The position numbers and the translations under genes are program-made. The notes beneath the pieces were generated by a model. The model did not search any database, was not told the origin of the DNA, and saw only the letters and a list, made by a program, of their open reading frames with translations. DNA of 33,619 nucleotides. It comes from Candidatus Hydrogenedens sp. (lineage in GTDB: Bacteria > Hydrogenedentota > Hydrogenedentia > Hydrogenedentales > CAITNO01). Below are positions 1 to 33,619 of this stretch, one piece after another. Where the stretch lies: the NCBI GenBank assembly GCA_012522755.1, contig JAAYJV010000012.1, positions 1-33,619 of the forward strand, in the 5' to 3' direction. The stretch's first letter is position 1. Each line of letters starts with the position of its first letter.

Positions 1-94
1 GTCAAGCAACAGGTAGTAGTTTGCGCCATATACCCCGAAAAGTCAAGGCAAACAATAACGTCTGTAAAAATCCTGAAAAACGTGGAGACTCACT

Positions 95-300
95 CCTGGG
101 AACGCCAATTTCCACATTGGCAGACAGCGTGTTATGACATTGACATTTTTTAAACAGCGATGTGGTAACAGGTCTTTTGTTAACCATGAATAAAATAAAA
201 GCCTTTGTAAACTCTGAGTCTTTGTTCTCCCGCCAAATGCATACATAAGGCATGGTCTTTTCCCGGGTGTCCTGCCAATGTGGAAATTGGCGTTCCCAGG
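95..300. repeat. Inverted repeat pair, REP/MITE-like element
   Basis: Arm 95-123 is the exact reverse complement of arm 272-300 (29 of 29 bases). Each arm is itself a small hairpin, GCCAAT-TTCCAC-ATTGGC. The 148 bases between are AT-rich and contain no recognisable gene. Two opposed palindromic units are typical of BIME/REP pairs. The 206-bp total length with perfect terminal repeats would also fit a non-autonomous MITE, but I see no target-site duplication just outside the arms. Confidence 0.8.
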
Positions 301-335
301 CAGCGCGACCCAAGGTCTTTAATTTATCAGTGCCA

Positions 336-355
336 ATCAGTGTTCATCTGTGGTT
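336..355 (+). repeat. 20-bp dispersed direct repeat, copy 1
   Basis: ATCAGTGTTCATCTGTGGTT occurs here and again, identical and in the same orientation, at 1689-1708. The two copies flank the membrane protein gene at 651-1607. An exact 20-mer twice within 1.4 kb of non-coding sequence is not expected by chance. Confidence 0.75.
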
Positions 356-377
356 CCAAGGGACGTCGTGTCAGTGT

Positions 378-404
378 CATCTCTTCGGTTAAGATGTTTT
401 TTTT
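378..404 (+). terminator. Possible weak intrinsic terminator
   Basis: CATCT and AGATG (378-382 and 392-396) can form a 5-bp stem with a loop containing TTCGG, followed directly by eight T residues (397-404). The stem is short, so this is only a candidate. It would end a plus-strand transcript entering from the left of the window. Confidence 0.35.
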
Positions 405-555
405 CGTGTGTTCAGTGAATGACCTGGTTTAAAAATCATTCCATTTCTCGGTGGTCCTCGGTGCTCTCTGTGTCTCTGTGGTGAAGAAAAGAAATGACAC
501 CTTGTTGCGGCGATGCAACATTACGTTTCCATTATAAAAACTACTGTTCAGTTTC

Positions 556-584
556 TTGACATAGAGCCTCTTCTGTTTTATAGT
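556..584 (+). promoter_or_regulatory. Sigma70-type promoter for the 651 gene
   Basis: TTGACA (556-561), a 17-base spacer and TATAGT (579-584) give a perfect -35 and a 5/6 -10 at optimal spacing. Transcription would begin near 591, about 60 bases before the ATG at 651. The same two hexamers with the same spacing recur at 13392-13420. Confidence 0.75.
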
Positions 585-650
585 AATTGCAGACACTATG
601 ACTGACCCTGTCTTTATAAATAACGGTTCATCGATTCAGAAAGTGGCACC

Positions 651-1607
651 ATGAAAACAGATAGCGATACGATGAACATCCGGGACAAGATGAAGTTTTT
701 TCTTCTGGCGGTATTTGTTGTCGGGCCTCTCTGTGCTTTTCTTTGCGGCTTTGCGGTGAGTCTGGTTTACAGTTTGGTTTTATATTGGGCCATTACTATG
801 ATCTTCGCAATGGTCGGTGCCATTACCGCTTGTTTTTGTGTTTTGCTTTCCTACCGGACATTGCTGCGATACAACAAGGCCGTTGCAATTATTTACTGTA
901 CAACGGGTACGCTTGTCATGGGGCTGATCCCATCACTTGTTGTGTTGTCATCCTATCCTCTTTCCTTGCCGGCGGGGATGATTGGATATCTGATCGGTTT
1001 GAGCTTGCTCAACTTCAACATCGGTGTTCATCGTGTTGATGCATTTTGTACGCATGTGTACCGTTTTTTTGTGAAGCCCCGTGAAGCTGCGGTGACCCGG
1101 GAGAGAGGAATTAAAGAGATAGCCAAAGCAGTCGGAATGTTTTTATTGGCCATCTTTATTGTTGGTCCTTTCTTCGGTTACTTGTGTGGCATTGCAGTGG
1201 GCGCAGTGGAAGTATTCTTTCTTTTTTTCACCACCCACATCCGTATTGCGCTTCTGTACGCATTGAGTGCGCTTTTGTTTGTGGCACTGTCCCATCACAT
1301 AGTAAGAAGATATAAACCAGGCTTTGCAATCATTTTTTGTCTGTCGTGGACAGTGGCCTTCTCTTTGTTTCCCTCCTTCCTTTTCTATCTTGGATATCCC
1401 TATTTCACGCCTGTTGACCTCTTCGAATTGAATTTAGAGGGAACATTTTTTCCCAATACCTGGCCTCTCGGCGCTTTCGGATACTGGGCCGCAATCTTTT
1501 GTTTGAAGGAAGGCGTCGCTACAGACAGATCAAAAGCCTTTTATGATCATGTGACTTCTTATTTTTCCGGGAAAGACGCAGAGCTTGCAGTCTCTCAACC
1601 GGAATAG
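651..1607 (+). CDS. Internally duplicated integral membrane protein
   Basis: I do not recognise a family. The 318-residue product is strongly hydrophobic with several membrane spans, and consists of two tandem copies of one unit. Residues ~15-145 align with ~157-310: FLLAVFVVGPLCAFLCGFAV matches FLLAIFIVGPFFGYLCGIAV, RYNKAVAIIYC matches RYKPGFAIIFC, and both halves end in a GY...F.THVY/DHVTS-F segment. Each half therefore carries about four membrane segments. ATG 651 was chosen because it follows a strong promoter; the ribosome binding site (AGAAAGTGG) is weak. An in-frame ATG at 672 has no better signal. There is no operon partner: the next gene begins 168 bases downstream, after a repeat copy. 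A transporter-like or sensor role is possible but unsupported. Confidence 0.8.
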   Translation: MKTDSDTMNIRDKMKFFLLAVFVVGPLCAFLCGFAVSLVYSLVLYWAITMIFAMVGAITACFCVLLSYRTLLRYNKAVAIIYCTTGTLVMGLIPSLVVLSSYPLSLPAGMIGYLIGLSLLNFNIGVHRVDAFCTHVYRFFVKPREAAVTRERGIKEIAKAVGMFLLAIFIVGPFFGYLCGIAVGAVEVFFLFFTTHIRIALLYALSALLFVALSHHIVRRYKPGFAIIFCLSWTVAFSLFPSFLFYLGYPYFTPVDLFELNLEGTFFPNTWPLGAFGYWAAIFCLKEGVATDRSKAFYDHVTSYFSGKDAELAVSQPE

Positions 1608-1688
1608 CGGCGGGGCAGGTTGGGGGCAGGGCGATGGCAGGGAGCTGTGGACGGAATGGACAGTGCAGAACGGAGAGGTTTTTTAAAC

Positions 1689-1708
1689 ATCAGTGTTCAT
1701 CTGTGGTT
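1689..1708 (+). repeat. 20-bp dispersed direct repeat, copy 2
   Basis: Exact copy of the 20-mer at 336-355, in the same orientation, in the gap between the membrane protein gene and the DUF1638 gene. The bases just outside the repeat differ between the copies. Confidence 0.75.
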
Positions 1709-1775
1709 GAAAAAAGCAAGAATCAGCCTCCCGAAAGCAGGTATACTACGCCTGTAACCCCCATGGAGAAAAACT

Positions 1776-2546
1776 GTGTACTTCAAAGTATTGGCTTGCG
1801 ATGTATTGACCCGCGAGGTCTGCTGGTGTGCCGCCCGGAGCCCTCATACCCTGGATCTGGAGTTCACTCCCAAGGGCGAGCACAATGTCCCTTCCCGGCT
1901 GCAGCAGCGTTTGCAGGAGCGTATTGATTCGCCAGCTCCTGAGGGGATGTCTTACGATGCCATTCTGCTGGCCTACGGCTTGTGTGGCAATGCTGTCCGG
2001 GGCTTGAAGGCTCCTGAGTCCTGTCCCCTGGTCATCCCGAGAGCCCACGACTGCACCACTCTATTCCTCGGTTCCCGGGCGGCTTATGAAGAACACTTCG
2101 GCGCCAATCCCAGCCAGATGTGGACCTCCATCGGTTATTCCGAACGGGGCGATTCCATTCTTTCGGACAGTGACATGCGTCTTTTCTTTCCGGAGGGACA
2201 GTCCGTGGCCGAGCTCATTGAGCAATATGGCGAAGAGAACGCCCAGTACTTATTGGACACGCTCATGAGAATCCCGGAGTATGCGGACATTCCCTTTCTG
2301 GAGATCGCAGAAACCCACGTGCCTGAGATTGCCGCAAAAATCCGTGCCCATGTAGAGGGCTTGGGCAAGGAACTGCGGCCCATACAGGGTAATATCCGCC
2401 TGATTCAGGGCCTCTTCGCCGGAAACTGGTCTGAGGAAGAGTATCTCATTGTTCCACCCGGCAGCCGCATCGAAGGGGTCTATGACAACTGTGAGGTTAT
2501 ACGGGCTATCCGTGAAGAGAAAAAGGAACACCCGGAAAAATCCTGA
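1776..2546 (+). CDS. DUF1638 family protein
   Basis: This soluble protein of 256 residues matches what I know of DUF1638 (PF07796), a family of unknown biochemical function. The diagnostic part is residues 58-115: a hydrophobic strand, YGLCGN at 67-72, then PRAHDC at 88-93 and a GSRAAY segment. The conserved Cys, His and Asp in YGLC and PRAHDC suggest a metal or cofactor site, but that is inference. The start is a GTG at 1776 with GGAGA seven bases upstream; no in-frame ATG sits nearby. The gene stands alone, converging on metG 33 bases downstream, and its last codons form one arm of a shared terminator. No signal peptide or membrane span is visible, so it is probably cytoplasmic. Confidence 0.85.
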   Translation: MYFKVLACDVLTREVCWCAARSPHTLDLEFTPKGEHNVPSRLQQRLQERIDSPAPEGMSYDAILLAYGLCGNAVRGLKAPESCPLVIPRAHDCTTLFLGSRAAYEEHFGANPSQMWTSIGYSERGDSILSDSDMRLFFPEGQSVAELIEQYGEENAQYLLDTLMRIPEYADIPFLEIAETHVPEIAAKIRAHVEGLGKELRPIQGNIRLIQGLFAGNWSEEEYLIVPPGSRIEGVYDNCEVIRAIREEKKEHPEKS

Positions 2547-2563
2547 GTGTTCCTTTGATTTTT
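2522..2563. terminator. Bidirectional terminator between DUF1638 gene and metG
   Basis: AAAGGAACAC (2522-2531) pairs perfectly with GTGTTCCTTT (2547-2556), a 10-bp stem with a 15-base loop. Plus-strand transcripts then meet TTTTT (2559-2563). On the minus strand the stem is followed by TTTTCTCTT. The left arm and the stop codon of the DUF1638 gene lie inside the structure, so the hairpin overlaps coding sequence. Confidence 0.75.
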
Positions 2564-2579
2564 GAAAAGTCTGCGGTTT

Positions 2580-4325
2580 TTAAAGGGCACCGCCCTGTTC
2601 GTGAATCTCCGCCAGCGCAGCCACGGCATCAGGATCCAGTTTGGGGAAAAGTACCTCCGGCTTTTGCAGAGGACTTCCCGCCGGCAAAAAGTCTCCAGCC
2701 CGTTTCCAGATGTTTTCGCCACCATCCGGTCCACCGGCGGGCAATTCAATATTGAGAATGGCGGCAAGTTTCCGGGCCCCTTCCGGGAGAAAAGGCGCCA
2801 TGAGGTGGCAGAGTCCGTGAACCACCTGACAGCAGACATGGAGGGTCGTTGCTGTCCGTTCCAGATCTGTTTTTCTGGTGACCCAGGGCTGTTTCTGGTC
2901 GAAATAGACATTGGCCTTGCGGCCCAGATCGATGAAGCGTTCCAGTGCCTGCCTGAAGCGGAAGTTTTCCAGAGCTTCCGCCACGGCGTCACGCTGGACG
3001 CTGATGACATCGAGCATGGCCTGATCTTCTTCGTCCAGGGCGCCTTCGGGCGGTACAGCCTGCTCGAAGTTTTTGACGGCCATGGTCAGAGCGCGGTGTA
3101 CGAAATTGCCGACCACATCACAGAGCTCGCCATTATAACGGCCCATGAACTCGTCCCAGTCAAAGTCCGAATCTTTGGATTCCGGCGCAATGGCACAGAG
3201 ATAATAGCGCAGACAATCAGCGGAAAGTTGATCCAGCGCCCAGCGTACACTGATCATGTTTCCTTTGGACTTGGAACCTTTTTCTGATTTTCCCGTTTGT
3301 CTGTTGAAAATATTCAGGTATTCATTGCCCACCACCTGATCCGCAGTGATATACCCTTCCTGCCCCATGAGCATGGCCGGGAAAATAACGGCATGGAAAG
3401 GCACATTGTCCTTGCCGATGAAATGGACCATGCGGGTTCCCCGGTCTTTCCACCAGTCTTTCCACGCATCCTCACCCAGTCCCTGATCCAGACCCCATTG
3501 GCGCGTGTTCGTGACATAGCCTATGGGCGCATCAAACCATACGTAAATACGTTTGCTTTTCGCATCTTCATCATCCACAGGGATGGGGATGCCCCAGTCC
3601 GTGTCCCGGGTGATGCATCGTGCCCGGAGATCGTGGACCCATCCATAGGCGATGCCCCGGACATTGGGCCGCCATTCAGGGTGACTGTCGAGCCAGGCTT
3701 CCAGCTGCTCAGCGAAATCAGGAAGATCCAGAAACCAGTGCCGTGAATCGCGGAGAACAGGGGTGGAATCGTCGCCGGGTACATTGGCCCGGGGATTGAG
3801 CAGATCTTCGGCCGTATACTGGGCACCGCATTGCTCACACTCATCGCCATTGGCGCCTGTATATCCGCATTGGGGACATTCGCCCGTCACATAACGATCA
3901 GGAAGAAAACGCTCCAATTTGGGTGAATACCAGAGCCGTACCGTTTCCGTATGAATATGGCCTGATTCCTCCAGGCGCACAAAAAACTGTTGGGTCGTAT
4001 CCACATGAAGGGGCCAGGAAGTGCGCCCGTAGATATCGTAAGAAATACCGAGACCGTTGAAAGCTTCCTCGTTGGCAACATGGTAGCGGTCAATCACTTC
4101 CCGGGGCGTGATATTTTCTCTGAGCGCGCTGAGCGTAATGGGAACGCCATGTTCATCTGATCCGCCGATGTACAGAACCTGATCACCGCAGAGTCTTTTG
4201 TAGCGGACATAAATATCAGCGGGCAGGTAGGCCCCGGCGATATGTCCAAGATGAATATAACCATTGGCATAGGGGAGCGCACTGGTGACCAGTGTGCGTT
4301 TGAATTGTTTGGATGACGATGTCAT
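2580..4325 (-). CDS. metG: Methionyl-tRNA synthetase
   Basis: Charges tRNA(Met) with methionine in the cytoplasm. The 581-residue product has the class I HIGH motif as HLGH (25-28), a GGSDEHG segment (54-60), and a zinc knuckle in the connective insertion with Cys150, 153, 163 and 166. The KMSKS loop reads KGSKS (349-353), with Gly in place of Met but both lysines kept. The DALR-type anticodon-binding helices follow. The protein lacks the C-terminal EMAPII/Trbp111-like dimerisation domain that makes E. coli MetG 677 residues; shorter monomeric forms are common. ATG 4325 is preceded by AAGGGA. It is the last gene of the minus-strand cluster, 89 bases after the sugar-isomerase-like gene, and ends at the shared terminator. 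Confidence 0.95.
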   Translation of the reverse strand: MTSSSKQFKRTLVTSALPYANGYIHLGHIAGAYLPADIYVRYKRLCGDQVLYIGGSDEHGVPITLSALRENITPREVIDRYHVANEEAFNGLGISYDIYGRTSWPLHVDTTQQFFVRLEESGHIHTETVRLWYSPKLERFLPDRYVTGECPQCGYTGANGDECEQCGAQYTAEDLLNPRANVPGDDSTPVLRDSRHWFLDLPDFAEQLEAWLDSHPEWRPNVRGIAYGWVHDLRARCITRDTDWGIPIPVDDEDAKSKRIYVWFDAPIGYVTNTRQWGLDQGLGEDAWKDWWKDRGTRMVHFIGKDNVPFHAVIFPAMLMGQEGYITADQVVGNEYLNIFNRQTGKSEKGSKSKGNMISVRWALDQLSADCLRYYLCAIAPESKDSDFDWDEFMGRYNGELCDVVGNFVHRALTMAVKNFEQAVPPEGALDEEDQAMLDVISVQRDAVAEALENFRFRQALERFIDLGRKANVYFDQKQPWVTRKTDLERTATTLHVCCQVVHGLCHLMAPFLPEGARKLAAILNIELPAGGPDGGENIWKRAGDFLPAGSPLQKPEVLFPKLDPDAVAALAEIHEQGGAL

Positions 4326-4414
4326 GAGAATCCCTTTTCCTTCACATGAACAGAGGAGAGTCGGAAGACCGTGAAAAATTTCCCAGTCTCAAAGATGCCT
4401 GTGCTTAAACCACA

Positions 4415-5347
4415 TTATTTATCGCCATATATTCCCGGATTGGGATAACGATACTGTCCCGTATAAAGATCGAAGAGTGTTTTGTAATAGCGCATGAAGC
4501 GTTCCGGTTGTTCATTATACTGGATTTCGGCCAGACAATAGCCTGTGAATCCGGAGTCCTGCAGCAAGGAGAAGAGTTCCTGCCAGGGATATTGATATAC
4601 ACCGATCTCATTGATATGCACCTGACCGATGGCATGCTTCACCAGATCAAAAGCGGGTTTGATGCGGCCGTGTTCATCTTCTTCGCCGCCGTTGGAATTC
4701 CAGCAGACTGTCGCATTGGGCTCATCGGCATAATCCAGCATCTTGCGCATATTCGCCAGGCTGCGCGTCGGTTCAGGGCCGTGTACTTCCATGCGCACTT
4801 CCACGCCCATATCAGCCGATGCCTTCGCTACCCGGCCCCAGGAACGACCGATACGCTCCAGAACTTTCTCCACTTCTTCGCCCTTGGGAACGCCGTTGGG
4901 TCGTACCTTGATGGCCGGAGCACCGATATCCGCCGCAAGCTGACAGAATTCAATGGACTCCCGGATCTGGGCTTCCACTTCAGCCGGATCGCTGGAGTGA
5001 TATTCACAAGCCGTTCCGATACCGCAGATTTCAATGCCTGAGTCTTCAAAGAGGGTACGTACTTGGGCACGCTCGGCGGCTGTGAGAGTAATCTCCACGC
5101 CATGGGCATGAGTGGTTCGCAGTTCAACGCCGGACATGCCGGTCTTCTTGCAAAGGGCAATCAGTTCTTCGCAACTCATGTCTTTACCCATGTTATAGGT
5201 AACCATGCCCAGTTTCATGGTGCCCGAAGGGGAGGGAGAGGAAACAACGCCCTCTTCTGTCGCCGCATGGGCACCAGCTGTGCTCAAAGCACCCAGCCCC
5301 GTTCCTGCAAGCATCATGAAGTTTCGTCTGTTCAGGGAATCTGTCAT
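4415..5347 (-). CDS. Tat-exported sugar phosphate isomerase/epimerase-like protein
   Basis: A xylose-isomerase-like TIM barrel (AP endonuclease family 2 fold) of 310 residues. The N-terminus is a clear twin-arginine signal: NRRNFMMLAG followed by a hydrophobic stretch and AHA at the predicted cleavage site (about residue 28). The mature part has the fold's usual segments: GVELRT, ICGIGTACEYHSSD, IKVRPNG, a MEVHG strand with a probable metal-binding Glu and His, VHINEIG, and AEIQYNE near the end with another probable metal ligand. The substrate cannot be read from the sequence; relatives act on sugars, inositols or hydroxypyruvate. GAGGAG lies upstream of the ATG. It sits 25 bases after lysS and is probably cotranscribed with it, an unexpected place for an exported protein. 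Confidence 0.85.
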   Translation of the reverse strand: MTDSLNRRNFMMLAGTGLGALSTAGAHAATEEGVVSSPSPSGTMKLGMVTYNMGKDMSCEELIALCKKTGMSGVELRTTHAHGVEITLTAAERAQVRTLFEDSGIEICGIGTACEYHSSDPAEVEAQIRESIEFCQLAADIGAPAIKVRPNGVPKGEEVEKVLERIGRSWGRVAKASADMGVEVRMEVHGPEPTRSLANMRKMLDYADEPNATVCWNSNGGEEDEHGRIKPAFDLVKHAIGQVHINEIGVYQYPWQELFSLLQDSGFTGYCLAEIQYNEQPERFMRYYKTLFDLYTGQYRYPNPGIYGDK

Positions 5348-5372
5348 TTCCGGTACTCCTCTTTTCTATGTT

Positions 5373-6923
5373 TTATACGCCGGGCCGCAGCTGGGGAAAA
5401 AGAATGACGTCACGGATGGAAGGTGAATCGGTCACGATCATGGCCATCCGGTCTATACCTATACCCAGTCCGGCTGCGGGGGGCATGCCGACTTCCAGTG
5501 CGGTCAGAAAATCTTCATCCAGGAATTGGGCCTCATCATCGCCCGCTTCACGCAAGGCCACTTGCGCCTCAAAACGTGCACGCTGATCCAGGGGATCATT
5601 CAGTTCGGAAAAGGCGTTGCCCACTTCCAGACAGGCGATAAAGGGCTGGAAACGCTCGGTCAGTTCCGGATTGTCCCGTTTCCTCTTGGCCAGGGGCGAG
5701 AGTTCCCAGGGATAGTCATAGAGAAAAGTGGGTTGCACGAGATTGGGCTGCACCCGTTCCGACATGACTTCATCCACAATTTTGCCATAGCCCATGTCCA
5801 GTGTGATTTCGACACCGGCACTCTCAGCGAGTTTGGCAGCCGTATCACGATCTTTGTTGTTTTCCAGATCGATATCCGCATATTGACGGATGGCATCAAA
5901 GAGGGTCATCCTGTTCCAGGACTGGCCAATATCAAGTTCCTTGCCCTGATAACTGAAGGTGGTGGAGCCCACAATGGATTTCATCATGTGGGTGAGCATC
6001 TCTTCTGTTTCATCCATGAGGCCCATGTAGTCCTGATAGGCTTCATACATTTCCATGGTCGTGAATTCAGGATTATGACGGCCGTCAACCCCTTCATTTC
6101 TGAAGCAGCGGTTGATTTCAAAAACTTTTTCAAAACCGCCCACGAGCAACTTTTTCAGATACAGTTCCGGGGCGACACGCAAGTAGAACTGGGAGTCATA
6201 GGTGTTGTGATGGGTGATAAAGGGACGTGCAGTGGCACCGCCCGGAATGGGATGGAGCATGGGTGTTTCCACTTCGAGAAAGCCCTTGCTGCGCAGCCAG
6301 GAACGCATCACCTCGATCATGTCGATGCGTTTACGGAAAACATCCAGCACCTCCGGATTGGCCACCATATCCAGATAACGATGACGATAGCGAATCTCCA
6401 CATCGGCCAGACCGTGATATTTTTCGGCTGAAGGACGCAGCGACTTGGCGAGAATCTCGTAGCCTTCAGAGAAGAGAGTGATCTCGCCGCGACGGGTCCG
6501 CTTGACAGATCCCCAGACACCGATAAAGTCGCCTATGTCCAGATCCTTCGTGTGTTCATAGGCTTCTGCGCCAATCTGTTTCTCACCGAGAAAAACCTGG
6601 ATGCGGGCATTTTCGTCACGGATATCGATGAAGGTGCTCTTCCCCTGTATGCGTCTTGCTACAATGCGCCCGGCCAGTCTGGCTTCAAAAGCGGGGGGGA
6701 CGTCTTCGCCGGCTTCTTTTTCAAGAGACTCAAGTTCTGTCCTGGCTTCCGCGATGGCATGACTGCGGTCAAAGATATATTTATAGGGTTCATCACCCCG
6801 CTGGCGAATCCGTTCAAGCTTTGCCAAACGGTGGCGGCGCAGTTCCTGTTCAGCTCCCGTTTCCGACTGTTGAGGAGTTTCTTCTCCTTGAAGATCATGT
6901 TCTGTCATTGTTCTTTGTTCCAT
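5373..6923 (-). CDS. lysS: Lysyl-tRNA synthetase, class II
   Basis: Charges tRNA(Lys) with lysine. The 516-residue protein has the OB-fold anticodon-binding domain (about 80-165) followed by the class II catalytic domain. Motif 1 includes FLEVETPMLHPIPGGATARP, motif 2 is the FRNEGVDGRHNPEFT region (about 274-288), and motif 3 is GLGIGIDRMAM (485-495). The length is close to the family norm of about 500. Upstream of ATG 6923 there is no strong ribosome binding site; the ATG at residue 6 is a possible alternative start. prfB lies 38 bases upstream in the same direction, the same prfB-lysS pairing known from E. coli. Confidence 0.96.
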   Translation of the reverse strand: MEQRTMTEHDLQGEETPQQSETGAEQELRRHRLAKLERIRQRGDEPYKYIFDRSHAIAEARTELESLEKEAGEDVPPAFEARLAGRIVARRIQGKSTFIDIRDENARIQVFLGEKQIGAEAYEHTKDLDIGDFIGVWGSVKRTRRGEITLFSEGYEILAKSLRPSAEKYHGLADVEIRYRHRYLDMVANPEVLDVFRKRIDMIEVMRSWLRSKGFLEVETPMLHPIPGGATARPFITHHNTYDSQFYLRVAPELYLKKLLVGGFEKVFEINRCFRNEGVDGRHNPEFTTMEMYEAYQDYMGLMDETEEMLTHMMKSIVGSTTFSYQGKELDIGQSWNRMTLFDAIRQYADIDLENNKDRDTAAKLAESAGVEITLDMGYGKIVDEVMSERVQPNLVQPTFLYDYPWELSPLAKRKRDNPELTERFQPFIACLEVGNAFSELNDPLDQRARFEAQVALREAGDDEAQFLDEDFLTALEVGMPPAAGLGIGIDRMAMIVTDSPSIRDVILFPQLRPGV

Positions 6924-6961
6924 TTACGGTTGATACTTGTGCAATACCCGGGAAAAAGCAA

Positions 6962-8089
6962 TCAGTTTTGCATGGGTTTGATTTTGCTTCTCCGTTCCAG
7001 ATTCCATTTCAGATAGGCGGCGATAAAAGGATCCAGATCGCCATCGAGAACTTTGGTCACATTCCCTGTTTCCATGGAGGTGCGGTGATCTTTGATCATC
7101 TGATAAGGATGCAATACGTAACTGCGGATCTGACTGCCCCAGGCCACATCCTGCTGGCTTTCACGCTGGGCATTCAGTTCCTCTTCCTGTTTCTTCAATT
7201 CCATATCATACAACTTCGCTTTGAGCATTCCCAGAGCGGTTGCTCTGTTGCGATGCTGGGAGCGTTCGATCTGACAGGAGACAATGATGCCTGAAGGGAT
7301 ATGAGTGAGCCGCACGGCACTGCTCGTTTTATTGACTTTCTGGCCACCGGCACCGGAAGAACGGAATACATCCATCTTGATGTCTTCTTCCCGTACTTCA
7401 ATTTCAATATTATCATCCACTTCGGCCAGTACTTCCACAGCGGAAAAGGAAGTGTGCCGCCGTGCATTGGAATCAAAGGGAGATATCCGCACGAGACGGT
7501 GGACTCCTTCTTCAGACTTGAGCAGTCCGTAGGCATTGGGTCCGGTCACTTTGATGGTGGCGCTCTTCAATCCGGCTTCATCGCCCGGCTGATGATACAA
7601 CACCTCCACCTCCATTTCCCGTTGCTCACAAAAGCGGGTGATCATGCGATACAACATGTCGGCCCAGTCACAGGACTCCGTGCCGCCCGCACCAGGATGA
7701 ATGCTTATAATGGCTGCATGATCATCACGGGGATCCGTGAAGAGGCTGTTCATTTCCAGACGATCGATCTTTTTCTGCAGGGATTCCATCTGGCCGTTGA
7801 TTTCCGGACGCATGGACTCATCCTGTGCCTCTTCCGCCAGTTCGATAAGGGTCTGCACATCTTCAACTTCCCGTTGCAGCTCGTCCGGTGTATTGACAAT
7901 AGCTTTGTGTGCTTTCAGGCGTTTGACATATTTCTGAGCTTCTTCCTGATCATTCCAGAAATCGGGCGCAGCCATCTTTGCTTCAATATCCACAATGCTT
8001 TTGCGAACCCCGTCAATATTCAAACAGGCAATAAGTTCCTGAAGTTTTTCAACCTGTTCAGCGACAGCTTCCCGTTCATCTTCATACAT
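6962..8089 (-). CDS. prfB: Peptide chain release factor 2, no programmed frameshift
   Basis: RF2 recognises UGA and UAA stop codons and triggers peptide release. The 375 residues contain the SPF stop-codon-reading tripeptide (203-205) and the catalytic GGQ (248-250). In many bacteria prfB carries an in-frame UGA near codon 26 that needs +1 frameshifting. Here the frame is continuous from ATG 8089: the matching place reads IACLNID (residues 20-26), encoded with TGT TTG AAT and no stop. AAGGA precedes the ATG. The gene begins 12 bases after cdsA and is followed by lysS, so it is an internal gene of the operon. Confidence 0.96.
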   Translation of the reverse strand: MYEDEREAVAEQVEKLQELIACLNIDGVRKSIVDIEAKMAAPDFWNDQEEAQKYVKRLKAHKAIVNTPDELQREVEDVQTLIELAEEAQDESMRPEINGQMESLQKKIDRLEMNSLFTDPRDDHAAIISIHPGAGGTESCDWADMLYRMITRFCEQREMEVEVLYHQPGDEAGLKSATIKVTGPNAYGLLKSEEGVHRLVRISPFDSNARRHTSFSAVEVLAEVDDNIEIEVREEDIKMDVFRSSGAGGQKVNKTSSAVRLTHIPSGIIVSCQIERSQHRNRATALGMLKAKLYDMELKKQEEELNAQRESQQDVAWGSQIRSYVLHPYQMIKDHRTSMETGNVTKVLDGDLDPFIAAYLKWNLERRSKIKPMQN

Positions 8090-8101
8090 AAATCATCATC
8101 C

Positions 8102-8965
8102 TTAAAAAGCTTGAAAGCCCTGCATTTCCAAGAGAAGCAGAGCACAATAGAGAGTGGGTCCTCCGAAAAGAAAAGCATCACAGCGATCGAGAACACCGCC
8201 GTGACCCGGGAAGAGTTTTCCCGAATCCTTCACGCCCGCACTGCGTTTCAACACGGACTCCGCCAGATCGCCGATCTGTCCCGTTATGGCCAGAGAAAGC
8301 CCGATCAATACATAAATGAACCAGGGCCACCGGGGCAGCCAGAGGCAAGCCCAGTGCTGTTGAAGCGCATAAGCGATGATTCCGGCGGCCAGGCCTCCAC
8401 AGAGGCCCGCAATACTCCCTTCGATGGTTTTATTCGGGCTCACAGTGGGGCACAACTTGTGTTTTCCGAAGGCTTTCCCGAAGCCATAGGCGCAAGTGTC
8501 CGACAGGCCTATAGCCACAAGAAGCAGCGTGATCAGCCCGGGGCCTGTCTGTGGTATGCGGTGCAGCGCAATAAAGAAACAGGGGAGCCCGCCCGTGTAG
8601 AGGAGCCCGGCCAGGGAAAAAGCGAGGCGCTCCAGAGGAGGCTCTTTCACAAAGAGATGTTCCAGAACCAAAGCGAAAAAGAGCAGGTTGAAAGACACGA
8701 AGAACAAGGGCCCGGCCTGCTGCTCCCAAAAAAGTACAAGGGGCAATACAGGCGCCAGAAGCATGAGGCCCAAGCCGGTCATTTCAGGACGCAGTGCGCT
8801 GATCAGTGCTTTGAATTCCCAGGCGGCCATAGCGGATAAAAAGAGGACCATGAGTACAAAGACTGTTTTCAGGGCCGGCATCAGAATGACCGCCAGCAAA
8901 AGGGGGATCAGAGGGAGCGCTGTGAGAAGTCGCAATTTCAAACTGTCTTTTGAGGCTTTACTCAC
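8102..8965 (-). CDS. cdsA: Phosphatidate cytidylyltransferase
   Basis: Makes CDP-diacylglycerol from phosphatidate and CTP, the branch point of phospholipid synthesis, at the inner membrane. The 287 residues form about eight hydrophobic segments. The C-terminal CDP-alcohol cytidylyltransferase signature is intact: KRSAGVKDSGKLFPGHGG followed by VLDRCD. The start is a GTG at 8965 whose bases overlap the uppS stop codon (GTGA), implying translational coupling. The uppS-cdsA order is the one seen across bacteria. Confidence 0.95.
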   Translation of the reverse strand: MSKASKDSLKLRLLTALPLIPLLLAVILMPALKTVFVLMVLFLSAMAAWEFKALISALRPEMTGLGLMLLAPVLPLVLFWEQQAGPLFFVSFNLLFFALVLEHLFVKEPPLERLAFSLAGLLYTGGLPCFFIALHRIPQTGPGLITLLLVAIGLSDTCAYGFGKAFGKHKLCPTVSPNKTIEGSIAGLCGGLAAGIIAYALQQHWACLWLPRWPWFIYVLIGLSLAITGQIGDLAESVLKRSAGVKDSGKLFPGHGGVLDRCDAFLFGGPTLYCALLLLEMQGFQAF

Positions 8966-9702
8966 GGTCTTCCTCCGAAACGGCGCAGGCGCGACTGATA
9001 ATCTCGAATGGCTTTGTAAAAATCATCTTTGGAAAAGTCGGGCCATAAGGTGGGGCTCACCACTATTTCCGAATAAGAAATCTGCCACAGCATGAAGTTG
9101 CTGATGCGGAATTCACCACTCGTGCGGATGAGCAGATCCACTTCGCTGTGTTCTGGCAGATACAGATGCTGTGCGAAAACTTCTTCCGTGATATCTTCGG
9201 GAGAAAGAGTTCCCGCCTGGACGGCGTCGGCGATCTGGCGGGCTGCACGTACAATTTCACGGCGACCGCCATAATTGAAGCCCACGCAAACGTCCATGTT
9301 CTGATTGTCTTTGGTCAGCTCCAGACCTTTTTGAATATCTTCAATTGTTTTCTCAGGCAAACCCTGATTTTCGCCCATATGAAGGAGCCGCACATTGGTT
9401 TTGTGCAGTTGTCCGGAATATTGTTTCATATACCGGCCCATGAGGTGAAAGAGGGAGTCAATTTCCTGTTTGCTTCGTCGCCAGTTTTCCGTACTGAATG
9501 CGTAGAGAGTGAGCACCTTTACGCCCAGCTCCTGACAGGCCTCCGTAATTTCTTTCACATTTCTGGCGCCGGCCTCATGCCCTTCAATGCGCGATTTTCC
9601 CTGGCGTTCCGCCCAGCGTCCGTTGCCGTCCATGATGATGGCGACATGCCTCGGAATTTTGTCTTTATCGAGGAGAGCAGCGATGTCTTGTGCCTTTTCC
9701 AT
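8962..9702 (-). CDS. uppS: Isoprenyl transferase (undecaprenyl diphosphate synthase)
   Basis: Adds isopentenyl units in cis to farnesyl diphosphate, giving the C55 lipid carrier for peptidoglycan and O-antigen. The 246-residue length is normal. HVAIIMDGNGRWAERQG (19-35) contains the catalytic Asp25, and LIRTSGEFRISNFMLWQ supplies the Arg residues that bind diphosphate. A GGAAGAGA precedes the ATG by six bases. A strong terminator and a second hairpin separate it from frr, so it may begin its own transcription unit together with cdsA, prfB and lysS. Its product would also serve the glycosyltransferases further right in the window. Confidence 0.95.
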   Translation of the reverse strand: MEKAQDIAALLDKDKIPRHVAIIMDGNGRWAERQGKSRIEGHEAGARNVKEITEACQELGVKVLTLYAFSTENWRRSKQEIDSLFHLMGRYMKQYSGQLHKTNVRLLHMGENQGLPEKTIEDIQKGLELTKDNQNMDVCVGFNYGGRREIVRAARQIADAVQAGTLSPEDITEEVFAQHLYLPEHSEVDLLIRTSGEFRISNFMLWQISYSEIVVSPTLWPDFSKDDFYKAIRDYQSRLRRFGGRP

Positions 9703-9725
9703 GGCAAATTCTCTTCCGATGGGAA

Positions 9726-9742
9726 AGGGACCTCCGGTCCCT
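9726..9742 (-). promoter_or_regulatory. Hairpin ahead of uppS
   Basis: AGGGACC-TCC-GGTCCCT is a perfect 7-bp stem with a 3-base loop, lying between the frr terminator and the uppS ribosome binding site. Read on the minus strand it is followed by TTTCCC, too short a T-run for an obvious terminator. It could stabilise the 5' end of the uppS transcript or act as a second, weaker stop. Confidence 0.45.
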
Positions 9743-9752
9743 GGAAAAACTT

Positions 9753-9787
9753 AAAAAAAAAGCGACAACCCGAAACGGTTTGCCGCT
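9753..9787 (-). terminator. Intrinsic terminator after frr
   Basis: On the minus strand AGCGGCAAACC pairs with GGGTTGTCGCT around a GTTTC loop, with one G-U pair and one mismatch, followed immediately by nine T residues (plus-strand A-run 9753-9761). This is a textbook rho-independent terminator. It divides the cluster into rpsB-tsf-pyrH-frr and uppS onward. Confidence 0.85.
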
Positions 9788-9828
9788 ACAAAAACAGGCG
9801 GATTCACGGCCATACCCGGATGCCGCAG

Positions 9829-10389
9829 TCACACTTCCATAATATCGGCTTCTTTGGCTTTCAAGATTTCATCAATATCCCCGATATGGCTGTCTGTCCA
9901 TTTCTGAACATCATCGGAAAGACGGTGGGCGTTGTCTTCGGGGATGTCTCCATCTTTTTGATGCTGCTTGATGATATCATTGGCCTGGCGGCGAATATTA
10001 CGCACAGCAACACGTGCTTCTTCCGCATACTGACTGGCGAGTTTCACCAGATCACGGCGTCGTTCTTCCGTCAGAGGGGGAATGGGGATACGGATAAGGC
10101 GTCCGTCATTGACCGGGTTGATATTCAGCGCCGATGCGCGCAGGATCTTTTCAACCTGAGCAATCTGCGACTTGTCCCACAGATCAATGGCAATGGTGTG
10201 GGCGTCCGGAACGCTTACGGTCCCCAGCTGGTTGAGCTTCATCCTGGAGCCATAGACCTCAAAATCCAGGTTATCCAGAATACTTGCGTTGGCACGACCT
10301 GTGCGAATGCTTCCAAGCTCCTGCCTGAAGGCTTCCACACTTTTTTTCATTCTTTCCTGCGTGTCTTTCATGGCTTGCGTGTGAGGCAT
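9829..10389 (-). CDS. frr: Ribosome recycling factor
   Basis: Splits post-termination ribosomes together with EF-G. The product is 186 residues, the family norm being about 185. It has the expected N-terminal ERMKKSVEAFRQELGSIRTG and the C-terminal VRNIRRQANDIIKQ helix segment. The open frame runs upstream to 10500, but the start is set at ATG 10389 because AAGGAGA lies just ahead of it and the extra 37 residues would overlap pyrH out of frame. The ATG comes two bases after the pyrH stop, so the two are probably coupled. A terminator follows. Confidence 0.96.
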   Translation of the reverse strand: MPHTQAMKDTQERMKKSVEAFRQELGSIRTGRANASILDNLDFEVYGSRMKLNQLGTVSVPDAHTIAIDLWDKSQIAQVEKILRASALNINPVNDGRLIRIPIPPLTEERRRDLVKLASQYAEEARVAVRNIRRQANDIIKQHQKDGDIPEDNAHRLSDDVQKWTDSHIGDIDEILKAKEADIMEV

Positions 10390-10391
10390 GG

Positions 10392-11114
10392 TTATTCTCC
10401 TTTCACCAGCGTGCCCATCGTTTCGCCGAGCACTGCTTTCAAAAGATTTCCTGAGTGCGTCAGATTGAACACAAGCACTGGGAGACTGTTCTCCCGGCAC
10501 AGTGAGATAGCCGTAGCATCAATTACCTTCAGCTGACGCGTCAGCACTTCATCAAAGGTAAGAGTATCATATTTGACAGCGCTGTTGTCTTTTTTGGGAT
10601 CGGTGGAGTAGACACCATCGACACGCGTGGCTTTCATGAGCACCTGAGCACCTATTTCATTGGCACGCAGTGCGGCCGCCGTGTCCGTTGTAAAAAAGGG
10701 ATTGCCTGTTCCCGCAGCGAAGATGACAACACGTCCTTTGTCAAGATGCCGTGTGGCACGACGTCGGATATAACGTTCCGCTATGGGTGGCATTTCAATG
10801 GCGCTCATGACACGGGTGATGATACCGCGTTCTTCCAGAGACCCCTGAAGGGCCAGGGAATTGATGACTGTAGCCAGCATACCCATATAGTCGCCCGTTG
10901 GGCGGTCGAGACCGGATTTTTCTGTCTGTGCGCCACGGAAAATATTGCCGCCGCCCACGACCAGTCCGATTTCCACGCCCAAACGGGCGACTTCAGCCAC
11001 TTCATCGCAAAATTTGCCGACAGTGGCAAAATCAATACCGCCCCGGCCTTCCTCACCTTCGAGGGCCTGGCCACTGAGCTTGAGCATGATTCGTTTGTAA
11101 ATGGGTTGTGCCAT
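10392..11114 (-). CDS. pyrH: UMP kinase
   Basis: Phosphorylates UMP to UDP, the first step from UMP to the pyrimidine nucleotides. The 240-residue amino-acid-kinase fold is shown by [12 protein letters not shown] near the N-terminus, [10 protein letters not shown], the [20 protein letters not shown] segment and the closing NGTLVKGE-like end ([11 protein letters not shown]). These identify the bacterial hexameric UMP kinase. The gene follows tsf by 17 bases. No clear Shine-Dalgarno is seen before ATG 11114, so it may depend on coupling to tsf. Confidence 0.95.
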
Positions 11115-11131
11115 TGAGGGGAAGCCTGTGG

Positions 11132-11791
11132 TTATTGTTCCGTTTTGGCCAGTTCAGCCGCCACTTCAGCAGCCAGATCAACTTCTTTCTTTTCGATGCC
11201 TTCGCCCAGCTGGTAGCGGACAAAACGGCGGATGACGATTTTCTCGCCACACTGGGAAGTGAGGTCGCCAATGAGATCCTTGATGCTCTTTTTGTCGTCT
11301 TTGACAAAGGGCTGTTCGAGCAAGCAGACTTCACTGTGCCATTTCTTCATTCGGCCTTCAGCAATCTTCTGACAGATGGCCTCGGGTTTGCCGGTGGCCA
11401 GAGCCTGGTTGACATAAACTTCTTTTTCCGCCGCTATGGCTTCTTCGGGAATTTCGTCAACGGAAATATAAGTGGGCATGGCGGAACAGATCTGCAGGCA
11501 GATATCACGGACGAAGGTCTGGAACACTTCACCCCGGGCGACAAAATCGGTCTCACAGTTGATTTCCACGAGAACACCGATTTTTCCTCCCATATGGATG
11601 TAGGAAGCCACGGCTCCTTCAGCGGCTACTTTGGAAGCACGTTTGGCCGCTTTGGCCATGCCTTTTTCGCGCAGATATTTGATCGCTTCGTCGAAGTTGC
11701 CGCCTTTTTCTTCCAGAGCGCGTTTGCAGTCCATCATTCCGGCGCCGGTAGCATCTCTGAGTTCTTTTACTGTTGCTGCTGAGATAGCCAT
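11132..11791 (-). CDS. tsf: Elongation factor Ts (short form)
   Basis: Exchanges GDP for GTP on EF-Tu. The N-terminal UBA-like domain reads [19 protein letters not shown] (8-26), and the EF-Tu contact motif TDFVAR is at about 81-86. The protein is 219 residues, against 283 in E. coli, and fits the shorter class that lacks part of the core and coiled-coil region. AAAGGAG precedes the ATG by seven to eight bases. It lies 72 bases after rpsB, with no terminator between them. Confidence 0.95.
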
Positions 11792-11863
11792 TTATCGATC
11801 TCCTTTATTGGATGAGTTGTTACTGTTTGAAATCAGGGGGAAATTGAAGATGGAGACGAGGGC

Positions 11864-12796
11864 TCAGTCTTTCGCTTGTGCCTCGGCTTCAGCTTCGTCA
11901 TCACTTTTGGCGTCATCGTCCGTCTTGACTTCGGCTGCTTCTTCAGTATCTTCCGCTTTGTACTGGTCATCATAGGCTTCGTCGGGGTCGGTCTCTTCTT
12001 TTTCAGCGGTTTCGGTCTGTTCCTCAGCTTCGGCCTGCTCGTCTTCTTCAGTCACATCGCGGCCTTCGTTGCTCGCCATCTTTGCCTGGATCGCTTCTTC
12101 TTCAAGTTTCTCGCGCCGCATTTTGCCTTCAATGACGGCATCAGCAATGAGCCGGGTATAAAGATCAATGGCGCGGATGGCGTCGTCATTACCGGGAATG
12201 GGCAGATCCACATCATCGGGATCGCAGTTGGTGTCGATAACGGAGATGCAGGGGATACCCAGGCGACGGGCTTCTTTAATGGCAATGCTTTCGCGGCCGG
12301 CGTCAATGACAAATACAGCTTGCGGCAGTCCGGGCATGGTCTGGATACCCTGCAGGTTTTTTTCCAGTTTCATGCGCTCTTTGCGCATCATGGCCGCTTC
12401 TTTTTTGTTGAATTTTTCAATCGTACCGTCCTCTTCCATGGCCTGCAAATGGTCGAGTTTCGCAATGCTCCGGCGTACCGTCTGATAGTTGGTCAAAGTG
12501 CCGCCCAGCCAGCGGTTGTTGACGAAATACATGCCGCAACGCTCGGATTCACGGGCGATGGCTTCCTGAGCCTGCCGTTTGGTACCCACCAAAAGCACAT
12601 GGCCGCCCTTGGTAACCAGATCACGAACCAGAGCATAGGTGAGGTAGAGCTGACGCATGGTGTGCTTCAGATCGATGATGTAGATGCCGTTGCGTTCGCC
12701 ATAAATATAGCGTTTCATTTTGGGATTCCAACGGCGGGTCTGGTGACCGAAATGAATCCCTGCTTCCAGTAGTTCTCGCATTGTCACGAGTGCCAT
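11864..12796 (-). CDS. rpsB: Ribosomal protein S2 with acidic C-terminal tail
   Basis: Small-subunit protein S2 (uS2). The core is typical: [20 protein letters not shown] at the start, [14 protein letters not shown] (91-104), and [19 protein letters not shown] (189-206). The core ends near residue 235. A tail of about 65 residues (about 248-310) follows, made almost only of Glu, Asp, Ala, Thr and Lys, making the protein 310 residues rather than about 240-260. The tail is predicted to be disordered. GGAGG lies ten bases before the ATG. It is the first gene of the cluster, with its own candidate promoter and structured leader. Confidence 0.96.
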
Positions 12797-12812
12797 AAAA
12801 AAAATCCTCCAG

Positions 12813-12865
12813 TCGGGTTATACCTCGGAGCGCCACGTGCATCCGGAACCATACCGGACACCCGA
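12813..12865 (-). promoter_or_regulatory. Structured 5' leader of rpsB (candidate)
   Basis: On the minus strand TCGGGT (12860-12865) can pair with ACCCGA (12813-12818), enclosing an inner hairpin TCCGG-TATGGTT-CCGGA (12842-12858). The closing stem ends just before the GGAGG ribosome binding site. Ribosomal protein S2 operons in several phyla are autoregulated through leader RNA, so this could be an S2-binding leader. I cannot match it to a known leader family by eye. Confidence 0.4.
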
Positions 12866-12922
12866 GTGAGTTTCCTGCCTGTAGGAGAGAAGGAATGGCG
12901 CCCCTGTGAATTTTGTAGCAGA

Positions 12923-12952
12923 ATCATACCATTTTCAGGGTCTGTACTGCAA
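12923..12952 (-). promoter_or_regulatory. Candidate promoter of the rpsB operon
   Basis: On the minus strand an extended -10, TGGTATGAT, lies 18 bases downstream of a weak -35 TTGCAG (plus-strand 12947-12952). The extended TGN motif can compensate for a poor -35. Transcription would start near 12916 and give a leader of about 120 bases containing the structure at 12813-12865. Confidence 0.45.
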
Positions 12953-12958
12953 TTTTAA

Positions 12959-12983
12959 GGCTCGGGAACACAGATCCCGGGCC
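12959..12983. terminator. GC-rich hairpin, possible terminator of the small ORF
   Basis: GGCTCGGGA (12959-12967) and TCCCGGGCC (12975-12983) form a 9-base stem with one weak pair and a 7-base loop. Leaving the stem on the minus strand the sequence is TTAAAATT, a poor T-run. Its position, after the small ORF at 13015-13164 and before the rpsB promoter, suits a terminator. The lack of a clean T-tract keeps confidence low. Confidence 0.35.
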
Positions 12984-13014
12984 AAAAAGACCGTAAAAAA
13001 GCAAATATGGAGAC

Positions 13015-13164
13015 TTACCAGTCGTAAGGACCCTGGGTATTCTCTTCTTTGGTTACCATCATCATTCCGATGGCTTGCAGAATCTTCGCAAGCATATTGA
13101 CGATTTGACCCATATCAATCTGGGCCGAACCGGGAATACGTGAGAGCTGTTTGAGGTGTTTCAT
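13015..13164 (-). CDS. Small unrecognised ORF, 49 residues
   Basis: A short frame with ATG 13164 preceded by AAAGGAA six bases upstream and ending in TAA at 13015. The product begins MKHLKQLSRIPG, has a central segment IDMGQIVNMLAKILQAIGMM that could be a hydrophobic or amphipathic helix, and ends in a polar tail with GPYDW. Methionine is unusually frequent (six of 49). I know no family for it. It stands alone between the rpsB leader and the divergent promoter of the giant exported proteins. A hairpin follows it. The good ribosome binding site and sensible codon choice favour a real gene, but there is no homology evidence. Confidence 0.5.
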   Translation of the reverse strand: MKHLKQLSRIPGSAQIDMGQIVNMLAKILQAIGMMMVTKEENTQGPYDW

Positions 13165-13526
13165 GAAAATTCCTTTACTGTGAGTATGCCTTTTCAGATG
13201 GGTGCAACTCTATTTTACCAACGTTGGAGAAAGAGTCTGTGTAAACAGAGATAAGGTGGAATCTGATAGAACTTTTCAAAAAGTGCTCTTTGACTGTAAA
13301 CCGGCTCCACCTGTTTTTCGAATCGGTAAAAAAACGATCCTTTCAAATGAGAAGTTTTGAGTTTGTTTTTACTCAAAATCAATGTGAAAAATTGACAAGA
13401 ACTCACTTCTAAGGTATAGTTTATGTAATAATACCGGAAGTGTGCAGATAAAATCACATTGCCAGAAAGGTTTCAGTGGCCTGTCAGCGCCAGACACTCT
13501 TCAACGGCGTTAAGAGGAGAAAATAT
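13165..13526. other. Divergent regulatory interval
   Basis: No gene is evident. A perfect 10-bp palindrome CCAACGTTGG lies at 13218-13227, upstream of the small ORF on the minus strand, where an extended TGGTAAAAT -10-like sequence also lies. TTTTGAGT (13355-13362) and ACTCAAAA (13371-13378) form an inverted repeat directly upstream of the promoter at 13392-13420, a position suited to an operator or activator site. The rest is AT-rich, followed by a 5' untranslated region of about 100 bases. Confidence 0.5.
13392..13420 (+). promoter_or_regulatory. Sigma70-type promoter of the giant exported-protein operon
   Basis: TTGACA (13392-13397), 17 bases, TATAGT (13415-13420). Both hexamers and the spacing equal those at 556-584. 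Transcription would start near 13427, about 100 bases before ATG 13527. The 8-bp inverted repeat at 13355-13378 ends 13 bases upstream of the -35. Confidence 0.8.
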
Positions 13527-16500
13527 ATGCATCGAATTGCTTTGGTGCTGTTGATCACTATGATGACTCTGTCAATAGCGGCACAGGAGGGCTCAGACAA
13601 ATGCACTTTAATGGATTTGACTGTGCAGACTCCCATCACCCTGCCTGTACTGCCCCCTCTGGTGGAAGAAAGTCTCACCCTCACGCTGGCCGAGAATGAT
13701 GTTCCCACGCCGCAGGCCGTAATCAACCTGTGGGTCAAGGTTTTGAACAATGCACGGCAGCCCGATGAACGGCTGGAACTGTACTTTAATGGAACGCTGC
13801 TGGAAACCCGGGCAGCCGCTCAGTGGAGTTCCTGGGAGGGAGAACAATGGCATCTGTGGAGCCGACCCGTTCTTTCCCTGGGAGAGTCCGGGATCGTCGT
13901 GGAACTCAAAAGTTTTACACGCAGTGATGCCCCGGGCAATAAACCCTCTCTTATCCTCATCGGAGCCATGGAGGTGGCTGGAACTTCTCTTACAGGAGGT
14001 CCGACAGTCAGCAACAGTGTGGGCCGATGTGTTTACACCACTCCCGCCAACAGTGCCGGACTCTCCCTTCAGGGTGTGTATCCGGTCACAGCTGAAGATC
14101 TGGGCCCGGGTGAGACCGGCCAGAGATTAACGGCGCGATTGGGCGGCCTGGGTGCGCCACGTATTTCCGCTTCCATCCGTTTTGATGGCGGAGTCGCAGC
14201 CGATGAAGAGGAAGGGGAAGAGGAAGAAGAGGGGGAAGTGGAAGGCGAGGATACTCCTTCCGCACCCCTCAACGCTTATGTGCAGTTGCGTTATGGCGAC
14301 GAGGCGATCAATGGAAGAATCAATGCTTTGCTCATGCCGGAGCCCTTTATCGACGGCGTCAATGCTTTCAAAGTGGGGCAGGAGTGCTGGCGAGTTTACG
14401 ATTATATTCCTGAGCATCTCCATTCGATTCCTCTGCGGCCTGAAGTGCGTATATCCATCGACCCGAATTTTCCCCAGGCCTTTCTCATGGTGGATGATTT
14501 CACACTGACTTATGTGACGCCCCTTCTGGAGACCACGGATCCCGCCTGGATCGGTCGGGACAACCTCATTCCCAATGGAGACTTTGAGTCCGGCACCTAT
14601 CCTTTCATCATCGAATCGCCGGAAGGCAAAACCACCTGTCCCATGGTGTCTGATGTCATTAAAAAAGTAAGTGATGCCTGCAGAGGCGATTATGCCGCCG
14701 TCTTCAGGTTTCATGTTCCCGATGCATATATCGCCTATTGCGATGTGGAACGCATCATCGGAAAAAATCAGCGGGCAACCCTGGTGATAACAGGATTGAA
14801 TCTTGAGTCTATCAATTTTGTGGCACTGATCCCGGAATTTCTGGGAGCAACAGGACTTGCTGACGGTAATTATCTGCGCCTGCTGCCCGACAGCGCTCCC
14901 ACATTCACAGGGGATATGGAAGAGCTGCGTTTTTCCTTTTCTTTCAGTGGTCCCTTCAATGTGGCCTTCAACGGGGATACCATATGTACGGATGGACTCG
15001 CCAGCTATGAATGTGCTGTCAATGGTGAGTTCAAAGTGGGGATGCTCGATGCCTGCTCCACTCTTATTGACACGGTGCCGCCGGTACTGCGTATAGATTC
15101 CCCGGCCGGAGCCACCGATGCCAGTGCCGGTTCGCCGTCCGTCAGTGTGGTGAACCGTGTTCCAGCGAGTCCCGCCACGGATTTTCCGGGCAACTGGATT
15201 CTGAGTGCTGAGTCCCTCACCCCGAAAAACACGGCTTCTTACGCTGTGTCTGACATGCATGTATTTGTGAACCCGGGTTCCAGACAGGATGTCCCATTTT
15301 CTCTGGCTGATGGTGCTGACCCTGCTGTCTTGTCCATGAATGTTTCCGCTCGCTTTGTCGACTTGTCCCCTTCACTGGATGGTGTGATCTATCCGGTGAC
15401 CCTCTCCGGATTTTATGCGACAGAGGACAGAGCCGGCCGGCCAACTGAGTTTCCCGGTAACAGGCGTGGCACGGCAAGATGGAATACCTCAGCTTCTTCC
15501 GCCCTTGTGAACAGCTATACACAACATATGGCTTCAGCCATTGACATGACGGCCACGTGGAATGTCAGCATCCCCCGAAATACATCGGCGGATTATTGGG
15601 ACTATTCTTTCAAGCCGGAGGCTACGGACAGGGCGGGCAACTTTTCCGATACGTCCAGTCTCCATAATATTACAGTACATTGGTTGTATCGTACCCGTGC
15701 ACGTTTGACGGATCGGGAAGGTATACTCTCCGAACCGCCTGTCATGCCCTGGAAGCTGGACAGCCCGACCCTGCCCGAGACGGGAACCGCCTGTCGTCAA
15801 CTGGCTCGATTCCGTCTTTACACACTTGAGACCAATGGAAGCCTGTCGATCATAGCCTCTACCGAAGACTGGCTGGACGGACCCCTGCTGGGAAGTACCA
15901 TGATGAACAACGGCCGCTCTTTCATGAATACTGTACGGGATCATATGGGACTGGCTTTATGTCTTGATGTCATTGGTGCCGATGAAACCGGTAATGTCCA
16001 GTTTATTCCAGACAATTATGGCACCGGCATGTCACGGAGTCATCTCATCGGAGCGGAAGTGGATCATGTCATATGGGTCCCCGGTCAGGACAACAGAGCC
16101 ATCGACACGGATGTCTCACTGGAACTCTTCCATGAAAATATCAATCAGGATCAGATCATCAGAAGCTATGGGTCAGCCTTGCGTGTGCCCCTGCCTCCAT
16201 TGAGTCAGGCCTGTGTTGAGCGTGTGAACGGACTGGTTCGCTTCAAGAACATTGTTCCCACTTCAGGGCTGAGCCGGGCTCAGAGCGGACCCTGGATCTT
16301 GTGGAAATTTTACCGTAACGGTACCCTGGTCGCCACAGGACTGGCTGGTGAAGGTCAAGGATACCGGCTTCTGGAGAATCTTCTTTTATACGGTACGGAT
16401 ACGGATTCGAGTGTCACGGCTGCTGCTCTGAGTGCGCCCCTGGATAGTAATGATCTGACAGACGTGCCCTGGACACGAAGACTGGTTCGTCCGCGTTTCC

Positions 16501-16778
16501 TGGCCAAAGCACCCTCTGAATGTGTCGCAAAAGGTATTGTTGAAGAAAACACATATGACCGGCTCGGTGATGAGGGCGATCCTCCCGATCCTTTGAATCC
16601 CAATTTGCCTTCGCAGCGCCGAGACGAAGTTTTTTATACCCTTACGGCTCAGACTGTCTTTGTGGATGAAATCGGTTCTCTGATTATGGATCCCACCCCG
16701 GCCCGCGCCAGTTTTTCCATTTACCCGGAAGTTCGCAAGCGGATTGATACGCCTCCTGTACGTGAATTCAGCCGCTGA
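13527..16778 (+). CDS. Large secreted Ig-like protein with acidic insert
   Basis: A predicted exported protein of 1083 residues that I cannot place in one family. ATG 13527 is chosen because GAGGAGA precedes it and a Sec signal peptide (MHRIALVLLITMMTLSIAAQ) follows; the open frame upstream to a GTG at 13476 lacks these. The chain is mostly beta-strand-like. Residues 226-242 are an almost pure Glu/Gly run inserted between two ordinary segments. NLIPNGDFESG (about 346-356) resembles the start of a carbohydrate-binding jelly-roll. Around residue 515, VPPVLRIDSPAG opens an Ig-like section, with another near KPEATDRAGNFSDTS. There is no C-terminal hydrophobic anchor. The second giant gene follows after 79 bases, so the two are probably cotranscribed. 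Surface or extracellular location is inferred. Confidence 0.8.
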   Translation: MHRIALVLLITMMTLSIAAQEGSDKCTLMDLTVQTPITLPVLPPLVEESLTLTLAENDVPTPQAVINLWVKVLNNARQPDERLELYFNGTLLETRAAAQWSSWEGEQWHLWSRPVLSLGESGIVVELKSFTRSDAPGNKPSLILIGAMEVAGTSLTGGPTVSNSVGRCVYTTPANSAGLSLQGVYPVTAEDLGPGETGQRLTARLGGLGAPRISASIRFDGGVAADEEEGEEEEEGEVEGEDTPSAPLNAYVQLRYGDEAINGRINALLMPEPFIDGVNAFKVGQECWRVYDYIPEHLHSIPLRPEVRISIDPNFPQAFLMVDDFTLTYVTPLLETTDPAWIGRDNLIPNGDFESGTYPFIIESPEGKTTCPMVSDVIKKVSDACRGDYAAVFRFHVPDAYIAYCDVERIIGKNQRATLVITGLNLESINFVALIPEFLGATGLADGNYLRLLPDSAPTFTGDMEELRFSFSFSGPFNVAFNGDTICTDGLASYECAVNGEFKVGMLDACSTLIDTVPPVLRIDSPAGATDASAGSPSVSVVNRVPASPATDFPGNWILSAESLTPKNTASYAVSDMHVFVNPGSRQDVPFSLADGADPAVLSMNVSARFVDLSPSLDGVIYPVTLSGFYATEDRAGRPTEFPGNRRGTARWNTSASSALVNSYTQHMASAIDMTATWNVSIPRNTSADYWDYSFKPEATDRAGNFSDTSSLHNITVHWLYRTRARLTDREGILSEPPVMPWKLDSPTLPETGTACRQLARFRLYTLETNGSLSIIASTEDWLDGPLLGSTMMNNGRSFMNTVRDHMGLALCLDVIGADETGNVQFIPDNYGTGMSRSHLIGAEVDHVIWVPGQDNRAIDTDVSLELFHENINQDQIIRSYGSALRVPLPPLSQACVERVNGLVRFKNIVPTSGLSRAQSGPWILWKFYRNGTLVATGLAGEGQGYRLLENLLLYGTDTDSSVTAAALSAPLDSNDLTDVPWTRRLVRPRFLAKAPSECVAKGIVEENTYDRLGDEGDPPDPLNPNLPSQRRDEVFYTLTAQTVFVDEIGSLIMDPTPARASFSIYPEVRKRIDTPPVREFSR
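14202..14252 (+). repeat. Acidic Glu/Gly coding tract inside the first giant protein
   Basis: This stretch encodes 17 residues that are nearly all Glu and Gly, with DNA of GAA/GAG/GGG codons. It interrupts otherwise ordinary sequence (RFDGGVA before, PSAPLNAYVQLRYG after). It resembles the two tracts in the next gene. Confidence 0.8.
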
Positions 16779-16857
16779 GTTATCTATGAGCGTTGCTGAC
16801 GGCAATGCCTGATGCACTGGAATAAACAAGTTCCCAAGTGACAAGGAGAAGCAACAG

Positions 16858-19800
16858 ATGATGTTGCCAGAAAAGCGATGTTCCGTCTTTACCTTGAGTA
16901 TTTTCGTATTGGCGGCACTGAGTATGATTGTCGGGTCGCAAAGTGCCCTGGCCCAGATCAGCATGTTGCCCTGGCTTGAGGGCTGGGCGGCCAATGGACC
17001 TCTTCACGCCGTGGCGCCATCGGAAGATGCCGTATATTTGGGAGGAGCTTTCACCTATATCGGCCGAGAGACGGGAACCCTGGCGCAGGTGGATAGTGCC
17101 GGCGCTCTGGATGACGGGAAGTTTCCGCAAATAATCGGTACTGTCTATGCCACTGTCTCCGATGGAGCGGGCGGCTGGTATGTGGGTGGTGATTTTCTCT
17201 GGGTGGAGACTGTGGCCTGTGAGCGTCTCATTCATATAATGGACGATGGCAGTCTGGATCCGGACTGGACGCCGGAAGAGGGCATCGGGGTGAATGGCCC
17301 TGTTTATGCCCTGGCTCTTTCCGAAAACAGATCCACGCTCTTTATCGGAGGAGACTTTACCAGCATCAACGGCACAGCCCGGAGAAATCTGGCCGCTGTG
17401 AATACCGTTACCCGGGCTCTGCGCAGTTGGAATCCCCGGCCTGATGGTGCTGTTCGTGCTTTTGCCCAGTCTCATGACAAAAAGGAACTCTATACGGGGG
17501 GAAGTTTTAAGGAGATTGCCGGAAGGGAATGGCCTTATCTTGTTTCTTTTCATGCTGATCCCGAGGCATCCGATTTCGGAGAGCTTACTCCCTGGGATCC
17601 GGAAGCCAACGGGCATGTGGAAGCCCTGTGCTATGCCGAGGGCATCGCTGTCGATGTGGAAGATGAAGGAGAAGTGGCTGGCGAAGGAGAAGGGGAAGAG
17701 GAAGAGCCAGGGGAAGGCGAAGAGGAAGGCGAAGGAGAAGTTGTGCTTCCTGAAGAGCCGGAGGCGAATTATGTCCTTTATGTGGGTGGCTGGTTCAGCC
17801 AGATGGGAGAACGTTTCAGAAATCATCTTGCGGCGATCAATGCGGAAACAGCGGAGGTATTGAATTGGAATCCCGCTCCCAATAATCCTGTCTTCGCTCT
17901 TGATGTGGACGAGAAAGCCGTCTATGCCGCCGGTGCATTCACGCGTATCGGCCTCAGAAATTGTACTTTTGCGGCTGCTCTGGATCGCGCGTCGGGAGAT
18001 GTCTTTGAAGACTGGCAACTGGGGCGGGGAGATGAAAAACTCAATGACTGGGTGACAGCAGTGAAATGCGCACCCAATGAGCTTTCCCTTTATCTTGCCG
18101 GGCATTTCACCTGGTTGGGCAATGCGCAGCGAGCCCGTCTGGCAAGGGTGAATGCTGATTCAGGTACAGTGGGCACCTGGAATCCCGGTGCCGGTGACAT
18201 GAGTTATGTTCTCCAGCCTCATACGCAAGAGGGTGAAGAAAAGATTCAGGTCGCAGGAAAATCCACTGTCATGAATGGTGGGATCCGTCATCGCCTGGCT
18301 GCGTTCAATAAAGGCTCCTCTGATGATCCGGACTACAGTTTGAACGACTGGAATCCCCATGTCAACAATCCGGTCTATGGGCTGGCCTGCTCAGAAGGGG
18401 AAAAGATCATTTACGCCGGGGGACTTTTCGATAAAACAGGAAATAATGGAGACCAGGACGGTTATTCGGACAGCCGGACAGCACTGGCCGCCATTACGGC
18501 TGATTCCGTGTTCCTGCCCTTTGCGGATCTGACTTCAGAGATTGAAGAGGAACGTCCCCTTGTTCGTGCACTGGCTCTCAGCGACAGTTTGAGCATTCCG
18601 ACCCTTTATATAGGCGGGTCTTTTTCGACCTTGCAGGGGCTGGCACGGTCCGGGCTCGGAGCAGTGAACGCCTCTTACGCTGATTCAGCGTTCGGGAATG
18701 CCCTTTCCTGGGAGCCCGACCTTTTCGATACCTGTCATGCTCTGGATCTTTCCGAAGATGAGAGCCTGATATTCGCCGGAGGTGAAACAGACGATTTCAA
18801 AGGGATTCTGGCTGCTCTGGATACTGATGGCATGCCTGTCTGGGATTTTACGGCGGACTATGCAGTTCAAAGCCTGGAAGCCATTGAAGGGGATGTGCTC
18901 TATGTGGGCGGCAGTTTCACACAGTTGGAATCAGGCGGGAACATCTTCTCATATTTGCGTCTGGCGCGGATTGAGGATTCTCAAAGCGGTGTTCTGGATG
19001 AAGTCTGGCGTCCTGCGATAGTTGGTTCCGTATTGGCCCTGTGGGCCGGCAATGGAGACCAGCCTCTCTTCATAGGCGGCAATTTCACACAGGGCATTTC
19101 TTCCGAATCAGGAGAGAGCCACAGCCTGAATCACCTGGCCGCCATAAGTACACAGACCCAGCCGGTCGGTTATGGCGATTTTCTGGAGTGGCGGCCCAGT
19201 GTTGATGGGCCTGTTTACCTGCTGACGCCCGATATCGACAAGCCTTATTTCTTTGTCGGCGGTGTCTTCACGGCGCTGGGCCAGGAAAATGCCTTGTATC
19301 GTTCCATCAGCAGTCTCGCTCTCTTCGCTCACAATGATCTTGTCCCCCCCGAAATCACACTCATCGGAGAGGATCCTCAGGAAATAGAATGTGGCGATGA
19401 TTATATTGAAGCTGGTGCTTTGGCTACAGACAATTGGGACGGTAACCTGACGGAAGAACTGGTCATTGACAGTTCAGAAGTGAATACGGCTGAACCGGGC
19501 ACCTATACCGTTTATTACTCTGTTCAGGACGGTTCCGGTAATGAGGCGACAGCTGAGCGGACAGTGGAAGTTTCTGATAATTTGCCGCCGGTCATTGAGC
19601 TCGTTGGTGATCCGGAGATGGTTCTCGAATGCAATATGGATGTTTATGAGGAATTTGGAGCGCGGGCCTTTGATTATTGTGAAGGTGCCTTGAATCATCA
19701 TCTCGAAGGCACGGTGGATACAACGCAGCCGGGAAGCTATATGCTGACTTATGAGGCTGTGGACAGTAGCGGTAATGAAGCCGATCCGGTGGTGCGTCTG

Positions 19801-22800
19801 GTTCATGTCATCGACAGTATGCCTCCTGTCTTCTCAGAAACAGAATTGCCCTATGTCACCGTGGAACTGGGCCATCCCTATGACGATGAGATTCCTGAAG
19901 CCTTTGACATGTGCCAGGGTCTTGTTCCCGTTGACAGTGATGCCGATACAGCAGTCCGAATCGATGAAAAAGGACAGTATATCGTTACCTACAGCGCCGA
20001 TGATGGCGAGAATCAGGCTGAAATAACCCGGACGGTCTACGTGGTGGATCCCGAGAAACCCTATGTCCTTTCTCTGGAAGTGCTTTCTCCCTCCAGTATC
20101 CTCGTGACTTTCAACAAGCCCATGAGTGCCCGCGCGTCCATGGTGAATTACTACAGCTTGAGCGGTTCCGGTCTGGGTACACTCACAGCACGCCCCCATA
20201 GAGTCGTGCCCGATGCGGCTGACCCTGCAAGCTATCTGCTTGAATGGAACAGTCCCGCCGAAATGTATAATGGTGGTGCCCTCAGACTGACAGTGAATAA
20301 AATGGTTACTGATGCGGACGACAACGCACTGGAAGACCCGAATTTTGCATTGGGTACAGGCATGGGCATCAAACCGGTCATTACCATTCTGGGCGACAAC
20401 CCGGAATATTTCCAGTGTGCCGGCGACTATGAGGATGCGGGAGCCACGGCTTTTGACGATCCTGATGGTGTTGTAGAGGTTACCGTGGAAGGTCTGGAAG
20501 CCTTTTCAGAGCCTGAAGCGGGCATCTTTGAAATCACCTATCGTGCTCAGGATCTTGCAGGCAACGTCGGTACTGCAACACGGATCGTTGAGGTGCAGGA
20601 TGACCAGGAACCGGTGATCACACTTGTGGGCGACAGTCCGGCCATTGTGGAATGCGGTTACAGCTATGTGGATCCGGGTGTCTCGGCTTATGATGTTTGT
20701 GACGGAGATCTGACGGATTCCATTGTAACCACCTTTTACACGGAAGAGGGTATTGAGGTTGAAGAAATCGATACGCAAAGCGCTGGAATTTTCCTGATTT
20801 TCTACCAGGTGAGCGATAAAGTCGGTAATGAAGCTGTCCCGGTGATTCGGGAAGTGGAAGTGGTGGATACAAACACACCGCTCTTCCTGTGGATCGGCTC
20901 TTCTTTTGAGGAAGAACTTCCTGTGGAAGATGGTTTTTATGTACTTGAGTGTTCCGAAGCCTTTGTGGAGCCCGTGGACTTTACCGCTGCGGATCTCTGT
21001 GATGGCTATCTGGAAGGGCCCGTGTCCCATCTGGAGCCCGGTGAAGCCGGTGTGCTCGCTTTTGCTTGGGCGCTGGACGCAGACAAGAAACCCCTCTACG
21101 GAGAGACAGATCCGCTTGTCTATCCCTATGACACTTTCATCAGCCATCCCGGTGATTACCTGCTCTGTTATGTGGCTTATGACGCTTCGGGCAACACCTA
21201 TCCCGCTGTGGATGACGATGGAATGCCCGAACTGAGTTATCCGCTGTTCCTGGATGAAAACCTGGAAGCGCTTGTGGTGGATTATGCACGGCTCGTACGT
21301 GTTGTTGATACACGCTTGCCCGTTATTGAACTGAACAGCAACGCCTGGATGCAATGGGAATGCACCCTTCCCTTTGTTGATCCTGTCACCGCCTTTGATG
21401 ACTGCGCCGGTGATCTGACAGCCTATATCGTGATAACAGGCTCCGTCAATACGGGAGAACTGGGAGTACACGCGCTCAGCTATTCAGTATCGGACTTTGA
21501 AGGCAATGCGGCCTTGCCTCAACAACGGCAGGTTGAAGTGGTGGATACAATAGCTCCGGTAATTTCACTGAATACAGATGAGTTCATGGTCATTGAATGC
21601 AGCAGTGATTTTATTGACCCTGTCACCGCCTTTGATGACTGTACCGGTGATCTGACGGCGCATATAGTGACAACAGGCTTTGTCAATACGGGCGTTCTGG
21701 ACAGCTATGTACTGACTTATAATGTGTCGGACAGCAGCGGAAATGCCGCTGAAACCGTAACAAGAACAGTGACAGTGGAAGATACGGAAAAGCCTGTCCT
21801 CTCCGGTCCCGATGAGTTCCTGTTGGAATGCGGTAGCCCATTCGATCCGATGATGGTCGGTGTGACCGCCTTTGACGATTGCGCCGGTGATCTGACCCCG
21901 GACATGGAAGTCACGGGTACTGTGCTGACCCATGAGCCGGGCATCTATACCCTCGAATATACTGTGAGCGACCCGACCGGTAATGCGGCGGATCCTCACG
22001 TCCTTACCGTGGAGGTGAGAGACAGCATTCGACCTGTTCTCGACTTGAACGGCCCGTCTTCTGTCGAGGTGGAATGTGGCGACGACTGGGATGACCCGGT
22101 CACCGCCTTTGACAGCTGTGCCGGAGACCTGACCGCTGAGATTGTTACAACGCCTCCGGTGAACACGGAAGCAACAGGTACCTTCACTGTGACCTACACG
22201 GTATCTGATCCTTCCGGAAACGAAGCTGAATCCCTCACCCGAACAATCATCGTGGAAGATACGATGTCTCCCGAGATTCATCTCGGTGTTGATTTCCCCA
22301 ATTCAGTGACAGTGGTGGATGGATTTGTCAAATGGCTGCACGGCCAGCCCTTTGATGAGCCTGATGACTTTAATATTCATGATGCCTGTGAAGGCGATCT
22401 GTCGCCGGTTCATCCCCAGTTGCCGCCCATGACCACTGAAGCTGTCATCGGCTATGCCTGGGCTTTGGATCCCGTGACAAAAGAGCCCTTGTGGAACACG
22501 CCTCAGATTGATCCGCTCTGGTTTGATCTGGATGACTTCGTCAACCATGAAGGCTATTATCTGATGATTTATGAAGCCCGCGACAGTGTCGGCAATCACA
22601 CTCCCGTAATGGGTACAGGTGGTTTTGTTCCCATCTTTGATGATGACTTCAATCCGAATTTCCTTGATGAAGACGGTGAGCTCCGCTCGGAATTGAGCTT
22701 TGCACGACTTGTCTGGGTCTCTTCAGCCAAGACAGGCGGATTGCCCTTCAAGTTCGCTCAATTTGTGGTCGATACTTTCGGAGCCTGGGATCGCAACGGA

Positions 22801-23277
22801 GATGGGATCCTGGATGATGATGAGCAGAAGAAGGTTGTGGATGCATTCATCGGTGAAAATCAGGAGATTGATGAAGAGGAGCTCTTGCAAATCCTGAGGG
22901 ATATTCAGAAGGACGAAGAATTGTCTCTCGCCCTCCTGAAGGAATTCCTGAAAGACGACAAGCCTTCTGAAGGTGAAGAACTGATCGAAGGTGAAGTTGT
23001 TCCTGAAGGCGAAGCAACCCTTGAAGGGGAAGCAGCCCTCGAAGGCGAAGTTATTGCTGAAGGCGAAGCAACCCTCGAAGGCGAAGCCCAGCCCGGTGAA
23101 GGTGAACTCCAGCCTGATGAAGGTGAATTCCAGCCTGATGAAGGTGAAGATGCCGCTGTGGGCTGCTGTCGCACCTCGAAGAAAAGCCTGAGCGATGTCT
23201 TTGGTGACTTGTTGCTTCTGGGTCTCAGCCTCATGGTGCTGCTGACCGTGGCCGGAGGAAAAAGGCGAGACCGTTAA
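16858..23277 (+). CDS. Giant surface protein: propeller, Ig-like array, EF-hand, acidic stalk, C-terminal anchor
   Basis: A predicted exported and surface-anchored protein of 2139 residues. Order: signal peptide (1-33, ending SALAQ); about 14 delta-60-type (DUF5122-like) propeller blades marked by Y.GG.F (about 60-800), with an acidic insert at 268-303; three DUF5011-like Ig domains from about 831; a Big_5/SbsA-like Ig domain (VLSPSSILVTFNKPMSA); about eight more DUF5011-like domains to about 1955, two of an expanded type; an EF-hand loop DRNGDGILDDDE (about 1978-1989); EGE repeats (2038-2097); then GCC (2102-2104), a hydrophobic segment and KRRDR at the end. That tail resembles Cys-type CTERM sorting signals. 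AAGGAGAA precedes the ATG. Its function is probably adhesion or ligand binding, which is inference. Confidence 0.88.
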   Translation: MMLPEKRCSVFTLSIFVLAALSMIVGSQSALAQISMLPWLEGWAANGPLHAVAPSEDAVYLGGAFTYIGRETGTLAQVDSAGALDDGKFPQIIGTVYATVSDGAGGWYVGGDFLWVETVACERLIHIMDDGSLDPDWTPEEGIGVNGPVYALALSENRSTLFIGGDFTSINGTARRNLAAVNTVTRALRSWNPRPDGAVRAFAQSHDKKELYTGGSFKEIAGREWPYLVSFHADPEASDFGELTPWDPEANGHVEALCYAEGIAVDVEDEGEVAGEGEGEEEEPGEGEEEGEGEVVLPEEPEANYVLYVGGWFSQMGERFRNHLAAINAETAEVLNWNPAPNNPVFALDVDEKAVYAAGAFTRIGLRNCTFAAALDRASGDVFEDWQLGRGDEKLNDWVTAVKCAPNELSLYLAGHFTWLGNAQRARLARVNADSGTVGTWNPGAGDMSYVLQPHTQEGEEKIQVAGKSTVMNGGIRHRLAAFNKGSSDDPDYSLNDWNPHVNNPVYGLACSEGEKIIYAGGLFDKTGNNGDQDGYSDSRTALAAITADSVFLPFADLTSEIEEERPLVRALALSDSLSIPTLYIGGSFSTLQGLARSGLGAVNASYADSAFGNALSWEPDLFDTCHALDLSEDESLIFAGGETDDFKGILAALDTDGMPVWDFTADYAVQSLEAIEGDVLYVGGSFTQLESGGNIFSYLRLARIEDSQSGVLDEVWRPAIVGSVLALWAGNGDQPLFIGGNFTQGISSESGESHSLNHLAAISTQTQPVGYGDFLEWRPSVDGPVYLLTPDIDKPYFFVGGVFTALGQENALYRSISSLALFAHNDLVPPEITLIGEDPQEIECGDDYIEAGALATDNWDGNLTEELVIDSSEVNTAEPGTYTVYYSVQDGSGNEATAERTVEVSDNLPPVIELVGDPEMVLECNMDVYEEFGARAFDYCEGALNHHLEGTVDTTQPGSYMLTYEAVDSSGNEADPVVRLVHVIDSMPPVFSETELPYVTVELGHPYDDEIPEAFDMCQGLVPVDSDADTAVRIDEKGQYIVTYSADDGENQAEITRTVYVVDPEKPYVLSLEVLSPSSILVTFNKPMSARASMVNYYSLSGSGLGTLTARPHRVVPDAADPASYLLEWNSPAEMYNGGALRLTVNKMVTDADDNALEDPNFALGTGMGIKPVITILGDNPEYFQCAGDYEDAGATAFDDPDGVVEVTVEGLEAFSEPEAGIFEITYRAQDLAGNVGTATRIVEVQDDQEPVITLVGDSPAIVECGYSYVDPGVSAYDVCDGDLTDSIVTTFYTEEGIEVEEIDTQSAGIFLIFYQVSDKVGNEAVPVIREVEVVDTNTPLFLWIGSSFEEELPVEDGFYVLECSEAFVEPVDFTAADLCDGYLEGPVSHLEPGEAGVLAFAWALDADKKPLYGETDPLVYPYDTFISHPGDYLLCYVAYDASGNTYPAVDDDGMPELSYPLFLDENLEALVVDYARLVRVVDTRLPVIELNSNAWMQWECTLPFVDPVTAFDDCAGDLTAYIVITGSVNTGELGVHALSYSVSDFEGNAALPQQRQVEVVDTIAPVISLNTDEFMVIECSSDFIDPVTAFDDCTGDLTAHIVTTGFVNTGVLDSYVLTYNVSDSSGNAAETVTRTVTVEDTEKPVLSGPDEFLLECGSPFDPMMVGVTAFDDCAGDLTPDMEVTGTVLTHEPGIYTLEYTVSDPTGNAADPHVLTVEVRDSIRPVLDLNGPSSVEVECGDDWDDPVTAFDSCAGDLTAEIVTTPPVNTEATGTFTVTYTVSDPSGNEAESLTRTIIVEDTMSPEIHLGVDFPNSVTVVDGFVKWLHGQPFDEPDDFNIHDACEGDLSPVHPQLPPMTTEAVIGYAWALDPVTKEPLWNTPQIDPLWFDLDDFVNHEGYYLMIYEARDSVGNHTPVMGTGGFVPIFDDDFNPNFLDEDGELRSELSFARLVWVSSAKTGGLPFKFAQFVVDTFGAWDRNGDGILDDDEQKKVVDAFIGENQEIDEEELLQILRDIQKDEELSLALLKEFLKDDKPSEGEELIEGEVVPEGEATLEGEAALEGEVIAEGEATLEGEAQPGEGELQPDEGEFQPDEGEDAAVGCCRTSKKSLSDVFGDLLLLGLSLMVLLTVAGGKRRDR
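17659..17766 (+). repeat. Acidic Glu/Gly tract inside the propeller region
   Basis: Encodes residues 268-303, dominated by GEGEGEEEE-type sequence, between the strand ALCYAEG and the next blade strand YVLYVGGWF. The DNA is purine-rich GAAGGCGAAG-type sequence prone to slippage, so its length could vary between strains. Confidence 0.85.
22969..23148 (+). repeat. Hexapeptide EGE stalk repeat before the C-terminal anchor
   Basis: Encodes about ten degenerate repeats of six to eight residues beginning EGE: EGEVVP, EGEATL, EGEAAL, EGEVIA, EGEATL, then two copies of a seven-residue unit QPDEGE plus one. At DNA level CTGAAGGCGAAGCAACCCT recurs 54 bases apart (from 23003 and 23057), three repeat units. 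The composition suggests an extended, acidic, possibly calcium-binding stalk. Confidence 0.88.
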
Positions 23278-23304
23278 GCAACGACTTTCCCCGTGAGAAA
23301 AAAT

Positions 23305-23334
23305 AAGGCTGCGATGCTCATGCGTCGCAGCCTT
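23305..23334. terminator. Bidirectional intrinsic terminator
   Basis: AAGGCTGCGA (23305-23314) pairs perfectly with TCGCAGCCTT (23325-23334) around a 10-base loop. On the minus strand the stem is followed by ATTTTTT, a strong stop for the small membrane protein gene. On the plus strand it is followed by TGTTCATTTT, weaker, ending the giant-protein operon. Confidence 0.85.
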
Positions 23335-23355
23335 TGTTCATTTTCATTGAAAGAT

Positions 23356-23712
23356 TTATGCTTCCGGATCTGAAGAAGCCTTATCAGCCTGACTTGTTCT
23401 CAAAGGAGTCGAGCCGAGGGTTTCTTTGTAGACCCGGGCTTCTTCCTGACGTTGTTGCCGGTAGATGGCGAAAATATCACGTACAGCCCATACCATGATG
23501 ATCCAGAAGAAGATCAGCATGAGTAAAAACATCCCGAAAAAGTAGAGCCGTGAGACGGGCTGGTTGAAGATATGGGCCCCCAGCACAAGCATCAGCGGAA
23601 TTGTCAAGAGCAGATAAAAGCTCAGAGGTCTCCGGCGATGGGCTTCACGGAAAGCTTTTACAAAAAGAGGCCACAACGCTAAAGGAGCTCTGTTTTCAGG
23701 TTCTGTGCTCAT
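23356..23712 (-). CDS. Small two-span membrane protein
   Basis: Unrecognised. From ATG 23712 the product is 118 residues (MSTEPENRAPLALWPLF at the start), with a basic stretch AHRRRP followed by two hydrophobic segments at about 31-47 and 56-79, and a charged tail. The open frame continues upstream to 23802, but that extension overlaps fmdB out of frame and is Ala/Pro-rich, so the shorter start is preferred; no strong ribosome binding site lies within ten bases of it. It begins 25 bases after the fmdB-like gene and is probably its operon partner. It ends at the bidirectional terminator. Confidence 0.7.
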   Translation of the reverse strand: MSTEPENRAPLALWPLFVKAFREAHRRRPLSFYLLLTIPLMLVLGAHIFNQPVSRLYFFGMFLLMLIFFWIIMVWAVRDIFAIYRQQRQEEARVYKETLGSTPLRTSQADKASSDPEA

Positions 23713-23737
23713 GAGAGGGTCAGTGTCTGTGCTTCCC

Positions 23738-23971
23738 TCAGAAAGGGCAGCTGCCGCCGGGGCATCCGCCGGAAGGGGGAAGGTTGCAGGCACCACTGGC
23801 ACAGGGCAGATCGGAGAGACCGCCCGTACTGCTCACAGGCGCGAAGCGGCTCAACTGTTTCTCCATTTGTTTGGATCCACATTCGGGACACGCCGGTTTG
23901 TCTTCATCTGAGCGGACCAGGACTTCAGACGTGGCACCACATTTTTTGCAGGAATAAAGAAAAAGGGGCAT
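23738..23971 (-). CDS. FmdB-type zinc ribbon protein
   Basis: A 77-residue protein of the FmdB/putative regulatory protein family (small zinc ribbon). It begins MPLFLYSCKKCG and has two CxxC pairs at Cys8/11 and Cys28/31, spaced as in the family, where they bind one zinc. The C-terminal third is Gly/Pro/Cys-rich (GGCPGGSCPF), with four further Cys. The ATG at 23971 is preferred over an upstream in-frame start at 24001 because AAGGAG lies about eight bases before it, and the upstream extension would translate that site. Family members are often called transcription regulators on thin evidence; the actual role is unknown. Confidence 0.85.
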   Translation of the reverse strand: MPLFLYSCKKCGATSEVLVRSDEDKPACPECGSKQMEKQLSRFAPVSSTGGLSDLPCASGACNLPPSGGCPGGSCPF

Positions 23972-24035
23972 GAGAAAACTCCTTTTGTTGAAAATTGTCA
24001 TTGAAAACCACCAAAAAACAACAGCATGCTAAAAC

Positions 24036-24064
24036 TTGGCAACGCCTGAATCAGCAATTAAATT
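24036..24064 (+). promoter_or_regulatory. Candidate promoter of hldE
   Basis: TTGGCA (24036-24041), 17 bases, TAAATT (24059-24064): 5/6 and 4/6 matches to consensus. Transcription would start about 70 bases before the hldE ATG. The region is shared with the divergent fmdB-like gene. Confidence 0.4.
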
Positions 24065-24082
24065 CCAGCGCCAGCCTCTCTT

Positions 24083-24112
24083 ATCGTAAACTAAGCCTGA
24101 TTTTCACGTCAA
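24083..24112 (-). promoter_or_regulatory. Candidate promoter of the fmdB-like gene
   Basis: On the minus strand TTGACG (plus-strand 24107-24112), 18 bases, TACGAT (plus-strand 24083-24088). The -35 is a 5/6 match and the -10 a 4/6 match. It would give a leader of about 100 bases crossing the hldE promoter region. Confidence 0.4.
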
Positions 24113-24139
24113 TTTTTTAAACAAGTGCAGGAAATTTAC

Positions 24140-25618
24140 ATGGATACAAAGCGTTGTCTGGAATTGTTGGAGCAGTTTGAACAAGTTCGCCTTCTCGCCA
24201 TTGGAGACATCTATCTCGATGAATATGTCTACGGGATAGTCACGGAAATCAGCCTGGAAGCGCCCATTCCTGTCGTGGAAGTGCAGGAAAGAAGATACAA
24301 TCCCGGTGCTTCGGGCAATGCGGCTTGCAATGCGGCTTCTCTGGGAGCACAGGTGACCATGCTCGGTGTCATCGGTGCCGATATCAACGCAGGTATTATC
24401 CGCCGTGAATTTGAGGCGCGGAATGTGAATGTGGATCATCTTATCGAGGATCCCGCTCGGCCTACCAACACTTATGGCAAATGGCGCGCCGGAGGGCACA
24501 ATATCCCGACCCAGGAAATGATCCGTACCGATACACCGAAACCGAAAATGATTGACGGAGAAGTGGAACAACAGCTTATTGACAAGATCAAACTGCTTGC
24601 GCCACAGGTGGATGCCATCATGATCGGAGATCAGGTATCGGCAACCATCAGTGATAGGGTTCTGGAGACTATTGTGGCCTGTGCCAGAGAACATAATCTG
24701 ATTACAACGGCTGATTCCCGTGCCCGTGCCGGATTCTTCAAGGGAATCACCCTCATTACGCCCAATGATGCGGAGGCGGCTCTTGCAGCGGGTCTCGAGA
24801 TTACCGATGATGCTTCTCTGGAGCAGGCTGGTAAGATTCTTCTCGGACAGACCGAAAAGGTCATGATCACTTTGGGTCCCGACGGGATAGCCTGCTTTTC
24901 ACAGGAGAAAGGGATGGAAAAAATCTCTGTACGTCCTGTGAAGGCTGTGGACGTGACCGGTGCCGGAGATACGGTGATTGCCGCCGCCACACTCGCATTG
25001 ACCCGGGGCGCCAGTCTGGCCGAAGCGGCTTTTCTGGGAAATCTGGCCGCCGGTGTGGCTGTGACCCAGACAGGGGTTGTCACGGTATCCAATGAAGAAG
25101 TGCGTGACGCTCTCGTGGAAGGTGCGCCTGTGAGACTGGAAAAACAAAAAAGCCGGGAACAGCTCCAGGCGGTATTGAAACGCTTGAAACGGGAAGGAAA
25201 ACGGATCGTCTGGACAAACGGCTGTTTCGACATTCTTCATGTGGGCCACATCATGTATCTTCAGAAAGCGAGAGAGCAGGGCGATATCATGGTTGTAGGC
25301 CTCAACAGCGATGCTTCCGTACAGCAAATCAAGGGACCTGACCGTCCTGTTGTGGAGGAAAACGACCGGGCTCAAGTGCTCGCGGCTCTGGAATGTGTGG
25401 ATTACATTGTCATCTTTGACGAAAAGACGCCGCTGCCCCTCATTGCGCAATTGCAACCTGATGTATACGCAAAAGGGGGTGACTATACCCTCGATACCAT
25501 TGATCAGGAAGAGCGGGTGGCTGTGGAATCTTATGGCGGAAAAATAGCCATCATTCCCGGTGAGGAAGGAAAATCCACCACCTGGATTATTGACAAGATT
25601 GCCGGAAAAAAAGCGTAG
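24140..25618 (+). CDS. hldE: Bifunctional heptose 7-phosphate kinase / heptose 1-phosphate adenylyltransferase
   Basis: Two steps of ADP-heptose synthesis for the LPS inner core. The 492-residue protein fuses a PfkB-type kinase (about 1-320) to a nucleotidyltransferase (about 355-492). The kinase part has NPGASGNAACNAASLGA and the catalytic DVTGAGDT (about 271-278). The transferase part has TNGCFDILHVGH (about 358-369), containing the HxGH nucleotide-binding motif, and YAKGGDYTLDTI. ATG 24140 follows CAGGAA by six bases; a GTG at 24125 would translate through that site. The fused form is typical of Gram-negative bacteria. It converges on the glycosyltransferase cluster with a 20-base gap. Confidence 0.96.
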   Translation: MDTKRCLELLEQFEQVRLLAIGDIYLDEYVYGIVTEISLEAPIPVVEVQERRYNPGASGNAACNAASLGAQVTMLGVIGADINAGIIRREFEARNVNVDHLIEDPARPTNTYGKWRAGGHNIPTQEMIRTDTPKPKMIDGEVEQQLIDKIKLLAPQVDAIMIGDQVSATISDRVLETIVACAREHNLITTADSRARAGFFKGITLITPNDAEAALAAGLEITDDASLEQAGKILLGQTEKVMITLGPDGIACFSQEKGMEKISVRPVKAVDVTGAGDTVIAAATLALTRGASLAEAAFLGNLAAGVAVTQTGVVTVSNEEVRDALVEGAPVRLEKQKSREQLQAVLKRLKREGKRIVWTNGCFDILHVGHIMYLQKAREQGDIMVVGLNSDASVQQIKGPDRPVVEENDRAQVLAALECVDYIVIFDEKTPLPLIAQLQPDVYAKGGDYTLDTIDQEERVAVESYGGKIAIIPGEEGKSTTWIIDKIAGKKA

Positions 25619-25638
25619 TTCGAGGAAGTGTATCCGCT

Positions 25639-26595
25639 CTACTTGAGACGTTTTGCTAGCCAGCCCGGCTGAAAGCCCAGAATCGCGAAGATGAGCAGAA
25701 TCCACGGGCGGGGCCGGAAGCCGGCATGACGGATGCTCTTCCAAAGAAGCAACCGCCCTTCCCGCCAGCGATGCGTACGCAAGTAGTGATTGGCGGCATA
25801 TTCATAGACTGATGCTTGTGCTTCTCTTTTCAGGGAAGCACATCTTTTTTGGGTCAGTGTGCCAGTAATGAGGGGATTGGAAAAGATGGTTTCCACTGCA
25901 GCGAGACCGGTATCAGGGCTGTGCTCCCCTGACCGTGAAGCACTGTCCTGGCGGATTCGGTATCCGGCCACGGGTGATCCACCCAGATAGCGGAAAGTAC
26001 TGGTCGCTGCCAGACGGCACCAGTATTCCCAATCTTCCGCTATGGCCAGGGAGGGGTTGAAGCCTCCGGTACGGTGGGCCGCTTCGGCTCGGAGTGCCAG
26101 GGTAGCACCTGTAGTGATGAGGTTCCGCTTCAGCAGTGCGGGCAGAATATGGCCTGTGGGGCGGGGATGAAAAAAGGAGCCTTTGGCTTTGCCCATGGGG
26201 GACCCATCTTCCTGCAATATTTGTATTTCACCGTAAAGAACGTCACTTTCCGGGTGCTGCTGGAAGCCCTGGTAAAAACGCTCCAGAGTCTGAGAAAAGA
26301 GGAGATCATCACCGTCCAGAAAGAGCAGATAGTCGCCGGAGGCATGTTCCAGAGCCGTATTCCGGGCGGCTGATACCCCTTGCCGCTCCTCATGAAAAAA
26401 GAGCTTGATCCGGGGTTCATCCAATGCCCGGAGTGCTTCAACAGTGCCATCGGTGGAGGCATCATCAACGACAAGACATTCCCAGTGCCTGTATGTCTGC
26501 TCCTGAAGACTTCTCATGGTATACCCTATGAGCGTCTCCAGATTTCTAGCAGGCGTGATGATGGAAAATAGGGCTTTGTTTTCGGGATCTGTCAT
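25639..26595 (-). CDS. Glycosyltransferase family 2
   Basis: A GT-A-fold transferase of 318 residues. The N-terminal Rossmann-like half has FSIITPARNLETLIGYTMRS, the nucleotide-binding VVDDASTDGT and the metal-binding acidic motif FLDGDD; a later AEDWEYWCRL corresponds to the usual ED motif that positions the catalytic base. The sugar transferred cannot be read from the sequence. The C-terminus is hydrophobic with basic residues (RPRPWILLIFAILGF) and may touch the membrane. It is the last gene of a run of glycosylation genes, 23 bases after wecB, and is probably cotranscribed with it. Confidence 0.9.
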   Translation of the reverse strand: MTDPENKALFSIITPARNLETLIGYTMRSLQEQTYRHWECLVVDDASTDGTVEALRALDEPRIKLFFHEERQGVSAARNTALEHASGDYLLFLDGDDLLFSQTLERFYQGFQQHPESDVLYGEIQILQEDGSPMGKAKGSFFHPRPTGHILPALLKRNLITTGATLALRAEAAHRTGGFNPSLAIAEDWEYWCRLAATSTFRYLGGSPVAGYRIRQDSASRSGEHSPDTGLAAVETIFSNPLITGTLTQKRCASLKREAQASVYEYAANHYLRTHRWREGRLLLWKSIRHAGFRPRPWILLIFAILGFQPGWLAKRLK

Positions 26596-26618
26596 GGCTG
26601 AAGCAATGGTGTTTCCTA

Positions 26619-27767
26619 TTATGAATCGCTACGCTGAAAATGTTCTTCAATGGCCCGGGCGATGCGCTCAGAAGCACGGCCGTCACCAAAGGGGTTCACG
26701 GCCTGGCTCATCTTCTGATAGGCGTTCTCATCGTCCATGAGCCTTCTGCATGCCTGAACAATGGCCCGGGGATTTGTTCCCACAAGCACCGAGGTTCCGG
26801 CTTCAATGGCTTCCGGTCGCTCTGTCGTGTCACGCATGACCACAACGGGCTTGCCCAGATGGGGCGCTTCTTCCTGCACGCCACCGGAGTCGCTGAGAAG
26901 GAAATGGGCGCGGTTCATGGCCCAGACAAAGCTCTCGTAGGGGAGAGGTTCAATAAGATGAATATTCTTCTGACCGCTGAGGAGTTCATTGACAGGCTGT
27001 CGCACATTGGGGTTCATGTGAACAGGATAAATGAATTCCGTATGAGGATAGTGCTGCGAAAGCTCCAGAAGGGCCTGGCAGATATTTCTGAAGCCAGAGC
27101 CGAAGCTTTCTCTTCGATGACCCGTTACAAGAACCATGGACCTTTTGTCCGCAAGAAGATCCACGGGGAAATCACCCGGAAAAGCGGGCGGTGTTTCCGT
27201 AACACGCTTCACAACTATGTCCAGTGCATCAATGACCGTATTTCCTGTTACCCAGACATCTTTCTCCGCAATACCTATACTCAACAGATTCTGTTGCGCC
27301 TTTTCAGTGGGCGCAAAATGCAGTTCCGCCAGACAGGAGCTGAGTTGTCTGTTGATCTCTTCGGGCCAGGGAGAATGTCTGTTCCAGGTGCGCAGCCCCG
27401 CCTCCACATGTCCCACGGGGATACGGGCATAAAAGGCGGCCAGTGCTCCGGCGAAGACGGTGGTGGTGTCGCCTTGGACAATAAGCAGATCGGGACGCTC
27501 TTCCGCAAAAGCCTGTTGCAGATGGGTCAGCACGGCACAGGTCACATCTGTCAGGGTCTGTCCCGGCTGCATGAGATTGAAATCCCTGTCCGGTTCGAGG
27601 CCGAAGGTGTCCAGCACCTGATCCAGCATCTGCCGGTGTTGTCCCGTCACCCACAGCAAGGGGTGAAAGCGTTCCGGTTCTTTCTTCAGTTGCAGATAGA
27701 GAGGGGCCAGTTTGATGGCTTCGGGCCGTGTTCCGAAAACAATGGCTATTTTCATGGGACTTTGCAT
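26619..27767 (-). CDS. wecB: UDP-N-acetylglucosamine 2-epimerase, non-hydrolysing
   Basis: Interconverts UDP-GlcNAc and UDP-ManNAc, a precursor of surface polysaccharides. The 382-residue protein has the GT-B-like two-domain pattern: KIAIVFGTRPEAIKLAPLY at the N-terminus, QGDTTTVFAGALAAFY and GHVEAGLRT, then SDSGGVQEEAPHLGKP and RDTTERPEA in the nucleotide-binding half. ATG 27767 is preferred because AAAGGA lies seven bases upstream; the open frame begins at a TTG at 27773, and an ATG at 27755 is also possible. It follows the double glycosyltransferase by 17 bases. Confidence 0.95.
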   Translation of the reverse strand: MQSPMKIAIVFGTRPEAIKLAPLYLQLKKEPERFHPLLWVTGQHRQMLDQVLDTFGLEPDRDFNLMQPGQTLTDVTCAVLTHLQQAFAEERPDLLIVQGDTTTVFAGALAAFYARIPVGHVEAGLRTWNRHSPWPEEINRQLSSCLAELHFAPTEKAQQNLLSIGIAEKDVWVTGNTVIDALDIVVKRVTETPPAFPGDFPVDLLADKRSMVLVTGHRRESFGSGFRNICQALLELSQHYPHTEFIYPVHMNPNVRQPVNELLSGQKNIHLIEPLPYESFVWAMNRAHFLLSDSGGVQEEAPHLGKPVVVMRDTTERPEAIEAGTSVLVGTNPRAIVQACRRLMDDENAYQKMSQAVNPFGDGRASERIARAIEEHFQRSDS

Positions 27768-27784
27768 GAACAAATCCTTTCAGC

Positions 27785-30097
27785 TTATTTATCTTGAGAT
27801 TCAGGCGGCGGACTCAGCAAGGGGCGGAAAGTGCCTTTGAACAGAGCATAGGCGGCAACGACGAGCCCTTGCGACAGAGCCAGCTGTTCCACCCGCCAGG
27901 CTGTTGAACGGGGCAAGGGAACACAGACCAAGGCCAGCCGGATCATGGCCCGGAGCAGAGCCGTGAAAAAATTCATCTTCACCGCGAGCCGCTTCTCCTG
28001 CATCATCAGAACCATGGTACCGTAACTCTGGCGGCACATGCGAAAAAGTATCCTCAGTGAAAAACGTTTCGGGTCCACATGATGATGGACCACGGCTTCC
28101 GGAATAAGAACGATGTCATGACCGGCATCAAAAATCTGAAGACAGAGCAGGGTATCATCACTCCATTGAACAACACGCCCGCCGGGGCCGTAGCGACTTC
28201 TGAAACCACCTGTTTGCAGCAATACGGAGCGACGCATACTCAGGTTGGCGCCATAAGGGAACTGAAGCCAATCCGTGACGAGCTGTGTTTCCCCTGTGTC
28301 CGGCATCAGTTCCGACCAGAAGCGTGCCAGTTCTTTTCCCCACCACCAGGGCGCCGGATCAGGAGGCTGGAGGATGATGCAGCCACCGGCCGCTCCGAGC
28401 TCTTGCCGGTTTTCATAGGCTTCCACGGTCTTTTCCACGAGATGAAAGTCAGCCTCCGCATCATCGTCCATATACAGGAGTATACGTCCCCGGGCTGCCG
28501 CCGCGCCCACATTGCGGGCATGGGACAAGCCGCCTGGAAGGGCTCGAATTTCTCTGATTTCAGGAGCATCCGGCCGGGCGAGGGCTGAGACGATGTCTCC
28601 ATAGGGAAACTGTCCCGGAGCATTGTTCACCAGCAAGACTTCATAGTCTGTGGCGGGAAGGCTTTGATTGGCCAGTGAACGCAGCGCTCTTTCGCAATAC
28701 TCCGGTGGTCTGTTTGTGCAAACGATTACAGAGATATCCAGTGCGTTTTCATCTGGACTTTGCAACTTCTTTTCAGCTTCCCTGTCATGACGAGCACAGC
28801 CATGGGCATGAATGAGATGAAAGAGGGATGCCGCTTTTGTGGTGGCGAGCCAGCCCTCCTCAGGAGCGCAATTACCGGGTGGACACTGATTTGTGTGAGT
28901 CACTTTGAGCGTCCAGAAATCTGACAGTCGGGGCACACACTCGGAAGCCTCTCCCGTGAAGATGAGTATCCGGGCAGGACGGTCTTGGGTCTTTTCCTCA
29001 GCAGGCTGGCTGGAGGCTGGATCGCCTGAAATAAAGACATCGACAGTGGGTGATGCCCAAAACACAGCCTGGGTATTGTCTTCGACCAGATAATGTCCCT
29101 GCTGGTCGATAAGTCTTTTCAGCTCTTCATAGAGGGCTATGCTGTTCTCGTTGTTATCATGACGCATATGCCAGGCCAGAGGCGCGGAGAGGAGGTCCCA
29201 GCGGCTGTCGTCGTATGCTTGCAATTGACGCATTTTCTTGTCGATGAGTGCATTGCCGGACTGTGAGGTGAGCGAGGCCCGATGGACACGGTACTGGTAA
29301 ATCGCTTCTTTACAATGCGTGTGTCTGAGGATCATCTGGCTATTGACCCGGAGAAAGAAATCATAATCCTCGCAGAGACACCAGTAAAGGCTGTAACTTC
29401 CCAAAAGGGTGATGACCCGCCGTCTGTACAAAAAAGCGGCTCCCACACAATTCCAGACATGAAGCATGGAGATATGGCGGGGGAGTTGAATGGTGCCCCG
29501 GGACGATGATTGGAAGTCCCGGTAATAGTCGTGATCCTTCGTTATTTCGCCTTCTTCGTCAATAACTTCCAGATTGGCGTAAAGCATGTCGACGGAAGGG
29601 CGTTCCTTCATTTCCTGAACCAGTACGGAGAGAAAACTCTTCTTCAAACGGTTATCGTCACTGGTCCAGGTGATGTACTCGCCCCTTGAAAGAGAATGCC
29701 CCGTGTTCAGCGCTGCAGGGAGTGTCTGGTTGTCCTGATGTACATAGCGGATACGCTTGTCTCTATCCGCATAGCTGCGCGCAATGGTGGCACTGTCATC
29801 GGTGGAACCATCATCCACGATGATGAGTTCCCACTTGTCGTAGTCTTGGGCGAGGACAGAGTCAACGGCTTCGGCGAGATAACGCATGCCATTGTAAACG
29901 GGGAGAACGATGGAGACCAGTCCGGGGATGCCGTCGCAGCGGACATCTTCAAAAGAGCGGGGGAGACAACCGTCCCTCTCTTTCAACATTTGCCTGTAGG
30001 TCCATTGAGAGGGAGAACAGAACAGATCCTGGAGATGAAGAGTGCGGATCATCCGGCTTTTCCATCCCTGTCGGCTATATCTCAGATTGCTTGACAC
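27785..30097 (-). CDS. Two-domain family 2 glycosyltransferase
   Basis: A 770-residue protein with two complete GT-A modules. Module 1 (about 60-310) has VSIVLPVYNGMRYL, VDDGSTDD, TWTSDDN in the metal-binding position and CEDYDFFLR. Module 2 (about 453-700) has ISVIVCTNRP, GLSHARNVG and LYMDDDAEAD. A linker of about 100 residues between them shows no motif I know. The final 60 residues are hydrophobic. Such double transferases often build polymers of alternating sugars, but here that is inference. The frame begins at GTG 30097 (AAAAGG upstream); an ATG at 30052 before IRTLHLQD is an alternative start. wecB follows immediately, so the UDP-ManNAc made there is a plausible substrate. Confidence 0.88.
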   Translation of the reverse strand: MSSNLRYSRQGWKSRMIRTLHLQDLFCSPSQWTYRQMLKERDGCLPRSFEDVRCDGIPGLVSIVLPVYNGMRYLAEAVDSVLAQDYDKWELIIVDDGSTDDSATIARSYADRDKRIRYVHQDNQTLPAALNTGHSLSRGEYITWTSDDNRLKKSFLSVLVQEMKERPSVDMLYANLEVIDEEGEITKDHDYYRDFQSSSRGTIQLPRHISMLHVWNCVGAAFLYRRRVITLLGSYSLYWCLCEDYDFFLRVNSQMILRHTHCKEAIYQYRVHRASLTSQSGNALIDKKMRQLQAYDDSRWDLLSAPLAWHMRHDNNENSIALYEELKRLIDQQGHYLVEDNTQAVFWASPTVDVFISGDPASSQPAEEKTQDRPARILIFTGEASECVPRLSDFWTLKVTHTNQCPPGNCAPEEGWLATTKAASLFHLIHAHGCARHDREAEKKLQSPDENALDISVIVCTNRPPEYCERALRSLANQSLPATDYEVLLVNNAPGQFPYGDIVSALARPDAPEIREIRALPGGLSHARNVGAAAARGRILLYMDDDAEADFHLVEKTVEAYENRQELGAAGGCIILQPPDPAPWWWGKELARFWSELMPDTGETQLVTDWLQFPYGANLSMRRSVLLQTGGFRSRYGPGGRVVQWSDDTLLCLQIFDAGHDIVLIPEAVVHHHVDPKRFSLRILFRMCRQSYGTMVLMMQEKRLAVKMNFFTALLRAMIRLALVCVPLPRSTAWRVEQLALSQGLVVAAYALFKGTFRPLLSPPPESQDK

Positions 30098-30170
30098 ACT
30101 TGAGCCTTTTAGTGCCTTTACAGTTGTATCTATCCTGCAGGTTTACGAACATGAAGCGATGGCAAGTGCA

Positions 30171-30953
30171 TTATTCAACAATAATGACCCGAAAACCAAG
30201 CATGGGAGCGCCTGAGTGGAGGTTATGACTGTTGCGCACGGTGCAGCGGGTAAATTCTGAAGTGGACAGTGCACTGCCCCCACGAATCACGCCAAAGCTT
30301 TTGATACTCACGGAGCCTGTCTGATGGGGAGGCGTATAGAGGGAAGCTGTCCACTCCCAGGCATTGCCCAGCATGTCGTGGATTCCCCAGGCATTGGCTT
30401 TCTTCTGTCCCACAGGATGAAGCATTCCGCCTCCGCTGTTCCATCGGTACCAGGCCCTGTCGCCCGGATCCTCGGCTGAAGTGTTATCGTAAGATTCTCC
30501 CGCCCGGCAGGCATATTCCCATTCTTCTTCGGAGGGCAGGGCACAGCGGACTTGCAGGGTACTGCTCAGTCTTTCCGCAAACTCCACACAAGCTTCCTGG
30601 CTGATGCCCGTTGCAGGAAGGGTAGGGGCACCTTCAGGATCCCAGGCGGTCCAGGGGCTGTTTCCCATGGTCTCTTCCCATAACTTGCGGGTGATTTCGT
30701 GTTGACTGATCCAGAAACCCTCTTGAATATCCACATTCCGGGAATTGGTTTCATCGCTGAACCAGGAGGGATGCCCCTGCGTAATTTGCTCACCATCTTC
30801 TGTGCCCGGGGTGAAGCTTCCCGGAGGACACCATACGAAAGGCGTGGCACCGAAATTTCTGACCTCGCCCGCCTCCGGTTCGGCAAAGGCCAAAGAACTG
30901 AGGAGGAGAGGGAAGAGAAGGGCTGAACTGTAAAATCGTCGGATCACTGTCAT
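30171..30953 (-). CDS. Secreted FGE-like (SUMF1) domain protein
   Basis: A formylglycine-generating-enzyme/sulfatase-modifying-factor fold of 260 residues behind a Sec signal peptide (about 1-24, ending LAFAEP). Family hallmarks: ISQHEITRKLWEETMG, LPSEEEWEYACRAG, MLGNAWEWTAS, IRGGS and LGFRVI at the end. True FGE binds copper through two Cys five residues apart in the C-terminal segment. Here only the second is present (Cys237); the position of the first is Ser232. The protein is therefore probably a binding or accessory member of the fold rather than a sulfatase activator. No sulfatase is seen in the window. It begins 15 bases after the lipoprotein gene and is likely cotranscribed. The ribosome binding site is weak. 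Confidence 0.88.
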   Translation of the reverse strand: MTVIRRFYSSALLFPLLLSSLAFAEPEAGEVRNFGATPFVWCPPGSFTPGTEDGEQITQGHPSWFSDETNSRNVDIQEGFWISQHEITRKLWEETMGNSPWTAWDPEGAPTLPATGISQEACVEFAERLSSTLQVRCALPSEEEWEYACRAGESYDNTSAEDPGDRAWYRWNSGGGMLHPVGQKKANAWGIHDMLGNAWEWTASLYTPPHQTGSVSIKSFGVIRGGSALSTSEFTRCTVRNSHNLHSGAPMLGFRVIIVE

Positions 30954-30968
30954 TGTACTTTAATTCTC

Positions 30969-31616
30969 TCAAGAGGCTTCACTGAGCAACCATTCATGCC
31001 ATTTGATTCCGGCTTCCGGCGTACTGAGGCAATGCCCGGCAACGGATATCAACACCTGACCGCCGGAATGTGTTCTGAAGGTGCCTGAATACTGTTTCAA
31101 CTGACCCGTACCGGGCATGGTGACAATCACTTCCGGATTCAAGAGGGTCTGGGCTCCGGCTGCACCGCCTTCGTAAACAGAAAAGACAGTGGACACACCT
31201 CCGGCAACTTCCGCCAACACAGACAGCCTGTATTCCGTATCGGGCTTCAGACCGTCAACTGTTGTATGAAGACACTGGGTCGCTTTCTTTGTGTTTTCTG
31301 TTTTCAGCCACTGTTGCAGCATAAGCGGACCGCCGCCCTGGCCATCGCTCCGGGATATACGGGAGTGCTCGGGATCGGGGACGGAAAAGCCCGCACCTGC
31401 AGGGCTCCCGGGCATCCAGTTCGAGAACGAACCGTTGGAGATGAGGTTGGCGACCCATTTGGGCCTTTCCAGAGCTTCCACAGAGACCACGCGCATGGTA
31501 CCCGGAGGGGGATAGTCCGCCGAGGGCTTTTTGGGTCCGCAGCCCGTGAATACAACAGCCAGAAGAAGCAGGCTGGCTGTTGTTCCGATTCTATTATGTC
31601 TCTTACTCAAAATCAT
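30969..31616 (-). CDS. Lipoprotein with jelly-roll-like domain
   Basis: A 215-residue lipoprotein: basic N-terminus, hydrophobic segment and lipobox FTGC with the lipidated Cys at 26, followed by a short Lys/Pro linker. From about residue 55 the sequence NLISNGSFSNW, then VDGLKPDTEYRLSVLAEVAGG and GTFRTHSGGQVLISVAG, resembles a CBM4/9- or galactose-binding-type beta jelly-roll as found on secreted glycan-binding proteins. The exact family is uncertain. The ribosome binding site is poor, but the start is fixed by the signal peptide. It is the first gene before the FGE-like gene, and both are predicted to lie outside the cytoplasm. Confidence 0.8.
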   Translation of the reverse strand: MILSKRHNRIGTTASLLLLAVVFTGCGPKKPSADYPPPGTMRVVSVEALERPKWVANLISNGSFSNWMPGSPAGAGFSVPDPEHSRISRSDGQGGGPLMLQQWLKTENTKKATQCLHTTVDGLKPDTEYRLSVLAEVAGGVSTVFSVYEGGAAGAQTLLNPEVIVTMPGTGQLKQYSGTFRTHSGGQVLISVAGHCLSTPEAGIKWHEWLLSEAS

Positions 31617-31651
31617 TATTTTCTTTTCAGGAGAATTTTAACTTATATTTT

Positions 31652-31657
31652 ATTATA
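31652..31657 (-). promoter_or_regulatory. Candidate -10 of the lipoprotein-FGE-like operon
   Basis: On the minus strand a perfect TATAAT, followed by a second TATAAG, lies about 35 bases before the lipoprotein ATG. I find no convincing -35 at 16-18 bases upstream, so an activator would be needed if this is used. Confidence 0.4.
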
Positions 31658-31779
31658 ACGGTGACGGGCATTGATTCTGGATCATCACCGGATTGAGCCA
31701 TTGATTTTCTTTCTTCGTCAGTTCCATCACGGGAGAAAGGCGGGGATTCAGGCCTTCAATTGAAATTATAAAAGAAGCG
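31658..31779. other. Short intergenic gap with an orphan open stretch
   Basis: On the minus strand, out of frame with the upstream Ig-like/PASTA gene, an open stretch of about 45 codons crosses this gap and ends in TAA at 31653-31655. It reads ISIEGLNPRLSPVMELTKKE and on to PSPL, protein-like in composition, but has no credible start or ribosome binding site. It may be a leftover of a degraded gene, or chance. No terminator is visible. Confidence 0.35.
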
Positions 31780-33619
31780 TCAGATTGCTTCGGCCGGATC
31801 TGCTACTTGTACCAGTCTGATAGAACCTGCATCATTTTTCGCCTCATCTACAGCAATATAGACAACAATATAAATTCCCGGCGCACTTAACCAGGTGTCT
31901 TCTGTCAAACCGAGCTCTTCCAATGACATGACTGGCAGGCTGTCATCATCATCATATTCTCCTTTATCTGTATTTTCATCCAGATCTGCATCAAGATACA
32001 GGATCAAAAGGTCAATATTATCTTGCGGAATGTCTCCGTCACAAAGATCCCAGGCTGAGACTGTAATGCCCCGATCTTGTTCAACTTCGTTCCAGTGTCC
32101 GTATTGACCTTTTGCAAAGAGATAATAAGGATAGTCAATATCATTTATTTCCTTGAAGCTGTCGGGAGATTCATCTACCGTCACCTCCGGGTATTCCATA
32201 TCTGTGACATTCAAGAGATACTCTGTTTCCAGAACTCCCAGCTCTTCAGTGTCCGGTTGCTGGTATTCATATCTATAGGTGATTCTGTAAGGAGAGAAGT
32301 CCGTATGCAGAGGCGTGTCAGATGCTACAGCAATCCAATCATCTCCATCCTTATAAGCGATTTCTGCAGCCTGAATAATTGCAACAGGCTCGACAATATC
32401 TGATCCGGCACTTACAATAGCACCCGGATCCACCCACACTGTATTACATTCAATGTTATTTTCCCAGACTGCACTAAGGATAATTTCAACAGGTATCAAG
32501 CCCAAGGAAAAATAGATTTTTGAAGGAGTGTTGCAAAGTTGTTCACCTGGGACAGGGAACTGTCCGAAAAGTGTATTTGCAGGATAAGTGTGCCATTCAA
32601 AGATCACCTCCGGTTCAGCAAATCCGGCGTCAACAATCTGTGCAATGGCATCATCTGGAGATGCTCCGGTGTCAATCGCTGGCATGACGCATTTTTCTGC
32701 TGCAACAGTAAGATCAATGATAGCTCCACATACCAAGGTGTTTCCCTGATAGTCCAAAACGGTTCCAGCCGTAGCATCACTGTCCTCATAATTGACATTG
32801 CCCACCACAAAACCGGCATCAATGAGCGCAGCCTTTGCGTCTTCAATCTGCATGCCGAAAATTTCAGGGAAAATGCAATCGCCCGGGCCCAGAGAAATAG
32901 AAAAATGAACCTCCGTGCCACAAGAAACAAAGACTCCCGCTGCGGGATCTTGACTGAAGATTGCGCCGGCATTAATCCAGGCATGATATTCTTCCGTAAC
33001 CACAGGAATTAAATGGGCGGCGGAAACTCTTTCTTCAGCCTCTTCCCGGGTATAGCCACTTAGTGCCACTACAGGAACGGGTGTGGTGTCCATAACCCGG
33101 ACATAGCGAAAATAAGGGTCGGAAGTATAGGTGGATTCATTGCCGGCCGCATCCCGGACAGTATAGTCCAGGCGATACCGTCCCGGATGCTGTGTAAACT
33201 CTTCTACAGGCACAAAGATATCATTTCCCTCGTCATCCTGCTCGGGGATATAGTTGCCGACAAGTGGCCGAACAGTGACCTCAACATCATCCCAGTAGTC
33301 TGTGGGGGTTCCCTCGCCACAGGTATCCCAGGCGGTGCCCGAATCAATCATTTGCCAATTTGCATTACAGTTGACATCGTGGACATAAAAGCTTTCAGGA
33401 TAATAGTTCCAGTCAACGTCAAAATCCCGATATCCATAGGGTCGTACTGATACAGGGTCGAATTGTAAGAATGTTGGTTCTATGATCGGCGCCTGGGTAT
33501 CTTCAACCAAGACCTGGCGGGTAACGCTGATGGGTCCAGTTTGTGCTTCGGCTGTATAGGTGATTTGGAAGGTGCGGCCCGAACCGCTGAAGCCGGTGTT
33601 TACAGAATCCACGGGAAGA
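31780..33619 (-). CDS. Ig-like/PASTA surface protein, 5' end beyond window
   Basis: Partial: the frame is open to the window edge, where the sequence is already inside an Ig-like domain (GRTFQITYTAEAQTG). At least 612 residues are visible. Counting from the GTG at 33612: end of a DUF5011-like domain (to about 40), an expanded Ig-like domain (about 42-175), three PASTA domains (178-243, 246-305, 307-371), then two more Ig-like domains. Each PASTA has GYTREEAEERV-type helices and a Cys where the usual GS lies (Cys231, 295, 360), with further Cys at 246, 308 and 389. The chain ends right after an Ig-like domain, with no acidic stalk or anchor. PASTA normally occurs on Ser/Thr kinases and penicillin-binding proteins, where it binds cell wall fragments; here it may bind peptidoglycan, which is inference. 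Confidence 0.82.
   Translation of the reverse strand, partial: LPVDSVNTGFSGSGRTFQITYTAEAQTGPISVTRQVLVEDTQAPIIEPTFLQFDPVSVRPYGYRDFDVDWNYYPESFYVHDVNCNANWQMIDSGTAWDTCGEGTPTDYWDDVEVTVRPLVGNYIPEQDDEGNDIFVPVEEFTQHPGRYRLDYTVRDAAGNESTYTSDPYFRYVRVMDTTPVPVVALSGYTREEAEERVSAAHLIPVVTEEYHAWINAGAIFSQDPAAGVFVSCGTEVHFSISLGPGDCIFPEIFGMQIEDAKAALIDAGFVVGNVNYEDSDATAGTVLDYQGNTLVCGAIIDLTVAAEKCVMPAIDTGASPDDAIAQIVDAGFAEPEVIFEWHTYPANTLFGQFPVPGEQLCNTPSKIYFSLGLIPVEIILSAVWENNIECNTVWVDPGAIVSAGSDIVEPVAIIQAAEIAYKDGDDWIAVASDTPLHTDFSPYRITYRYEYQQPDTEELGVLETEYLLNVTDMEYPEVTVDESPDSFKEINDIDYPYYLFAKGQYGHWNEVEQDRGITVSAWDLCDGDIPQDNIDLLILYLDADLDENTDKGEYDDDDSLPVMSLEELGLTEDTWLSAPGIYIVVYIAVDEAKNDAGSIRLVQVADPAEAI

Follow-up and report, generated by a model that had tools for sequence, protein, structure and literature searches.

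The window analysed here, a stretch of 33,619 nucleotides from Candidatus Hydrogenedens sp., encodes a secreted protein of 2139 amino acids whose C-terminal end looks like a sorting signal of an unfamiliar kind. The question is whether this end is indeed such a signal, and which enzyme could process it. The parts of the protein are as follows.

16858-23277, plus strand: tail-bearing secreted surface protein, 2139 amino acids (ORF list)
16858-16956, plus strand: Sec signal peptide MMLPEKRCSVFTLSIFVLAALSMIVGSQSALAQ (sequence reading)
22789-22824, plus strand: EF-hand calcium-binding loop DRNGDGILDDDE (sequence reading)
22969-23148, plus strand: EGE stalk, acidic Glu-Gly-Glu repeats (sequence reading)
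23161-23169, plus strand: GCC signature with the invariant Cys (Cys conserved across the tail family)
ending at 23208, plus strand: RTSKKSLSDVFGD stretch (LSDVFGD) after GCC (sequence reading)
23200-23208, plus strand: FGD, where the membrane segment begins, with the invariant Asp; family consensus LGD (comparison with further tails)
23209-23259, plus strand: hydrophobic segment LLLLGLSLMVLLTVAGG (sequence reading)
23260-23274, plus strand: basic C-terminal end KRRDR (sequence reading)
23275-23277, plus strand: stop codon of the 2139-residue ORF

A tail family in Hydrogenedentota

The body of the window protein consists of propeller-like repeats with a weak match to Rax2/DUF5122, followed by nine Bact_surface_Ig-like domains (Pfam PF16403, nine stretches, E 2.8e-117). 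The other tail proteins of the same genome that we inspected likewise begin with a Sec signal peptide. The order EGE stalk, GCC, hydrophobic stretch, KRRDR is as originally described, but the EF-hand does not adjoin the Cys: it lies about 110 residues upstream of it. Counted from the last Cys, the Cys-to-Asp distance in this protein is 13 residues.

A profile was built from nine tails; the later alignment had 43 rows. Profile searches and sampled stretches showed that at least 14 secreted proteins encoded in the same genome end in this tail, a count that is a lower bound, and five of these, which were not among the nine used for the profile, were recovered at E values of 3e-12 to 0.013. The bodies that carry the tail are unrelated and belong to Ig-like, beta-helix, PASTA, RHS/C39 and TIG Pfam families. 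The tail is therefore not peculiar to the window protein, and the suspected invariance of the Cys held: the Cys upstream of the membrane segment is conserved in all 43 profile rows, in A2-A4 and in 40 of 40 further tails taken from other genomes, 37 of which have two or more Cys. These 40 tails scored 34-49 bits against the profile, ended 0-8 residues before the stop codon and all had an Asp where the membrane segment begins (preceded by LG in 30), at a distance of 12-19 residues from the last Cys; each had at least one Lys or Arg among its last ten residues. The element ahead of the tail was an EF-hand or dockerin-like motif in 17 and an EGE stalk in 17 of the 40.

The anticipated family of such tails in related genomes was also found. 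The tail occurs in 37 of 68 Hydrogenedentota genomes, with up to 35 copies per genome (for example 14 in G017, 11 in G027 and 23 in G035, an assembly of 60 contigs), and in none of 26 genomes from other phyla. Family f11 is almost free of it, two of its 25 genomes having a single weak match each. The tail family, its modularity, its C-terminal position, the invariant Cys and Asp and the distribution are established directly by these data.

Comparison with known sorting signals

None of the 43 tails gave a significant match to a sorting-signal model of NCBIfam or Pfam. The predicted distinction from PEP-CTERM and LPXTG was borne out, as the tails have neither motif (LPXTG was absent from all tails read) and match neither model. 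What the tail has in common with the PEP-CTERM/EpsH-type exosortase, LPXTG/sortase and GlyGly-CTERM/rhombosortase systems is the tripartite C-terminal layout; a GlyGly/Ser-rich motif is likewise missing from it.

With MYXO-CTERM (TIGR03901; myxosortases MrtX/MrtC/MrtP) the tail shares the tripartite layout, the invariant Cys, the basic end and the presence on many unrelated secreted proteins per genome. In the MYXO-CTERM tail of TraA the invariant Cys belongs to a GC(G)C-type motif located some 15 residues ahead of the membrane helix, M. xanthus has 35 MYXO-CTERM proteins, and Cys-containing MYXO-CTERM signals undergo Cys-dependent cleavage by a CPBP protease (PMC11980579). Two features of MYXO-CTERM, a short motif with an invariant Cys and a C-terminal helix with an Arg/Lys end, are present in our tails. 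The resemblance to MYXO-CTERM and Synerg-CTERM that had been proposed thus applies to the layout (Cys, membrane segment, basic end) but does not extend to the models: TIGR03901 matched one of the 43 tails at 12 bits (cut-off 20, E 0.21), the JDVT-CTERM model one (E 0.066) and the Synerg-CTERM model none. The tail also differs from MYXO-CTERM in the additional invariant LGD at the start of the helix and in the phylum in which it occurs. MrtX, MrtC and MrtP had no match above cut-off in the genome of the window, where, of the three CPBPs, only the candidate L011 gave sub-cut-off matches to Mrt_core, MrtJ and MrtS.

JDVT-CTERM and Synerg-CTERM are Cys-containing signals that are paired with the CPBP proteases MrtJ and MrtS. 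The tail is similar to them in having a Cys in the signal, and the best Mrt scores of our CPBP candidate are those to the MrtJ and MrtS models; unlike in these systems, the candidate is not encoded beside a target gene, and the enzyme models score far under cut-off. The likeness to IPTL-CTERM/exosortase H consists of an XrtH-like enzyme in the same genome and an L-[SAG]-[DE]-W-like helix start, whereas the tail has no IPTL/Pro motif, does have an invariant Cys, and the enzyme is under the XrtH cut-off.

Candidate sorting enzymes

A dedicated sorting enzyme had been predicted to accompany the tail. Two single-copy candidates do co-occur with it, but neither is specific to it, because most tail-less genomes keep both. 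We tentatively regard the first, the Mrt-like single-copy CPBP protease L011, as the leading candidate, although we would not give it even odds. L011 belongs to the CPBP/Rce1 glutamic proteases by its match to Pfam PF02517 (45.6 bits, cut-off 22.4) and by its catalytic residues, the Rce1-type EExxxR, FxxxH and distal His being invariant in 30 orthologues. The MrtJ model was matched below cut-off by 29 of these 30 (best 9e-10), there were further sub-cut-off matches to MrtS and Mrt_core, and L011 itself stays below all NCBIfam Mrt cut-offs (MrtJ 25.1 of 75 bits, MrtS 24 of 130, Mrt_core 19.2 of 100). A CPBP of the L011 type is present in single copy in 24 of 24 high-quality tail-bearing genomes, and also in 12 of 14 tail-less ones; the tail-bearing G027 has just one CPBP match in its whole genome. 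Throughout the phylum the gene shares its operon with a pair of GNAT genes and with an ABC transporter. This operon is kept in tail-less f11 too, so the protease may serve another role. No tail gene adjoined the CPBP gene at the 31 loci scanned, and the CPBP profile found no match when run against PDB sequences.

The two other CPBPs of the genome, L012 and L013, had no Mrt match and were rejected, L013 also having QQ in place of the catalytic EE. EpsH exosortase was dismissed since it is anti-associated with the tail (full-length EpsH in 9 of 24 tail-bearing against 12 of 14 tail-less genomes, and none in the genome of the window), and so was rhomboid, which is near-universal irrespective of the tail yet missing from the tail-bearing G017.

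The second candidate is an exosortase.

L211:3093-4004, minus strand: XrtH-like exosortase gene in the genome of the window (superfamily model match)

It is conceivable, at somewhat longer odds than for L011, that the sorting signal is real and that this divergent XrtH-like enzyme processes it by transpeptidation where LGD meets the membrane; a second role, for example in lipidation or disulphide formation, may then fall to the Cys. The protein belongs to the exosortase/archaeosortase superfamily, with 53.3 bits against TIGR04178 (cut-off 23) and an intact Cys-Arg-His triad (C211, R252 and H273 are invariant). Its closest model is XrtH (77.4, cut-off 86), which all 16 of 16 orthologues match. 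The gene is single copy and occurs in 22 of 24 high-quality tail-bearing genomes. The genome of the window has no full-length EpsH, and the roughly 588 kb of it that were examined showed no second recurring tripartite tail, so that the XrtH-like enzyme would otherwise be left with no substrate in sight. A tail gene of G031 stops about 600 bases upstream of the XrtH-like gene on the same strand, and the 'LSDW' of some tails is similar to 'LSEWG', which belongs to IPTL-CTERM, the signal of XrtH. Against this, the G031 gene order was absent from the other neighbourhoods checked, the gene was not found in tail-bearing G017 or G035, it is present in 11 of 14 tail-less genomes, and the IPTL-CTERM model matched only two of the 43 tails, with E no better than 0.62.

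A processed signal or a plain anchor

With at least 14 secreted proteins of this genome sharing it, and up to about 35 in relatives, the tail looks like a label for surface anchoring. The best explanation is that it is a modular C-terminal sorting signal, so far unnamed, of secreted surface proteins in many Hydrogenedentota, for which we use the working name Cys-LGD tail; we put the probability that it is a dedicated and processed signal at about 75%. As read from sequence, the N-terminal signal peptide would direct the protein into Sec export. The hydrophobic C-terminal segment would then be retained in the inner membrane, its basic end facing inwards and the GC(x)C motif and the LGD boundary exposed on the other side. 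A sorting protease embedded in the membrane would recognise the hydrophobic segment and presumably cut it off. The protein would stay attached, and the most plausible link is a lipid on its invariant Cys, like the one proposed for MYXO-CTERM. The anchored protein would probably be delivered to the cell surface, where its domain body could be kept off the membrane by the EGE stalk, which is flexible, or by the EF-hand region, which binds calcium.

The tail could instead simply hold proteins in the membrane, its conservation reflecting the needs of insertion and helix packing, and not be cleaved by any dedicated enzyme. A positive-ended C-terminal helix suffices as a stop-transfer anchor, and no enzyme separates tail-bearing from tail-less genomes; we nevertheless consider this unlikely, because a plain anchor has no need of a Cys and an Asp that are invariant and nearly fixed in spacing across unrelated proteins, nor of being confined so sharply to certain families of one phylum. 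That the tails resemble each other by chance, shared descent or convergent hydrophobicity is highly improbable: the three tail proteins of contig C192 are likely to be paralogues, but the bodies come from unrelated Pfam families, and control DNA (about 1.7 million residues in translation, taken both forward and reversed) reached at most 9.3 bits against 34-49 in real tails.

If the Cys-LGD tail is a processed signal, what is new is a signal of the Cys type that has an invariant Asp of its own where the membrane begins, together with two concrete candidate enzymes, which make it testable in another lineage which enzymes add the lipid to such signals and cut them. There may be, though we are inclined to doubt it, a further Cys-type sorting system, limited to certain families of a single uncultured phylum and served either by a new branch of CPBP myxosortases, encoded in an ABC-transporter operon, or by an exosortase that works on a Cys signal. 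An exosortase would be the more surprising option, as it would join lipidation-type and transpeptidation-type pathways in one system.

Hydrogenedentota are known almost only from metagenome-assembled genomes, and the tail provides a sequence handle on their set of cell-surface proteins; a curated model of it could annotate many giant proteins now called 'hypothetical'. A search for the EGE pattern in genomes with few profile matches yielded a few diverged Cys tails and one exosortase-like tail of the VPALTP type.

The tail and its carriers in the genome

The tail considered here (working name Cys-LGD tail) consists of GCC, an LGD-type membrane start, a hydrophobic segment and a basic end. It closes one open reading frame of the window:

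16858-23277, + strand: tail-bearing secreted protein of 2139 aa, containing propeller-like repeats together with nine Bact_surface_Ig-like domains

In the translation an EF-hand (...DRNGDGILDDDE...) is followed by EGE repeats and then by AAVGCCRTSKKSLSDVFGDLLLLGLSLMVLLTVAGGKRRDR before the stop codon, which is the C-terminal architecture described in the original prediction. For the neighbouring HldE-like gene, almost all of the closest relatives come from Candidatus Hydrogenedentota MAGs, the nearest being ADurb.Bin170 (86% identity), whose orthologue of the tail protein is 48% identical over the body and ends with the same tail, VGCCRSTESRAYDVRQLFGDWLLLGLSVMALLLLAGVGRGKS. A 1100-aa secreted protein with a mid-protein EGE-type acidic linker (13476-16778, + strand), for which we found neither a Pfam match nor a C-terminal tail, ends 79 bases upstream of the tail protein and is read in the same direction; it is possible that the two are operon partners.

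With the last 52 residues as query, eight more proteins of the same layout were found in this genome, with weak E-values. A profile of nine of its tails detected five others outside the profile (E = 3e-12, 2e-6, 1e-5, 8e-5 and 0.013), each at the very C-terminal end of its protein. The genome-wide occurrence predicted earlier, with a profile search as the proposed check, was thereby borne out: at least 14 proteins of this genome (95% complete, 199 contigs) carry the tail. These proteins have bodies of unrelated types (Ig-like, right-handed beta-helix/PMP repeats, PASTA, DUF11/DUF7507, RHS plus Peptidase C39, TIG), and Sec-type N-termini were seen in the members inspected. The 15-kb contig C192 (locus L213) carries a tandem of three tail-bearing proteins whose repeats are of the PMP/beta-helix type. 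At C190:1468-1545 (locus L108) the tail stops after LSDWLEWNFWLW and no basic end follows; this copy may be degenerate or frameshifted.

Conservation, distribution and novelty

The tail is a real, modular and unnamed signal, restricted to this lineage as far as tested. We fetched 40 further matches, none picked for the profile, although one of them, the ADurb.Bin170 orthologue, contributes its tail to it. They scored 34-49 bits, whereas the top score in control DNA (a sample of the same genome, one genome of family f11 and other phyla, forward and reversed, ~1.7 million translated residues) was 9.3 bits. All 40 have an upstream Cys (two or more in 37), an Asp (preceded by LG in 30) and a basic end, the last Cys lying 12-19 residues before the Asp; all end 0-8 residues from the stop codon. 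It must be noted that the profile itself selects in part for conserved Cys and Asp; this does not hold for the C-terminal position, the profile being blind to stop codons. Ahead of the tail, an EF-hand-like motif and an EGE stalk each occur in 17/40.

Related genomes carry families of such tails, as had been anticipated. With a 43-tail profile (A4; positive at E <= 0.01), tails were found in 37 of 68 Hydrogenedentota genomes, with a maximum of 35 per genome. Positives comprised 17/17 genomes of the own family, 4/4 of f5 and 6/7 of f7; in f11 only 2/25 were positive, with one weak match apiece. Among 26 genomes of other phyla there was no match; this outside sample is small, and a blank result says little when the set itself holds no positive, the positives here coming from the phylum searches with the same profile. 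In the relative G034 (L128:1-3058) two consecutive genes bear tails, each preceded by a dockerin-like EF-hand motif. A variant, GCAP....GD, occurs at L030:57-4769 (-), L033:7017-9800 (-) and L249, and is perhaps a second subtype.

Because no sorting-signal model in NCBIfam (18,950 models) or Pfam matched the tails significantly, and the literature search found no paper naming Hydrogenedent- together with CTERM, we take the tail to be a signal of known kind but so far without a name, consistent with the novelty originally suggested. The best model matches were stray, to one to three tails each (VPDSG-, VPLPA-, JDVT-, Heimdall- and MYXO-CTERM, E 0.0015 to 0.6).

Candidate processing enzymes

Since known families share this layout, the tail likely directs processing. 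We consider two genes as candidates for the enzyme and lean towards a CPBP protease, because of the invariant Cys in the tail and the precedent of MYXO-CTERM, which is cut by a CPBP protease and needs the Cys (PMC11980579). Among three CPBP genes of the genome only L011:1390-2085 (-) resembles myxosortases (MrtJ E 2e-5, MrtS 3e-5, Mrt_core 9e-4, each well short of the cut-off); 29 of 30 orthologues match MrtJ, and EExxxR, FxxxH and the distal His are kept throughout. Genome G027 has 11 tails and a single CPBP match.

The other candidate is a divergent exosortase, L211:3093-4004 (-), above the superfamily cut-off and closest to XrtH, with an invariant Cys-Arg-His triad. In G031 one tail gene lies ~600 bases upstream of such a gene; this is weak support, because by our rough estimate ~0.2 such neighbours are expected by chance over 30 loci. 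The exosortase carries an N-terminal extension and, in a locus conserved across Hydrogenedentota (L211:2521-4004 (-)), has next to it a membrane protein with weak similarity to the XrtH-associated protein (E 0.38).

Among high-quality genomes, L011-type CPBP is present in 24/24 and the exosortase in 22/24 tail-bearing ones, but both are also found in most tail-less genomes (12/14 and 11/14, respectively). Against the CPBP candidate stands, besides this, its conserved GNAT-GNAT-CPBP-ABC ATPase-permease operon, which is the same in tail-less f11. Across the phylum (L139-L168; L212 in the own genome) these operons encode two GNAT acetyltransferases, an Rce1-like CPBP, a NatA-like ABC ATPase and a permease. 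No positive enzyme-tail association was statistically significant (24 tail-bearing vs 14 tail-less genomes, related genomes not being independent), and rhomboids were uninformative.

Full-length EpsH exosortase can be rejected as the tail enzyme: our search found none in the own genome, and it is commoner in tail-less (12/14) than in tail-bearing (9/24) genomes (Fisher p 0.006). A tail-less f11 genome has a classical VPEPATVTLLGAGLVGIAVRRR PEP-type tail in place of the Cys tail. In G046 (f11), L341:7982-8767 (-) has the PEP-CTERM-type tail VPEPATVTLLGAGLVGIAVRRRFFRNR; that this tail-less family possesses full-length EpsH suggests that sorting systems were swapped within the phylum.
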